NCBI RefSeq assembly: GCF_000613285.1
Contig: NZ_BAIN01000007.1
Location: forward strand, 1-64,000
Reading direction: 5' to 3'
DNA length: 64,000 nt
DNA from: Acetobacter papayae JCM 25143
Lineage (GTDB): Bacteria > Pseudomonadota > Alphaproteobacteria > Acetobacterales > Acetobacteraceae
The notes under the pieces are model-generated. The model was given only the letters and a program-made list of their open reading frames with translations. It searched no databases and had not been told where the DNA came from. Within the stretch, counting starts at the first letter, position 1; each line of letters starts with the position of its first letter. The position numbers were made by a program, and so were the translations under genes. Positions 1-64,000 of the stretch are shown piece after piece.

Positions 1-981
1 GTCATACGTGAGAACGATCTTCCCAACCCCACCGCCAGCTTCCATCATGCGGTGAGCTTTGCCTGCATCCTGTAAAGAAGCCGTTGCATAGACCACGGGT
101 CTGAGCACGCCATTTGCAAAGAGCGGGAGAGCAATCTCTTTGAAACGCTCAATCATGTCGCGCTTTTCTGCGATGGTGCGTGACTTCATCACCGTTCCCA
201 CAACGCGCAAGTGATTATGCAGGACGAGGTTCAAGGGGATAACCACGTCGGCATCATCACTGAGTATACCGACCTGCACGAGAGTCCCGCCTTTACGTAA
301 GCTCCGTAGGCTGGGTGCCAGATAGCTGCCACCAACAAAGTCAATGACAGCATCGACGCCTTGACCATCCGTTGCCGTTTTGACGCCGGGCTCCCACAGT
401 TCAGGCTGGCGATCCAGAACCACGTCAGCACCCAGCCCCTGAACGTCTGGGCTACGTAGGGTGCTTGTGGTTGCAATAACACGTGCTCCGAGTGCAGCCG
501 CTAACTGAACGCAGGCAGAACCAATGCCACCAGCCGCCGCATGGATCAGAACCGTCTGGCCAGCCGTTATGTTCGCCAGATGGTGCAGCACCTCGACCGC
601 TGTCACGAAGGATTCCATAATGGCGCCCCCCTCGACCCATGTCAGGGACGCCGGAATCTTGACCGCCATAGCCTGATCCACTCGCGCATCATCTGCGTAA
701 GCGCCACCACCCACGATGGCCATGACGCGGTCACCCGTTTTGAACCCTGTGACATCACTGCCTACCGCCGTGACTTCTCCCGCAAGTTCGAGACCCAGCA
801 GATGGCTGTCTCCAAAATGCTGACCTGCGTAAAAGCCGTTCCGTTGCAGAATATCCGCCCGGTTGACGCCAGCCGCATGAACACGAACGATCAGATCATT
901 CGGCCTCAAAATCGGAAATGGGGCATCCTCGACACGCAATACATCTGCAGGGCCGAAATCGGCATAGTGAACGGCCCTCAT
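1..981 (-). CDS. Zinc-type quinone oxidoreductase (MDR family), 3' end outside window
   Basis: NAD(P)H:quinone oxidoreductase-like medium-chain dehydrogenase. The frame is open from the ATG at 981 to the window edge, so the C-terminus is missing. The N-terminal GroES-like half begins MRAVHYADFGPADVL and carries the family signature NRADILQRNGFYAG; the Rossmann half has HAAAGGIGSACVQLAAALGARV, with the AxxGxGS-type nucleotide-binding loop. It lacks the cysteines of structural-zinc alcohol dehydrogenases, as expected for the QorA/PIG3 branch. The start codon overlaps the stop of the upstream gene as ATGA, so the two are translationally coupled and probably share one promoter at the divergent LysR gene. 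Family assignment is firm; the electron acceptor is not known. Confidence 0.88.
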   Translation of the reverse strand, partial: MRAVHYADFGPADVLRVEDAPFPILRPNDLIVRVHAAGVNRADILQRNGFYAGQHFGDSHLLGLELAGEVTAVGSDVTGFKTGDRVMAIVGGGAYADDARVDQAMAVKIPASLTWVEGGAIMESFVTAVEVLHHLANITAGQTVLIHAAAGGIGSACVQLAAALGARVIATTSTLRSPDVQGLGADVVLDRQPELWEPGVKTATDGQGVDAVIDFVGGSYLAPSLRSLRKGGTLVQVGILSDDADVVIPLNLVLHNHLRVVGTVMKSRTIAEKRDMIERFKEIALPLFANGVLRPVVYATASLQDAGKAHRMMEAGGGVGKIVLTYD

Positions 982-1526
982 TGTGCGCTCTCCTGACGAG
1001 ACAGGGCGCGGCGTGCAATGCTTTCGGCAAAGAGCGGTGTTTCCCGACGATTATGGTCGCTGCCAGCTGCCTGACGAGCAGCAGCAGCGGTCTCGAATGC
1101 AATCCCGTTTGCATTGATAAACGCCATGAAGTCGTCGGTCGGCCGGGCTGTCACACGGTTTGTATAGCGGGTCCGGCCGTTTCCGGCGTCTTCCGCGATC
1201 AACTCCCACAGAACGTTGACCCGGGTGCGGCTGTTGGCAGTAAAGACGTCCGAAATTGAATTCATGCGGCAGTAGCTGGGTGTTGCTTCATCCGCGACGT
1301 AATGCTGCACAACCAGACCGCTTCCAACCATTTCAACATTGATCGACATCCGCCGCCCGTCGTCAGTGGTCGTGATGCCGGCAGCAATATGGTCCGGTTC
1401 ACAGCAGCGTAGATACTCGGCTTCCGACAACGTGAACAGCCAATCCGCTATGTCGACCTGAGCGAACGGCACATCGATCTCATGCGAGTAGGCAGATTGT
1501 GACAGGATTTGATCCAGAATTTTCAT
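978..1526 (-). CDS. SRPBCC-like small protein, function unknown
   Basis: A protein of about 182 aa starting MKILDQILSQSAY. The start at 1526 is chosen over longer options because AAGGGAAAA lies about 8 bases upstream. The sequence is acidic and mixed alpha/beta, without signal peptide or membrane segment. The strand-rich middle (EMVGSGLVVQHYVADE) and the long C-terminal helix ending in ARRALSRQESAQ resemble START/SRPBCC ligand-binding proteins, but I see no catalytic motif, so the fold is a guess. It is the first gene of a two-gene unit with the quinone oxidoreductase (4-base overlap), divergent from a LysR regulator, which suggests a small inducible redox or detoxification unit. Confidence 0.7.
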   Translation of the reverse strand: MKILDQILSQSAYSHEIDVPFAQVDIADWLFTLSEAEYLRCCEPDHIAAGITTTDDGRRMSINVEMVGSGLVVQHYVADEATPSYCRMNSISDVFTANSRTRVNVLWELIAEDAGNGRTRYTNRVTARPTDDFMAFINANGIAFETAAAARQAAGSDHNRRETPLFAESIARRALSRQESAQ

Positions 1527-1595
1527 GTTCGTTTTCCCTTTTATACGATGCGGCGTGGTGCCGCGTCTGTGTCTAAGGGATGCCTCGACGGACGT

Positions 1596-1606
1596 GTTAT
1601 GATAAC
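1596..1606. promoter_or_regulatory. Candidate LysR operator palindrome
   Basis: GTTATGATAAC, an 11-base palindrome with perfect 5-base arms, in the 132-base gap between the divergent quinone oxidoreductase operon and the lysR gene. LysR regulators typically bind such AT-rich dyads between divergent promoters. The assignment rests on position and symmetry only. Confidence 0.35.
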
Positions 1607-1658
1607 GCATGGATTCAAGAGAGCGCTTTTGCCGAATTAGCAAAGATGAGTCTGTTGG

Positions 1659-2582
1659 ATGAGAGACCCCCGCTTCGCCGAACATCTTGGCGTCTTCATC
1701 GATGTGGTCCGCCAAGGGAGCTTTTCTGCTGCCGCGCGAAGGCGCGGACAGACCCCTTCAGCAATCGTCCGCCAGATCGATGCATTGGAATATTCCGTAG
1801 GTGTCCCGCTTCTGATCCGGTCTACCCGGGCGCTTGCTCTGACGGATGCGGGGGCGCGGATGCTTGAACGTGCCCAGCCACTGCTAGACCAACTGGCAGA
1901 CGTTCATGCAGAAGTTGCTGCCTTCGACGGTGCCGTGACAGGAACGGTGCGGCTCGCATGCTTCCCTACATTCGGTAAGCGCTATGTTATTCCGGCACTG
2001 GAAGCTTTGCTCGTAGAGCACCCCGGTCTACACGTCGAACTGGATCTGACGGAGCGCCTGGCTGACCCTGTGCTAGAACGGCTGGACGCAGTTATCCGGA
2101 TCGGACATCTGGCCGACAGTACCCTGATCGCAACTAAACTAGCCGACCAGACGCGACTTCTTGTTGCCAGCCAGCATTATCTTGATCGCTATGGGGAACC
2201 GGCCACTCCGGACCAACTGCATCAGCACAGGTTGATCGACAAGCTGCATGGCAATGATCTGCTGGGCTGGGCAGATATTCTGGGGCAGCGGCTTGTTGAA
2301 AGGAGCGATATCAAGCCGGTTTTCCGGTGTGACGATTTCGAAGCAATGAGGCTGGCTGCACGTTCAGGCATGGGCATTGCTCTGCTGCCAGATTGGGTAG
2401 TCGGGCCGGATGTCAACGCGAACGCCCTCACGCGTATTCGCCTGACCAATGAACCGTGGAACACTCACCTTGGCGGTATTTGGTTGCTTCGTGCATTGGC
2501 TCAGCCATCGGCGCGTTTGCGCGTTATCATAGCCGCTCTGCGTAAGACCATCGGGATACCGCCGACTTGGGAAAGCCTTTGA
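1659..2582 (+). CDS. LysR-family transcriptional regulator
   Basis: Full-length LysR regulator (307 aa). The N-terminal winged helix-turn-helix (residues about 10-65) has the usual pattern: FIDVVRQGSFSAAARR, then PSAIVRQIDALEYSVGVPLL, then TDAGARMLERA. The co-inducer domain follows (GTVRLACFPTFGKRYVIPAL), with the typical late motif AARSGMGIALLPDWVV. It belongs to the branch seen beside quinone reductases and short-chain oxidoreductases. It is divergently transcribed from the SRPBCC-like/quinone oxidoreductase pair, with 132 bases between start codons, so it most likely controls that pair and itself. The inducer is unknown; electrophiles or quinones are plausible from the target genes. Confidence 0.9.
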   Translation: MRDPRFAEHLGVFIDVVRQGSFSAAARRRGQTPSAIVRQIDALEYSVGVPLLIRSTRALALTDAGARMLERAQPLLDQLADVHAEVAAFDGAVTGTVRLACFPTFGKRYVIPALEALLVEHPGLHVELDLTERLADPVLERLDAVIRIGHLADSTLIATKLADQTRLLVASQHYLDRYGEPATPDQLHQHRLIDKLHGNDLLGWADILGQRLVERSDIKPVFRCDDFEAMRLAARSGMGIALLPDWVVGPDVNANALTRIRLTNEPWNTHLGGIWLLRALAQPSARLRVIIAALRKTIGIPPTWESL

Positions 2583-3064
2583 GTTCAGTTTGGTGAATAA
2601 GGGAGTTACCTGTCGGCTCTCACCCTCATCTCGCAGATCAACCCTCCACCTCGTCACGCCGAAAGTTGACATCGCTATCGCAGTCAGTGGCTGGTCACGC
2701 ATCAAGCATAGCATATTCCATGCCCGGATTATCTGAAAGATCATAGAAAATATCTTTGAAAAATTCGATATTTATCCAGCTGCTAAAGCAACGGAATGCT
2801 GTGCTCTAGTTGCCGAATAGGGCGGGTAGATCGCGCTACGAACGGCCCGTCCGAATAATTTACAGCACAAAAGATGCGTGTCCCTACCGCTTCATATCTA
2901 GGATCAGTAGGTTTGCGCCAAGGTAGTGCGGCTTACTAGAAAGCTGCTATTCGAATTGCGAGTAAATCAAAGCACTATAAAAAAGCGAAGTATCTTGAGA
3001 ACTCAATCTGGGTAATCCATTTTAGGTGCATATTGGCTCAAAGCGTAGCGTAAAGAGACACAGC
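2583..3064. other. Noncoding gap between lysR and the HxlR regulator
   Basis: About 480 bases with no convincing reading frame on either strand. The second half (about 2740-3060) is AT-rich and should hold the promoter of the HxlR gene. I found no strong hairpin, RNA gene or repeat here. Confidence 0.5.
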
Positions 3065-3442
3065 ATGCCTAAGCGTCGGAATTACGATGCCGCACCTGCC
3101 TGCACGATGGAGGCGGCGCTGAATCTGATCAACGGTCGTTGGAAGGGAGTTATACTCTTCCACCTGCTCCATGATGGGCCCACGCGTTTCAACGCGCTCC
3201 AGAGGCATTGTCCCGGCTGCACGCCCCGCCTTTTGACAAAGCAACTTCGCGAACTGGAAGAGGACGGTTTTATCACCCGTACCGTTTATCCTGTTGTACC
3301 GCCCAAGGTCGAATATGCCCTGACTGAGGAAGGGCGTTCTATAGGGCCGATCCTTCTCACGTTATGCGAATGGGGGCGCGGTTGGCTCAACCGGCGGGGC
3401 ATGAAAACGTTGGCCGACAATTGGGAGCAGGGTAAGGCATAA
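3065..3442 (+). CDS. HxlR-family regulator
   Basis: Winged-helix regulator of the HxlR type (125 aa). Hallmarks seen: AACTMEAALNLINGRWK-like N-terminus, ILFHLLHDGPTRFNAL, the recognition region TPRLLTKQLRELEEDG, and YPVVPPKVEYALTEEG in the wing. A cysteine sits in the N-terminal segment just before helix 1 (PACTMEAA), where redox-sensing relatives such as HypR and QorR carry their reactive cysteine, so thiol sensing is plausible. I choose the internal ATG at 3065 (MPKRRNYD) over an upstream in-frame start at 3026 because family members start there. The old yellow enzyme 360 bases downstream on the same strand is the probable target. Confidence 0.85.
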   Translation: MPKRRNYDAAPACTMEAALNLINGRWKGVILFHLLHDGPTRFNALQRHCPGCTPRLLTKQLRELEEDGFITRTVYPVVPPKVEYALTEEGRSIGPILLTLCEWGRGWLNRRGMKTLADNWEQGKA

Positions 3443-3801
3443 ACGGGGAATAGGTGCCACCAATGCGCTCCGAAAATGGAATTACTTTTTGGTTGGGCCG
3501 TGTACATGTCTTGTGTTCACAGCCTGACATATTTCCGGAATGAGGCAATATACGCGCAGCCACCTGCGTAGAGGGCAGGGCGAGGGATAACGACAAAAAC
3601 CTCTTTTTGGCAGGATAGGACGTGGTTGCGTGTGGAACTTGGTGCACAGTTAACATGCCGGGCTGTAGTAACGATCAATACGCTCTGAACCTGATAAGAA
3701 CAGTTCGGTTCAGTATAGTATGGGTAATTTTTTGTCGTATTGTGTGGCTTTCCTAGTGGTCTATTTGGATTGTTGATCCAACTTATTTTCTAGGATTGAC
3801 C
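3443..3801. other. Noncoding gap with promoter of the old yellow enzyme gene
   Basis: About 360 bases without a credible gene. The last 100 bases are AT-rich and precede the old yellow enzyme start, with AGGA about 6 bases before its ATG. It presumably contains the HxlR-controlled promoter; I cannot point to a specific operator. Confidence 0.4.
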
Positions 3802-4878
3802 ATGACCAAACTCTTCGACCCGATCGTCATTCGAGGTGTCGAGTTCCGCAATCGTATCGCGATGTCCCCGATGTGCATGCACTCGGGCACGCTGGATGGA
3901 AAGGTGACCACCTTTCACCATGTCCACTACGGTGCCCGCGCGCTTGGCGGTGCCGGCCTCGTGTTCCTCGAGACGACGGCCGTGATGCCCAACGGCCTGA
4001 TAGGTCCCGGCGATATCGGCATCTGGAACGACGGTCAGATCGAGGGACTCAAGGCGCTGACCGATACGATCCATGCGATGGGTGCCAAGGCTGGGTGTCA
4101 GATTGGCCATGCAGGCCGTCAGTTTCCGATCGAGACCCTGCCTTCGATTGCCCCTTCGGCAATTCCATTCACAACGGAATCGCGTGTGCCGGAAGCGCTC
4201 ACCGTTGAGGGTATCGATAAAGTGGTCGAAGCTTTCCGCACAGCCGCGATCCGCGCCAAGGCCGCCAACTTCGACGTGCTCGAGATCCATACCGCACATG
4301 GTTATCTGCTTAACGAGTTCCTCTCACCGATCGCGAACCACCGTACTGACGAATATGGTGGTAGCCACGAGAACCGCTACCGTATCGTCCGCCGAGTGAT
4401 CGATGTCATCCGGGCCGAATGGAAAGGCCCACTCTTCCTACGCATCTCGTCTACCGATTATGTCGAGGGCGGCAACCGACCAGAGGATTTTTTGATTTTC
4501 GGCAAGTGGATGAAGGAGCAGGGCATCGATCTTATAGATTGCTCGTCGGGCGGCATGGCGATGATCAAGGTCGAATCCTACCCCAACTATCAGGTGCCGG
4601 CCGCGGAACTTATCCGCCGTGAGGTTGGCATCATGACCGGAGCAGTCGGCCTGATCGAAACGGGGCGGCAGGCCGATGAGATCATCCGCAACGGCCGTGC
4701 GGACATCGTGTTGGTCGGCCGTGAGATGCTCAAGGATCCGTTCTGGGCACGAACCGCCGCTGACGATCTGCAAACACCAATCCCGGTCCCGGCCCAATAT
4801 ACCCGCTACGGCTCGGCCTGGCAGCGCAGCCAGCCGGCGCTGCCAATGGCAGCATTAACCGATACGGTAGTTGGATAA
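3802..4878 (+). CDS. Old yellow enzyme family NAD(P)H:flavin oxidoreductase, YqjM/NamA-like
   Basis: FMN-dependent ene-reductase with a TIM barrel (358 aa), reducing activated C=C bonds or quinones with NAD(P)H. YqjM-class residues are visible: the cysteine of SPMCMHS near residue 24, QIGHAGRQ, the substrate-binding pair in EIHTAHGYLLNEFLSP, the FMN-contacting arginine of LRISSTD, and VLVGREMLKDPFW near the C-terminus. The ATG at 3802 is preceded by AGGA at good spacing; a TTG six bases earlier is in frame and less likely. It is transcribed alone behind the HxlR regulator and ends against a convergent terminator. Redox-responsive control by HxlR is inferred from position. Confidence 0.92.
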   Translation: MTKLFDPIVIRGVEFRNRIAMSPMCMHSGTLDGKVTTFHHVHYGARALGGAGLVFLETTAVMPNGLIGPGDIGIWNDGQIEGLKALTDTIHAMGAKAGCQIGHAGRQFPIETLPSIAPSAIPFTTESRVPEALTVEGIDKVVEAFRTAAIRAKAANFDVLEIHTAHGYLLNEFLSPIANHRTDEYGGSHENRYRIVRRVIDVIRAEWKGPLFLRISSTDYVEGGNRPEDFLIFGKWMKEQGIDLIDCSSGGMAMIKVESYPNYQVPAAELIRREVGIMTGAVGLIETGRQADEIIRNGRADIVLVGREMLKDPFWARTAADDLQTPIPVPAQYTRYGSAWQRSQPALPMAALTDTVVG

Positions 4879-4883
4879 CGCGA

Positions 4884-4909
4884 GATGGGCGGGGGAAATT
4901 CCGCCCCAT
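4884..4909. terminator. Stem-loop between convergent genes
   Basis: ATGGGCGG and CCGCCCCAT pair around GGGAAATT with one bulged base. It lies just after the old yellow enzyme stop and before the convergent SDR stop, so it can act in both directions. No long T tract follows, so strength is uncertain. Confidence 0.55.
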
Positions 4910-4937
4910 AATTTGATCGTACCAATCGCCTGCGGGA

Positions 4938-5795
4938 TCAGGGGATAGTTTGTTTGGTATCCGCATAGTCGGTGGACAGGCATCGATCCTTCCAGCGCGA
5001 AATATCCGCGCTGGTACGGGCGGAAGCTTCTGCCCACATTGCATGGGCATCGCTGCCGAGCACTAGGCGTAGCGGCGCTCCGTTATCTTTGACGGCCTCG
5101 ACCATGATCGACGCTGCAATCTCGGGATTGCCAAGCTGCCTGCCAGCATTGCTGGAAAGTTGTTTTTCGATCGGGCCGACGATCGGTGCATAGTCAGGGA
5201 TCCGAATAGCGGGACGTATGATAGTGTCCCCCTCGAACTCGGTGCGAAATCCGCCCGGCTCGACGAGCGTTACGCGGATCCCAAGATCCCTGACCTCTCC
5301 GGCAAGCGCTTCGGTCCAGGCTTCGAGTGCGAACTTGGTCGCGCAATAGACGCCGAGATCGGGCACAGCGACGAGGCCGACAATGCTGGAGACGTTGAGA
5401 ATGTGTCCTGAGCGGGCGGCACGCATATGAGGCAGGACGAGACGGGTCAGTTCGATCGCGCCGAAGAAATTAACTTCGAATGCATCACGTACTTGCGCAA
5501 TATCTAGCTCTTCCGCTGCGCCATTAATGCCGCGTCCAGCGACATTGGCCAGCACGTCGATCCGTCCAAAGCGATCGAGGGCGGCCTGAAGCGCTTGCGC
5601 TCGAGAGACGCTGTCGGTCACATCGAGCGTGATCGCGAGGCCATTGTCGCCGGTATCGGTAACAAGGTCTTGGAGCCGTTCGGTCCTCCGGGCGCATGCG
5701 ACGACAATATCGCCCGACGCCAACGCTGCCTTTGCGAGTTCGCGGCCCAGACCTGACGACGCGCCGGTGATGAACCAGACTTTCTGTGTGGACAT
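4938..5795 (-). CDS. Short-chain dehydrogenase/reductase
   Basis: Classical SDR (285 aa), NAD(P)-dependent. Motifs in order: [17 protein letters not shown] (cofactor TGxxxGxG), LDVTD, VLANVAGRG (an NNAG variant), the catalytic serine in ILNVSSIVG, YCATKFALEAWTEAL with the YxxxK pair, and VEPGGFRTEF. The long C-terminal extension resembles SDRs annotated as oxidoreductases acting on carbonyl compounds. It is the last gene of a three-gene minus-strand unit (SDR, Tat-type ADH, SDR) opposite an AraC regulator; only 5 bases separate it from the ADH gene. Substrate unknown. Confidence 0.9.
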   Translation of the reverse strand: MSTQKVWFITGASSGLGRELAKAALASGDIVVACARRTERLQDLVTDTGDNGLAITLDVTDSVSRAQALQAALDRFGRIDVLANVAGRGINGAAEELDIAQVRDAFEVNFFGAIELTRLVLPHMRAARSGHILNVSSIVGLVAVPDLGVYCATKFALEAWTEALAGEVRDLGIRVTLVEPGGFRTEFEGDTIIRPAIRIPDYAPIVGPIEKQLSSNAGRQLGNPEIAASIMVEAVKDNGAPLRLVLGSDAHAMWAEASARTSADISRWKDRCLSTDYADTKQTIP

Positions 5796-5800
5796 TCTTC

Positions 5801-6988
5801 TTAAGCCTTTGCCATATCAATGACGAAGCGGAATTTCACGTCCTTGCCCACGACGCGATCAAAAGCAGTAGCGATCTGGTCTGGACGGATCAGTTCGACA
5901 TCGGCAGTGATGCCGCGTGCGGCACAGAAATCGACAACCTCCTGTGTCTCCGCGATGCCGCCGATCATCGATCCCGAGAGATTGCGCCGGGCGGTATTGT
6001 TCATCATCGCATTGTAACCGTCGATCGCCTCCAGTGTGCCGACATTGACCAGAGTCGCATCTGTTTTGAGCAGGTTCATGAACGGTTGAATTGGAAAAGC
6101 CTGCGGGACGGCGGCGATGATCAAATCAAAATCCGGGCCAAAGCTGTGCATCTTTGTCTGATCGCTCCACAGGATTGCCTCTCTGGCACCCATTAGCAGC
6201 GCTGCGGCCTGCTTGCCGGGCGACGTGGTGAATACGGTGACATCGGCTCCCTTCGCTACAGCAAGCTTGACCGCCATGTGTCCAAGGCCCCCTAGGCCGA
6301 TGACGCCGACCTTCATCCCCCGCGAAGCCTTCCAGTGCTGGAGGGGCGAGAAGGTGGTGATACCGGCGCAGAGCAACGGTGCCATGCCGGCTAGGTTCAC
6401 TCCCGGCGGGATGCGGATGACGAATTTCTCTGTGACGACGATCCCGGTCGAATAGCCACCTTGGGTGGTGCCGCCTGATATCTTGTCGGGCGACGCATAG
6501 GTTAGCGTCATGCCATTCAGGCAGGCATGCTCGCGGTCGGCGAGGCATTCGACGCAGTACCCGCAACTGTCGACCATACAGCCGACACCGCCGATGTCGC
6601 CGATGCGGAACTTGGTGACCTTCGGACCCACGGCCGTTACGCGGCCGATAATTTCGTGGCCCGGCACCATTGGATAGTGCGCAGGCATCCATTCCTCACG
6701 CACCATATGGATGTCGGAATGGCAGATGCCACAATAGAGGATCTCCATCCGCACATCGTTCGGACCGAGCGCGCGGCGCTGGATTTTCATTGGAGCAAAG
6801 TTGGATTTGTCGGTCGCTGCCCATGCGTGGGCGGCAGTCGGTCCAAGGTCGGCGGTCGTTTCCTTTGTTTTAGCGGAGGCCGCATTGGCTATCAGTCCAG
6901 TTGCCGCGAGGCCCGCGCTGCCGATGAGCAGGTTGCGACGATCAAAGGTCGCCGCGACATGATTGGGATCGTCGCATCCACTGCACAT
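5801..6988 (-). CDS. Zn-dependent NAD(P) alcohol dehydrogenase (YahK/CAD type) with a twin-arginine-like leader
   Basis: Cinnamyl-alcohol-dehydrogenase-type enzyme (395 aa) with catalytic zinc ligands (CGICHSDIH, GHEIIG), the structural-zinc cysteine cluster (DSCGYCVECLADREHAC) and the NADP loop IGLGGLGHMAVKLA. The N-terminus is unusual: about 40 extra residues contain DRRNLLIGSAGLAATGLIANAASA, a twin-arginine-style signal with an AxA site. Start at 6988 (MCSGCDD) is chosen because GAAAGGAG lies 6 bases upstream; an in-frame TTG at 7006 lacks such a site. Export would place an NAD(P) enzyme outside the cytoplasm, so the leader may serve another purpose or the protein may remain membrane-tethered. 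Central gene of the SDR-ADH-SDR unit. Confidence 0.88.
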   Translation of the reverse strand: MCSGCDDPNHVAATFDRRNLLIGSAGLAATGLIANAASAKTKETTADLGPTAAHAWAATDKSNFAPMKIQRRALGPNDVRMEILYCGICHSDIHMVREEWMPAHYPMVPGHEIIGRVTAVGPKVTKFRIGDIGGVGCMVDSCGYCVECLADREHACLNGMTLTYASPDKISGGTTQGGYSTGIVVTEKFVIRIPPGVNLAGMAPLLCAGITTFSPLQHWKASRGMKVGVIGLGGLGHMAVKLAVAKGADVTVFTTSPGKQAAALLMGAREAILWSDQTKMHSFGPDFDLIIAAVPQAFPIQPFMNLLKTDATLVNVGTLEAIDGYNAMMNNTARRNLSGSMIGGIAETQEVVDFCAARGITADVELIRPDQIATAFDRVVGKDVKFRFVIDMAKA

Positions 6989-7062
6989 GATGGGTGCTCC
7001 TTTCAATATCCAATTTGAAGGTAGCAGACGTCGCCCGTTCCTCCGAACGGCGCGATGCCAGA

Positions 7063-7803
7063 TCAGTATTCCTGCGACGTCGGGCGGAAGAGGATCTCGT
7101 TGATGTCGACCTCAGCCGGCTGTTCAATCGCAAAGGCGACGACGCGAGCGAAGCTATCGGCCGGAAGAGCATTTTTGTAGAATTCTTTGATACCTGCGGC
7201 GATCTCGGGAACGCTGACGCTGTCGGGCAGTTCTGTGGCGACCGCGCCCGGCGAGATGATCGTCGTGCGGATGTTGTAAGGTTTCACCTCCTGACGAAGG
7301 CCTTCCGAAATCACGCGTACGCCGTGTTTGGTCGCAGCGTAGACGGCAGTGCCGGGGGACACCTTATGGCCAGAGACCGACGACACGTTGATGATGTGAC
7401 CGCTTTTCTGCTCCTTCATCACGGGCAGGGCGGCGGCGATGCCATAGAGCACACCCTTGAGATTGACGTCGATCATACGATCCCAATCGTTGATCTTCAG
7501 CATCTCCAGCGGTGAGGAGGGCATAAGGCCGGCATTATTGATGAGTACGTCAACCCGGCCGAAGGCTTCTACTGTCTTGTCGATCAGGTTCTGCACCTGC
7601 TCGGCGCTGGTAACATCAACCGAGACAGCAAGCGCATGACCACCGGCGGCAGTGAGCTCTGTGGCCAGCGCTTCAATGCGATCGGTGCGGCGTGCGCCGA
7701 GGACCACTGTGGCACCGGCAGCGGACAGGGTGCGAGTTGCGGCCTCGCCCAGACCGCTGCTCGCACCGGTAATGACCACGACCTTGTTCTTGATGTTGTT
7801 CAT
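7063..7803 (-). CDS. Short-chain dehydrogenase/reductase (YdfG-like)
   Basis: Classical SDR (246 aa). Visible motifs: [67 protein letters not shown] (YxxxK) and [10 protein letters not shown]; the C-terminal [13 protein letters not shown] is typical of the YdfG/serine-3-dehydrogenase-like branch. The start at 7803 (MNNIKNK) follows GGAG by 6 bases; a longer upstream reading frame has no such site. First gene of the three-gene unit and divergent from the AraC-type gene at 7962, so the shared 158-base gap probably holds the regulated promoter. It likely reduces a small aldehyde or ketone, judged by family and neighbours. Confidence 0.9.
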
Positions 7804-7961
7804 ATCTGCTCCAGAGTGATGGTTAACTGGTCGCTGTTGGGCGCGCTCAGTCAGCTCTAATTGCAAGGAGAGTATAATAGTGTCATTATTTCTTCTGTTA
7901 CATACAGATAAATGCCATTTTCGTGCTCATTCATGGCAATTTTCAAAGACTTGAGGAACGA

Positions 7962-8840
7962 ATGAACGAGATATCCGCTTTCGTTGCGAAGAGGCTTGCC
8001 AAGGCGGCCAGCGGGATAGACCCAACCGGGATAGAGGGCGTTCGTGTCTTCTGGACCACTACCTCAACGCCACCGGAACCACTTGTCTACGACGCGGGAA
8101 TCACGATCCTGTTGTGTGGGCGAAAGAATGGTTCAGTCGCTGAACGTACCTTCGTATATGATCAGGATAATTATCTCGTCGTAACGCTACCGATGCCTTT
8201 TTTCTGCTCGCACGAGGCCTGCGCAGATGCGCCACTGTGCGGGCTGTTCATATCGGCTTCCCGTGAGGATCTATCCAGCCTGATACGGGACATGGATGAT
8301 CGGCAGCCGGTCGCGCCGCGAGCAGGGGCCAGTGCGTTGGCACCGGCCCGTATCACCAACGCGATGCGCATGTCGATCGAAAGGATGGTAGGTGTTATCG
8401 ACGAGCCGCTCTCGGCTCGTGTGATTGGCCCGGCACTCCGTCGCGAACTGCTGTTCCATGCGCTCTGTGGCCCGTGCGGCCCTTCGCTCGTAACCTATGC
8501 CCATCAGACCGGCGACGATGGTCGCCTAGATGTACTGATCGAAGCAATCCGGGCTGACATCGCCCAACCGGTCAGCGTGAAAGCGTGGGCAGAGGCGGCG
8601 GTTATGAGCCTATCGACCTTCCACCGCGCCTTTCGCCGTCGCACCGGCCAGTCGCCGCTGCAATACGTTAAGCGCCTCCGCCTCCATGCTGCTCGCGATA
8701 TGATTCTCTACGAACGTGCTAGGGTCGGCGACGCTGCGCGGCGCGTCGGCTATGAAAGCGTCTCCCAGTTCAGTCGCGAATATCATCGACATTTCAACGT
8801 CGCACCGGCAACGGCCCGACAAATTACAGAGGCCGTCTAA
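7962..8840 (+). CDS. AraC-family regulator with AraC_N domain (YqhC-like)
   Basis: A 292-residue regulator. The N-terminal AraC_N-type sensor domain (about 20-160) includes EPLVYDAGITILLCGRK and LVVTLPMPFFCSHEA. The C-terminal double helix-turn-helix includes AVMSLSTFHRAFRRRTGQSPLQYVKRLRL and AARRVGYESVSQFSREYHRHF. YqhC of E. coli is the best-known relative; it senses aldehydes and activates a divergent aldehyde reductase pair. Here the divergent genes are SDR, ADH and SDR, which fits the same logic. GAGGAA sits 5 bases before the ATG at 7962; a GTG at 7923 is a weaker option. Two cysteines (SHEACADAPLCG) lie in the sensor half. The stop overlaps the convergent VOC fragment by 3 bases. Confidence 0.88.
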   Translation: MNEISAFVAKRLAKAASGIDPTGIEGVRVFWTTTSTPPEPLVYDAGITILLCGRKNGSVAERTFVYDQDNYLVVTLPMPFFCSHEACADAPLCGLFISASREDLSSLIRDMDDRQPVAPRAGASALAPARITNAMRMSIERMVGVIDEPLSARVIGPALRRELLFHALCGPCGPSLVTYAHQTGDDGRLDVLIEAIRADIAQPVSVKAWAEAAVMSLSTFHRAFRRRTGQSPLQYVKRLRLHAARDMILYERARVGDAARRVGYESVSQFSREYHRHFNVAPATARQITEAV

Positions 8841-9095
8841 CGTCTGTTTTTCCTGATTTCGATCAGATTTTTGTCCGGTTCTCGAATGTAAACTGAGCTT
8901 ATAGGGCCATGAGCTTCTGTTCGCCCTATCGGATCTTCTTCAATATTAATACCAATGCTGTAGAGAGTAGCTATGACGTCTTCCAAAGGCGTTGCGGCAA
9001 TCAGGAAGAAATCTGCCGAACCCGCCATAGGTTTGGCGACCTTCGGTGTAAACTCATGACCATGTCTCATGCAGGTTAAATTTTTGGTCGCAATA
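8837..9095 (-). pseudogene. VOC-family (glyoxalase-like) gene, 5' end removed by an IS relic
   Basis: The C-terminal two thirds of a vicinal-oxygen-chelate protein. Family landmarks: GHEFTPKVAKPMAGSADFF, TPLEDVIATLYSIGI, GPISSVYIREPDKNLIEI, which contains the usual metal-ligand region near the end. Just upstream another frame reads QKFNLHE, the motif that normally precedes this block, so there is also a small frameshift near 9065. Homology stops at the IS border (9096), and the sequence beyond the IS does not resume a VOC protein, so the front half has been lost. Intact relatives are about 125-130 aa; about 85 remain. An ORF of 77 aa from 9070 could still be translated. Confidence 0.75.
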
Positions 9096-9476
9096 CTTAG
9101 GCTCAGGATCCATTGATATGAGTGTCAGGATGTGATTCAGGCTCCCTGAGGAGGCTGAAGATGAGAGACCTGTATTGGCTGACAGACGAGCAGATGGGGC
9201 GTCTGCGGCCCTTTTTCCCGAAGAGCCATGGTAAGCCTCGGGTTGATGACCACCGTGTGTTGAGTGGTATCATTTTCGTGAACCGCAATGGCCTGCGTTG
9301 CGTGATGCGCTCTGGGAATACGGTCCACACAAGACGCAACGGTATCGAGATCATGTTCGGGAGGCTCAAGGACTGGAGGCGGGTCGCAACATGCTATGAC
9401 AGATGCCTCACCGTCTTCTTCTCGCCATCTGCCTCGCAGCCGCCGCCATGTTCTGGCTATGAAGCCTGAGCCTAAG
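9096..9476 (+). mobile_element. Internally deleted IS5-family (IS427-group-like) element
   Basis: Both ends keep the inverted repeat CTTAGGCTCAGGA / related CCTGAGCCTAAG. Inside, a transposase starts at 9161 (MRDLYWLTDEQMGRLRPFF, PRVDDHRVLSGIIFVNRNGLR) and then jumps directly to the C-terminal block IEIMFGRLKDWRRVATCYDRC; the DDE centre between them is deleted. Only about 380 bases remain, so it cannot encode a working transposase but could be mobilised in trans. Relatives of the same element are at 23814, 34164 and 46165. It truncates the VOC gene on its left. Confidence 0.85.
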
Positions 9477-9660
9477 CGCGGCGAAACAGGTAGAGGGGGC
9501 GGTCGTGGTGACCGTCATGGCGACAAGCAAGGATCAGGGCGAACAGATTCTCCATCTCGATGCGTATTTGCGGACACAGGGCGAACGCGGAATACGAGGA
9601 ATATTTCTTCCCGATCGCAGCCTTTACGGCCTGAAGGAAATTTTTTCCGAATCATTCTAA
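9477..9660 (+). pseudogene. C-terminal fragment of an unrecognised protein
   Basis: Directly after the IS end, one frame reads VEGAVVVTVMATSKDQGEQ, then ILHLDAYLRTQGERGIRGIF, then LPDRSLYGLKEIFSESF before a TAA at 9658. The composition looks protein-like, has no start codon of its own and begins at the IS border, so it is probably the tail of a gene truncated by the same insertion. I do not recognise the family. Confidence 0.35.
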
Positions 9661-9851
9661 AAATGTATAAATATTAAAAATCATTGATGGAAATAAGATG
9701 TTTTTCGTTAAAGTTGTTGCAATCTTTAAAAGCTTTGTTTCTTTATTAATGGTAAGATAACGTTTATATATTTGAATGTGGTTGCTAAAAAATATGCATC
9801 CTCACGCTTGTGCGTAACATGAAAATATTTCTTGGTTGAGGTTTTTTGATT
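9661..9851. promoter_or_regulatory. AT-rich promoter region of nicR
   Basis: About 190 very AT-rich bases mark the left boundary of the nicotinate cluster; base composition changes sharply from the GC-rich left flank. GAGG lies about 10 bases before the nicR ATG. No operator matching the one in front of nicC was seen. Confidence 0.4.
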
Positions 9852-10304
9852 ATGTCCGATTTTAAAAGTATTTTATCTTCGGATTATGCTCTTGAAAAGC
9901 AAATTGGCCATCTTTTACGTCGCGCCTACCAGAGGCATACGGCTATTTTCCAAAAAGAAATTCCTGATATTGATCTGACTTCAGTGCAATTTGCGGTCAT
10001 GACAGCGATACGCAAATTGGGTACTGCGCCGATCGTGCAAATCAGTCATGAGACTGCCGTTGATCATGCAACTCTGCGTGACGTTGTCTCACGTCTCAAA
10101 AAGCGGGGGCTTGTGCAAATTGTTCAGGATAAGGCGGACCGGCGCCAACGTCTGGTGTCGATTACGCCAGAAGGAAAAGAACTGATTGAAGCAACAATTC
10201 CAGTGGCGAAAAAGGTTACTGAATTGACTCTTGCTCCATTGGATGAGTGCGAACGCATTGCGGCACTTCATATTTTGGGCAAGCTTGCAATTTCGGATTC
10301 GTAA
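9852..10304 (+). CDS. nicR: MarR-family repressor of nicotinate catabolism (NicR-like)
   Basis: MarR-type winged-helix regulator (150 aa). Visible: LLRRAYQRHTAIFQKEI (dimer helix), LTSVQFAVMTAIRKLG, ISHETAVDHATLRDVVSRLKKRGLVQ (recognition helix), KADRRQRLVSITPEGKELI (wing). The first gene of the nic cluster and closely like NicR of Pseudomonas and BpsR of Bordetella, which repress nic genes and respond to 6-hydroxynicotinate. Expected to bind the palindromes at 10371 and 19096. The symbol is given by context and family; moderately AT-rich codon use compared with the genes to the left. Confidence 0.85.
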   Translation: MSDFKSILSSDYALEKQIGHLLRRAYQRHTAIFQKEIPDIDLTSVQFAVMTAIRKLGTAPIVQISHETAVDHATLRDVVSRLKKRGLVQIVQDKADRRQRLVSITPEGKELIEATIPVAKKVTELTLAPLDECERIAALHILGKLAISDS

Positions 10305-10370
10305 TTAAAAGCGTATCTAAACCGAAATAAAATTCTTGACGGATAAGTTTATCTCAATGAGTATGCATAT

Positions 10371-10386
10371 ATCGCGTATACGCTAT
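10371..10386. promoter_or_regulatory. Candidate NicR operator upstream of nicC
   Basis: ATCGCGTATACGCTAT, with the perfect palindromic core GCGTATACGC. It lies about 45 bases before the nicC start and just downstream of TTGACG (10336-10341), a good -35 box, so a bound repressor would block the promoter. A copy differing at one position occurs at 19096-19111 before the GMC gene. The pairing of site and regulator is inferred. Confidence 0.65.
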
Positions 10387-10429
10387 ATATGCCTTGAGGG
10401 GCAGAACCGTAGTCAAGGATTCAGAGACA

Positions 10430-11552
<1,123 letters not shown>

Positions 11553-11583
11553 CAGTTGATCCTTTAAAATAAAGGAATGTGTC

Positions 11584-12066
11584 ATGGTGGCGAGCGTTTT
11601 TCTTAATGTGAATGGACGTCGCCACGAGGTGGTAGCCTCTCCTGCGACGCCGTTACTGAATATTCTGCGCAACGATCTTGGGCTGAATGGTCCCAAATTT
11701 GGGTGTGGTTTGGGTGCTTGTGGCGCCTGTACTGTCCTGCTGGATGGACAGGCGGCCAGAAGTTGTAGCGTGCGGCTGGATACCGCCGCACGGTGCGCAA
11801 ATATTGTGACGCTCGAAGGGCTTTCTGCTGATGGTAAGGACCCAGTGCAACTAGCCTTTGTTAAGGCACAGGCTGCACAGTGTGGATACTGCCTTAACGG
11901 TATGGTGATGACCTTGCGGGCATTTCTTGATGCAGTTCCTAACCCTGATGAGCACGGACTGCGGGAAGCGCTCAAATATAATTTCTGTCGTTGCGGTACA
12001 CATATGGAAATTCTGTGTGCAGCAAAGATCGCAGCGGGCCTGAAACCGGAGACTGGTTTAACATGA
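11584..12066 (+). CDS. nicA: Nicotinate dehydrogenase 2Fe-2S subunit NicA
   Basis: Small iron-sulfur subunit (160 aa) of the molybdenum nicotinate hydroxylase, which makes 6-hydroxynicotinate. A plant-type 2Fe-2S centre is formed by KFGCGLGACGACTV plus the later cysteine in ARSCSV; the second, helical centre by AAQCGYCLNGMVMTL and NFCRCGTHMEI. Length and order fit the xanthine dehydrogenase family small subunit. AAGGA lies 7 bases before the ATG, and the stop overlaps the start of nicB as ATGA. Electrons pass from Mo through these clusters to the hemes of NicB. Confidence 0.92.
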   Translation: MVASVFLNVNGRRHEVVASPATPLLNILRNDLGLNGPKFGCGLGACGACTVLLDGQAARSCSVRLDTAARCANIVTLEGLSADGKDPVQLAFVKAQAAQCGYCLNGMVMTLRAFLDAVPNPDEHGLREALKYNFCRCGTHMEILCAAKIAAGLKPETGLT

Positions 12067-15000
12067 AAGGCATGTTACAGATTTTCCAGCAGGCAGTTCC
12101 CGCAAAGGGATTGTCGTCACGTAATAATTTTGTCCCGCGCGAAGAAACACTGCTGGAAATTGCAGCAGATGGGCAAGTGCGTGGCTTTTGCGGTCATGTT
12201 GATCTTGGCACGGGTATCGCCACATCGCTTGCCCAGATTATGGCCGAGGAACTGGATGCAGAGCCAGCTCAGGTGCAAATGGTTCTGGGGCACACGGACC
12301 AAACGCCAGATCAGGGTGCCACCATTGCTAGCGAAAGCATACAGGTCACGGCCCGCCCTTTGCGGCGGGCTGCAGCTCAGGCGCGGCTGATTTTGCTGCA
12401 ACGTGCAGCCGAACTGACAAAGCTGCGTGTAGATGCGTTGGATATTCGTAATGGCCGGATCAGCACTGCAGATGGGAGTGTCGATCTCGGATTCAGTGAT
12501 CTGGTGTCAGGTTTATCTGTACGGTGTGAGTTAGATGCTAAAACGCCGGTCAAACCTGTTTCGCGCTACCGTTTGGTAGGCCAGGATCTTCCGCGTGTTG
12601 ATATTCCTGACAAGGTCACGGGACGTGCAGTGTATGTGCATGATGTGCGTGTGCCTGACATGGTTCATGGTCGGGTTATTCGGCCGCCCTATGGTGGGTA
12701 TGATCATGGTCCTTTTGTTGGTCGTACGCTTCTATCCGTAGATAGACAGTCCGTGGCGGGTATGCCGGGGCTGTTGGATATAGTCGTGCTCGGTGATTTT
12801 GTCGGAGTTGTTGCGGAACGTGAAGAGCAGGCGGCAGCTATAGCAGCTGCCTTGCACCTTACATGGGCACCAGTTGCCCTGCCGAATTTGTCTGATCCTT
12901 TGGAAGCATTGAAGGCAAACCCTTATACAGAGCGTGTGGTGCTCGATAGGGGGGATGCTCAGGCTGCTTTGCCGGAGCTTTCGCAGCGTCTGGATCGTGA
13001 GTATTTCTGGCCTTACCAGATGCATGGCTCCATAGGCCCGTCTTGTTCCGTTGCACACTGGCAGGAGGGGAAGCTCAAGGTCTGGTCCGGCACCCAGAAC
13101 CCTCACATGCTGCAAGCTGATCTGGCACTGCTGATGGGGCTGGAACCGACTTGTGTTTCCGTCATTAGGCATGAGGCTGCGGGGTGCTACGGGCGTAACT
13201 GCGCGGATGATGTCGGGGGCGATGCTGCCTTACTGTCCCGTGCCATAGGGCGGCCTGTGCGGGTGCAGTTGTCGCGTGAGCAGGAGCATGTCTGGGAGCC
13301 TAAAGGAGCGGCGCAGCTTGTGAGCATTAGGGGTGGGCTGGATGAAGCGGGTCAGCCTCTCGCCTATGACCTGCATACGAGTTACCCGTCGAACGTGTCG
13401 CCCCTGCTGGCGCTGGTGCTGACAGGAGCTGTGCCAGCCGCAGTGCCGCAGGTGGCGCAGATGGGTGACCGTACTTCAGTTCCACCATATGCCTATCAGA
13501 ATGCACGCATAACCGTGCGTGATATGCCACCGATGGCGCGGGCATCATGGTTCAGAGGCGTGTCCGCCCTGCCTAACAGTTTTGCCCATGACAGTTACAT
13601 AGACGAGCTGGCGGCTGCGGCAGGGGTAGACCCGCTGGAGTATCGCCTGCGTTACCTTCCTGACGAGCGCGCTGCGACTTTGTTAAAGGTTACGGCAGCA
13701 AAAGCCGACTGGCAGCCCCGCGTCACTCTGCCACAACCCGATGCACGGGCCAGGGTGCTGGCCGGGCGGGGGCTGGCCTATGCGCAATATGTGCATGGCA
13801 CATTTCCCGGTGTCCCTGCTGCTTGGGCTGCCTGGGTTGCAGATGTAGAAGTTGATAGACTGACAGGCGTAGTAACGGTAACGCGCGCTGTTGTTGGGCA
13901 GGATGCGGGGCTTATGATTAACCCCGCAGGTGTCAGGCACCAGTTGCATGGGAATGTTGTCCAGTCTACCAGCCGAGCGCTGAAGGAACAGGTGACGTTC
14001 GACACCGAAGGTGTGGAAAGCCGTGAGTGGGGTGGTTACCCCATCATTACGTTTCCCGAGGTGCCACGGATAGATTCCGTCCTTGTAAACCAGCCAGAAC
14101 AGCCACCCCTGGGAGCTGGAGAGTCGACATCTGTTCCCAGTGCTGCGGCTATTGCCAATGCGCTCTACGCTGCAACTGGGGTGCGTTTTCGAGATGCTCC
14201 CTTTACCCCTGAAAAGGTCAAGGCGCGGCTGGATGAGGCGCTTGGCCCTTTACAGCCACCAGTCCCGACTGTTTTGGCGGCTTTGGCTACGATCGGGCTG
14301 CCTGCATCACCGGCTGCCAAGCAACGCAACTGGAAAACCATTTTGCGGGCGAGCGGGTTAGCCGGACTGTTCGCCGTGGTCGGCGGTGGGCTTGGCAGTC
14401 TTTTGCCCTGGCGGGTCGCAATTGCGCCTGTGCCTCCACCTGTGCCCGGCATGTTCTCCCAAAGCGTCATTGACAGAGGCGCGCAGGTTGCTGCGGCAGG
14501 AGATTGTGCCGTGTGCCACACCGTGCCGGGAGGTATTGAAAATGCGGGTGGGTTTGGCCTTAAAACACCATTTGGTACGATCTATACAACCAACCTGACG
14601 CCAGATCCCGAAACTGGTCTGGGCCGCTGGTCCTATACCGCATTCGCACGTGCCATGCGCGAAGGGGTCAGCCGGGATGGGCATCATCTTTACCCTGCCT
14701 TTCCATATACAAGTTTTGCAAAAATTAATGATACGGACATGCAGGCACTTTATGCCTACCTGATGTCTCAGCCGCCAGTCCGGCAGGAAGTGCCGAGTAG
14801 CCGCCTGACATTCCCGTATAATATCCGTGCGTTCATGGCCGGGTGGAACACGCTGTTTCATAGTTCGGCGCCCTTCACACCCGATCCGACCCGTTCCGCA
14901 TTATGGAACCGTGGCGCCTATTTGGCTGAAGGTGCGGGGCATTGTTCCGGTTGCCATACGCCTCGCAACGCTCTGGGGGCAGAGCGGTGGCGGTCTGCTT

Positions 15001-15631
15001 ATCTGGCGGGTGGAGAGGCGGAAGGGTGGAATGCCCCAGCCTCTCAAACCTGTCAGTATCACCGTTACCCTGGAGTGAGCAGGATCTCTATGCGTATTTA
15101 CGCACAGGGTTCAGTCCTAATCATGGTCCGGCAGGCGGCCCTATGGCGCCTGTGGTGCATGCTATGCAAGCTTTGCCGGACGAGGATGTGCAGGCAATAG
15201 CACATTATATCGCTTCGTTTGATACCCGTCAGTCGACCGAACCCGTGCAGGCCCGCAGACAGGCCGTTCTGGCGGCTGCTGCCACGCAGCAGGCGTTGGA
15301 CGCAGGGGAGGGAGCGCGGATCTACAACACAGCTTGCGCCGCCTGTCATGAAGGAGAGGGAGCGCATTTGTATGGTGCGCGCCCACAACTGGCGTTGAAC
15401 AGCAATGTATGGGCCAAAACACCGGATAATGTTGTCAACGTCTTGTTGAATGGTGCTCCTGAGCCCGCCCACGGCAGTGCCAACACCATGCCTGCCTATC
15501 GGGATCTGCTGTCTGACCGGCAGATTGTCGAGGTTGTCTCCTACTTACGCCGCACGATGGCGCCGGGAGAAAAGCCTTGGCCGAACCTGCCTGAACGGGT
15601 CGCTGCATTGCGTGCTCTGGCGCACCCTTAA
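12063..15631 (+). pseudogene. nicB: Nicotinate dehydrogenase subunit B, Mo domain fused to triple-heme cytochrome c (one frameshift)
   Basis: About 1190 residues once the frame is restored, as in Pseudomonas NicB. The N-terminal two thirds are an isoquinoline-1-oxidoreductase-type molybdopterin domain (GFCGHVDLGTGIATSLAQIM, LGHTDQTPDQGATIASESIQ, PLGAGESTSVPSAAAIANAL). A hydrophobic segment near residue 770 (GLAGLFAVVGGGLGSLLPW) is followed by three c-type heme motifs: CAVCH (about 815), CSGCH (about 960) and CAACH near the end. The frame breaks near 15040 and resumes one frame over (WSEQDLYAYLRTGFSPNHG); loss of one base in a C-rich stretch explains it. The hemes allow electron delivery to the respiratory chain instead of NAD. 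Translationally coupled to nicA. Confidence 0.88.
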
Positions 15632-15694
15632 TGTTTTTCAGAATACGGGTTTTCGTTCCGATGAAAATACCATTTGTCATGAAGGAAATATGCC

Positions 15695-16733
15695 ATGCCT
15701 GTCAGTGATTTTGAGCTTTTAGGCGCTTGGCGCCAGGTGCTCGACCTGTGTGGACTCCAGAGGGGGCAAAGTGTTGCGGTGCTGACATCTTCCAGTACCA
15801 ACGAGCAGACACTGCGCTGCGCCATTCTGGCGGTGCAGGAACGCGGAGCCATTGCCAACAGGCTTGACCTCCAACCAAGTAATGGCAGCGTTTCTCTGTC
15901 ACGTGATCCGCTTGCATTCGTGGGTACAACACCGCTGACGGAAAACCGGGCCGCAGTCGAAATGCTCAAGGCAAGCGATCTGGTTCTAGATCTGATGACG
16001 CTGCTTTTCTCGGCTGAGCAGCATGAAATTCTCAAGGCAGGCGGTCGTATTCTTCTGGCTGTTGAGCCGCCGGATATTCTGGTGCGTATGACGCTACATT
16101 GCAGGATAGGGAAAAGGTACTGGCTGCCTCTGCTGTACTGCGTGCAGCCCGAACCATGACGGTGAGTTCAGAGGCCGGTACAGATGCAACGTTCGCACTG
16201 GGAGATTACCCCATTCTGGAGGAATACGGCTTTGTGGATAAGCCCGGTCGCTGGGATCATTGGCCGAGTGGATTTTTAGCTACATGGGCGAATGAAGGTA
16301 CAGCGGAGGGGCGTATTGTGCTGGCTCCGGGTGACATTCTTCTACCCCAGAAAAGTTATGTTACGGCAGCTATCACCTGCCATCTGGAAAAAGGCTACGT
16401 AAAAGCGATTGAAGGTGGCTTCGAAGCAGATCACCTGCGCGATTATATGGAAAGTTTCAATGACCCTGAGGTATTTGCCGTCTCGCACATAGGGTGGGGC
16501 CTGCAGCAACGGGCGCATTGGTCTGTCATGGGGTTTTATGACCGTGAGGCCAGTATCGGTATGGACCGCGTGCCTGTGCAGGTAATTTCCTATGGTCAAC
16601 CGGGCCGAATAACGAAGCCGGAGGCAAGCGTGAGACGGCCTGCCATATAGATATTCCCATGCGGAACTGTACCGTCATGCTGGATGGAAAAGCAGTTGTG
16701 CAGAATGGCAAACTTCTAGGAGACAAGGCATGA
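15695..16733 (+). pseudogene. nicX: 2,5-dihydroxypyridine 5,6-dioxygenase NicX (frameshifted twice)
   Basis: Fe(II) extradiol-type ring-opening dioxygenase of the nic pathway, making N-formylmaleamate. Conserved blocks lie in three frames: from MPVSDFELLGAWRQVL to AVEPPDILVRM; then LQDREKVLAASAVLRAARTM through AVSHIGWGLQQRAHWSVMG; then AGNFLWSTGPNNEAGGKRE to DIPMRNCTVMLDGKAVVQN. Breaks are near 16095 and 16575, each equal to one lost base. The reconstructed length of about 346 aa matches the roughly 350 aa of Pseudomonas NicX. GAAGGA is 8 bases before the start, and the final TGA overlaps the nicF ATG (ATGA), which supports the reconstruction. Confidence 0.85.
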
Positions 16734-17374
16734 CAGCTATGGATGGGCGTGATGAGCAGCGCTACCAAAAACAGGGATTTGGCAACCAGATTGGCATTGT
16801 GGGCTGTATTGGCCTGTTAATTGTTGATTTTGTCAATGGCTTTGCAGATCCAGATGCTTTTGGTGGTGGCAATATTCCACAAGCCATTGCGCGGACGCGC
16901 ACATTGCTGGCCGAGGCCAGAAAACGCGGGTGGAAAGTGGCCCACTCACGGATCGTTTTTGCGGATGATGGTTCTGATGCGAATATTTTCTCGTTGAAGG
17001 TTCCAACCATGCTGGGGCTGACAGAAAATAATCCGGCCTCAGCTATTGTGCCCGAACTTGCTCCGGAAAAAGGCGAATATGTCGTACGTAAAACCGTGCC
17101 ATCCGCGTTTGCAGGTACACCTCTTGCTGCGTGGTTTGTGACACATGGTGTGCAGACTGTGGTGGTGGCTGGGTGCGTGACATCAGGGTGTGTGCGCGCC
17201 AGCGTGTTGGACGCTCTGCAGGCAGGCTTTCGTCCGGTTGTTGTATCGGACTGTGTGGGAGACAGAGCTATTGCCCCACATGAGGCTAACCTTTTCGACA
17301 TGGCGCAGAAATGTGCCGATGTCATTGATCTTGAAACGCTTCTGGCCACGGTGCCGGATCAGGCAGGAGTATAA
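16730..17374 (+). CDS. nicF: Maleamate amidohydrolase NicF (isochorismatase family)
   Basis: Cysteine hydrolase (214 aa) that splits maleamate into maleate and ammonia. The catalytic triad of the isochorismatase/nicotinamidase fold is visible: Asp in LLIVDFVNGFADPDAFG, Lys in EYVVRKTVPSAFAGT, and Cys in VVAGCVTSGCVRASVLDAL. Its intact frame between broken neighbours helps anchor the operon. The ATG overlaps the nicX stop and the TAA overlaps the nicD ATG by one base (TAATG). Release of ammonia here is relevant to the Amt-fold protein encoded downstream. Confidence 0.92.
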   Translation: MTAMDGRDEQRYQKQGFGNQIGIVGCIGLLIVDFVNGFADPDAFGGGNIPQAIARTRTLLAEARKRGWKVAHSRIVFADDGSDANIFSLKVPTMLGLTENNPASAIVPELAPEKGEYVVRKTVPSAFAGTPLAAWFVTHGVQTVVVAGCVTSGCVRASVLDALQAGFRPVVVSDCVGDRAIAPHEANLFDMAQKCADVIDLETLLATVPDQAGV

Positions 17375-18167
17375 TGAGTATGAGTGAAACCCTGTTGCTT
17401 TATGGTGCGCATGTTCACGCCAATGGTATTCGCCAGCATTACCTGCGATATGGTGGAAAAGGGAGCCCTCTGGTTCTGGTGCCCGGCATCACCAGCCCCG
17501 CAATAACCTGGGGGTTTGTTGGGGAGCGTCTGGCCGCTACGCATGATGTTTATATTTTGGATGTGCGCGGGCGTGGGTTGTCTTCAACCGGTGCGGATCT
17601 TGATTACGATCTCGATAGTTATGCCGATGATGTAACCGCCTTCATTGAAGCGCTGGGCCTAAAAAACGTAACGGTTATGGGGCATTCTATGGGCGCGAGG
17701 ATTGGTATTCGTGCTGCCAGACGAAATCCGTCGACTATTGCACGCCTGCTCCTGATTGATCCTCCTGTGAGTGGGCCGGGTCGCGCGCCTATCCTGCAAA
17801 ACTCGACTGGTATACAGAGTCTATCCGCCTTGCACGACTGGGTATGAGTGCGGAAGACATGAGCCGTTTCTGCCCGACATGGACTCTGGAACAACGCCAG
17901 CTCCGTGCACAATGGCTGCATACGTGCGACGAGTTAGCCACCCGGATCACGTTTGAAAAATTCCATACTGAGGATATCCATCAGGATATTCCCCATTTGA
18001 AAATGCCTACCCGTCTGGTTGTTGCCACGCGTGGCGGTGTGATCCAGCCTGAGGACGAATCTGAGATTGCCGGGCTCAACCCGGCAATTTCGATCGTTAA
18101 GGTGCAGGATGCTGGTCATATGATTCCCTGGGATAATCTTGAAGGTTTTATGGAAGCCGTTTCCTAG
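17374..18167 (+). pseudogene. nicD: N-formylmaleamate deformylase NicD (one frameshift)
   Basis: Alpha/beta hydrolase that removes formate from N-formylmaleamate, giving maleamate. Visible: LVLVPGITSPAITWGFVGE (oxyanion region), YILDVRGRGLSS, the nucleophile elbow VMGHSMGARIGIRAA, and DAGHMIPWDNLEGF with the catalytic histidine. The frame breaks near 17785 at GGTCGCGCGCC, where one G appears to be missing; downstream the next frame reads YTESIRLARLGMSAEDMSR and FCPTWTLEQRQLRAQWLHTC, as in Pseudomonas NicD. Combined length of about 265 aa is normal. CAGGAG lies just before the start. Confidence 0.87.
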
Positions 18168-18190
18168 GATCGTATTGTCTCAGACTAACA

Positions 18191-18223
18191 AAAACAGCAG
18201 TCACTCAAAGTGACTGCTGTTTT
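18191..18223. terminator. Strong hairpin between nicD and nicE
   Basis: A perfect 14-base stem (AAAACAGCAGTCAC with GTGACTGCTGTTTT) with a 5-base loop, ending in TTTT. It looks like an intrinsic terminator acting in both directions, so nicE may be expressed at lower level or partly by read-through. Confidence 0.85.
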
Positions 18224-18243
18224 GGGCATGAAGGTAAAAATTT

Positions 18244-18996
18244 ATGAAAACACAATACCGCATTGGCCAGATCGTGCCGAGTTCCAACATTACCATGGAA
18301 ACGGAAATTCCGGCTTTATTGCGTTTGAGAGAAAACATCCGACCTGAACGGTTTACCTTCCATTCAGCTCGGATGCGGATGAAAACGGTCAACAAGGATG
18401 AACTGGCGGCTATGGACGGTCAGTCAGACCGTTGCGCACTTGAACTCAGCGATGCCGCTGTGGATGTGCTTGGTTATGCCTGCCTTGTAGCGACCATGTC
18501 TATGGGGCTGGGCTATCATAGGGTTTCCGAACGGCGGCTGCATGGCCGCACGGTGGAGAACGGGCAACCTGCACCTGTCGTAACAAGTGCTGGTGCGCTT
18601 GTTGATGCCTTGAAAGTGCTTGATGCAAAAAAGATTGTCGTTATTGCACCCTATATGCGGCCCCTGACTGAGCTTGTAGTCAATTATATAGCCAATGAAG
18701 GGCATACTGTTATTGATTATGTGGCGCTGGAGATACCCGATAATCTGGATGTTGCCCGACATGACTGTTCCCGCCTTCCAGATATTGCGCGCTCTCTGAA
18801 GTATAGCGATGCGGATGCAGTGATTGTTTCGGCTTGTGTTCAGATGCCTTCTTTGCCTGTTGTCCCCATGGTAGAGGCGATTACAGGCAAACCAACTCTC
18901 AGCGCCGCAGTGGCGACAACCTATGCCATGTTGAAACAATTGGGACTTGAAAGGGTTGCGCCTGGTGGTGGCGCCTTGTTGTCAGGAGCTTACTGA
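18244..18996 (+). CDS. nicE: Maleate cis-trans isomerase NicE
   Basis: Converts maleate to fumarate, the last step of nicotinate breakdown before the TCA cycle (250 aa, normal length). The Asp/Glu racemase-like fold shows both active-site cysteines: one in DVLGYACLVATMSMGLG, one in AVIVSACVQMPSLPVVP; the start MKTQYRIGQIVPSSNITME is characteristic. It is separated from nicD by a strong hairpin but has the same direction; AAGG stands about 10 bases before the ATG. Fumarate made here can be hydrated and used by the malic enzyme encoded later in this window. Confidence 0.92.
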   Translation: MKTQYRIGQIVPSSNITMETEIPALLRLRENIRPERFTFHSARMRMKTVNKDELAAMDGQSDRCALELSDAAVDVLGYACLVATMSMGLGYHRVSERRLHGRTVENGQPAPVVTSAGALVDALKVLDAKKIVVIAPYMRPLTELVVNYIANEGHTVIDYVALEIPDNLDVARHDCSRLPDIARSLKYSDADAVIVSACVQMPSLPVVPMVEAITGKPTLSAAVATTYAMLKQLGLERVAPGGGALLSGAY

Positions 18997-19095
18997 TACT
19001 CTTTTTAACGGACAGGGTAGGGGGTGAAACTACCGGCTTACTCTGCTCCAGAGTGGATAAAACGTTATGGTTTCGGAATATTCTTCTTGCCATTT

Positions 19096-19111
19096 ATCGC
19101 GTATGCGCTAT
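19096..19111. promoter_or_regulatory. Second candidate NicR operator, upstream of the GMC/Amt/ALDH operon
   Basis: ATCGCGTATGCGCTAT, identical at 15 of 16 positions to the palindrome before nicC (10371-10386). It sits 140 bases before the GMC gene in a 255-base gap. Shared sites suggest that the following three genes belong to the nicotinate regulon. Confidence 0.6.
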
Positions 19112-19251
19112 TTTGGATTCTAACACGTCAAATGTTTCAATGTCTGGATTCGGATTGTAATCAGAAGGCATAGAACAAGTAACCACTCAGAATAATATGC
19201 GCGTGTGGTTGCTTTCCTCTGATTTTCTCTATCAAGGAAGGTAAAAAGCAT

Positions 19252-20846
19252 ATGTCTTCAGGCAAGACTGATGTTGTTATCATAGGGAGCGGTGCAGCCG
19301 GCTGCGTAGTCGCGTCTTATGTGGCAGAACACACAGATGCGACAGTCACTCTGCTTGAAGCAGGTGGAACGGATCAGGACCCTTTGATCAAGATTCCTGG
19401 TGGGTTCGCAAAAATCCTTCAGTATGACAAGCATATGTGGCAGTACAATACAGTGCCGATGTATGGTACTGCCCGTCCTTATCGCTCGGGTAAAGTGCTG
19501 GGGGGCAGCACATCGGTCAATGCCGTATGCTATGTCCGGGGGCAGCCGCGTGACTATGATTCCTGGCAGGTGGCGGCAGGGGGTGAAGGCCGCTGGTCTT
19601 ATGCCGACATGTTGCCTCATTTTGTTGCTCAGGAATGTAACGATACGTTCCATGACGCCTATCATGGTATTGATGGGACGCTTCAAGTTCAGCTTACAAA
19701 AAATATTAACGAGTTGAATCAGATTTGTGTCAAAGCGTTCCAGGAATACGGCCTACCCTATAATGTGGATTATAATGGTGCCAGCCAGATAGGTGTTTCA
19801 CCGGTTCAGACAAACATCAGCAAGGCCAAACGGTGTAGCGCCGTGGATGCCTATCTCCGCAAGCATATGAAATCAGGCCGCGTCAATGTTGTGACCGGAG
19901 CGACTGTAACCCGTGTGCTGATCGAGAACGGCAAGGCCTATGGTGTCGAATATCTGGTAAAAGGCAAGTACCACAGACTGTTGGCTGATGACGTCATCTT
20001 GTCTGCCGGTGCGGTTCATAGCCCGAAAATTCTTATGCATTCCGGTGTGGGCCCGGCGGAGCAGCTTCAGAAATTTGGAATAGACGTCAAGGTTGATGCA
20101 CCAGAAGTTGGTGAAAATCTGCAGGATCATCCATTTTCTGTGTCCGCTCCTATGTGAGAGGTAATATCGGGTATCAGAATATTTCTTCTGGTCTGGGCAC
20201 GGCCAAGGCAGCGTTGCAATATCTGTTGACCAAGGATGGGCCGGCTGCGGGTAACTGTATCGAAACAGTTTCGCACTGGAATCCCGATGATCTGACAGCA
20301 GATCCGACAATCCAGTGCTACCATGTGCCGGTAATTTCCGAGGATGGGCTTATTCCAACCGGGAAACGCTCGGGCGTCACGCTTGAACTGGTCATTCTGC
20401 AGCCCGATAGTCGTGGTTGGGTGCGGTTGGCCGATGCAGACCCCACATCAATGCCACAGATCAATCCGAACTTCATTGGTGATGAACGTGACCTGAAGAA
20501 GGCTGTTGGAGCGGTTAAGGCCATTCGTGCGGTTATGCAACAGCAGTCACTTACCGCTGTGCTCGAAGAGGAGCTTGAGCCCGGTGTGGAAACTCAGAGT
20601 GACGAGGCGATTGGTCAGTGGGTGAGAAAGGTTGCCAATACTATGTGGCATCCTGTGGGCACATGCCGCATGGGGGCTGACAGCAGGTCTGTTGTTGATG
20701 CACGCCTGCGTGTGCGTGGCGTCAGTAACCTGAGAGTTATTGACGCATCGATTATGCCTAATATTGTCAGCGCCAATACCAATGCACCAACACAGGCTTT
20801 GGCCCGGAACGGGGCTGCAATGTTCGTAGAAGATCGCCGACAGTAA
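19252..20846 (+). pseudogene. GMC-family FAD alcohol dehydrogenase (one frameshift)
   Basis: Glucose-methanol-choline oxidoreductase, about 531 aa when reframed, related to choline and AlkJ-type alcohol dehydrogenases. Visible: VVIIGSGAAGCVVASYVAEH (FAD binding), KVLGGSTSVNAVCYVRGQP (GMC signature 1), AGAVHSPKILMHSGVGP (signature 2), TMWHPVGTCRMG with the catalytic histidine, and the second active-site region SANTNAPTQALARNG. No signal peptide. The frame breaks near 20138 after NLQDHPF and resumes as VRSYVRGNIGYQ; loss of one base explains this. It forms an operon with an Amt-fold protein and an aldehyde dehydrogenase behind a NicR-type palindrome. Substrate unknown. Confidence 0.85.
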
Positions 20847-20937
20847 AGTCAGCGTCTATTCCAATTAAAACGATGGCTCAAGGGCATTCCAAAGTGGAAT
20901 GTCCGACAGTGCAGCTATGTGCAAACGGAGGCCAATT

Positions 20938-22273
20938 ATGTATACAGAACAGGTCTCAACAGATAACATTGTTTCGGCGTTTATCTATTTTGTCAGCGCT
21001 GTCAGTGTCCTGTTTGTGGTTATTGGTTTGGGATTGATTGATTCTGGACTGGCCAGAAAAAAGAATGTTCTGCACACATGGGTGCAGAAATTTGTGGCCT
21101 GCCTACTCGGTGGCGCTGGCATGGGAGTGTGTGGCTACGCAATCTGGCAATGGCAGTTTTATACTGCTTTTGGGGTTGATGGCGCCTTGAAACAGGCTCT
21201 TAGCGACTGGTGGTTAGGTAGTCATGCGGTAACAACAGCTTCTGTTATGCTGGACCCCAAGGCAGTGCCAGAAGCAGATGTGCAGCAGGTCTTTGTCGTA
21301 TTTTTCATTACTTTTGCAATGGCCACGATAGGCTTATTCATAGCGGAACGATCGAGCGCATAAAAAGTGCTCCACTTTATACAATGGCTTTTATCGCTGG
21401 ACTGATTTTCTGCCCCTTGGCGGGATATCTAACATGGGGGCCGCTTTCGCCCCTGACCAATCTCGGCTTGCACGATTTTGAAGGTGTTCTGCCGCTTTAT
21501 GTATTTGCGGGCACATGGTCGCTTATTGTTGCATGGCGGCTTGGGCCAAGGGCGGGAGTGTTCAGCCTGATCCGCTTGGTCTTAAGCCTGGAGCCAGTAA
21601 TTATGCATCGGTAGCACTGGGGGCCTTTTTCATCATGGTCGCTGTGCCGCTTGTTGCGATCGGCTCAACATGGATTGCACCGGGCAAAGGCGTGTCAGGT
21701 ATTTCAATGACGCAATCTGGTATTGGTATCATTCTGGTCAATGTCTTCTGTGCTTTACTTGGCGGCGGCATTGCGGGAGCGATTGTAGCGTGCCTGACAA
21801 AAGAGCCGGTATGGGTGTTTTTCGGGCCTGTGGCAGGGGCAGTAATGTGTGGTACCCTGTTTGATATTGGTACATCTCTGCAGTGTGTTTTGTTTGGCAT
21901 GGGGGGACCGATTGTAGCCATGCTGACATCTCGTCTGATCAGCCTGCTGAAAATCGATGAACCCAAGGTTGTTCCGCTTGGTCTTGGCCCGGGCGCGGTT
22001 GGCGCTATTCTGGTTGGCTTTGTGCATTGGGGAAAAGCTACAGCCGGTTTTCCTGACCTGACAGGAGAGTTTGCGCCGGGGCATGCGCACATTACCCCAC
22101 TTCTGCAACTGGAGGGTGTGCTGGCTGTCATGGCGTTGGCTACGGTACCTGCTCTGCTGATTTGTCTGGTGTTCGAGAAAACGTCAGGGTTGCGGATTTC
22201 CAGGCAGTGTGAGGTCGATGGCATGGACGTAACATACTGGTCAAAAAATGCTGAGGAAATCACCGCCAAATGA
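20938..22273 (+). pseudogene. Amt-fold membrane transporter lacking both pore histidines (frameshifted twice)
   Basis: Multi-pass protein of about 445 aa resembling ammonium transporters: GLIDSGLARKKNVLHTWVQKF matches the GLxRKKNVL region of Amt helix 1, IKSAPLYTMAFIAG and HDFEGVLPLYVFAGT match the following blocks, and KIDEPKVVPLGLGPGAVG matches the VDDPxxxFGVHGxxG block. In AmtB, two histidines line the pore (H168 and H318 in E. coli); here those positions read Tyr and Leu. Frames change near 21347 (AERIERIKSAP) and near 21555 (GPRAG to KGGSVQPDP), each by one lost base. GGAGG precedes the ATG by 6 bases; the stop overlaps the ALDH start (ATGA). Substrate may not be ammonium. Confidence 0.75.
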
Positions 22274-23805
22274 GCACAATAAAAAATGCAGGGAGTGTTC
22301 TTGATATGGAATATGCATCCAGCCCACAGTATTCAGATAGCCTGAAAGCATTCCTGCAGCGTAGGCATGGGCTTTATATTGGGGGGCAATGGTGCGAAGC
22401 CGAAGGTACGGAACGGATTGCCGTTATCGACCCGGCAACGGGCAAAGCGATTAGCAGTATTGCCGCTGGTAACGGGCAGGATATTGATCGTGCGGTGAAT
22501 GCCGCACGATCAACATTCAAGCAAGGAGCATGGGCGGACATGACGCCGCTTGAACGCTCTAAATTACTGTTTCGTTTTGCCGCAGTGTTGGAAGAGCATG
22601 CCGATGAACTGGCTGAGATGGAAGCCGTGGATGCAGGCAAGTCCGTAGTTTATGCCCGGCATGCGGATCTGGCCCTCTCTTGCAACATTTATCATTACAT
22701 GGCCGGGTGGGCTACCAAGCTGAATGGCGAGGCTATCAAGCTGGCTGGTAGTGCAGGTGGACATGCTTATTCCTTACGCGAACCTGTGGGAGTGGCGGGG
22801 CTGATTGTGCCGTGGAATTTTCCTATGGTGCTGCTGGCTTACAAACTGGCGCCAGCCTTGGCTGCCGGCTGTACTGTTGTGATCAAGCCTGCTGAAAACA
22901 CATCACTGACGACATTGCGACTGGCCGAGCTTGCTGAATTGGCAGGTATGCCGGCCGGTGTTATTAATGTCGTAACCGGCTTTGGAGCAGAAGCAGGGGG
23001 GGCTCTCGTCCGTCATCCAGATGTAGACAAAGTTGCCTTTACCGGTTCTACGGATGTTGGGCGGCAGATCGCAATCATGGCGGCGCAAAGCAACCTCAAA
23101 CGGGTAACACTTGAGTTGGGAGGAAAGTCTCCAGTTCTGGTTATGCCGGATGCGGACGTTGAGAAAACGGTCGCAGGTGTGATGAGAGGGATTTTCTTCA
23201 ATCAAGGTCAGGTTTGCACAGCCGGTTCACGGTTATATCTACCGCGTTCTTTGCATGATACAGTTGTGGCAGAACTATCCGCAGCGATAGATAATCTGGT
23301 TTGCGGCCACGGCCTTGATACAGCGGTTACAATGGGGCCGTTGATTTCTCAGGAGCAAAAAGAGCGTGTTCTGGGCTACATCAACGCAGCAGAATCGGCT
23401 GGAGCAACGATTGTGCAGGGGAAAATTCCTGCAGAAACAGGCGGTTTTTTTGTGCCGGCCACTCTCATTGTCAACGCAACATCCAGCATGTCATGCGTTA
23501 CGGAAGAAATTTTTGGTCCGGTACTCAGCATCATCCTTTATGAAGATGAAGAAATCGAAAAGCTTGTTTCTGACGCCAACGATACTGTTTTCGGGTTGGC
23601 TGCCAGTATCTGGACGCAGAATTTTGAACGGGCTCATAAGCTTGCCGCACGCGTAGAGGCTGGTACGGTATGGATCAATACCCATAATTATTTTGATCCG
23701 ACACTGCCGTTCGGCGGGATGAAACAATCGGGTTGGGGGCGTGAGGGAGGTTTTGAAGCAATCCGCATGTTTACAGAGATAAAGGCAGTATGCTCGGGAT
23801 ACTAA
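22270..23805 (+). CDS. NAD(P)-dependent aldehyde dehydrogenase (BetB/AldA class)
   Basis: Intact ALDH-superfamily enzyme (511 aa). Catalytic features: PWNFPMVLLAYKLAPALAAG, KPAENTSLTTL (cofactor lysine), FTGSTDVGRQI, the glutamate of VTLELGGKSPVLV, the nucleophilic cysteine of FFNQGQVCTAGSRLY, and EEIFGPVLS. Closest in feel to betaine-aldehyde or gamma-aminobutyraldehyde dehydrogenases. Its start overlaps the stop of the Amt-like gene, so alcohol dehydrogenase, transporter and ALDH are co-transcribed. Together they suggest uptake of an alcohol or aldehyde (perhaps an N-containing one) and its oxidation to an acid. Confidence 0.92.
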   Translation: MSTIKNAGSVLDMEYASSPQYSDSLKAFLQRRHGLYIGGQWCEAEGTERIAVIDPATGKAISSIAAGNGQDIDRAVNAARSTFKQGAWADMTPLERSKLLFRFAAVLEEHADELAEMEAVDAGKSVVYARHADLALSCNIYHYMAGWATKLNGEAIKLAGSAGGHAYSLREPVGVAGLIVPWNFPMVLLAYKLAPALAAGCTVVIKPAENTSLTTLRLAELAELAGMPAGVINVVTGFGAEAGGALVRHPDVDKVAFTGSTDVGRQIAIMAAQSNLKRVTLELGGKSPVLVMPDADVEKTVAGVMRGIFFNQGQVCTAGSRLYLPRSLHDTVVAELSAAIDNLVCGHGLDTAVTMGPLISQEQKERVLGYINAAESAGATIVQGKIPAETGGFFVPATLIVNATSSMSCVTEEIFGPVLSIILYEDEEIEKLVSDANDTVFGLAASIWTQNFERAHKLAARVEAGTVWINTHNYFDPTLPFGGMKQSGWGREGGFEAIRMFTEIKAVCSGY

Positions 23806-23813
23806 ACATTTGC

Positions 23814-23945
23814 CTAGGATCAAGTTTCATAGCCGGAGCATGATGGTTGCGGCGAGGCAGATGGCCGAGAAGAAGATGGTGGGGCATCTGTCATAGCGTG
23901 TTGCAACCTGCTTCCAGTTTGTGAGCCTCCCGAACATGTGAGGTT
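23814..23945 (-). mobile_element. 3' relic of an IS5-family (IS427-like) element
   Basis: On the minus strand this reads the transposase tail MFGRLTNWKQVATRYDRC followed by PTIFFSAICLAATIMLRL and a stop. It corresponds to the end of the elements at 9096, 34164 and 46165; the terminal repeat (CCTAGGATCAAG) is degenerate and the rest is gone. Non-functional. Confidence 0.75.
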
Positions 23946-24019
23946 CTAAAAACCCACTGGTTTTTTTTGTGTTCTCTGTAATTCCATTTTTTCTGCGTCG
24001 GTTGGGGGGGGGGCGAGCC

Positions 24020-24605
24020 GCCTTCTTTCTTTGATGTTGAAGGGCGCTTGGCTCGTCTGAGCTGGTTTGGCGATCAACTTGAGGCTGTGGATTTCTAAGT
24101 GTTCCGCCTTTATCTGGACAAGACTCTGTCCTATTCAGACGGGTGTAAGAGTGGGGGCCGCAGTTTGATCCGGTAATGATGTTCAAGATTTAGGTGAACC
24201 AGACATTGAACAATCTGTCTAACGAACGGAAAGAATACTTGATCAATGATCGTCTCTCCTTCATGCGTTTCCTCGGTATGGGACTGTCTGCCTGCGTGCC
24301 GGATGCCAAGACCGTCTGGTTGTTCCGTGAGCGTCTGTCACAGTTGGGAGCATTGATGTTTTGTTCAACCGTTTTGATGCAACCTTGCGGAATGTCGGTT
24401 ATTTACAGATGTTAGGCCAGATACTGGACGCAACATTCGTGTCAGCTCCAAAGTAGCGCAACTCCAATGCTGAGAAGGCGTATATGCGAGCAGGTCAGAT
24501 TCCACAGGACTGGCAGGATAAGCCGTCAAGGCAGGCTCACAAGGACCGTCATGCGCGATGAACAGTGAAGTTCACGAAAGCGAAGCGGCAAGAGTGTGCC
24601 CTAAC
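24020..24605 (+). mobile_element. 5' half of a second IS5-type transposase gene, degraded
   Basis: The plus strand carries broken pieces of an IS5-family transposase (a different group from the IS427-like relics): FFDVEGRLARL, FRLYLDKTLSYSDGCKSGG, then [39 protein letters not shown] and finally KFTKAKR before homology ends near 24580. Several stops and shifts interrupt it. The C-terminal half of the same kind of transposase appears at 26531. A run of ten G residues at about 24004-24013 lies near its left edge. Confidence 0.75.
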
Positions 24606-24702
24606 AGATTGAATGGGGGAAATAACACATAAAAATTGTCAGCCATGGCGCTTTTGGAGCCCCATGAGCTGACATGTTCACTCATAATTTTCGAAAAAAT
24701 TA

Positions 24703-26180
24703 TTAAATAGGCAAAGTTGCTAAAGCAGCGACAACACCTTGAGAGCGTATAATTTTTCTTAACTGTATAACTTTCTGGTCAAGGATACTGCTATCCAAAT
24801 CTCTCCATGTATCAAATGCAGGTAATTGCAATGCTGCCGCATAGTCATCTGAATGAATTAGTGTATCCTGATCCTTGCTATATGAGGGCTCAGTGATCAG
24901 ATAAGTTTGGCCTTGCATGTCTACCCCTCGCAACATTTCCAGATATGCAGCCATACCAAAAGCGATACGAGAACATTCAGTCTTGTTAATGAGAATATGG
25001 CGCACGGTTTCAGTCCAGAAAACTTGAATTTTTGCACTACCGTCACTTGCAATGCGTAAAGTCTGATCTGCCATAGCGGGGTTAGAAAAGCGGTTGATGA
25101 CACTTTCCATGTAGTCTTGCAAATTTATTCCAAGAGGTGCCGTGAGCGTAGGTATAACATCCAGTGTAAGGAATTTTTCTATATTCTTCTTGAGCTGTGG
25201 ATCTCCAATGGCGTGATCGACAAGCGTGTACCCCATTAGAATTGCAGGAAAGCTTAACATAATGTGGGCTGCATTCAGCATCCGGATTTTAATATGCTCG
25301 TAATCCGTTACATCAGAAACAAATTGGACACCTACTTGTTCTAGTGGAGGGCAGCCATCTGCGAAACTGTCTTCCAGAACCCATTGGTGAAAATCCTCAG
25401 CAACAACGGGAAGGTCGTCATTTAATCCGTTTTCAGAATTCAGTTGTCGAGCGATGTCTGTTGTGACAGTAGGTGTGATACGGTCAACCATGGCGTTCGG
25501 GAATGTTGCATTCTGCGCAATCCATTCAGCTAGTGCAGGATCTCGCGCGTGAGCAAATCCAAGAAATGCCTTACGTGCAACATCTCCATTATGACGAAGA
25601 TTATCGCAAGACATGATTGTAAAAGCCTTCATGCCTGCATCACGTCGACGACGGAGGCCTTCTACGACATAACCAAAAATTGTTTCTGGTTTGGAGGGAT
25701 TATTCAGATCTTTCTGAACAGAGATTGAGCGAAGGTCAAATTCTCCAGTTACCTCATTTATATTGTATCCTCCTTCAGTTATTGTCATAGACACAATTCG
25801 AATTTCTGGATTGCTGAGATGCTGTAATACAGCTTCCGGATCTGCGGGAGCTAGAAGATAGTCACGAAGTGCAGCAATGATCCGCACCGATCGTTTGCCA
25901 GAAGGAGCACATTCTGTCAGAGAATATAGCAGTTCTGAGCTTTGAACATTTCTGCTTTTTTGCGGGAATGGTCGCCAGATGTAAGGCCGACGCCAACAAT
26001 ACCCCAATTGGGGTTTGTTTTTAGTGTTTTTTCTACATAAAAAGCTTCATGAGCCCGGAAAAAATTACCAACACCAAAATGAAGAATACCGTTTCGTATA
26101 TCCTTTGGATTATAATCTGGCACATGAGTGGAGGATTTTATATTTTGGATATTGTTGAAAGTTAGCATTTGTTTATCCAT
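24703..26180 (-). pseudogene. Mannitol 2-dehydrogenase (one frameshift)
   Basis: Long-chain polyol dehydrogenase (about 492 aa) interconverting D-mannitol and D-fructose with NAD(P). Landmarks: GILHFGVGNFFRAHEAFYVE (nucleotide binding), SMTITEGGYNINEVTGEFDL, MSCDNLRHNG, VDRITPTVTTDIAR, VVAEDFHQWVLED, and KIRMLNAAHIMLSFPAILMG containing the catalytic lysine and histidine neighbourhood. The frame shifts near 25922, after MFKAQNC, and resumes as LYSLTECAPSGKRSVR; one base is lost. Start at 26180 (MDKQMLTF) is uncertain, as no good ribosome site is seen. The gene is clearly more AT-rich than its neighbours and sits between two halves of IS5 transposase genes, so it may have been acquired or displaced. 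Confidence 0.88.
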
Positions 26181-26404
26181 AAAAATGAAGACTGAAATCA
26201 GTATAAAAATATATAATTTAAATTCAACAGGCAAACATATTTTTATGAGCGCATTGTTAAAATAAATCATATTTTTGGTTTTAATGTATTTTTCATTTAT
26301 ATTTTTTGTTTAAAGCGCTTAAAAAATAAAATTTTTACATATGTAGATCGATGAATCTGTCAGATTTTGGTTAAAATACTCTAATTGTTTAGTTTTTTAA
26401 TTGT
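26181..26404. promoter_or_regulatory. Very AT-rich upstream region of mannitol dehydrogenase
   Basis: About 220 bases of mostly A and T, including TTGTTTAAAGCGCTTAAAAA, a partial palindrome around AGCGCT that could be an operator. No gene fits here. Confidence 0.35.
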
Positions 26405-26530
26405 CTAGAGAAAACTCCGAGATTTACTTTCGAAGTCGCGCCCGCTGTTTTCTCCGAGGCGAGAGAGCATCAGTTGCAAGTTTTCGACAAAACGCACGAT
26501 CAGGTGGATCACATCGCCTTCGTGCTGGAC
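26405..26530 (-). pseudogene. Possible dnaE2 3'-end relic
   Basis: The minus strand reads VQHEGDVIHLIVRFVENLQ and ends GRDFESKSRSFL with a stop. The order resembles the extreme C-terminus of error-prone DNA polymerase DnaE2 (xQREGEVIHLI, then a tail ending in KxKSRxFR). It begins where the adjacent IS fragment ends, so the rest would be lost. This is a resemblance judged by eye over about 42 residues. Confidence 0.4.
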
Positions 26531-27044
26531 GCTAAAGTTCATGAAAGCAAGACGGCGGGAAGATGGAAGCATGTCGTCTAAGGAACTGGCCATCCCGTTC
26601 TTTGGCTACAAAGCGCCTATTTCCATCGACCGGAAATTCCGGCTGATCCGCAAATGGAAGACGACGGATGCCGCTGCCTGTGATGGTGCCAGTTCGCGTG
26701 AGGTGCTGCTCGATAAAACCAATACGGTCTCAGGCGTTTGGGCAGGCACCGTCTACCGCTCGAAAGCCAACGATGTCTTAATAGACAAAGAGGGTTACGT
26801 CTCGAAGGTCCATCGTAAGAAGCCCCATCTCAAGCCTATGCCCCGCTATATCCAGCGGCCTAATGCAGGGGGTGTCATCCGGTCGCGCGTTGAGCATGTC
26901 TTTGCCTATCAGACATCACAAATAGGCCTGTTCGTCCGGACAGTGGGTATTGCTAGGGCCACTATGAGGGGCGGCATCCGGGCCAATATCGCCTATAACA
27001 TGCGCCGTTTTCTGTTTCTGGAGAAGCTGAACGTGAGCGCGTAG
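26531..27044 (+). mobile_element. 3' half of an IS5-type transposase gene
   Basis: One open stretch reads KFMKARRREDGSMSSKELAI, FFGYKAPISIDRKFRLIRKW, then YRSKANDVLIDKEGYVSK and VIRSRVEHVFAYQTSQIGLF, the C-terminal DDE region of IS5-family transposases, ending RRFLFLEKLNVSA. The N-terminal half is absent here; a separate fragment at 24020-24605 carries that half and overlaps by about ten residues (KFxKAxRxE). Non-functional. Confidence 0.8.
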
Positions 27045-27179
27045 CCATCCAGATGGCGATAGTTGTCGATCTGCTCAAACCGAAGAGCGGAAGTCGCCGC
27101 GGGAACCATCAATCAGTATGCCACCTCTTTGGAATCACAAGCCAAGCGCATTAACAAACGGTTTTGTGATCCCTCTATG

Positions 27180-27470
27180 TGCCAGACCTTAACAGGGGCA
27201 GGTTGATGGAAGATCGTGCTACACTCCGTATTGTCTCGTAGCCTATTGGTAACTGGCTTGTTCACGGCATTGTAACGTCCGAGCAGGTTGAAAAAGCCAT
27301 CCATCGCACGGCCGCTATCGTGGAGGCTAAGAATGCCGATGTGCGGGCTACCGGCCGTTTCTGGGCGATATGGATGGCCCCGTACATCGTGCAGCGCAGG
27401 TGAAGGTGCCAGTCAGCCTGTGGTTATACGGAAGAAATCCCGCACCGTTACACAGGAGCGCGAAGAAGCG
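27180..27470 (+). pseudogene. Malate synthase G (glcB) relic
   Basis: Degraded fragments of the C-terminal region of malate synthase G: MEDRATLRI, then NWLVHGIVTSEQVEKAI, then in another frame YRPFLGDMDGPVHRAAQ and a remnant resembling the final NGYTEPILHxxRR block. Stops and shifts interrupt it, and no larger part of the gene remains. Real family signatures in the right order support the call; boundaries are approximate. It precedes lrgAB, relatives of which transport glycolate or pyruvate, so the context may once have been C2-acid metabolism. Confidence 0.55.
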
Positions 27471-27654
27471 GTGTGGCAGCTCACGCGCTGGTGTGTTGGC
27501 AGCATAGCCGTTCAACTGCATGAAGTGATACCGAGTGAAGTATGGTGCTTTCCTTGGCTCCTCCGCAGGCCGTACTGGCTTGACAGCGGGTGTTACGGTT
27601 TATCTTACGTTGTCGTTTTCCCTTTGTTCTGCGTTTCTTGGGGCGTGCGTTTTT

Positions 27655-28095
27655 ATGGTGCAGGCATTTTTCATCCTGCTTTTCTTCCAGTTTCTTGGGA
27701 CAGCCCTACAGGATGGCTTTCATCTATCCGTACCGGGGCCGGTCATCGGCATGTTCATGCTGGCCGCCTGTCTCATCGGCAGGAAACAGCTTTTCAGGAC
27801 AAGGCATATCAAGGCGACCGGATCTGCTTTTTCGGCGGAGCAGGAGGCCATTCCGCCAGATCTGGCACGTGTGTCGCGTAGCCTGATTGGTGCTCTTGGC
27901 CTCCTGTTTGTGCCTGCTGGTGCGGGTATAGCTGGCCAGTTTACGCTGCTGCGGGCCAATGTCTGGCCTGTCTGTGTGGCGCTTGTGGGTTCTACGCTGT
28001 TGGGGCTGGTGGTGACGGCGCTTGTCATGCAGGCCATGACACGGGGCCATGCCCCAGCAGAAAACCTTCCCGACAACGGGGGGCAGGTTCTTTAA
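27655..28095 (+). CDS. CidA/LrgA-family membrane protein
   Basis: Small holin-like membrane protein (146 aa). The family opening QAFFILLFFQFLGTALQDGFHLSVPGPVIGMFMLAACLI is present, followed by LGLLFVPAGAGIAGQF and two more hydrophobic segments, about four helices in all. I take the ATG at 27655 as start because family members begin here; the frame is open further upstream. It is followed after two bases by lrgB. LrgAB/CidAB pairs and their plant fusion PLGG1 are linked to control of murein hydrolases and to glycolate, glycerate or pyruvate transport. Confidence 0.85.
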   Translation: MVQAFFILLFFQFLGTALQDGFHLSVPGPVIGMFMLAACLIGRKQLFRTRHIKATGSAFSAEQEAIPPDLARVSRSLIGALGLLFVPAGAGIAGQFTLLRANVWPVCVALVGSTLLGLVVTALVMQAMTRGHAPAENLPDNGGQVL

Positions 28096-28097
28096 TC

Positions 28098-28823
28098 ATG
28101 ATAGCGGATTTATGGCGTCAGGCACTGGATTACGTTTTCCTATCACCCCAGTCTGCAGCTCTGGTGTGGTTGTGCGTCACGCTGGGGTCTTATGGGCTCG
28201 CCGTGCGGATGCAGATTCTGTGTGGGCGCGCTCCGTGGGTTAATCCGGTTCTGCTGTCGATTTGCTCTGTCGTGCTCCTGCTGTTCTGGACCGGCACGCC
28301 CTATGAAACGTATTTTCGCAGCACGAACATGATCCATTTCCTCCTTGGTCCGGCCACGGTGGCACTGGCTGTGCCTCTAGCCCAGTCCATAGGCCTTGTT
28401 CTGCGGAGCCTGCCAGCAATGACACTAGCTCTGCTGGCAGGCTCTGTTACTTCTGTTATCAGTGGTGTCGGGTTGGTGCTGTTATGCGGCGGGTCGCATG
28501 ATGTCGCTCTGTCGATGGCACCCAAGGCGGTAACAACTCCAATTGCTATCGCCATTACTCGACAGATCGGCGGTATAGCGTCTCTGACGGCGGTATTCGC
28601 CATTTTGGGAGGTATCATCGCTGCAGTATGTGGAGAGCCCCTTTTGCGACGTTGTGGCGTGCACGATTGGAGAGCGCATGGTCTGGCAGCAGGAATCGCC
28701 GGGAGTGGTATCGCCGCTGCACAAATTGCACAACGTGACCCGGTAGGGGCCGCCTTTGCCGCATTGGGTATAGGGCTGAACGGTCTAGTCACGGCTGTTC
28801 TTGTGCCGTTGTTTTTTCAATAG
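28098..28823 (+). CDS. LrgB-family membrane protein
   Basis: Partner of the preceding LrgA-like protein (241 aa, about six to seven hydrophobic segments). Conserved blocks: YFRSTNMIHFLLGPATVALA, MAPKAVTTPIAIAITRQIGG and GIAAAQIAQRDPVGAAFAAL, the last being characteristic of LrgB. Two bases separate the genes, so they form one operon. Likely a two-part transporter for small carboxylates such as pyruvate or glycolate; the cargo here is not shown by the sequence. Confidence 0.88.
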   Translation: MIADLWRQALDYVFLSPQSAALVWLCVTLGSYGLAVRMQILCGRAPWVNPVLLSICSVVLLLFWTGTPYETYFRSTNMIHFLLGPATVALAVPLAQSIGLVLRSLPAMTLALLAGSVTSVISGVGLVLLCGGSHDVALSMAPKAVTTPIAIAITRQIGGIASLTAVFAILGGIIAAVCGEPLLRRCGVHDWRAHGLAAGIAGSGIAAAQIAQRDPVGAAFAALGIGLNGLVTAVLVPLFFQ

Positions 28824-29090
28824 AGTCGTCAATCCTGCACTTTTCAGCACCGGCCTTTGTGTGGTGGTGCCAGTCTAACCATTTGGCTTTCCATTCCGCT
28901 TTGCGCTGTTCGAACACAACCCTGTGCGCTGCGGCTGCATCCTGCGCCGTGGAGGTCGCATCGACTGCAGCGGCGACGACCTCGGTGGGGCATCGCAGGA
29001 TTGCTGTGCCAAGGGATCTCGCGACTGCGTCGACGGCTCGGGCAAAGGCAATCAGGCCATGTTCATGGGGATGACTGTGATGGGTAGTGG
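28789..29090 (-). pseudogene. Orphan coding fragment, unrecognised
   Basis: The minus strand has an open frame of about 100 codons without a convincing start: HSHPHEHGLIAFARAVDAVA, then LRCPTEVVAAAVDATSTAQD, then FEQRKAEWKAKWLDWHHH. A TAG lies directly upstream. The helical, alanine-rich composition looks like real protein, but its end overlaps lrgB by 35 bases and I do not know the family. It may be a tail left by a rearrangement, or a shadow of nothing; no plus-strand gene fits this 450-base gap better. Confidence 0.3.
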
Positions 29091-29277
29091 TGGGTTTCTA
29101 CATTCTGATGACAAGCATCTACCATTCAGAATTCACCCGGAGAATTCCTTCCTCGTGGCTAGGTAACAAAGTCGATATTAAACATAAAATTAATTGGAAA
29201 ATTGATATACCTCATCGGCACTGAGGAAATATTGTCCCTTAGTCGTAAAAACCAATAATGATTCAGGAGAAATCGCC

Positions 29278-30525
29278 GTGTCACTCCCCCTCGAAGGAAT
29301 CAAGGTAATCGACTTTACAGGCGTGCAGGCGGGGCCTGCCTGCACGCAGATGCTTGCTTGGTTTGGCGCGGATGTCCTGAAGATTGAACTGCCCGGCAAG
29401 GGAGATGTCACCCGAAGTCAATTGCGAGATATCCCCGGTAAAGACGGGTTATATTTTACAATGCTGAATTCGAATAAACGATCACTCGAATTGAATGCCA
29501 AAACGCCCGAAGGTAAGGAAATTCTAACAAAACTCTTAAAAGACGCCGATATTTTTGTTGAAAATTTTGCTCCAGGTTCGCTGGAACGTATGGGTTTCGG
29601 CTGGGATCAGATACAGGCCATTAATCCCAAGCTTATTTATGGTACAATCAAGGGATTTCCAGAAGACTCTCCGTATAGTGATCTCAAGACATATGAAGAT
29701 ATTGCCCAGTGCGCGGGCGGTTCAGCTTCGACGACAGCTGATTGAAGGCTCTCCCTTGATGTCAGCTGCGGCTCTGGGGGATTCCAATACAGGCATGCAT
29801 CTGTTGATCGGGCTGCTGGCAGCCCTGCTTCACCGTGAAAAAACGGGCAAAGGACAGCGGGTCTATATGTCGATGCAGGACGCAGTGCTGAACCTCGTTC
29901 GCGTCAAGATTCGTGACCAGCAGCGTCTTGAGCGGACAGGAGAACTGACAGAATATCCCCAGTATCCGCATAAGCCTTTTGGCGATACTGTTCCGCGTGG
30001 TGAAAATGCCTCTGGCTCTGGCGTGCCGGGATGGATGATGAAATGCAAAAACTGGAAGACTGATCCTAACGATTACGTTTACGTGATTTTCCAGCCCTGG
30101 GGCTGGGAAAATGTGTGTAACGTTATCGGTAAGCCGGAATGGATTACAGACCCCAATTTTGCAACGCCTGACGCCCGTATCCCGCACCTGTTCGATGTTT
30201 ATAACGCTATGGAAGCGTGGACGATCGACAAGGACAAGCATGAAGTGGTCGAGATACTGCGCAAGCTGGAAATCCCCTGTGGGCCGGTGTTGACCACGAA
30301 AGAAATCCTGCACGATGAATCCCTACGTGCGAATGGCTCGATTGTTCCTGTCGAGCATAAGGAGCGCGGTCTTTACTATACAGTCGGCTGCCCCCCGAAG
30401 TTTTCGGCCTTCACACCGGAAATTAAGTCATCCCCCTGTTGGGCGAGCATAACGCCGAAGTTCTGACGGAACTGGGATATAGCGCGGCAGACATCGCTGC
30501 ACTGAAAGAAAAAGGCGTCATCTAA
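29278..30525 (+). pseudogene. frc: Formyl-CoA:oxalate CoA-transferase Frc (frameshifted)
   Basis: Class III CoA-transferase that charges oxalate with CoA from formyl-CoA. Landmarks: [20 protein letters not shown], the catalytic aspartate region [20 protein letters not shown] preceded by MQDAVL, the glycine loop [19 protein letters not shown], and [12 protein letters not shown]. The frame changes near 29744 (GAT TG- GAA, two bases short of the family motif) and near 30433, where a CCCCC run appears one C short; the tail then reads [16 protein letters not shown]. Start is GTG at 29278 with CAGGAG 8 bases upstream. First gene of the oxalate operon; restored length about 416 aa. Confidence 0.88.
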
Positions 30526-30588
30526 AAGAAGCCGATCTGGTCGTGGCCAATGTCTGCGACTGGACTTCCTGCATCCATGGAGGGGATA

Positions 30589-32298
30589 ATGAGCGAAACG
30601 CAGACAGATGCCACGCTGACAGATGGGTTCAATCTTGTTGTTGACGCATTGAAGCTGAACGGAATTACCGAAATTTACGGTGTGGCCGGTATTCCAGTTA
30701 CAGACCTGATGCGCCTGGCGCAGGAAAAGGGTATCCATTATTTCGGCTTCCGCCATGAGACCTCTGCCGGACATGCTGCGGCCATTTCGGGCTATATGCG
30801 CCAGTATCCCGGTATCTGTATGACTGTGTCGGCTCCCGGCTTTCTCAACGGTATGGTTGCGTTGGCCAATGCAACCACCAACGGCTTTCCGATGATTCTG
30901 ATCTCGGGCTCGTCAGACCGCGCCATTGTGGATCTGCAGCAGGGTGACTACGAAGAACTGGATCAAATGAATGCGGCAAAGCCATTTGCCAAAGCCGCTT
31001 ATCGTATCGAACGGGTGGAAGATATCGGTATAGGGGTGGCCCGAGCCATCCGCGCGGCTCTGTCCGGTCGTCCGGGCGGGGTCTATCTGGACCTGCCCGC
31101 CGCCATTTTGCCGGCCGTCATGGATGCTGGAAAAGGCGCAGCCTCGCTGATTCAGATTGTTGATCCCGCACCAGCGAGTATCCCGGCGGATAGCGCCGTT
31201 ACCCGCGCCCTTACGCTGCTGGCACAGGCTAAGCGCCCTCTGGTTATTCTCGGTAAAGGTGCATCTTACGCGCGGATCGAGAAAGATATTCGGCAGTTTC
31301 TTGAAACAACCAATATTCCTTTTTTGCCTATGTCCATGGCCAAAGGGCTGATGCCCGACACACATTCGCAATCAGCGGCGACCGCACGGTCCAAAGTGCT
31401 GGCCGAAGCCGATGTGGTGATGTTGGTTGGTGCACGTTTGAACTGGCTGTTGGGGCATGGAAAGCCGCCGCAATGGGCAGCGGATGGGCAGTTTATCCAG
31501 CTTGATATTGATCCGGTTGAAATTGACAGTAACCGGAAGATCGAGGCCCCTGTGGTCGGTGATATCGCCTCTTCCGTCAGGCTGCTGCTTGAAGGGTTTT
31601 CCGCAACGCCTGTAAAGGCTCCACAAGACTGGATTGACAGCATTGAGGCGCACAAAGCCGAGAATGCAAAAAAAATGGCGACCCGCCTTGCTGCTCGTCC
31701 GGTTCCGCTTAATTTTTTCGCCGCACTGGGGGCTGTCAGCCGGGTCGTGCAGGATCACCCGGAGGCCTATATTGTGTCCGAAGGCGCCAATACGCTCGAT
31801 GTCGGTCGTAATCTGATTGACATGGCGTTACCGCGCCACCGGCTTGATGTCGGCACTTGGGGCGTCATGGGTATAGGCATGGGGTTTGCGATTGCTGCTG
31901 CCGTGACCCAGAAGGCTCCTGTTATTGCTGTGGAAGGTGATAGCGCATTTGGTTTTTCTGGCATGGAGATTGAGACAATCTGCCGTTACAACCTGCCGGT
32001 GACTGTCGTGATCATGAATAATGGCGGCATTTACCGTGGAGATGATGTCAACCGCTCCGGCGATGGAGAACCCGGCGTTACGACACTTTCCGCTACTGCG
32101 CGCTATGACATGATGATGGAGGCATTTGGCGGCAAGGGCTACACAGTCACGACCTCGGAAGACTTGGAATGCGCGCTGCGTGAAGCAGTCGCTAGTGGCA
32201 AGCCCGCGCTTATCAATGTCGTCATTGATATTCATGTCGGTACTGAAAGCGGACATCTGAAAAAGCTTAATCCGAGCACCGCACAGGCAGCAAAATAA
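30589..32298 (+). CDS. oxc: Oxalyl-CoA decarboxylase
   Basis: Thiamine-diphosphate enzyme (569 aa) that converts oxalyl-CoA to formyl-CoA and CO2, consuming a proton. Visible: the N-terminal glutamate region FGFRHETSAGHAAAISGYM, the central nucleotide-binding domain with ADP-contacting ARLNWLLGHGKPP, and the ThDP motif GDSAFGFSGMEIETICRYNL followed by IMNNGGIYRG. The ATG at 30589 is preceded by GGAGGGG at short spacing. With frc it cycles CoA between formate and oxalate; in acid-tolerant bacteria this helps both oxalate removal and pH control. Confidence 0.95.
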   Translation: MSETQTDATLTDGFNLVVDALKLNGITEIYGVAGIPVTDLMRLAQEKGIHYFGFRHETSAGHAAAISGYMRQYPGICMTVSAPGFLNGMVALANATTNGFPMILISGSSDRAIVDLQQGDYEELDQMNAAKPFAKAAYRIERVEDIGIGVARAIRAALSGRPGGVYLDLPAAILPAVMDAGKGAASLIQIVDPAPASIPADSAVTRALTLLAQAKRPLVILGKGASYARIEKDIRQFLETTNIPFLPMSMAKGLMPDTHSQSAATARSKVLAEADVVMLVGARLNWLLGHGKPPQWAADGQFIQLDIDPVEIDSNRKIEAPVVGDIASSVRLLLEGFSATPVKAPQDWIDSIEAHKAENAKKMATRLAARPVPLNFFAALGAVSRVVQDHPEAYIVSEGANTLDVGRNLIDMALPRHRLDVGTWGVMGIGMGFAIAAAVTQKAPVIAVEGDSAFGFSGMEIETICRYNLPVTVVIMNNGGIYRGDDVNRSGDGEPGVTTLSATARYDMMMEAFGGKGYTVTTSEDLECALREAVASGKPALINVVIDIHVGTESGHLKKLNPSTAQAAK

Positions 32299-32313
32299 TT
32301 CGGGAGCGTCAGT

Positions 32314-33477
32314 ATGATGACAACAGCAGATAATAGCCCTCTCAATCGGCCACAGGGGCCGCTGGCGGGGATAACCGTTATTGATCTGACGCATGTGATC
32401 AACGGCCCCTTTGCAACGGCCATTCTTGCTGACATGGGTGCGCGGGTTATCAAGGTGGAACCCCCGCAGGGGGATGATACGCGCGGCAACGGGCCGTATC
32501 TAGGTGAAAAATCGCTGTATTTTTCCTGCGTTAACCGTGGGAAGGAAAGTGTTGCCCTGAACCTGAAAGACGATGCGGATCGGACCATTTTTATTAATAT
32601 GGTGCGTAAGGCAGATGTCGTGGTCGAGAACTATCGCCCTGGGGTGATGGATCGTCTTGGTTTCTCTTTTCCTGAACTCCAGAAGATCAATCCACAGATC
32701 ATCTATGCCGCCTCGTCGGGGTTTGGACATACAGGGCCGTTAACCCTTAACCCGGCCTATGATACGATTATTCAGGGCATGAGCGGGCTGATGGAGGCAA
32801 CTGGCTTCCCTGATGGCCCGGCAACGCGCGTTGGCACATCAGTCTCGGATATTGCTGCGGGCCTTTACCTTTATGCTGGCATTGTGACAGCCCTGTATGA
32901 CCGGGAGCGTACCGGCCACGGTTCGCAGGTCGACATTGCTATGTTCGATGCGACGCTCGCTTTCCTTGAACATCCCTTCATGGCGTGGGCGGCAACAGGT
33001 AAGGCCCCGCTGCGTATTGGCAACCGCCATCCGTCCATGACGCCGTTTGATACATTTGCTGCCAAGGACAGGTCGTTTGTCCTGTGTTGCGGTAATGACC
33101 ATCTATTTGGCATTCTGTGTCATATAATCGGTCTGCCAGAGCTGGTGCAGGACCCGCGTTTTATCACCAATGTTTTGCGCACGCAGAACAACAGCGCCCT
33201 GAAAACGAAACTAGAGGAGGTTTTTTCTGCACGCACGGCAGATGATTGGATACAGGAGCTGGATGCGGCGGGCCTGCCTGTTGGCCCGCTTCTGGACATT
33301 GCCGAGGCCGCCGCCCTGCCGCAAACTGCGGCCCGCAAGATGGTGGTGACGGCAGGTGGCCTGAAAATGCCAGGCAACCCAATCAAGCTTTCATCCTACC
33401 CTGATAGTGACACAAGGCCGGCCGCGCCTGAACTCAATGAGCATGGAGCCGCATTGCGTCAGGAGTTCTCATCATGA
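32314..33477 (+). CDS. CaiB/BaiF CoA-transferase (UctC/YfdE-like)
   Basis: Intact class III CoA-transferase (387 aa). Conserved blocks: GITVIDLTHVINGPFATAIL, GARVIKVEPPQGDDTRGNGP, DVVVENYRPGVMDRLG, and QVDIAMFDATLAFLEHPFMA with the catalytic aspartate. In Acetobacter and enteric bacteria a second transferase beside frc and oxc (UctC, YfdE) moves CoA from acetyl-CoA or succinyl-CoA to oxalate or formate, priming the pathway and contributing to acetic-acid resistance. That role is inferred from operon position, 15 bases after oxc; GGAG precedes the start. Confidence 0.88.
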   Translation: MMTTADNSPLNRPQGPLAGITVIDLTHVINGPFATAILADMGARVIKVEPPQGDDTRGNGPYLGEKSLYFSCVNRGKESVALNLKDDADRTIFINMVRKADVVVENYRPGVMDRLGFSFPELQKINPQIIYAASSGFGHTGPLTLNPAYDTIIQGMSGLMEATGFPDGPATRVGTSVSDIAAGLYLYAGIVTALYDRERTGHGSQVDIAMFDATLAFLEHPFMAWAATGKAPLRIGNRHPSMTPFDTFAAKDRSFVLCCGNDHLFGILCHIIGLPELVQDPRFITNVLRTQNNSALKTKLEEVFSARTADDWIQELDAAGLPVGPLLDIAEAAALPQTAARKMVVTAGGLKMPGNPIKLSSYPDSDTRPAAPELNEHGAALRQEFSS

Positions 33478-34151
33478 CGCAGCAGGCGGACACCAAGCCT
33501 CCTGTTTCGCTTAAAAACGAGCTGATCCGTCTCATGTGTGTCACCATGGCCTGCTCGGTTACAGAGGTCGTGTGTTATGGCGACGCCGCGCATGTTTATG
33601 CGGGTATTATGACCGGCAACACTGTCCAGCTTGGTTGGGCGTTGTCGGCCGGTCAGTACGTCAAGGCGCTGCCTATAGTTATTGCCTTGGGTTCCTTCTT
33701 CATCGGCTGTGTGGTTGCCAGTTTTTTTCGTGTTCAACTCAAGCCGTTACGGCGCGTTTACTGGTTGATGGCCAGCCTGCTGACCATGGCCTCGATCGTT
33801 CGCTTCCATACGCCATTGCATCTTTTTGTCGAGCTGCCGCTTCTGGCGTTTACCATGGCTTTGCAGGGCGAGGGCCTATCACAATTTGCCGGGGTAAAAT
33901 TGCAAACCGTTGTGGTTACAAACAATCTTGTCAAATTTGCAAAAGCCTTGACCGAACGCTACATCAACCCTGCCGTCGATCCCTCAAAAATACCCTCACG
34001 CGCTGACGTTCTCGTGCCGGGTGTGTGCTGGTGTACGTTCTGTGCTGGTGCAGGGATCGGCGCACTGCTATCCGTTCATCACGCATACCCGCTGATTGTA
34101 CCAATTGGTCTTTTGCTGTTCTTAGGGGCTTCAGAGCGAACCAATATATAA
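33474..34151 (+). CDS. DUF1275 (YoaK-type) membrane protein
   Basis: Integral membrane protein (225 aa, about five to six hydrophobic segments). DUF1275 signatures: TEVVCYGDAAHVYAGIMTGNTVQLGWAL near the start and TNNLVKFAKALTERYINP in the second half. Function of the family is unknown. The start overlaps the CoA-transferase stop (ATGA), so it belongs to the oxalate operon. The operon otherwise has no transporter, so this protein is a candidate carrier for oxalate or formate; that is inference only. Confidence 0.85.
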   Translation: MTQQADTKPPVSLKNELIRLMCVTMACSVTEVVCYGDAAHVYAGIMTGNTVQLGWALSAGQYVKALPIVIALGSFFIGCVVASFFRVQLKPLRRVYWLMASLLTMASIVRFHTPLHLFVELPLLAFTMALQGEGLSQFAGVKLQTVVVTNNLVKFAKALTERYINPAVDPSKIPSRADVLVPGVCWCTFCAGAGIGALLSVHHAYPLIVPIGLLLFLGASERTNI

Positions 34152-34163
34152 AGCCTCTCTCCT

Positions 34164-34402
34164 CTAGGCTTAGGACTCATAACCAGAACATGACCGGCGC
34201 GGCGAGGCAGATGGCAGAGAAGAAGACGGTCTGGCATCTGTCATAGCGTGTTGTGACCCGCCTCCAGTCCTTGAGCCTGCCGAACGTGATCTCGATACGG
34301 TTGCGTCTTTTGTATTGCCGCCATCATGCGGATGAAGAACCCCATAATAATCCAGCGTTTCAAGCCGTTATAGAGCGTCTTGTGTGGGCCGTATTCCCGG
34401 GG
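34164..34402 (-). mobile_element. Internally deleted IS5-family (IS427-like) relic
   Basis: Begins with the terminal repeat CTAGGCTTAGGACTC. The minus strand encodes the transposase tail IEITFGRLKDWRRVTTRYDRC and, joined to it out of place, an earlier piece YNGLKRWIIMGFFIRMMA with YGPHKTL before it. The catalytic core is deleted and the second end repeat is not found. Same family as the relics at 9096, 23814 and 46165. Confidence 0.8.
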
Positions 34403-34728
34403 GCACCAATGTTTTCTTCTGCTCTGCCATAGGGATTATCTTTCGAGGGTTTTACGCTCAGGCAATCCCGGGGCAGTTCACACATTTTAGTCATGCACAC
34501 GCGCTTTCTGTTAACGACGAACAGCGGCAAGCAGCTCAATTTATGATCTGTGAATATAAGATTATGCGGGATTGAGAGGGTAATGGTCGGCGAGAGCGCG
34601 TAGTAGCGTGGCGTTTGGCAATGCCATGTCTTCTTTTTAGGTGAAGTCCCGTTTGTAACAGCGTCCAGATGCAGGACTGCTGACGAACGCACCTGATGTA
34701 GAGAGGGTGTAGGCAAAAAAGGAGAGAC
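34403..34728. other. Noncoding gap before the alcohol/aldehyde oxidation cluster
   Basis: About 325 bases. I found no gene that can be named. It is less GC-rich than the cluster that follows, and ends with GGAGAG right before the alcohol dehydrogenase start, so it must include that promoter. Confidence 0.4.
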
Positions 34729-35748
34729 ATGATGCTTGGCACAGTCCTGTACGGGCCGCGTGACGTGCGATGCGAGGATATTCCTGAGCCTCAGATCGTG
34801 GAGCCGACCGATGCTATTATCAGGCTATCGGCCAGTTGTGTCTGCGGTTCGGACCTGTGGCCTTATCGTGGTGCGAACGAAGTGACCGCGCCCATGCACA
34901 TGGGCCATGAATATTGTGGCGTCGTGCTGGAGGTCGGCAGCGCGGTCACGACCGTCAAGCCGGGCCAGTTCGTCGTGGGGTCATTCTGTATTTCCGACAA
35001 CACCTGTCCGCATTGCCGTTTCGGGTTCCAGTCGTCGTGCGAGCAGCGTACATTTATGAGCGGTGCTCAGGCATCGATCGCCCGTGTGCCGCTTGCTGAC
35101 GGTACGCTGGTTGCGACCCCGGAGATGCCATCGGAAGACCTGATTCCGAGTCTTCTTGCCACGTCCGATGTTCTGGGTACCGGCTGGTATGCGGCTGATG
35201 CGGCGCGTGTGCAGCCGGGATCGACCGTCGCGGTGGTTGGAGATGGTGCCGTTGGTCTGATGGGCGTGCTCGCGGCGAAGCAGATGGGCGCTACGCGCAT
35301 CATCGCGATGAGCCGCCACAAGCAGCGTCAGGAACTGGCCGAGGAATATGGAGCGACCGATATCGTGGCCGAGCGCGGTGACGAGGGCGTGGCGCGCATC
35401 AAGGCATTGACGAAGAATATCGGAGCAGATTCCGTCCTCGAATGCGTGGGCACCAATGAATCGATGCAGCAGGCAATCCACTGCACACGTCCTGGCGGAA
35501 TGATCGGGTATGTGGGGGTGCCGCATGGCGTGACCTTCGATGGCCAGTCGCTGTTCTTCTCGCAGACGGGCATGCTCGGCGGCCCGGCCCCAGTCCGGCG
35601 TTTCCTACCGCATCTGATCAATCTTGTGATGCGGCGCCAGATCAATCCCGGCAAGGTTTTCGATTTCGAGGTGCCGCTGAAGGATGTCGCCGAAGGCTAC
35701 AAGGCGATGGACGAGCGCCGGGCCATCAAGACTCTGCTGAGAGTGTAA
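34729..35748 (+). CDS. Zn-dependent alcohol dehydrogenase (MDR family)
   Basis: Medium-chain dehydrogenase (339 aa). Catalytic zinc ligands: [10 protein letters not shown] and MGHEYCGVV; structural zinc cysteines in [22 protein letters not shown](P) loop [22 protein letters not shown]. The pattern CVCGSDLW resembles enzymes acting on secondary or polyol alcohols. It opens a five-gene, GC-rich plus-strand cluster ending in an EthD protein; 35 bases separate it from the 2Fe-2S gene. A cytosolic dehydrogenase with a periplasmic aldehyde oxidase suggests combined alcohol and aldehyde oxidation. Confidence 0.9.
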
Positions 35749-35783
35749 CTGTCAGGTTTCGGTTGGATGCTGGGAGGATCGAG

Positions 35784-36242
35784 ATGATCACGCTGAATAT
35801 CAATGGGATCGATTATAGTTTCGATGGCGATCCTGAAATGCCTCTGCTGTGGTATCTGCGCGATGAGGCTGGTCTGACCGGAACCAAATTCGGCTGCGGC
35901 ATGGCGTTGTGCGGGGCGTGTACTGTGCATGTCGATGGCGCTCCGGCCCGTTCCTGCATGCTCCCGGTCGGGGCGGTGAGGGGGCGGATCACCACGATTG
36001 AGGCCGTGGCCGAGACCCATGTCGGTCGGGCGGTGCAGGAGGCATGGGTCAAGGCGCAGGTGCCGCAATGCGGTTACTGCCAGTCTGGACAGGTCATGAC
36101 GGCGAGTGCCCTGCTGGCCAAGGACGCCAAACCGACCGAGGCCGATATCGATGCCGCGATGAGCGGCAATATCTGTCGCTGCGCGACCTATAATCGAATT
36201 CGCGAAGCCATCAATGATGCGGCGGAGGTGCTGACCCGATGA
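35784..36242 (+). CDS. 2Fe-2S subunit of a molybdenum aldehyde oxidase
   Basis: Small subunit (152 aa) with two 2Fe-2S clusters: [18 protein letters not shown] plus SCMLPV, and [16 protein letters not shown] plus [12 protein letters not shown]. Matches the small subunit of the AldFGH-type membrane aldehyde dehydrogenases of acetic acid bacteria and of isoquinoline 1-oxidoreductase. GGGAGGAT sits just before the ATG at 35784. Its stop overlaps the start of the Mo subunit by 4 bases. It has no export signal and is presumably carried across the membrane by the Tat-tagged large subunit. Confidence 0.9.
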
Positions 36243-38431
36243 GTGTGGCAGCAACATCACGGCGCGGTTTCCTCGCCGGGTCTGCGGGCTTGGTCCTTTC
36301 GGTCAGTTTCGGCGGTCAGATCGCCCGGGCTGCGGCAGCGGCGCTCGATTTCGTGCCGAATGCGTTCGTGCGCGTCGATCATGACGGGACAGTCTCGGTT
36401 ATCTCGCCTTATCTCGAAATGGGGCAGGGCGTTTTCACCGGAATCGCGACACTGGTCGCGGAGGAAATGGACGCTGATTGGAGCAAGGTGCGGGTTGAGC
36501 CGGCGCCTCGGGTCACAAGGATTACATCAATCCGGCTTTTGCGAGCACGGGCTGGGCGATCCAAGCACCGGCGGCAGTTCTTCGCTGCGTGGTGCATGGG
36601 AGGTGATGCGAAAGGCTGGAGCGGTGGCGAGGGCGATGCTCGTTTCGGCCGCGGCTAGAAGCCTGGGGGTTCCGGCAAGCAGCCTCGCCGTCAGCAATGG
36701 CGTAGTTATCCACGCCAGGTCCGGTCGGCAGCTTGCCTTCGGTGATCTTGTAGCGGTTGCAGCTTCATTGCCGGTGCCCACGGACGTGCCGATGAAGGCG
36801 CCACGTGATTATACGCTGGTCGGCAGAAGCGCCACCTTGCCCCGTGTTGATGTGCCATCGAAGGTCAATGGGACGGCGGTTTATACTCAGGACATCAAGT
36901 TGCCGGACATGCTGGTGGCCGTGGTCGCGCATCCGCCAGATGGGGCGCAACCTTGCGGCATGTTGATGACAGTGCCGCCCGCTCTATCCCGGGTGTTCTT
37001 GCCGTCATAGAGGTTCCCGGCGATGCGGAGGTCATGGGCGGGGTCGCCGTTCTTGCACGCAATACATGGGTTGCTCGTCAGGGTCGTGATGCCCTGAACA
37101 TTGTCTGGGACGACAGCAAATCCTTCGATAAGGGCAGCGATGAACTGTTCGCGCAGTATCGTGCCCTGTCGCAGCAACCCGGAATACCGGCCGTATCGCG
37201 CGGTACGATCCTGACCGAAGTGCCGGCTGGCGGGCATGTGATCGATGCCAGTTTCGCACAGCCCTATCTGTGTCACGCCTCAATGGAGCCACTGAACTGT
37301 CTGGTGAAGCTGGGAGACGGGATATGTGAGATCTGGAACGGAGAACAGTTCCAGAGTGTCGATCAGCAGAACGTCGCCAAGGAACTGGGGCTGAAGCCCG
37401 AGCAGATCGTTATTCACCAGCTTTATGCGGGCGGCAGTTTCGGCCGTCGCGCCAACCCGCGTTCGGATTATGTGCGTGAGGCCGTGCGGATCGCGGTCGC
37501 GGCGAAAGCCCACGGGATCGTAAAGCCGATCAAGATGGTGTGGATGCGCGAGGACGATATGCGCGGAGGGCAATACCGCCCCATGACCCAGCACCGTGGG
37601 CGATTGGTGCTGGATGCCCATGGCAGGATATTGTCGTGGTATCATGTCGTCGTTGGCCAGAGCTTCACCCCAACGGCGCCAGGTAAGACCGACAATAGCC
37701 TCTCCGAGGGTCTCAGCGACCTGCCTTATGACGTGCCAAATCTGCGTGTTGAGCAGCATGTCGTATCGAGCGTCGCGGTGCCGACGCAATGGCTGCGTTC
37801 CGTGGGGCATACCCATACGGCGTTCGTCGGGGAAGGCCTGATTGACGAAGCGGCGCGCACGACGGGGCAGGATCCGTATCACTTTCGTCGGGGGATGCTG
37901 AGTGGCAGCCCGCGCCATCTGGGTGTGCTGGATGCGGTGGCGCGTGCCTATGGCTGGGAACGTCCGCTAGCCCCCGGCCGTGCCGGCGAGTTACGCGGAC
38001 GGGGCATTGCCGTCTGGCAGTCATTCGGCACCTATCTGGCACAGGTCGCGGAAGTGACGGTTCATCAGGATGGCTCTTTTTCGGTTGACCGGGTTGTCTG
38101 CGCTGTTGATTGCGGCCGTGTCGTTAACCCGGATATCGTCCGCTCGCAGATCGAGGGCGGTGTGGGTTTTGGTCTCTCCTTTCTGGGGCAGGAGATCACA
38201 TTGAAAGAAGGGCGTGTCGAGCAGGGCAATTTCAACGATTATCCGGTTCTGCGAATGAATCGGATGCCCGTCACAGAGGTGCATATCGTTCAATCCGACA
38301 AGCCGCCAAGCGGGGTCGGCGAGCCTGGCGTCCCGCCGATCGTGCCAGCTGTTGGCAATGCGATCGCCGCAGCTACCGGCCGTCCGGTGCGCTCTTTGCC
38401 TATCGGGAATCTGGCGCCTCGCGCCGTCTGA
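36239..38431 (+). pseudogene. Molybdopterin subunit of periplasmic aldehyde oxidase (three frameshifts)
   Basis: Large subunit of an AldFGH/IorAB-type oxidoreductase, about 730 aa restored. The N-terminus has a twin-arginine signal (SRRGFLAGSAGLVLSVSFGG). Conserved blocks: ISPYLEMGQGVFTGIATLVAEEM, GDPSTGGSSSLRGAWEVMRK, YTLVGRSATLPRVDVPSKVNG, QLYAGGSFGRRANPRSDYV, and [20 protein letters not shown] with the catalytic glutamate. The frame is lost near 36513, 36540 and 36948 (then RHVDDSAARSIPGVLAV); each fits one missing base. It makes a complex with the preceding 2Fe-2S and following cytochrome subunits, oxidising aldehydes in the periplasm. Confidence 0.88.
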
Positions 38432-38459
38432 CATTCAAAAAGCGGTGCGATCAGACATC

Positions 38460-39788
38460 ATGACAGTTTTTCGAAAGAGTGTTGGCTATGTAGCCGGCAT
38501 CGCCATTGCCGCAACAACTGGCCTCGTTTCTTATCGTGCCTTGCAAGCCGAAGGGCCAGAACCACCGGCCGTAATTTCCGGCGTGCCGCGCGATTTTCCT
38601 GATGCGGCTGATGATCTGGTCAAGCGGGGGCAATATCTGACACGGGCCGCAGATTGTGAGGCGTGCCATACGGTCGTTGGAGGAGCACCTTTTTCCGGAG
38701 GCCGCCCCTTCAAACTGCCATTCGGAACGATTTATGCCACGAACCTGACACCGGATAGGGAAACGGGTATCGGGGGATGGTCCGATGCGCGATTCCTCCG
38801 TGCGGTGCGTGACGGTATTGGCACGCATGGTAATCTGTATCCAGCCATGTCTTACACGTCATATACGGCGTTGAGCACAGCAGATGCTCTGGCGATCAAG
38901 GCTTATCTGTCGAGCCTGAAACCAGTCCATGCGACAGTTCCCACCGGGACATTGTCCTTTCCGTTTAATCAACGGTGGGGCATGAAGCTGTGGAATCTCG
39001 TTTTCTTCCATCCTCATCGTTATAAGCCCGATCCGACCCGCGATGCGCAATGGAACCGAGGGGCGTATCTCGCGACTGCGCTGGGGCATTGTGGGGAATG
39101 CCATACGCCTAGAAATATTGGCTTCGCCATGCGCTCTCGGGAATATCTGGCCGGCACGGTTGTCGAGGGGTGGAAGGCCTATAACACGACATCGAACGCG
39201 ACCTACGGGATAGGCGAATGGTCTGACGAGCAATTGACAGGCTATCTGGCGCAAGGCCATGCGCATGGACGCAGTTCAGCCGCCGGCCCGATGGCGGAAG
39301 TGGTCGAACATAGTCTGCAATATCTGACACCCTCGGATATTCAGGCTCTGGTCGTCTATCTTCGCGGCATTGATCCGGTTCGTGGCGTAGGGAGCGACAG
39401 GGTTGAGCTGAAGCCGGCTGCGGTCGTAGCGTCCACGAATCTTTTGCCGGCAGGAGACGCGGCGGGTGGTAATACGCGCGGTAGGCAGTTGTTCGAAGGC
39501 GATTGCGCAGGGTGCCACCAGTTCAATGGCGTGGGACGCCAGAGTGAATACGCATCGCTGGCTGGTAGTCACGCGGTAAATGATACGACAGGAACCAGCA
39601 TGCTGCAGGTCATTCTGGACGGCAGCAGCCTGACGGTAAACGGACGCAGGCAGGTCATGCCAGGGTTTGGCGCGGCCTATTCGAATGAGGATGTCGCGGC
39701 AGTTGCCAATTACGTTCTGGCTCATTTTGGAAGCAAACTCGGCAAGATTGATGCCGCCGCGGTTGCTAAGGCTCGTCAGACCCACTGA
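38460..39788 (+). CDS. Triple-heme cytochrome c subunit of the aldehyde oxidase
   Basis: Periplasmic or membrane-anchored cytochrome (442 aa). A single N-terminal hydrophobic segment (VAGIAIAATTGLVSY) acts as anchor or signal. Three heme motifs: CEACH (residues 66-70), CGECH (about 213) and CAGCH (about 351). Architecture equals the cytochrome subunit of alcohol and aldehyde dehydrogenase complexes of acetic acid bacteria, which reduces ubiquinone. I choose the ATG at 38460 because the signal begins there; the upstream extension overlaps the Mo gene. The cluster order (small, large, cytochrome) supports a three-subunit complex. Confidence 0.92.
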   Translation: MTVFRKSVGYVAGIAIAATTGLVSYRALQAEGPEPPAVISGVPRDFPDAADDLVKRGQYLTRAADCEACHTVVGGAPFSGGRPFKLPFGTIYATNLTPDRETGIGGWSDARFLRAVRDGIGTHGNLYPAMSYTSYTALSTADALAIKAYLSSLKPVHATVPTGTLSFPFNQRWGMKLWNLVFFHPHRYKPDPTRDAQWNRGAYLATALGHCGECHTPRNIGFAMRSREYLAGTVVEGWKAYNTTSNATYGIGEWSDEQLTGYLAQGHAHGRSSAAGPMAEVVEHSLQYLTPSDIQALVVYLRGIDPVRGVGSDRVELKPAAVVASTNLLPAGDAAGGNTRGRQLFEGDCAGCHQFNGVGRQSEYASLAGSHAVNDTTGTSMLQVILDGSSLTVNGRRQVMPGFGAAYSNEDVAAVANYVLAHFGSKLGKIDAAAVAKARQTH

Positions 39789-39940
39789 GGTCTAGCTATG
39801 ACTAGAGCGATAGCCCTCGGCCCAGCAACGTGATGGCGAGACAGAAAGTGGAGGCGTTCCCGCTGAGCGCATGGATGCAGTGGGTAGGCTGTTAAAAAGA
39901 ACAACCGGAACGGTCCGTTTGCGAAAGAGGAGAAACAGAC

Positions 39941-40240
39941 ATGACGACGATATTTGTAACTTATCCCGCGGACCCCGATGCGAGCTTCGATCGTGCCTAT
40001 TATACGTCGCATCATATCCCGCTGGTGAACAGGGCCTGGGGGCCTTTGGGCCTGATTTCCGCAACTGCGTTTTTCCCCAGCCCGGTCCCTAACGGCAATT
40101 ATGCGATCTGCGAATGTGTCTTTAAGGATGAAAGCGCGTTTCAGGCGGCGCTGGCGTCCCCCGATACACCCGCCGTCATGGATGATGTGAAGAATTTCAC
40201 AGCGATCATCCCGGTCATCCTACGAGGTGGGGCGCTCTGA
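39941..40240 (+). CDS. EthD-family small protein
   Basis: Ferredoxin-like dimeric alpha+beta-barrel protein (99 aa). EthD marks: FVTYPADPDASFDRAYYTSHHIPLV (the YYxxHHxPL motif) and DEPA-like DTPAVMDDVKNFTAIIPVI near the end. AGGAG lies about 8 bases before the ATG. Family members assist or modify small-molecule degradation; the role here is unknown. Last gene of the alcohol/aldehyde oxidation cluster, 152 bases after the cytochrome gene. Confidence 0.85.
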   Translation: MTTIFVTYPADPDASFDRAYYTSHHIPLVNRAWGPLGLISATAFFPSPVPNGNYAICECVFKDESAFQAALASPDTPAVMDDVKNFTAIIPVILRGGAL

Positions 40241-40302
40241 TCTCTTTCTCACGCGCTATTACGAAAGAGAGTGAGGGGGCAGGTGATTTTTATCTGTCCC
40301 CC
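40241..40302. terminator. Hairpins between convergent EthD and MFS genes
   Basis: TCTCTTTC (40241-40248) pairs perfectly with GAAAGAGA (40263-40270); a second, bulged hairpin joins GGGGGCAG (40275-40282) with CTGTCCCCC (40294-40302) around a T-rich loop. Their place between convergent stops suggests termination. Confidence 0.5.
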
Positions 40303-40316
40303 TTATCCGCCCTGCT

Positions 40317-41563
40317 TCAAAGCGCCTCGCTAGTGCTTCGGAAATGATGAAGCGATAGTGCGACGGCGCAAAGCAGACTGCCGATGCCCCCTAGGGCAAC
40401 AACCCACCCCATAGGCCAGGGCGTACCATCAGCGAACGCTCCGATCAGGCCTGAGCCAAGGACGCCGCTGCCATATTGCGCGGCCCCCACGAAGGCAGAG
40501 ACCGAACCCGCCCGAGCAGGTGAGGTGTTGAGCGCGCCCGCTATCGAATTGGCGACGATGAAGCCGGTTGCGAGGTAAAGACGAACAGCGGGACGACCAG
40601 CCCCCATAGCCCGCCAAGGCCGGTCCATGCAGCAAGCGCGGCCAGAGTGCCAGCACCGGCAGCCTGAAGCGCACCAAACCGCAGCATACGGTCGCTGCCG
40701 ATCCGGTGCGCCAGCCGGATGTTGAGCATGTTCGTGCTCATGATCCCGATTATGCCCGCTCCGAACAGCAGGCCGTAATAGCGCGGCGGAACATGGTAGT
40801 AGGAGATATAGGCGAACGGCGTGCCCGCCACATAGGCGAACATGCCGCCATAGAAGAAGGCGCCAGCACCCGTATAGGCCATGAGGCGGGGGGTTGTGAG
40901 AAGCTCGCCGTAGCGTAGGAAGGCGCGGGAAAGCGGCTCATGATGGCGGCGTTCGGGTGGCAGGGTTTCCGGCAGGGTGGCGACGGCCGCGAGCGTTGCA
41001 ATCCCAATAACGCCGAGAAGACCGAATACGGCGCGCCACCCGCCCACCGCAAGGATCTGCGCCCCCACGATAGGCCCCAGTAGTGGTGCGATAGCCATCA
41101 CGGTGATCAGCGTCGAGAGCATCCGGACCGCGTGGTGACCGGCATACAGGTCCCGCACCATGGCGCGGGACAGTACGACACCGGCGGATGCGCCGAGTGC
41201 CTGCACCATGCGCCATGCGATGAGGCTACCGATGCTTGCGGAACAGGCGCATAGGATCGAGCCCGCGATAAAGATCGCTATGCCCGCCGCGACTGGCCCG
41301 CGCCGTCCATAACGGTCGCTTACCGGCCCCCAGAAAAGCTGCCCAAGGCTGAAGCCGACCAGATAACCCGAGACCGTCCACTCGACCATGCCTTGGTCGG
41401 CGCCCAATGCTCGGCTCATTGCTGGCATGGCCGGAAGATAGATGTCCGTTGAAATCGAGGCGAACCCCATCAGGAGGCTCAGAACCCCTAGAGTCCACCA
41501 GCGGCGGCCGGTGCTGTCGTGCATTGCGGCTAAGTCAGTCTGTGCGGGGGCGGTGTCATTCAA
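40317..41563 (-). pseudogene. MFS drug exporter, Bcr/CflA family (one frameshift)
   Basis: Twelve-helix proton-driven exporter, about 415 aa. Family marks: ISTDIYLPAMPAMSRALGAD (helix 1), GFSLGQLFWGPVSDRYGRRGP (the DRxGRR loop), RMVQALGASAGVVLSRAMVRDLY and LGPIVGAQI. The frame breaks near 40577 in helix 10-11 (PLFVF) and continues as YLATGFIVANSIAGALNTSP; one base is lost. Start is uncertain: an in-frame TTG at 41563 or the ATG at 41524 (MHDSTGRRWW). Transcribed alone toward the EthD gene. Substrate not predictable; relatives expel sulfonamides, bicyclomycin and dipeptides. Confidence 0.85.
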
Positions 41564-42287
41564 GTGTCGGCAATGTCCGTTTGCTGACGATGGGGCTGGT
41601 CGCCACTCATAGCGTCGTGTTCATGGGAAAGAGAAAAACACCTGCCGGTTCAATATCGGAACCTGAGGACATACAGGCATCAGCACGGTTAACGGTGATA
41701 CTGCTCGTCGCTGACATGCTCAAGTCCGTCGGACGATTTTCCGTCCCAGAATGCGGTGATGGCGGCTCATCACACAGGCGGGTAACGCGCCGGGCCCAAA
41801 CGTCACCGTCGGGCGCATCAAAGCGGAGGGGCTGGAACCGGGAGGTGTGGCCTTAATGGTGTTTCCTTTCGTGACGGAATGCCAGCACCCGATCTACGTA
41901 CAAAATCGCTGCGATCTGGCACCAGAGGTCAGGATTAGGCGTTCAGAACGAAGCGTCGATAATTCCGAAACCTTATATACAACAATGCCATATAATCAGA
42001 TTGTCCTTATGTCTCTGGTTCATTAATCGTGTGGCCCGATCCAGTCAGAGCCCGGTTCCGGGAGCGTCATGCTATCGCGGCCCGGCCGGCGCATTCATGA
42101 ATTCAAGATATGACGTCATGCGGAATGCAGTGGATAATCGCATCAGCCATAAGTGCGTAAAATCTTGCAGAGGTGAAGAATTACGTGAAGCCGATAGCGA
42201 ACGACAACGGTCCTAGTCGTTTGTGCTGTCGGCGGCATGGGATGCGCGCCCGTGGGTCGCCCGAGCATCAGGAACGGGAGAAGCGAA
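41564..42287. other. Noncoding gap between MFS and aldo/keto reductase genes
   Basis: About 720 bases. Several open frames exist on both strands, but none has a family signature, good start and natural composition together. A stretch around 41690-41740 (RLTVILLVADMLKSVGRFS) faintly recalls the start of HD-domain hydrolases and might be a relic. The last 100 bases should contain the promoter of the reductase genes. Confidence 0.35.
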
Positions 42288-43269
42288 ATGGATTACGTAC
42301 GACTTGGCAAGTCCGGTCTGAAGGTCAGCCGTATCACGCTCGGCTGCATGAGCTTCGGAACAGGCGGTTTCTCCGGCGGATGGTCGCTCGGTGAGGCGGA
42401 AGCGGAGCCGATTTTCCGGCAAGCGCTGGATCTCGGCATCAATTTTTGGGACACCGCCAACGTCTATGGCAAAGGTACCTCCGAGGAGGTCACCGGCCGG
42501 GCGATAGCGAAACTCGCGCGGCGTGACGATATCGTCCTCGCGACCAAGATTTTCGGCCCCATGAGCGATGGCCCGGGGGGAGCGGGGTTGTCGCGCAAAG
42601 CGTGATGGAGCAGATCGACGCCTCACTTAAGCGGCTCGGCACAGACTATATCGACCTCTACCAGATTCATCGCTTCGACCCGAACACCCCGGTCGAGGAG
42701 ACGATGGAAGCTCTCCATGATATCGTGAAGGCAGGCAAGGTTCGTTATATCGGCGCGTCGTCGATGTGGGCTTGGCAGTTTTCCAAGATGCAGTATGTCG
42801 CCAGCTAAATGGCTGGACGCGCTTTATCTCGATGCAGCACCAGTACAGTCTGGTTCAGCGCGAGGAAGAGCGGGAGATGTTCGGCCTGATTGCAGATCAG
42901 GGCGTGGGTTCAATGCCATGGAGTCCGCTTGCCGCCGGCCTTGTTACTCGGCCATGGGGCGACAGGAGCACGACCAGAGCCAAGGATAACCCGACGACCG
43001 ATTTTGCGGGGCGGCCACTATTCCTCGAGAGCGATAAGGCGACCGTCGACGAAGTCGAAAAGATCGCGGGTGTGCATGGTGTTTCGATGGCGACGGTTGC
43101 GATGGCATGGGTGCTGCGCAATGCGCGTGTTACGTCGCCGATCGTCGGCGCAACCAAGCCGAAGCACCTGACCGATGCCGTCGCCGCCCTCGATCTCAAG
43201 CTGAGTGACAGCGAGGCCGCCGCACTGGAGGCACCCTACACACCGCGGTTGCCGACCTATTTCGCGTAA
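42288..43269 (+). pseudogene. Aldo/keto reductase (frameshifted twice)
   Basis: NADPH-dependent aldo/keto reductase of about 327 aa. Catalytic tetrad context: FWDTANVYGKGTSEEV (Asp, Tyr), [11 protein letters not shown] (Lys), [16 protein letters not shown] (His); the end TSPIVGATKPKHLTDAVAAL binds cofactor. Frames change near 42600, where GCGGTGATG seems to have lost one G, and near 42805 (resuming as NGWTRFISMQHQYSL). Resembles plant-auxin-induced-type and YajO-like reductases. GGGAG is 8 bases before the start. A second reductase follows after 40 bases; both may be induced by aldehydes. Confidence 0.87.
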
Positions 43270-43276
43270 GTTTTAG

Positions 43277-44299
<1,023 letters not shown>

Positions 44300-44658
44300 G
44301 CAGCGTTGACGACGGCGGGCTAAAGGGGCGCTCATCACGGTCACATGGCTGATTATTGGCTGTGTGACTTGTCTGAGGCCGTGTGCTCGCGAAACCCGTA
44401 ATGGAGCGAGGCTGGAACGCTGTCGTCACCGCTCGTAATCGGCCTGTGCCGCCCAAGTGATTATTAGGGCTGCTGGGGATAGTGCCCCGCCGCATCTCCT
44501 GCTGCTCGGCAGCGATACCATCCAGGTGGTGGGAGATGTACTTGGTTGTGATTGCGCCATGCTGAGGGTGTGAAAAAATGACCAGTCTCAGAACGGATTT
44601 TCCGGGATGAGCCGGCGACTATCCGTGCGCGATATTCTGAAAAACGGAACGTATTGTG
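44300..44658. other. Noncoding gap
   Basis: About 360 bases between the reductases and the DHFR-fold gene. No gene, RNA or clear hairpin recognised; it must hold the promoter of the following gene. Confidence 0.35.
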
Positions 44659-45369
44659 ATGAGACCCTACGTCATCTGTTATATGCTGACTTCGCTGGAT
44701 GGCAGTCTGCATCCCAGCCGCTTCACCCTCAGCCCCGATGGCACACGCGCCGACTGGTCCAAGGTTTACGAGCAGGTCCATAAGGAGCTTGATGGCGACG
44801 CATGGATCGTCGGTCGAGTGACCATGGCCGAGATCAGCAAGGTCGGGCCACATGTGCCCGTGCCGCTTGGTCCGGTCGAGCGACGTTGTCATATTGCGCG
44901 CCATGATGTCGGTTCCTATGCGGTAGCGCTCGACCCGTCAGGAAAGGTCCATTTTAGTAGTGGCGACCTTGATGGCGACCACGTCGTGGTAATGCTGGGG
45001 CGCGATGTGCCTGACAGCCATCTGGCGGAACTGGCAGCAGACGGCGTTTCTTACATTATCTCCGAAACCGCTGAGATCGACCTTACCACAATGCTGGACA
45101 GGCTCGGCCGGGATTTTCACATTTGCCGCCTTTTGCTGGATGGTGGTGCCAGGATCAATGGCTCCTTCCTCGCCGCCGGTGTGGTCGATGAGCTTCATCT
45201 TCTGGTCGCGCCTGCTCTGGACGCGAGACCTAGCTATGAAGGCTTTGTCGCGTTCAATGACAGTGACCGTCCGGATGCCGTGCGGTTGTCCTTTACAAGC
45301 TGCGAACCCCTTGAGAACGGGATGCTTCATTTGCGCTACGCCGTTGTGACGCCAACGGCCAATGAGTAA
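44659..45369 (+). CDS. Dihydrofolate reductase-fold protein (RibD C-terminal family)
   Basis: A protein of about 236 aa with the RibD_C fold: PYVICYMLTSLDGSLHPSRF at the start, ELDGDAWIVGRVTMAEISK in the middle and RLLLDGGARINGSFLAAGVVDELHLLVAP near the end, the last being the NADPH and substrate-binding signature. It lacks the deaminase half of RibD, so it is a stand-alone reductase of unknown substrate. Start may be ATG at 44659 or the adjacent GTG at 44656. Separated from the YkgJ gene by 16 bases, so probably co-transcribed. Confidence 0.87.
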   Translation: MRPYVICYMLTSLDGSLHPSRFTLSPDGTRADWSKVYEQVHKELDGDAWIVGRVTMAEISKVGPHVPVPLGPVERRCHIARHDVGSYAVALDPSGKVHFSSGDLDGDHVVVMLGRDVPDSHLAELAADGVSYIISETAEIDLTTMLDRLGRDFHICRLLLDGGARINGSFLAAGVVDELHLLVAPALDARPSYEGFVAFNDSDRPDAVRLSFTSCEPLENGMLHLRYAVVTPTANE

Positions 45370-45385
45370 AATAAAGTAGAAATCA

Positions 45386-46096
45386 TTGGAAAAACCAGAC
45401 AAGAGCGCCACCTTATCTGATGATTACTCACCATTGGCGTATATGCGCGGCGAAATGAACCGCATGTCGTCTTTCGTCGAGGAATCTCTGTCCAGATGCA
45501 CGGATGAATCCGATATCTGTAATCTAGCTCGAGAAATACTTGTAGCCAGCGATGCGGTGGCTGCAACTTTGCCGTCCATGCGTCCCGTACCACCTCTGGC
45601 TTGCCGAGTGGGGTGCGACACCTGTTGCCGCAGCCTGATTCAGGTCAACCCGGTTTTTGCTTTTCTGGCTATCGCGCAGGCGCGAGACACGATGGATCAG
45701 GGTCGGCTTCAGGTTCTGGCGGAAAGGCTGGCCGCCGGGACACCATTCTGCCCGTTTCTGTTTGATGGAGCGTGTTCGATCTATGCCGCCCGGCCTATGG
45801 TGTGTCGCGGTTATTACAGTTTTGACGTGACACAGTGCGAACAGGGCGAATACTGCGAAAAATCTTTAGGATATCAGGGTGATGATGCGCATGCCGCACA
45901 TCAGAACATGATTTTCCTGTATGTGCTCGAACAGCGGATTGAAAGCATCGAAAACACGCTCGGCCTCGATCCTGGGCCAGTCTTTCTAGACGCGGCTGCT
46001 CGCATTCTATTTGCAACCCCCCAGAGCGGCGCGCGCTGGCTCAAGGGGGAGCGCCTCTTTAGCCAACACCCCGTGAAGGCGGATCATGCAGGATAG
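45386..46096 (+). CDS. YkgJ-family cysteine-cluster protein
   Basis: A 236-residue protein with the CxxxCxxCC metal-binding cluster of the YkgJ/FliB-like family: CRVGCDTCCRSLIQV, followed by CPFLFDGACSIYAARPMVCRGYYSF and CEQGEYC. Such proteins are predicted zinc or iron chelators; function is not established. TTG at 45386 gives the full-length protein; an internal ATG at 45443 is an alternative. It follows the DHFR-fold gene closely. Confidence 0.85.
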   Translation: MEKPDKSATLSDDYSPLAYMRGEMNRMSSFVEESLSRCTDESDICNLAREILVASDAVAATLPSMRPVPPLACRVGCDTCCRSLIQVNPVFAFLAIAQARDTMDQGRLQVLAERLAAGTPFCPFLFDGACSIYAARPMVCRGYYSFDVTQCEQGEYCEKSLGYQGDDAHAAHQNMIFLYVLEQRIESIENTLGLDPGPVFLDAAARILFATPQSGARWLKGERLFSQHPVKADHAG

Positions 46097-46164
46097 TGTC
46101 GGTCTTTGCCTGACGCTCTGCGGCTGAATAGCCTGCTGCCGGTTTCGTGGATGGCAGGATAAGC

Positions 46165-46426
46165 TAGGCTCAGGACTCGTAGCCAGAACAAGACGGTTGC
46201 GGCGAGGCAGACTGCCGAGCATCTGTCATAGCGTGTTGCGACCCGTCTCCAGTCCTTGAGCCTGCCGAACATGATCTCGATAAGGTTGCGTCTTTTGTAT
46301 TTCCGTTTGTCGTATTTGACCGGTTTTGCACGAGATTTTCGACCAGTAATACATGTCACTCATCTTCAATCTCCTCAGAGAGGCTGAATCAGATTGCCGC
46401 AATCAAATCAATGGGTCCTGAGCCTA
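46165..46426 (-). mobile_element. MITE-like internally deleted IS5-family element
   Basis: About 262 bases with both terminal inverted repeats intact (CTAGGCTCAGGACTC and GGGTCCTGAGCCTAAG). On the minus strand the transposase start codon and first few codons are joined to the C-terminal region KPVKYDKRKYKRRNLIEIMF and RLKDWRRVATRYDRC; everything between is deleted. With both ends kept it could be moved by a related transposase in trans. Confidence 0.85.
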
Positions 46427-46456
46427 AGCGCACGTTAAGAGATGAAGTGTTCTACA

Positions 46457-48250
46457 CTACTCTATTGCGCTCACAGTTCCGTACACAGGCCACCACTGAT
46501 GTACATTCACGGCTTCAACTATATCCGTGAGTTCAGACTGCGCCAGACCCTGCTCCTGTGCCTTGCGGGCAACTTCGATGGCGACAACGCTTGATGTTGC
46601 ACGAAGGTCTGCGTTGGACGGCAACAGGGCCGAACCGGGTGTGGTATCGGTTGCTTGGCTGGCGACTGCTTGTGCCGCAGCAAAGATCATTTCGTCAGAA
46701 ACCTGACGTGCGCGCGATACGATTGTCCCGAAGCCAAGACCCGGATACAAGGCTGCATTGTTCGCCTGACCTATTGTGTAGGAAACGCCCTGATAGACGA
46801 CATTATCAAACGGTGCGCCCGTTGCGACGAGCACTCGTCCTTCTGTCCATTCAATAAGCTGGGTGGGTGTAGCTTCGTGCAGGTTTGTCGGGTTGGATAG
46901 CGGAAGAATAATCGGGCGCTCGACATGTGCGGCCATATTCTTCACCAGTTCTTCGGTAAAGAGGTGAGGGGTCGTCGAGGTGCCGATCAGAATGGTCGGA
47001 TGCACATTTTTGACAACTTCAGCCAGTTCGATAATGCCGCCATTCTGTGCTTTTTCACGCCGTAGGGTCGCCATTGCCGGCCATCTGGTTTCGGTGGCAG
47101 CCAGAGTATCGGCTGAGGTAAGAGCCCATGACTCAACTTCAGAAGCAGGTCTGGCGTAGCTGATCTGAAAATCCAGAAGTCCGTGCGTCATGTCGTCGGT
47201 CAGCAGGCCGGGCAGATCCACAAGCCAGATGCGACGGGTTGCTTCATCCTGTGAAAGGCCATGCCGCATCATCTGGTCACGAATTTGATCGGCAATGCCC
47301 ACACCGGCCGTCCCGGCTCCCAGAATGACCACGCGCTGATCGGACCAGAGGGTATTGCTGCGTTGGACTGCATTGAGCAACGCCCCCAGCACAATGGCGC
47401 CGGTTCCCTGCATATCGTCGTTAAAGGTGGGAACTTTGTCACGGAAACGGCTCAAAATACGGCGGGCATTTGTTGAGCCGAAGTCTTCCCAGTGCAGCAT
47501 GGCTTTAGGGAAGAGTTTTTTGGCGGCAGCCACATAGGCGTCGATAAAATCGTCATAAACCTTGCCGACAACGCGACTATGTCGATATCCAATATAAAGT
47601 GGATCGTTGAGAAGCTTTTCATTGTTTGTTCCAACATCGAGAACAACCGGAATGACGCGGTGTGGGTCCACGCCTGCCGCGGCTGTATAAACGGCCAGTT
47701 TGCCGATGGAGATATCAATTCCGTTGGCTCCCCAGTCGCCAATGCCAAGAATTTCTTCAGCATCACTGGCAACCAGAAGGTCGATGTCGTCGGAGCTGGC
47801 GCCGAACGCCGCAAGTTTTTCCTCAATTTTCTCAGGTTCGTTAATGCTGAGAAAAACACCGCGAGGGCGGGTTATGACTTCACTATACTGCTCTATGGCC
47901 TGCCCAACGACAGGATCGTACACAACGGGCAGCATTTCCATGAGATGACGCTGAAGCAAGGCGTAAAATAGCGTCACGTTGTTATCGTGAAGCCTCCACA
48001 TGTAAATGTGCTTATCGAGATCGCTTGGTGCTTTACGATAGGCAGCAAGAGCACGGGTTAACTGGGGCTCCAGCTCAGTTGTTATGACCGGTGGTAGCAG
48101 ACCGTTCAGTTCGAGAGAATCCCGCTCATCTTGGGTAAAGGCTGTGCCTTTATTGAGAGCGGGGTCGCGCAAAACATCATAGCCTCTGGCTGTCGTCTCG
48201 ATTTTTCTCGATTTTCCTGTGCCAGTAATCTTTGCCTGTCTGCTGAACAT
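46457..48250 (-). CDS. NAD-dependent malic enzyme
   Basis: Malic enzyme of the large SfcA/MaeA type (597 aa), decarboxylating L-malate to pyruvate. Landmarks: NVTLFYALLQRHLMEMLPVVYDP, the catalytic lysine region GIDISIGKLAVYTAAAGVDP, metal-binding LHWEDFGSTNARRIL and TFNDDMQGTGAIVLGALL, and NAD loop VVILGAGTAGVGIADQI. The C-terminal part (LSNPTNLHEATPTQLIEWTE, YTIGQANNAALYPGLGFG) is also shared with malolactic enzymes, so direct malate-to-lactate conversion cannot be excluded from sequence. Transcribed alone; it may remove C4 acids delivered by the nicotinate and glyoxylate routes. Confidence 0.93.
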   Translation of the reverse strand: MFSRQAKITGTGKSRKIETTARGYDVLRDPALNKGTAFTQDERDSLELNGLLPPVITTELEPQLTRALAAYRKAPSDLDKHIYMWRLHDNNVTLFYALLQRHLMEMLPVVYDPVVGQAIEQYSEVITRPRGVFLSINEPEKIEEKLAAFGASSDDIDLLVASDAEEILGIGDWGANGIDISIGKLAVYTAAAGVDPHRVIPVVLDVGTNNEKLLNDPLYIGYRHSRVVGKVYDDFIDAYVAAAKKLFPKAMLHWEDFGSTNARRILSRFRDKVPTFNDDMQGTGAIVLGALLNAVQRSNTLWSDQRVVILGAGTAGVGIADQIRDQMMRHGLSQDEATRRIWLVDLPGLLTDDMTHGLLDFQISYARPASEVESWALTSADTLAATETRWPAMATLRREKAQNGGIIELAEVVKNVHPTILIGTSTTPHLFTEELVKNMAAHVERPIILPLSNPTNLHEATPTQLIEWTEGRVLVATGAPFDNVVYQGVSYTIGQANNAALYPGLGFGTIVSRARQVSDEMIFAAAQAVASQATDTTPGSALLPSNADLRATSSVVAIEVARKAQEQGLAQSELTDIVEAVNVHQWWPVYGTVSAIE

Positions 48251-48314
48251 TTCTCTCTCCTAGAGTGGTTTGATTTCCATGGTGCTGAAATTTCGAGATC
48301 AGGAGTGGTATAGA

Positions 48315-48870
48315 TTATTCAATCCGTTTAAATCGAATGATGCTGCGAGACATTTTTCCAGAGTCCCAGTTAGGCATTTTACGCATGGTGTAATGACATT
48401 GGCGTAATCGCCATTAATTTCTATGGTGCGTCTTTGCTCTGTACCAACCCACTCTGGTGCCCACGCCGTCTGCACACTGGTCACCCATTGGTTGCCTTCA
48501 ACTCTGTAGCGGCCGATATATGCAACGAGTGTTTTCATCAAATGAGCGCGGTCTGCATCCGTTTTTGCCGGCTGTCGGTCACTACCTTCAAGATTGAAGG
48601 CAACCCACCCATCAGGCGTGAAGATGACACGCCCACGGGGGATGATCCCATGGCATCAATCATCTTACCCGTTTCTTTATCTTCCACTTTGTAAGAAACA
48701 AGCCCCCACACGCCAACGATATTTTTTTTCAGATTAGCAGTTTCTGCGGATGTTGACGTGGCTGCTTTTGTATCCTGTGCACATGCAGGCACTGCGGCGG
48801 TCAATACACTGACTGCACATGCAGCAATTACTGATTTTGCATGCAAGGAAATATGTTTTGTTAAGACCAT
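48315..48870 (-). pseudogene. Lipocalin-like secreted protein (frameshifted twice)
   Basis: Exported lipocalin-like protein of about 185 aa. The N-terminus is a signal peptide (VIAACAVSVLTAAVPACAQ). The family body follows: NIVGVWGLVSYKVEDKETGK, then in the next frame VIFTPDGWVAFNLEGSDRQP and DADRAHLMKTLVAYIGRYRV, and finally, in a third frame, RKMPNWDSGKMSRSIIRFKR. Both breaks (near 48632 and 48376) match single lost bases at GGC/CG and TGG positions. Lies 24 bases after the cytochrome c gene on the same strand, so it may be the last gene of the dehydrogenase operon. Ligand unknown. Confidence 0.8.
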
Positions 48871-48894
48871 GAAAGTTACTCCCCTTTTCGTTTT

Positions 48895-50313
48895 TTATTT
48901 ACGGAATGTCCGCAAAAGCCAGAAACACCCAAGTGCGATGATAATGGCTCCCCCGGCCATGCCGATACGGCTTAAAACGAGTAGTGGCGATTTTGAGCCA
49001 CCCTGACGGATCGTGGCGACTTGTGCTGGTGATACAGAAACCTGAGGCCTGCCATATGTATCAAAAACATATTTTGTAAGTTTGGATATTTCCTCATCAT
49101 TTAACTGCACGGCATCTGTTTTCTTTCCTCCAAAGCCGGGCATGAATGCTTGGGCACCTGCAACATGACGGTCGACACCAAAAAGAATGGTCGCAATCAG
49201 ATTGTCCGGGTTGGAGGCGCCTGTAACGGAGTTGTGCCATAATGACGGATAATATCCGTCGCGACTACCCTGCGCCTTGTAATTATGGCAAGATGCACAA
49301 TTTCCCATAAACAGTTCAGCACCAGAAATATCGGGATTATCTTCCGACCGAATGGGCTGATCGCCTCTGACACGGTCTGCGCTGGAAACCGACTGCCCAA
49401 GAGCGAAGCGTGAAAGATTTCCATCAGCAGGGTCACGCACTGGCTGTGTTGACGCAAGGTACGTGGCCAGAGCGTTCAGGTCTGCCTCTGTCAGATGTTG
49501 GAAACTGTGTTCGACGGCTTCTCCCATACCACCCGCGGCCTGTGCCAGACCGTCTATATGGCCTGATTTCAGGTAGGTCTTGATTTCATCCTGCGACCAG
49601 TTTCCTATGCCACTGATTTTGTCCGAGGTGATATTGGGAGCGTACCACGAACCAAGGCTCCCCCCGCCAAGGGCCTTGGAGGCTTCTTCCTGCATCAGAA
49701 AGCCACGGGGCGTATGGCAGGTTCCGCAATGCGCCGGGCCCTGTGCGAGATAGGCCCCTCTATTCCACTCTGCCGAGTGTGATGGGTCAGGCTGGTAGGT
49801 TGTGTTGTTACGAAACAGTATATTCCAGAACATCATTGAGCTGCGGATGTTCATTGGAAAAGGGAGAGCTGTTTTTGGCGGAGCGCTCTCGACCGGCTGA
49901 ACGGATTTCATGAAATACAGGTACAGGTCATGTATGTCCTGATCTGTCATGTAAGAATATGCTGTATAAGGCATTGCAGGGTAGAGATTGCTTCCATCCT
50001 TGCGGATGCCTTTGCGGACAGCACGAGAGAAATCCGCTTCGCTATACTCTCCGATACCATATGTTTTGGATGGCGTGATGTTGGTTGAGTACATCGTGCC
50101 CAGCGGTGTTTTCATGGCCAGACCGCCGGCAAACGGTTTGCCGCCCGGCGTGGTATGGCAGGCGACACAGTCTGATGTGACCGCTATATAGGCACCCGGA
50201 TCTGTATTGCTGGCATCTTCGGCTGATGCGGCGCTGCACAGGAGTATCGGCCCCGCCAGAGCAGCAAGGAATGAGAGCCTGAAGGCCTGTCTGGTTTGTG
50301 TCACTCTAAGCAT
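48895..50313 (-). CDS. Triple-heme cytochrome c subunit of an FAD sugar/polyol dehydrogenase
   Basis: Membrane-bound cytochrome (472 aa). A signal peptide (LSFLAALAGPILLCSAASAE) is followed by heme motifs CVACH (residues 49-53), CGTCH (about 197) and CASCH (about 338), and a C-terminal membrane anchor (GMAGGAIIIALGCFWLL). This is the standard third subunit of gluconate, 2-ketogluconate, sorbitol and fructose dehydrogenase complexes, passing electrons to ubiquinone. Its start overlaps the GMC subunit stop by 8 bases. Complex order small-large-cytochrome favours the gluconate/ketogluconate/sorbitol types over fructose dehydrogenase. Confidence 0.92.
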   Translation of the reverse strand: MLRVTQTRQAFRLSFLAALAGPILLCSAASAEDASNTDPGAYIAVTSDCVACHTTPGGKPFAGGLAMKTPLGTMYSTNITPSKTYGIGEYSEADFSRAVRKGIRKDGSNLYPAMPYTAYSYMTDQDIHDLYLYFMKSVQPVESAPPKTALPFPMNIRSSMMFWNILFRNNTTYQPDPSHSAEWNRGAYLAQGPAHCGTCHTPRGFLMQEEASKALGGGSLGSWYAPNITSDKISGIGNWSQDEIKTYLKSGHIDGLAQAAGGMGEAVEHSFQHLTEADLNALATYLASTQPVRDPADGNLSRFALGQSVSSADRVRGDQPIRSEDNPDISGAELFMGNCASCHNYKAQGSRDGYYPSLWHNSVTGASNPDNLIATILFGVDRHVAGAQAFMPGFGGKKTDAVQLNDEEISKLTKYVFDTYGRPQVSVSPAQVATIRQGGSKSPLLVLSRIGMAGGAIIIALGCFWLLRTFRK

Positions 50314-51945
50314 GGTTCAGTTGCCCGACGATTGCATCCGCAGCTTTAAGCGCCAATGCGGCCATAGTGATTGTGCTGTTCCCGCTGCCGCCGGTCGTCA
50401 TTGCGGCACCACCAGGCAGGAAAAGATTGTCATGGTCATGGGCCCGGCAATCTGCATCCACGACTGAATCGCTTGGATCATTGCCCATGATCGTGCCACC
50501 CATGATATGATCGCTGTGCAAGAATTCAGGTGAAATCTTGATGTCTGTCGCGCCGAGTGCAGTTGCCAGTTTTTTAAGAAGGGGAACGGTATAGTTTTCA
50601 GCGCTTCTCCGTACATAGTCGCCTACATCGTAATAGATGCGAGGACGGTTGAGGCCGAGCCAATCCTTTTTGTCTGACAGGGTCAGACGGTTGAAGGGGA
50701 GCGGGAGAGGTTCGTGCTCAACGGTCAGGCGGGCTGTGCAGGCTGATAAACGACGGATTTCCTGATCGAGGGCTTTTCCGTAAAGACCTTTTTCGAGAGC
50801 CGCTAAACCTCCGAGTGTGCTTCGCGCCATGTTTTCCATACGGAACATGCGCCGGCGTACTCCCGCCGGAAATCACCCTGACTTGTGTTCATGATACTGC
50901 TGCTCTGAACGGGGCCTACGCCGGTCCAGAGTGGTTCAGACATTTCAATGTCCGCGATCAGCTTTGGCTGATCCATCATGTTGCGGCCGACCTGATCTGA
51001 ACTATTGGCGACACCACGAGGGTTTTTGTCATCAGCGGATAAAAGGAGGAGCTTGGGCGTTTCTATGCCATTGCACGCCAGCACAAAGATTTTGCCTGAA
51101 ACGGAATGTGAGGTTCTGTTCGGGTCGTAGTAGTGGACGGCCTCGACCTTCTTCTGGGCATTTGTTTCAACGCGATAGGCGACAGCATTCGTGATGATCC
51201 TGCCGCCTTTTGCCTCGATGCGGGGCAAGGCGGTTGCGGCATCGTATTTTGCAGCGATCGGGCAGACTGGAAAGCAGTTATTGTTTCCGCAGCAGGGGGG
51301 GCGTCCATCAAATGAAACGCCACTGTTGCGTGCTTGTGGGGCGGGAAGGTTCTGCATGCCAAGGGTTGCGGCAACATCGGTCAGCCGCTGCTCGCCCGGA
51401 CCAAAGGGAATGGGCCCCATCGGTAGGGGCGAGACCGCGCGGTGCGCGGCGGCCATTGCAGGGCTGGGTCGCCGGGGCCGCAGACACCCATCGCATGCTC
51501 TGCCCGTGCATAGTAGGCTCAAGCACATCATAGCTAAAGGCCCAGTCACGGCCTACGCCATAGAGGCTTTTAAGCCGCAGGTCATCGGGTGTCATACGCC
51601 AGCAGATACCAGCCAGTGCCAGGTGGCACCGCCAGCGTAACGCACGTAACCCTGCTCGTAGGCTTTGGCATTTGGCCCGGTCAGGTCAAGATACGATGCG
51701 GCCTCAGTCGGGGTCCGTGTTTCAAGGTGCGGTGCCCACGGCTTGGGGGGATACGGGGCGTTCCAGTGGTTGCGCAGTGTGGGGGGGAGGTTGCGGTAGT
51801 TTTCAACGATGGTATCGCGACTGACACGGGGGCCTGCCTCGAGCATGAGTACGGAAAGCCCGGCATCAAGGGCCTGTTCTGCGATCAGGCAGCCGACGAC
51901 GCCAGTACCAACAATGACGACATCGCTGTTGAGAGTGGAGGGCAT
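50306..51945 (-). pseudogene. GMC flavoprotein large subunit of the dehydrogenase (four frameshifts)
   Basis: FAD-binding catalytic subunit, about 547 aa restored. Segments in order: DVVIVGTGVVGCLIAEQALD (FAD), GYVRYAGGATWHW, YYARAEHAMGVCGPGDPALQ, PMGPIPFGPGEQRL, CCGNNNCFPVCPIAAKYDA (cysteine-rich region typical of this dehydrogenase group), LACNGIETPKLLLLS, HSDHIMGGTIMGNDPSDSVV with the catalytic histidine, and GGSGNSTITMAAL. Breaks lie near 51605, 51520, 51425 and 50850; each equals one missing base. Start at 51945 follows GGAG by about 9 bases. Exact sugar or polyol substrate cannot be told. Confidence 0.87.
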
Positions 51946-51965
51946 GAACAATTCTCCAGAGAAGT

Positions 51966-52502
51966 TCAGAACGAAGGCATGTTCAGGAGGGGAACGGCAG
52001 TCGCATTCCATGCATTGGGTGCTGACTTCGCGTAGGAGGGGATTGTCATGACATCGTTGGTGACTTTGAACATGAGTGCCTCTTCAAAGGCGACAACACG
52101 ATCACCCGATTTGCCGTGCACTACGCCTGAATACCAGGCTGATATTATTTTGAGGGCTGAGTTTTTTAGTGCCGCATCAGTCAGTGCCGGCATGAGATGT
52201 TCAACATCAACAGCCGCATTTTTCATGATGAAATCCTGAAGTGCTGTGACTGTATTGTCAAAACCCTCTTCGGAATCACTGAGTGCGTTGTAGATTTTAT
52301 GACCGACAAAGGGATCCAGTTCGTGTGGAACAAGAAGTTTCGAGACGAGCATGAATTGCACTATGCTGTCAGGCTCATGTATGTGTCCGTTTGATGCGGC
52401 AAGGCCCGGAGACTGTGTAAAGCTGGCGACAGTGGCGAGCGCACTCATGCCAAGCAGCAGGCCTCGTCTGTTTATTTTGAATTCTTTATGGAAGGATGTC
52501 AT
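51966..52502 (-). CDS. Tat-exported small subunit of the FAD dehydrogenase
   Basis: Small subunit (178 aa, gluconate 2-dehydrogenase subunit 3 / sorbitol dehydrogenase small-subunit family). Starts with a twin-arginine signal, INRRGLLLGMSALATVASF. The mature part has LVSKLLVPHELDPFVGHKIYNAL and ISAWYSGVVHGKSGDRVVAFEEALMF, characteristic of the family. The signal drags the folded GMC subunit to the periplasm. First gene of the three-gene operon, 20 bases before the GMC gene; divergent from the sensor kinase across an AT-rich gap. Confidence 0.9.
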   Translation of the reverse strand: MTSFHKEFKINRRGLLLGMSALATVASFTQSPGLAASNGHIHEPDSIVQFMLVSKLLVPHELDPFVGHKIYNALSDSEEGFDNTVTALQDFIMKNAAVDVEHLMPALTDAALKNSALKIISAWYSGVVHGKSGDRVVAFEEALMFKVTNDVMTIPSYAKSAPNAWNATAVPLLNMPSF

Positions 52503-53000
52503 CTACTGGCTCCTGCACACATCAACTGTATGATGTTATTGCTTCGATAGCTGAGTGGACTTGAATATATAAATAAATATTCCCAAAAATATTAATTTAT
52601 ATATTCAAGAACGGATTGAGGTGTATGAGGTACCTGTGTATTGTAATTATATTGGCAAATCGCTAATTTTTTTAATTCCAATACAGCATTAAGGTAATTG
52701 AGCGTATTTGCGAAAAATCACGAATAACGCCGACATATGAAATATTTTCAAGTAAATGTGACATTGTGTTGGTGTCTGTAATATTTAATGGCGGGCTGTG
52801 AATTGTTTAAATCAATATCGAAACCCTCCATCCTCTGGAAACATCATAATGAGTGAGGTAGTTGAGAGCTTCAACTTGCAGCTTTTTCTGAATGAAGGAT
52901 ACTACGTATAATTACGGAGTTGCTTTCGTCTGGTCGATCGTTCAGCGTTAAAGTGAGAGCGCCATTGAGGGACTTCTGGGATCTGTCAAATCAAGAGATC
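52503..53000. promoter_or_regulatory. AT-rich divergent promoter region (dehydrogenase operon / sensor kinase)
   Basis: About 500 bases, very AT-rich from 52540 to 52850. It holds the promoters of the FAD dehydrogenase operon (leftward) and of the two-component system (rightward). Near 52560-52610 short repeats of ATATT/AATAT occur, with TATATAAATAAATATTCCC and a related inverted ATTTATATATTC; these may be binding sites but are not distinctive. No gene seen. Confidence 0.45.
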
Positions 53001-54428
53001 ATGGTGCGGACACGGCATAGGCACCTCGTGACCGCTTCTCTAGCTGCGTTGGGCCTTGTGATACTGGGCGCGCTCTCACGCTGTCTGATCTCACCGCTTC
53101 TTGGCAGTACCAGAACATTGTTTCTCCTTCTTCTTCCCGGGGTACTTGTTGGCGCTGTGACCGGCGGCCTCTTGCCCGGTCTCGTTGCGGCAATCCTCGC
53201 CTCGGCGCTGGGTTCCCTGCTTTTGGCGTATGACGGCGCTCCGTCGATCGAAAACTGGGTTGAAACGATTCTGTTTGCAACGCTCTGCGTTTTGATCACC
53301 TGTGGGGGTGAATGGCTGCTACGCGCACGGCGGCGCACGGCGGCGATGGCGCAACGCATCCTTGAACGAGAAACCCATCTACGTTCCATTCTCGACGCCG
53401 TTCCGGACGCTATCATTATTCTGGATGAGCAGGGGATCGTGCAGTCATTCAGTCATGCGGCCGAGACACTGCTGAGGTGGAATGTGATGGAGGCGGTCGG
53501 AATGAATATCGCGACCATCGTTCCGGAGCTTGGTGCGCCTCCAGTTCTCGACAGGCAGGGGTTTGCGTCAATCGCCCGCCGGGGGGACGAGACGACGATT
53601 CCGGTTGATCTGTCCATAGGCCGCCTGAGTTCGGGAGGGCGTCCATTTGTGATTGTTTTCCTGCGTGACCTTACGGAGCGCGAGGAGGCAGATCGCCGTA
53701 TGAGGCAGTTGCAGGCCGAAGTCACGCATATCTCCCGCCTGTCAGCAATGGGTGAGATGGCGGCAACGCTGGCGCATGAACTCAACCAGCCACTGACGGC
53801 TATTACAAACTTTCTCAATGGTGGCCGTCGTCTTCTGCAGAAGGGAAGCGGGCAGAACGAACTCGTGCAGGAGGCCGTAGACAAAGCGGCGGCACAAGCT
53901 CTGAGGGCAGGTCAGATCATACGATCATTACGGGAGTTCGTCTCGCGAGGAGAAGGGGACCTGGGGCTGCAGAGCCTGACAGCACTTGTAGAGGAGATGG
54001 CGGTGCTGGCGCTGGTCGGTATTGCGGAGCGCGGGATCAATGTGTCCTTTCGCCTGGATTCCAATGTCGATCAGGTTATCGCGGACAAAATCCAGATTCA
54101 GCAGGTGCTGCTCAACTTAATCCGTAATGCCGTGGAATCTATGGAAGATTGCCACGAACGGCGCCTTGTTGTCGCAATTGACGCCTTTGAAGGCATGGCA
54201 CGAGTGTCCGTAACAGATACAGGCGCCGGAGTGAGTCCAGAGATCGCCGGTAAGCTATTCGAGCCTTTTTCGACAACAAAGGATCATGGTATGGGAGTCG
54301 GTCTGTCGATCTGTCGCACCATCGTAGAAGCCCATGGAGGACGCATTTGGGCGCAGGCAGTGCCCGAGGGTGGAACAAGTTTCCTCTTTACTCTCCCTTG
54401 TGCCCGGATAGAGGGGTTTGGCGAATGA
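53001..54428 (+). CDS. FixL-like PAS sensor histidine kinase
   Basis: Membrane sensor kinase (475 aa). The N-terminal half has four hydrophobic helices of DUF4118/KdpD type (LVILGALSRCLISPLLG, LLLPGVLVGAVTGGLLPGLV). A PAS domain follows (HLRSILDAVPDAIIILDEQG, FLRDLTEREEADRRM). The kinase core has the phospho-accepting His in GEMAATLAHELNQPLTAITNF, the N box LLNLIRNAVESM, DTGAGV and GMGVGLSICRTIVEAHGG. The heme-binding histidine segment of true FixL is not apparent, so oxygen sensing by heme is not supported. ATG at 53001 is preferred; a TTG at 52920 is in frame. Overlaps the response regulator by 4 bases. Confidence 0.9.
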   Translation: MVRTRHRHLVTASLAALGLVILGALSRCLISPLLGSTRTLFLLLLPGVLVGAVTGGLLPGLVAAILASALGSLLLAYDGAPSIENWVETILFATLCVLITCGGEWLLRARRRTAAMAQRILERETHLRSILDAVPDAIIILDEQGIVQSFSHAAETLLRWNVMEAVGMNIATIVPELGAPPVLDRQGFASIARRGDETTIPVDLSIGRLSSGGRPFVIVFLRDLTEREEADRRMRQLQAEVTHISRLSAMGEMAATLAHELNQPLTAITNFLNGGRRLLQKGSGQNELVQEAVDKAAAQALRAGQIIRSLREFVSRGEGDLGLQSLTALVEEMAVLALVGIAERGINVSFRLDSNVDQVIADKIQIQQVLLNLIRNAVESMEDCHERRLVVAIDAFEGMARVSVTDTGAGVSPEIAGKLFEPFSTTKDHGMGVGLSICRTIVEAHGGRIWAQAVPEGGTSFLFTLPCARIEGFGE

Positions 54429-55042
54429 ATTCTGATTGCATCGTCCATGTAATCGACGATGACGAGGCCGTGCGTGAGTCCCTTGCCTTTCTGCTGCTTG
54501 CATCGGGGTATACCGCACGGACCTACTCATCGGCGGATGAGTTTCTCAGCACCCTCGACCGGATTGAGCATGGCTGCGTTGTCACCGATATCCGGATGCC
54601 CGGCATGGACGGCCTTGATCTTGTCAGCCATCTTCAGGACGTTAGGCCAATCCTGCCGGTCATCGTGATCACGGGGCATGCCGACGTTCCCTTGGCTGTG
54701 CAAGCGATGAAAGGTGGCGCTCGCGATTTCATCGAAAAACCGTTCGACGACCATTCCATCCTCGAGGCGGTGGCTTCTGCTCTGCAAAGCGACGGTGAGA
54801 TCCCTGCCGGCCGGACGCCGGCGCATGTCGTTCGTCAGCGGATCGCCGTTCTGACGAATAGGGAACGACAGGTTCTCCGTGGTCTTGTCGATGGTCAATC
54901 TAACAAGGCTATTGCCCGTGAGCTTGAAATAAGCCCGCGAACAATAGAGATTTATCGAGCCAATCTCATGACGAAGATGGACGCTCGCACTCTATCCGAA
55001 TTGGTGCGGATGGCTCTCGTGGCGGGAGAGCAGCTAGCATAA
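54425..55042 (+). CDS. FixJ/NarL-type response regulator
   Basis: Response regulator (205 aa): receiver with acidic pocket VHVIDDDEAVRESL, phospho-acceptor Asp in GCVVTDIRMPGMDGLDL, Thr in VIVITGHADVPLAVQAM and Lys in FIEKPFDDHSI, followed by a LuxR-type helix-turn-helix (LTNRERQVLRGLVDGQSNKAIARELEIS). This is the FixJ layout. Its ATG overlaps the kinase stop (ATGA). The pair is divergent from the FAD dehydrogenase operon and may control it; the ligand is unknown. Confidence 0.92.
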   Translation: MNSDCIVHVIDDDEAVRESLAFLLLASGYTARTYSSADEFLSTLDRIEHGCVVTDIRMPGMDGLDLVSHLQDVRPILPVIVITGHADVPLAVQAMKGGARDFIEKPFDDHSILEAVASALQSDGEIPAGRTPAHVVRQRIAVLTNRERQVLRGLVDGQSNKAIARELEISPRTIEIYRANLMTKMDARTLSELVRMALVAGEQLA

Positions 55043-55097
55043 TCTGGAGAGATTGATGGCATGTGGGCCCAACACCTAGAACGAGACAGGACTCAAT

Positions 55098-55137
55098 CGC
55101 CTTGCCGCGTCACACAGAGGCATGACGCGGCAAGGCG
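55098..55137. terminator. Perfect 15-base-pair hairpin between convergent regulator and rtcB
   Basis: CGCCTTGCCGCGTCA pairs perfectly with TGACGCGGCAAGGCG around a 10-base loop. Located between the convergent response regulator and rtcB stops; most likely a bidirectional terminator. Confidence 0.8.
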
Positions 55138-55191
55138 CGCTTTGTCGCCGGATGAGCGTGCTCCGTGAGGTGAGGCAGGGGAGGTAAGAGA

Positions 55192-56600
55192 TCAGGCCGC
55201 GCGCGGACGGCGTTTCTGCCCACGGTAAGGCATATTGCCTGCCATGATGCAGCCGAAAGGATCAATATAGTCCTCGATCTCGGCCAGCCCATACTCGCCA
55301 ATCTGCGCCACAACGGCATCGGCCCGCTTGTAGCTTGAAGGCAGTTCCGAGCTATCGACCTCGCCCCCATAGAAGCGGATGTCCAGCCCCTGTATTTCAG
55401 CAGCAAGCTGAGCTTCAGGCGTGATAGTACCCATGCGGCGGCGATGCTCGGTCCGCGTGAAGTTGCGGCCCGCTCCGTGGGGCGCAAAGCCCAGCGCATG
55501 CGCGGCATCCTTCCCGCGGGCAATCAGCACTGGTTCCGCCATGTTAAGGGGGATGATCACCTTGCCGCTGGCATCATCGGCGTAGCTACCCCAGGCCGGT
55601 GTAGCACCCTTGCGTGGTAGAACAAGCCATCACGCTCGAACACGAAGTTATGCTCATTCCAGAAGCGATCCACCACGCTAGCCTGCACGGCGGTGCTGAT
55701 GGCATGGTGCAGAGCGGTGTGGTTGGCCTTTGCCCATCTGCGCGTGAGCTGCAAGGCCTCCCAATAGGCGCGGCCATCCTCGGTGTCTGCCGGAATCCAG
55801 GCATTCTGCGGTAGCGTGGCGGGGGACAGCTGGCGTCTGTAACGCTCGGCCACTTTCATGCCGCCCTTATACAAATGTCCGCCCGGCCCGCGTGAACCAT
55901 GATGCGTGACCATGACCGTGCGGCCGGTGCTGCGCGAGCGACCTACGAACAGGAAGTGGTTTCCATCACCCTGTGTGCCCATATGCGTCTGTGCTGCCCT
56001 GACAACATTGTCCTGTCGGAGGAAGGGGTTGGCACGAAACGCATCAAGCAGGCCATCCGGCAGAGGGAAGTTGCTACTATCCATGCGGCCGCCAGGGCCG
56101 AAATGCGTTATGGCCGAAGCCGCATCCAGCACCGCCTTTGGGTCAACGGCCCCAAGATCGGTCATCATGACGGAACAGCAGATGTCAGCCGAGTGCATTC
56201 CCGGATGGATGGCATTGCGCGCGGCAACAATACCGCCCACAGGAATGGTGCCTAACGGCCCGGAAGGGCAGGCGTCAGGCATGACGGCCCCAGATTCCAC
56301 CGTAGGCGTGCGCAGCACTTCACGCATCGTGGCCAGCACCTTGTTCAGGTTGGTGGTTTCATCCTCATTTTCCGCACGGATCGATACATGCAGCGGCACG
56401 GCAGCCTCTTCCTGCAAGGGCAGGTGCGGGGGCGGCTGGTCCTGTATAAGAGTGGCACGGATATGCGCGAGATCCATGCCGCTTGCATGGGCGGCATTGG
56501 CTCGGGCCAGCATGTCCGCGAAGGCAGGTCCGGGGCTGTGCCCCCACTCAATCAGGTGAGCGCCGGTTATCTTGGTGCCAATGTCGTCAATCGTAGTCAT
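55192..56600 (-). pseudogene. rtcB: RNA-splicing ligase RtcB (one frameshift)
   Basis: GTP- and Mn-dependent ligase joining 2',3'-cyclic phosphate or 3'-phosphate RNA ends to 5'-OH ends (about 469 aa restored). Landmarks: IHPGMHSADICCSVMMTDLG (metal cysteine), THMGTQGDGNHFLFVG, VTHHGSRGPGGHLYKGG, and near the end LGFAPHGAGRNFTRTEH, which carries the guanylated histidine. The frame is lost near 55605 after LFYHA and resumes as KGATPAWGSYADDASGKV; one base is missing. It lies downstream of rsr and three Y-RNA-like hairpins on the same strand, divergent from rtcR, as in the rsr-yrl-rtcBA locus of Salmonella. No rtcA follows. Confidence 0.92.
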
Positions 56601-56697
56601 GTCTATAATCTTTCGAAGCCGTGAGCGCGGGGCTCCAACGGCACATCAACTGAATGACCCGGGAACCGGCCTGCGCGGTTTCTGTCGGCAGGCCACA

Positions 56698-56760
56698 CCA
56701 TGGAGACAAGGAATGTGCCGGACTTCATTTACAGTGTAGTCCGGCACGCATTCCCCAGTG
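56698..56760 (-). ncRNA. Y-RNA-like stem-loop, unit 3
   Basis: On the minus strand a long hairpin: GTGCCGGACT pairs perfectly with AGTCCGGCAC around a loop beginning ACACTGTAAATGA, and an outer GGGGA pairs with TCTCC. Between the two helices sit AATGC on one side and ATTCCTTG on the other. The 5' GGGGAATG and 3' ATTCCTTGTCTCC match the Ro-binding pattern of units 1 and 2 (5' GGCGAATG; 3' CTTGTCGCC), as does the internal GGACTACA. It is the simplest unit, without a tRNA-like part. Confidence 0.65.
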
Positions 56761-56772
56761 TCCCGGGTCGTG

Positions 56773-56868
56773 AAAAAAGGTTCTGGCGACAAGGGGGCGA
56801 GGGGACATGGAAGGGCTCCCGTAGGAGTTGGCTTCGTGACTGTAGTCCCCCCAGCATTCGCCAGAGTT
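56773..56868 (-). ncRNA. Y-RNA-like RNA, unit 2, with poly-U end
   Basis: Minus strand: TCTGGCGA (plus 56858-56865) pairs perfectly with TCGCCAGA (56782-56789). Inside, GGGGGGAC faces GTCCCC, and the 3' strand carries CCCCCTTG before TCGCC, the bulged Ro-binding signature. The loop side begins GGACTACAGTCACG. Six T residues follow shortly after the closing stem (plus 56773-56778), giving an intrinsic-terminator-like 3' end. Same architecture as units 1 and 3. Confidence 0.7.
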
Positions 56869-56879
56869 GAGTTATGGGT

Positions 56880-57002
56880 CCGGCGACAAGAATGGCGGGA
56901 CATTTTTTGTGACTAAGCTACCCGCATGATGCGGAGCGGGGATTGAACCCGCGCCTGCGGTTTCCCGCCGCTCTACCTGTAGTCCCACCGACATTCGCCG
57001 GG
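56880..57002 (-). ncRNA. YrlA-like Y RNA with tRNA-like module, unit 1
   Basis: Minus strand, beginning 6 bases after the rsr stop. The outer stem CCGGCGA (57001-56995) pairs with TCGCCGG (56886-56880); next to it 5' AATG faces 3' CATTCTTG, the bulged helix bound by Ro proteins. The internal part mimics a tRNA: GGTAGAGC as in a D arm, a short GCGG/CCGC arm, and a perfect T arm, GCGGG-TTCAATC-CCCGC, with the consensus T loop. A hairpin CCGCA/TGCGG follows. This matches YrlA RNAs described beside bacterial rsr genes. Transcribed with rsr and rtcB, probably under RtcR control. Confidence 0.75.
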
Positions 57003-57007
57003 TGTAT

Positions 57008-58562
57008 TCAAAAGGGCTGGGCCATGATCTGCCCGACCCAGTGCGAAGCTTCCATCTGCCCCGATGCAAAGGTGGCCATCTGCTCAAAGGCTGCATCAGA
57101 AAAGCCACCGATATTCAAGACATCATCCCGTTCGGCAGCCTGCGCCGTGCCGTAGCTGGATGTCGATACAGACGAGACGCGCTGCCGGATTGCGGACTTT
57201 CAGCCTCGTCCATTCGAACATCATGCCCGAGGGTCTTCCTTTGTTCTGTGCGTTGCCCCAGGACTGGTTGTCCGAGACAAACACAACAAGATCCGCCGTC
57301 TCATGCCGGGCATTGAGCCAGGCCAGTGGCGCTGCGCAATCCGTACCGCCGCCGCCCAACTCCGCAAGGTGGCGGGCGTTGGTCAGGATTGTATCGCGCG
57401 GCTCCAGGGCAATATCCCGCACTTGCATCTCGAAGGGCAGGATAAGGGCCGCAGGATTGCTGCGTTTGAGTGCCGCCGCCACAAGGGCAGCAACATCAAT
57501 GCACCTTACGGCCGTGGTGGCGCTGCCTCTGTATCCCGTTACCGGCGAGTGCATGGAGCCTGAAACATCAGGGCACACCACCACGCGACCTTCAAGGCGG
57601 GGCACATTGTCCACCGCACGCTCCATCGCGTCGTGCAGGGCGTCACGCAGGGCCGGAGGGGCTGCCGGGTCCAGCGCCTGCAAGGTTGCAAGCAACTGGT
57701 AGGGCAGGGCCTTGGCTACCTTTATGCGCTCCCGGTCCCGCAGCACGGTGGCGACATGTGTCACAACCTCAGGTCTGCTAAACGCATGGTTACGCGTCAG
57801 CATATTCAGTCCCTGCCGCAGGGTCTGCCACGAAGCCATGAGTGCGACCTCCCCCCACTGCTCCGGCGAAAGCGTCATATCGCTCAACAACTGGAACGGC
57901 ACGGCCGGAACCTGTTTCGACACGCCGGAACGGAAGGCCAACAGGTCCTGCACGAGGGCGGGCAGAGCCGACACGTCGACAGGCCGGTCGATCAGCCAGG
58001 CATAAAAGGCCTCACGCTGCGCAGAGCCGGGGTGTGGATGCACCATGCGGATCACGTCAGCCAGTGAGGGATCATTCCCGACCGACGCAGCAAGCAACTG
58101 CGCATCGGAGGCTTTGTTCAACCAGTCCTGCACCATGGCCTTTGGGCGAGATCCCAGTGATTTGCGGCCCGTCTGGCCCGAGCGCATGATCTGCACGAAA
58201 GTCCGCAGAACCCGCCCAGATGTCACCACCTTTGGGAATGCACGGGCAAATAGCACCGGGTCACGCCCAGACAGGACTGCTAGCAGCAGGGCAGGCGCGT
58301 CTTTCATATGCCCCTTGTCCCGTGCATGGATTGCCGTGCAAGCAAGGAAATCCGGGGAGACCGTGTTAGCCAGTTCGATCAGTTCGCGCACCTGCGTCTG
58401 TGCATCCGTGTAGTAACCGCCGCCAAAAGTGCCGGTCATGGCAAGCTGAGCCAGCTTGTGGGCCGGTGCGAGGTCATAGGCGGCGGCACCCGCCGCGTTA
58501 CGGATATCGGTCTGCGGTGCGAACCGCCCCCGCTGAGACGCAAACACTGATCGGTTTGCCAT
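57008..58562 (-). pseudogene. rsr: Ro60 homologue Rsr (TROVE and vWA domains; one frameshift near the 3' end)
   Basis: Ring-shaped RNA-binding protein that binds Y RNAs, about 517 aa restored. The N-terminal TROVE domain of helical repeats covers about residues 1-300 (FGGGYYTDAQTQVRELIELA, ARDKGHMKDAPALLLAVLSG). The C-terminal von Willebrand A domain has the MIDAS start VVVCPDVSGSMHSPVTG near residue 330 and GGGGTDCAAPLAWL. The frame is lost near 57155, within IDIQ, and continues as YGTAQAAERDDVLNIGGFSD to a TGA at 57008. Start at 58562 (MANRSVFA) follows AAAGGAAA. Known Ro60 orthologues work with Y RNA and PNPase in RNA decay and with RtcB in RNA repair. Confidence 0.92.
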
Positions 58563-58671
58563 GGTCTTGTTTCCTTTCTTCGACACCCCTTTTTTGTGCC
58601 GGATACGAAGACAAAGAAAAACAAAAACAAAAAATTTCCGGAACCCATTGTTTTAAAAATGGAATATTCAA

Positions 58672-58695
58672 TTTTTGGCAAACGCGCGCCAAAAA
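58672..58695. promoter_or_regulatory. Palindrome in the rsr/rtcR divergent promoter
   Basis: TTTTTGGC and GCCAAAAA, perfect 8-base arms around AAACGCGC, in the 176-base gap between rsr and rtcR. It could be the RtcR operator. On the minus strand the same bases give TGGCGCGCGTTTGC, which looks like a sigma-54 -24/-12 box but is one base short of the fixed spacing. Confidence 0.55.
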
Positions 58696-58738
58696 ATATT
58701 ATCTAGAATTATATGGATTTATCGTATTATATAAGGAA

Positions 58739-60310
58739 ATGCGTAATGTTGTGATTGGCTTTCTTGGTGCGACCCTTGATCAGGGTCGTCGTCGCTCCTG
58801 GCGTCCTTCGGTGCAGATCTGTGCCCAGCCCAATTTTCCGATTGATCGGCTGGAGCTGCTGCATGATCGGCGGCACCTGTTGCTGGCTGAAAAGGTGGCG
58901 CGTGATATTGTGGCCCTGTCTCCCCAGACGGAAGTGCTGCTGGTGGACATGGAACTCGACAATCCATGGGATTTTCAGGAAGTTTATGGAAAGCTATACG
59001 ATTTTGCGGAATCGTATGGTTTTGACGAGGATCGGGAACATTATTACGTTCACCTGACAACCGGCACGCATGTTGCCCAGATATGCTGGTTTCTCCTGAC
59101 GGAAAGCCGCCATATCCCGGCCAGCCTGCTCCAGAGCGGACCACCGCGAGGTGAGGCCTCGCCCAATGGTACGATCGACGTCATTGATCTTGATCTTTCG
59201 CGCTATAATGCCCTGCAGCGCCGCTTCGAGGCAGAGGCGCGCGAGCATTCCCATATGCTGCGCGGCGGCATCCCGACCCGTAATGCTGCGTTCCATGGCC
59301 TGATAGAACGGCTGGAGCAGGTCGTGACACGCTCGGATGAGCCGGTCCTGCTGGTGGGTGAGGCGGGCGTTGGCAAGAGCACGCTTGCGCAACGGATCTA
59401 TGAGCTGAAACTTCAGCGCCGCCGGGTGAAGGGCCGTCTGGTGCATGTCAACTGTAGCGGCTTGCAGGGGGCGCACGCCATGGCAGCGCTGTTTGGCCAG
59501 CGGCGCAATGTTGTGGGGCTGGCCGGCACCGAGCGCGCGGGCTTCCTCAGTGAAGCAGAAGGCGGAGTGCTGTTCCTTGATGACATTGATTTATTGCCAC
59601 ACCCGGAGCAGGCGCTGCTGCTCGATGCTCTGGAGAGTGGCCGTTACTACCCCGTGGGGTCTGATACCGCGCAGAGCTGCCGCTTTCAGCTCATAGCCGC
59701 AAGCAGCCGAGACTTGTCGACGTTGGGGCAGCAGGGTCTCATGCGGCCTGATCTGCTTGCCCGGCTGGCGATATGGGTTTTTCACCTTCCCCCGCTGCGT
59801 GATCGGCGTGAAGATATGGAAGCTGAACTCACCTATGAGCTGGAAGAAGCCGAGCGGCGTTTGGGGAGCAAGATCGGCTTCAACGTGGATGCAAGGACGC
59901 GCTACCTGCATTTTGCCAAGGACCCGGCCATGAAGTGGCTTGGCAATTATCGCGATCTGTCTGCTTCAGCCCGTAGGTTATGTACGCTTGCCGAGCGCGG
60001 ACGCATCACTCTACCCATGGTGGAGACGGAAATCGGAACACTGACCCGCCAATGGGCTGCAACCCAGCGTGACGGAGACCTTGCGTTGCTGGCGGAAATA
60101 CTGCCTGACCCCGCAGGCATGGATGAGTTTGACCGGGCGCAGTTGGCGGCTGTGGTGCGGGCCTGTCGGGAGGCGTCCTCCCTGTCTGCCGCAGGACGGC
60201 GACTGTTTGCCTTCTCTCGGCAGGAAAAAGTCAGTCAGAATGATGCCGACCGCCTGCGCAAATATCTCGCGCGCTTTGGCCTGAACTGGGAGAGGGTTGC
60301 CGGAGGGTGA
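58739..60310 (+). CDS. rtcR: RtcR regulator (CARF plus AAA+ domain) with non-canonical GAFTGA region
   Basis: Transcription activator of RNA repair genes (523 aa). The N-terminal CARF-type sensor (VVIGFLGATLDQGRRRSWRP, YYVHLTTGTHVAQICWFLLT) spans about 1-180. The AAA+ domain has Walker A in LLVGEAGVGKSTLAQRIYEL (about 206-213) and Walker B VLFLDDIDLLP. Where bacterial enhancer-binding proteins carry GAFTGA, which contacts sigma-54, this protein reads NVVGLA (residues 257-262). The C-terminal part is the RtcR-specific GNYRDLSASARRL region. The ATG at 58739 sits just after AAGGAA. Divergent from rsr. Ligands of RtcR are RNA fragments or cyclic-phosphate ends in other bacteria. Confidence 0.9.
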   Translation: MRNVVIGFLGATLDQGRRRSWRPSVQICAQPNFPIDRLELLHDRRHLLLAEKVARDIVALSPQTEVLLVDMELDNPWDFQEVYGKLYDFAESYGFDEDREHYYVHLTTGTHVAQICWFLLTESRHIPASLLQSGPPRGEASPNGTIDVIDLDLSRYNALQRRFEAEAREHSHMLRGGIPTRNAAFHGLIERLEQVVTRSDEPVLLVGEAGVGKSTLAQRIYELKLQRRRVKGRLVHVNCSGLQGAHAMAALFGQRRNVVGLAGTERAGFLSEAEGGVLFLDDIDLLPHPEQALLLDALESGRYYPVGSDTAQSCRFQLIAASSRDLSTLGQQGLMRPDLLARLAIWVFHLPPLRDRREDMEAELTYELEEAERRLGSKIGFNVDARTRYLHFAKDPAMKWLGNYRDLSASARRLCTLAERGRITLPMVETEIGTLTRQWAATQRDGDLALLAEILPDPAGMDEFDRAQLAAVVRACREASSLSAAGRRLFAFSRQEKVSQNDADRLRKYLARFGLNWERVAGG

Positions 60311-60494
60311 CTGCGCGAAGCGGTGGAGATGTCTTGCCTTTCTCGTCTCCAACTCTCCACGTGTATTGGGGCATTGAAATACGGCAGCACCGATAACAAA
60401 CAGCATGAATGTGGTGGTTATTTTTTAATAATAAAAATTGGGATGGGTTTCCTGATTAGCGCTGAATGTGAGGGTTGGAATAGACGTATAAAAA

Positions 60495-60535
60495 ATCCCG
60501 TCTGATCTGGTTTTTAATGCCAGACCAGACGGGAT
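60495..60535. terminator. Strong hairpin between rtcR and gcd
   Basis: ATCCCGTCTGATCTGG and CCAGACCAGACGGGAT form a 16-base stem with one mismatch around TTTTTAATG. It lies between convergent genes and should terminate both transcripts. Confidence 0.85.
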
Positions 60536-60568
60536 CATAAGAAGAGCTGTGGGTGAATAGCTAGAGGG

Positions 60569-63010
60569 TTATTTTTTCTGGCTGTCCGCAGCTTCTGGCA
60601 GTGTCCAGGCAATCAGGTAATCGCCTAGTTTTGTCGGGAACGAGCCATGCCCCCCGACATAGGAAACCACGTACTGTTTTCCATTGATGGAATACGTCAT
60701 GGGGGTGGACTGCCCACCGGCAGGCAAAGCCTGCTGCCACAATGTCTGCCCTGTGGTGACATCATAAGCCCGGATATAATAGTCCATGGAGCCGGTAAGG
60801 AATGCCACATTGCCGGCTGTAATCAGAGGCCCGGCAAGGGCAGGCACGCCAATCTTGACTGGCGGCAGGGTCAGCGGCACGGAACTGCCATACAGGCTGT
60901 TCTGTATTGTGCCGTTACGATGCTGCCAGACCACCTTGTTGGTAGAGAGATCAACCCCGACCATATAACCCCAGGGCGGATTACGGCAAGGCATGTTCAG
61001 GCCAACCTTGGCCAGTACCGGATCAACAAAGGGACTGATTTCCACAGCGTAAGGCGCGCCGTAGTTGTGCTGTAAGCCACTTTCTCCTCCGCTGCCTGCG
61101 GCTCCTTCTTTCTGGGGCCAGAGCGGGTTGTTGGGGCCACGGGGCACAAGGCGAGAGACAAAGGGAAGGGAGAGCGTATCCGCGACAGCAATCTGGCGTT
61201 GCGGGTCAACTGCAAGACCGCCCCATTCAAAAATGCCGAGGTTGCCGGGGAAAACAAGCGTACCCTGTGTGGATGGGGGAGTGAATGTTCCCTGATAGCG
61301 CAGTTGATGGAAGGCAATACGGCAGATCAGCTGATCAAACATTGTGCCACCCCACATATCGGCGCCGGTCAGCAGGGCTTTGGGGCGGAGGGAGAGGTCT
61401 GAAAAAGGCTGCGTGGGTGAGGTGTGGTCTCCCGGAGCGGCACCCTGCGGTACAGGGAGTTCAGGAGCCGACACAATTAGCTTGCCCGTGCGGCGATCCA
61501 GCACAAAGATGTTGCCGGTTTTGGCCGGAGCATAAAGAGCCGGAATAACAGTGCCGTCTTTTTGCTTGATGTCCACGAGGCTTGGCTGCGAAGGAACATC
61601 CATATCCCACAGATCATGGTGGACAGTCTGATAGAACCAGACGAGCTTTCCGGTATCGGCGTTGAGCGCCAGAATGCCAGACGCATAGCGTTCGGAATAC
61701 TGATCCCTGTTGCCGCCCCACTGGTCTGGTGTCTGCACACCTGTTGGGATGTAGATCTGATTCAGAGCTGCATCGTAGGATGAGGTGATCCAGGAATTGG
61801 GTGAGTTTGGAACAAACTTGTGGTCCGGTCCGGGCATCTGATTGGGGTCGGGGTTACCGGGATCAAAAACCCAAACAAGTTTACCCGTATAGAGATCAAA
61901 AGCACGCGTTACGCCAGAGGGTTCGTGTACCGAGCCATTGTCGGTTACAGCGCCTGACTGGATAACTAGGCGGTCGGTCACAACGGGGGGAGAGGTACCT
62001 TCCCATTCACCTACCGTTGTAAAAGGCATGCCTTCTTCACGCAGGTCCAGTTCGCCATTTTTGCCAAAGCTGGGGCAGGGCGAACCATCATCTGCATTAA
62101 TGGCAAAGAGGCGGCCATCATTGGTGGGCAGAAAGACACGGCGAGGGCACTCAGCCGGAGCGGGTTTGCCATCAATCGTGACTGCATTGGCTGGCGTTGC
62201 ATGATAGGTAACGCCGCGGCAGGTCAGGTGCTGGAAACCGGGATTGACATAAAGATGGGGGTCAAAAACCCATTTTGTTTTGCCATCTGCTGCATCAACG
62301 GCAAAGAGTTTCTGGTGGGTGGAGCAGAGATACAGGTTCCCGTTTGCCATGACGGGCGTGGCTTCATTCGTGGTCTCGCCCGGATCATTTTTGGTTTTGA
62401 GGTCGCCCGTTCGCATAATCCACGCGATTTTCAGCGTGTTGACGTTTGATGCGTTAATCTGTTTCAGGGGCGAAAAACGGTTGCCGAACTGGGTACGGCC
62501 CCAGTCATGCCATTCTGTATCGGCCATTGCCGTGGCATCACCCGGAGTGGCATTGGCAATCTCTGTCGGCAGCTTGCCGTTAAACGAGTGTGGGTCTTGT
62601 GTTGCGGAAAATGCAACCACAAGGACCGAGAGCAGCAGACTTAGTCCCAGTGGCGCAATGGTTCTGCGGCTGGCACCCAAGGGCCGGGTAATGAAAGGCA
62701 TGAGCAGCAGGATGCCAATAATGACAATGGCATCACTGCGGGGCAGCAAAGACCAGAAATCCAGACCGGCTTCCGCTATGGCCCATAGGAGACTGCCCAG
62801 CGTAATGGCAGTGTAAACCCATAAGGCGGCGGGTTTTTTACGGGAAAGAAGGACAGCACTGGCCAGCATGGCAAGGCCACAGAGCAGATAATAGGGTGTG
62901 TCACCGTAGCTTAAGAGCCATGTCCCACCGATGGTAAGGCCAAGGCCGATCAGCCCGACGAGCAATGCCGTCAGTATAATCGGTATTGATGCGCGAGAGA
63001 ACGTGGTCAT
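60569..63010 (-). CDS. gcd: Membrane-bound PQQ-dependent glucose dehydrogenase
   Basis: Quinoprotein (813 aa) oxidising D-glucose to gluconolactone in the periplasm and reducing ubiquinone. Five hydrophobic helices occupy residues 1-135 (IILTALLVGLIGLGLTIGG and following), then the eight-bladed PQQ propeller. Visible: ATPVMANGNLYLCSTHQKLF, FQHLTCRGVTYH, WEGTSPPVVTDRLVIQSGAV, the catalytic aspartate in VHHDLWDMDVPSQPSLVDI, and GGQSTPMTYSINGKQYVVSY. Length and layout equal those of other acetic acid bacteria. The frame is intact. galM lies just upstream on the same strand; it would speed conversion to the beta anomer that Gcd uses. Confidence 0.95.
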   Translation of the reverse strand: MTTFSRASIPIILTALLVGLIGLGLTIGGTWLLSYGDTPYYLLCGLAMLASAVLLSRKKPAALWVYTAITLGSLLWAIAEAGLDFWSLLPRSDAIVIIGILLLMPFITRPLGASRRTIAPLGLSLLLSVLVVAFSATQDPHSFNGKLPTEIANATPGDATAMADTEWHDWGRTQFGNRFSPLKQINASNVNTLKIAWIMRTGDLKTKNDPGETTNEATPVMANGNLYLCSTHQKLFAVDAADGKTKWVFDPHLYVNPGFQHLTCRGVTYHATPANAVTIDGKPAPAECPRRVFLPTNDGRLFAINADDGSPCPSFGKNGELDLREEGMPFTTVGEWEGTSPPVVTDRLVIQSGAVTDNGSVHEPSGVTRAFDLYTGKLVWVFDPGNPDPNQMPGPDHKFVPNSPNSWITSSYDAALNQIYIPTGVQTPDQWGGNRDQYSERYASGILALNADTGKLVWFYQTVHHDLWDMDVPSQPSLVDIKQKDGTVIPALYAPAKTGNIFVLDRRTGKLIVSAPELPVPQGAAPGDHTSPTQPFSDLSLRPKALLTGADMWGGTMFDQLICRIAFHQLRYQGTFTPPSTQGTLVFPGNLGIFEWGGLAVDPQRQIAVADTLSLPFVSRLVPRGPNNPLWPQKEGAAGSGGESGLQHNYGAPYAVEISPFVDPVLAKVGLNMPCRNPPWGYMVGVDLSTNKVVWQHRNGTIQNSLYGSSVPLTLPPVKIGVPALAGPLITAGNVAFLTGSMDYYIRAYDVTTGQTLWQQALPAGGQSTPMTYSINGKQYVVSYVGGHGSFPTKLGDYLIAWTLPEAADSQKK

Positions 63011-63098
63011 ATCGTCTCCAGAATTCCTGCTGTGGAGGAAAAGGTCGGCTGTCGAGCGCTGCTGCAGGCCGAGCCTGTCATGATGTTAAGCAAGCCCG

Positions 63099-64000
63099 TC
63101 ATTTGCTGGAAAACCGGTAGAGCGTCGTGTAATCGAATGTCTGACCGGGCCGTAGCTCTGTTGTGGGAAATGACGGATGGTTGGGGCTGTCAGGATAATG
63201 CTCGGCTTCAAAAGCAATGGCATCGGTCTGCCGATAGGCTTTGCCCGAAACCCCGGCATATCCTCCGTCCAGTGAGTTGGACGTGTAGACCTGCAGGCCG
63301 GGCTGATTTGTCAGGACATCCATCGCGCGCCCAGAGCGGGGGTCGTAGATATATGCGGCAAGTCTAGGGGCCTGACCGGCCGGCCCGTTGATGACCCAGT
63401 TCTGGTCATATCCGCGTGCGTACATCATCTGGGGAAAAGAATCCCGCAAGCGGTCGCCAATGACATGAGGTTTGGTAAAATCAAGCGGAGTGCCTGCTAC
63501 GGAGGCGACTTCTCCCGTAGGGATTGAAGTCTCGTCGGTGGGTGTGTAGCGCTCGGCTTCGATCTGTAATATTTCTGGAGCGATCGACCCGGAACCTTCA
63601 CCGTTGAGGTTCCAGTAAGTGTGGTTGGTCAGGTTAAGAACCGTTGGAGCATCTGTCGTTGCCTGATAATGCAACGTCAGGGCGTTGGTATTATCAAGGC
63701 TGTAAGTAACTTTGGTGGTCAGTTTTCCGGGAAAACCCTCATCACCATCAGGAGAGACGAGCGTTAGGGAGGCATAGGCTGCCTTGTCGTCGGCGTGATG
63801 TCCGGAGAGTGTCCAGACCTTCTTGTCAAAACCTATTTTTCCACCATGCAAGGCGTTTGGTGGGGCTGTTATGGCGATGTGGTAGGTTTTGCCATCAAGA
63901 GTAAAAGTGCCTTTTGAAATTCTGTTTGCATAACGCCCTATTATGGCACCGAAAAACAGACCGCCTTTGGCTGAGTCGATGGCATAACCATCCAGTGTAT
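63099..64000 (-). CDS. Aldose 1-epimerase (GalM-like), 5' end outside window
   Basis: Mutarotase interconverting alpha and beta sugars. The frame is open to the right edge, so the N-terminus is missing. Visible: GLFFGAIIGRYANRISKGTF, NALHGGKIGFDKKVW, the histidine motif VLNLTNHTYWNLNGEGSG, and the active-site glutamate region AIAFEAEHYPDSPNHPSFP; the end is TFDYTTLYRFSSK. The order of motifs equals GalM. It ends 88 bases before the gcd start on the same strand and probably shares its transcript. Any signal peptide would lie outside the window, so cytoplasmic or periplasmic location cannot be judged. Confidence 0.9.
   Translation of the reverse strand, partial: TLDGYAIDSAKGGLFFGAIIGRYANRISKGTFTLDGKTYHIAITAPPNALHGGKIGFDKKVWTLSGHHADDKAAYASLTLVSPDGDEGFPGKLTTKVTYSLDNTNALTLHYQATTDAPTVLNLTNHTYWNLNGEGSGSIAPEILQIEAERYTPTDETSIPTGEVASVAGTPLDFTKPHVIGDRLRDSFPQMMYARGYDQNWVINGPAGQAPRLAAYIYDPRSGRAMDVLTNQPGLQVYTSNSLDGGYAGVSGKAYRQTDAIAFEAEHYPDSPNHPSFPTTELRPGQTFDYTTLYRFSSK

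Follow-up and report, generated by a model that had tools for sequence, protein, structure and literature searches.

The gap between rsr and rtcB in the window (the whole 64,000-nucleotide stretch of DNA analysed here) probably encodes three Y RNAs of an Rsr particle, the largest of which, unit 1, is a predicted Rsr-bound adaptor built on a tRNA body opened in its D loop. The positions and stems of these RNAs, their covariation, the tRNA hallmarks and the D-loop permutation are demonstrated at the level of sequence. Y RNAs beside rsr, two of them in each Salmonella locus, and a tRNA mimic opened at the anticodon are already known, and the first survey of bacterial Y RNAs (Chen et al., 2014) reportedly found at least one Y RNA per species with a tRNA-like domain. 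No D-loop-opened Y RNA is described in the literature searched, outside which the 2014 survey falls.

The genes that flank the gap are those of an RNA repair locus. The Ro60 homologue rsr (57011-58586) and the RNA ligase gene rtcB (55198-56600) lie on the minus strand and carry one frameshift each, near 57156-57187 and near 55608, respectively; the gap boundary near 57007 holds only if the frameshift in rsr is allowed. On the plus strand, rtcR (58742-60310), which encodes a sigma-54-type activator with an RtcR-family sensor domain, adjoins rsr and is divergent from it and from the unit containing rtcB, as is the layout in operons for RtcR-controlled RNA repair. Its product matches the Pfam RtcR family (E 2e-74) and scores 631 bits against NF038308, slightly below the cut-off of 650. 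The divergent Rsr encoded in the window gives no match to the Pfam TROVE domain; it is nevertheless taken to be a Ro60 protein because of a match to the Pfam Ro60 vWA domain (E 2.8e-14) and because of profile and fold matches to structures in the Protein Data Bank. Deinococcus Rsr (2nvo, E 6.5e-27) and animal Ro60 (1yvp, E 3.8e-20) are both hit, along almost the entire length, by a profile built on 31 relatives, and the 13 best Foldseek matches of the structure predicted for the A. garciniae relative (31 sequences, mean pLDDT 79.4, pTM 0.71) are all Ro60, Rsr or TROVE entries.

In Salmonella, the rsr-yrlBA-rtcBA operon similarly unites rtcR, rsr, Y RNAs and rtcB in one locus. That operon is described with two Y RNAs and rtcA (PMC7790460, PMC9879122), whereas the window has three Y RNAs, and the RtcA family has no match in the genome to which the window belongs (177 contigs, 87% complete). 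The Salmonella RtcR reacts to cleaved tRNA (PMC7790460). The three Y RNAs of the window probably share a transcript with rsr and rtcB that RtcR controls, and the operon would then be active when tRNAs are broken. A scan for sigma-54 sites gave no clear site in the window (best score 12, attained by 288 of 1400 shuffled sequences); across loci, a score of at least 14 was reached in 4 of 70, compared with 11 of 1400 shuffles.

The earlier note had placed three same-strand units in the gap, and inspection of the sequence finds them there, on the minus strand: unit 1 (56880-57001, 122 nt, with the D-loop-opened tRNA module), unit 2 (56783-56864, 82 nt, without a tRNA module) and unit 3 (56700-56758, 59 nt, a minimal stem-loop). 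The closing stems it had read, CCGGCGA/TCGCCGG, TCTGGCGA/TCGCCAGA and GGGGA/TCTCC, are all present, as are GGNGAATG, GGACTACA and CTTGTCNCC, which are common to the three units. The closing stems contain the conserved internal loop of Y RNAs (5' GGNGAAUG, 3' CUUGUCNCC), and the units are encoded beside the Ro60/Rsr gene. Their reading as Y RNAs is further supported by matches to the YrlA family model RF02553 and to two covariance models, R1 for RNAs of the unit 1 type (10 training sequences) and R2 for short Y RNAs (37 training sequences). Unit 1 scores 109 bits with R1, and units 2 and 3 score 55.3 and 48.8 bits with R2, each being part of the respective training set. The covariance search with the bacterial Y RNA model that the note had recommended does align RF02553 end to end with units 1, 2 and 3, at 38.7 bits (E 8e-7), 25.2 bits (E 0.007) and 22.3 bits (E 0.04), all below the gathering cut-off of 69 bits. 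Across the 3.04-Mb draft genome, R2 has exactly three matches, the three units (E ≤ 1; 150 of 501 first-look candidates scored). Units 1, 2 and 3 fold with z-scores of -3.0, -2.4 and -3.7, and 0, 5 and 0 of 200 shuffles fold equally well, while the remaining 95 bases of the gap, beside rtcB, give a z-score of -1.1, with 31 of 200 shuffles as good. Matches to mir-455, Plastid-ycf2 and Histone3 in the Rfam scan were below cut-off and were taken as chance.

The evidence for units 2 and 3 consists of the R2 matches, similar RNAs in relatives and folding, covariation having been counted for the unit 1 type only. Unit 2 carries an inner hairpin, CTCC-TACG-GGAG, with a UNCG-type loop. Similar RNAs occur in A. 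garciniae, in two Komagataeibacter and in the genome G147, where the hairpin recurs in altered form (the A. garciniae loop is TATG). The likely orthologue of unit 3 is the A. garciniae RNA at L011:5797-5851 (R2 31.3 bits).

Unit 1 has a far more elaborate interior. Read from its 5' end, it opens with an outer, Rsr-type stem (CCGGCGA at 56995-57001, paired with TCGCCGG at 56880-56886) and a second stem (GGTGGGAC at 56982-56989, paired with GTCCCGCC at 56894-56901), followed by ACTACA and then by GGTA-GAGC (56970-56977), which a host-tRNA profile aligns with tRNA positions 18-25, the 3' half of the D loop and the 3' strand of the D stem. After a single G comes an anticodon-stem hairpin, GCGG-GAAA-CCGC (56957-56968), capped by a GNRA tetraloop instead of an anticodon loop, then AGGC as the variable loop and the T arm GCGGG-TTCAATC-CCCGC (56936-56952), which had been noticed earlier and is confirmed by the sequence and the RF02553 alignment. 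The two tRNA ends are joined in an acceptor-stem hairpin, TCCGCA-TCA-TGCGGG (56921-56935), with no free CCA. The chain continues with U8 at 56920 and with tRNA positions 9-16 (56912-56919), namely A9 (which with U8 forms TA), the D-stem 5' strand GCTT and AGT (positions 14, 15 and 16), in which G15 faces C48, before it returns into the Y stem. Taken in this order, the elements make up an entire tRNA that is circularly permuted, with the opening in the D loop. With its GAAA cap and closed acceptor end it lacks the features of a functional tRNA, and ARAGORN finds no tRNA gene in the window. The same host-tRNA profile detects a tRNA-like module in unit 1 and in neither unit 2 nor unit 3, in agreement with the earlier note.

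The module had been described as being built as in YrlA, which turns out to be a different permutation. YrlA of the Salmonella type (RF02553; crystal structure 6CU1, itself recognised as a circular permutation of tRNA, PMC11472068) has in common with the window an Rsr-type stem (GGCGAAUG / CUUGUCGCC), a second stem, a circularly permuted tRNA module and a location beside rsr and rtcB. However, YrlA is opened at the anticodon stem, and RF02553 runs from T arm to acceptor hairpin to a complete D arm, with the Y stem replacing the anticodon arm, whereas unit 1 keeps a capped anticodon hairpin and has its break at 17/18. The end-to-end alignment of unit 1 with RF02553 at 38.7 bits is what could be expected if unit 1 were an ordinary anticodon-opened YrlA that has drifted. 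This explanation is highly improbable: besides the different order of modules, the D-stem strand GCTT of unit 1 is not followed downstream by GAGC, its partner being found upstream of the anticodon hairpin, and further members of the D-loop-opened class, showing covariation, are found in Asaia and Rhodobacterales. Furthermore, Rfam at its gathering threshold gives no match in 10 sources and, in 15 others, 18 YrlA and 20 tRNA matches, all of them outside the D-loop-opened RNAs; the 18 YrlA matches miss all six RNAs in those sources that score at least 89 bits with R1.

The permutation was also located with a sequence profile made from 31 distinct tRNAs of the same genome, against which the interiors of Y RNAs were circularised in silico and their break points determined. 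Circularised unit 1 matches tRNA positions 4-69 with a break at 17/18 and scores 21.5 bits, compared with 7.0 for its best shuffled copy; its linear form scores 19.8 bits, so the gain from circularising is small. Among 216 long units (interior of at least 50 bases), 117 match across the junction, with the break in the anticodon region in 104, in the D loop in 12 and elsewhere in one, the last being a genuine tRNA that had been picked up in error. Of 2160 shuffles that preserve dinucleotides, none passes. Made up mainly of class I tRNAs, the profile has limited sensitivity: 99 of the 216 units failed, including 5 of the 17 class I D-loop-opened RNAs of these sources. No gain of the circular over the linear form was seen in 6 of the 16 class I D-loop-opened RNAs scored, and one of this class, L017:5839, falls below its best shuffle. 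By a strict count, D-loop-opened and anticodon-opened RNAs occur together in 8 sources, and only the D-loop-opened type is found in the window, both Asaia and L006. When the real tRNA is left out, a CCA persists at the former tRNA 3' end in 24 of the 104 anticodon-opened mimics (L021:6272, L047:5913, L037:5034 and others) and in 0 of the 12 D-loop-opened ones; its retention hints at a descent from true tRNAs.

The class I D-loop-opened RNAs number 19, unit 1 and 18 others. In the 74 sources, 16 RNAs score 89 bits or more with R1, ten of them in its training set and six not, and the scores then drop to 62 bits. At 62 bits there are a D-loop-opened RNA of Asaia siamensis (L016) and the anticodon-opened L017:6107, which is not of this type and is included in the alignments A4 and A7 and in their pair counts. 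Two further D-loop-opened RNAs lie between rsr and rtcB in Rhodobacteraceae genomes. The compensatory changes that the earlier note had asked for in relatives are seen for the unit 1 type. In A3, a MAFFT alignment of 10 sequences made without fitting to the structure, two-sided changes are seen in 14 of 34 pairs, compared with 6.5 in shuffles (0 of 500 as high) and 1-5 in slid structures; the count of further pair types is less clear, being reached by 9 of 500 shuffles. When the alignment is fitted (A7, with 19 class I RNAs, two of class II and one anticodon-opened, 22 distinct rows in all), such changes occur in 30 of 34 pairs, and again none of 500 shuffles is as high. The Y stems contribute a part of this covariation (outer stem, 6 of 7 pairs in A7 and 0 of 7 in A3; second stem, 8 of 8 in A7 and 6 of 8 in A3), and the anticodon, T and acceptor stems covary as well. 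The D stem does so little, because it is nearly invariant. The Levitt pair 15-48, compared by eye, consists of G15 and C48 in all 14 of the class I RNAs that have G15, and none of the five with U15 has C48; since their sequences are related, the 19 RNAs do not represent 19 independent events. With the mistaken tRNA left out, the anticodon-opened units have 93 G15-C48 pairs, 8 A15-U48 pairs and 3 others. The A. garciniae counterpart of unit 1 (L011:5588-5676) keeps the anticodon-like hairpin and the T arm; its acceptor hairpin is missing, as is the 5' strand of the D stem.

A second set of RNAs, class II forms from Rhodobacterales, resembles leucine tRNAs with the opening in the D loop, as judged from conservation and folding. 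Seven were aligned (L032, L038, L039, L040, L046, L058 and L070:6721) and two more were found (L128:804 and L131); mimic positions are L032:6184, L038:6226, L058:6244, L070:6721, L128:804 and L131:1501. They carry GGNANACGC ... GGTGGCGGA, where the host tRNA-Leu has TGGCGGAATGGTAGACGC, plus a long variable arm in those inspected. Four class II RNAs were folded: those of L038, L039 and L070 form a junction closed by the D stem with anticodon, variable, T and acceptor hairpins, and for that of L046 the minimum-energy and centroid structures disagree. In the profile test, none of the six scored gains by circularising and two fall below their best shuffle.

Y RNAs are known as modular adaptors, of which bacteria make several, some of them mimics of tRNA. 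In the predicted adaptor, the handle for Rsr would be formed by the outer stem and the conserved internal loop within it, and the far end would present an entire tRNA body lacking the decoding end, the chain entering and leaving through the D loop. Such a body would be expected to fold into an L shape held on Rsr. This second permutation keeps the T arm, the D stem, the acceptor stem and the 15-48 pair and avoids a decoding loop and a free acceptor end; unit 1 should thus be uncleavable at an anticodon loop and unchargeable. It may attract tRNA-binding enzymes or compete with tRNAs for them, candidate targets being tRNA-modifying enzymes, anticodon nucleases and, through Rsr, PNPase, and, when tRNAs are damaged, could serve as a bait, a decoy or a tether. 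DusA and TruB modify YrlA (PMC8394870). For units 2 and 3, a simpler role as tethers, gates or plain ligands of Rsr is proposed, and this would fit a division of labour between units with and without the tRNA mimic, as the earlier note had suggested. The Y RNA of Deinococcus (RYPER), likewise that of an Rsr protein, tethers Rsr to PNPase (PMC7790460, PMC4726728). The Deinococcus precedent would suit a mimic whose sole task is to dock PNPase or some other nuclease to Rsr and which resembles a tRNA for the sake of folding alone; this we consider unlikely, as the conserved U8, A14, G15-C48, G18, A21 and T loop in both permutations seem to go beyond such a generic need.

The three-member array had been singled out as unusual, and relatives prove to have larger ones. 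Searched at E ≤ 0.05, the 74 sources contain 291 matches to R2 and another 38 places added by R1, one of these 38 being a tRNA (the R1 match L027:6305, a real tRNA-Asn, was removed from the Y RNA count). This leaves 328 Y RNA candidates in 73 of the 74 sources (none in L007), with a median of 5 and a maximum of 8; L004 and L011, which score identically and are probably the same species, are both counted. The Y RNA 5' motif, in some cases as a variant, stands at the start of 36 of the 37 candidates that R1 but not R2 identifies, L023:6455 being the exception. The A. garciniae locus has three candidates, the two Asaia loci have three and four, and the two Komagataeibacter loci (L012 and L013) have one each in the DNA searched, without a tRNA module, so that the tRNA mimic appears dispensable in the family. 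The "loss" of the mimic that had been proposed for units 2 and 3 is not demonstrated, because such arrays regularly include short units that lack a tRNA module.

Few genomes match, and the island is therefore sporadic. With R1, under stricter filters that lose weak matches, matches were found in 6 of 385 alphaproteobacterial and 7 of 397 Acetobacteraceae genomes (E ≤ 1e-5) and in 5 of 394 Rhodobacteraceae genomes (E ≤ 1e-11); scores typical of D-loop-opened RNAs (at least 89 bits) were reached in 2, 2 and 4 genomes, respectively. R1 is unspecific at low scores: the matches in two of the seven Acetobacteraceae genomes, at 42 bits, are ordinary tRNA-Asp genes, to which R2 gives no match. The Rsr of the window has a match in just 8 of 195 genomes, and within its genus only in its own genome and in G003. 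This sporadic presence and the frameshifts in rsr and rtcB are what a dead remnant in a decayed locus would display. Since each of the two genes has one frameshift, this copy of the locus may be decaying or mis-assembled. The frameshifts are likely assembly errors, as a GMC oxidoreductase gene in the window (50306-52011) is split into three ORFs too, which in an assembly as fragmented and incomplete as this one suggests sequencing errors; full stems are kept in all three RNAs, and a dead remnant is accordingly improbable.

Many of the arrays in relatives also contain genuine tRNA genes, 47 in total in 31 of 69 loci, mainly of Rhodobacterales: 18 for Asn, 12 for Lys, 9 for Gln, 7 for Pro and one without a clear identity. 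They sit downstream of rsr and, where the contig extends that far (which it does not in L019 and L037), before rtcB. They are interleaved with Y RNAs, for example at L021:6410-6763, L030:6000-6338 and L070:6003-6700 and in 28 other loci. Excluded from this count were ARAGORN calls of an Asn tRNA inside rsr (L025) and of Met (L051 and L057), Gly (L066) and Cys (L074) tRNAs. In Roseovarius albus and Octadecabacter algicola, the two genomes in which second copies were compared (30 of 39 and 30 of 38 tRNA loci read), for every operon tRNA there is another tRNA with the same amino acid, making the former a second copy, and the identities between the two are 74% for Lys, 80% for Asn, 72 and 69% for Pro, 71% for Gln and 91% for a further Asn, that of Octadecabacter. 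In the literature searched, outside which key papers fall, neither arrays this large nor tRNA genes within them are described.

These tRNA genes raise a broader possibility, which we hold as tentative: the whole array may be a response cassette against anticodon nucleases, in which the Y RNAs would be uncleavable decoys and the divergent tRNAs of relatives replacements. The reading extends the explanation preferred here, an Rsr-bound adaptor, and is compatible with it. The narrow range of identities (46 of the 47 genes are for Lys, Asn, Gln or Pro) and the second copies in the two genomes point in this direction, and YrlA has been suggested to act as a competitor against a nuclease (PMC7790460). 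A parallel exists in the Anabaena trn operon (TrcR regulon), whose stress-induced spare tRNAs are co-regulated with rtcB, the tRNA operon and rtcB being repressed jointly (PMC10272220); there, however, the two are at separate loci and no RtcR homologue is identified, and the term Y RNA is absent from the text of the paper. Against a response cassette, tRNA genes are missing from the window, from L011-L016 and from 38 of the 69 loci as a whole, and the evidence for second copies comes from two genomes only. In its widest form, which is conceivable and to be taken with the same caution, the rsr-rtcB islands of Alphaproteobacteria would be anticodon-nuclease response cassettes with RtcR as sensor, RtcB for repair, Rsr with up to 8 Y RNAs and, often, divergent spare Lys, Asn, Gln or Pro tRNAs; the Y RNAs would display uncleavable tRNA mimics without an anticodon in two permutations (class I and Leu-like class II). 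The D-loop-opened mimic of the window would be one of these two formats, and among the Acetobacteraceae loci examined no other format is complete. The spare tRNAs of narrow identities make a link to tRNA damage directly testable and, if the arrays work as proposed, RNA repair operons would also replace and decoy, beyond religation.

Several arrays have peculiarities of their own. A conserved Y RNA module of about 150 nt in Rhodobacterales (L030:6099, L054:6178, L062:6206 and similar) contains a T-loop-like GGTTCRACTCC and, in L054, a GCGCCCAGACGGCAAACGC part; the tRNA profile gives no explanation for it. A 46-nt candidate in Paracoccus (L018:6085-6130, R1 23.8 bits) is nearly the Rsr handle alone. 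In L074, the Y RNA candidates (3633-3838) lie upstream, not downstream, of rsr. Three other alphaproteobacterial loci (L082, L083 and L084, from the genomes G307, G255 and G457) have one to four candidates, and five loci of Nannocystis (Myxococcota; L071-L073, L075 and L077) have 5 to 7.
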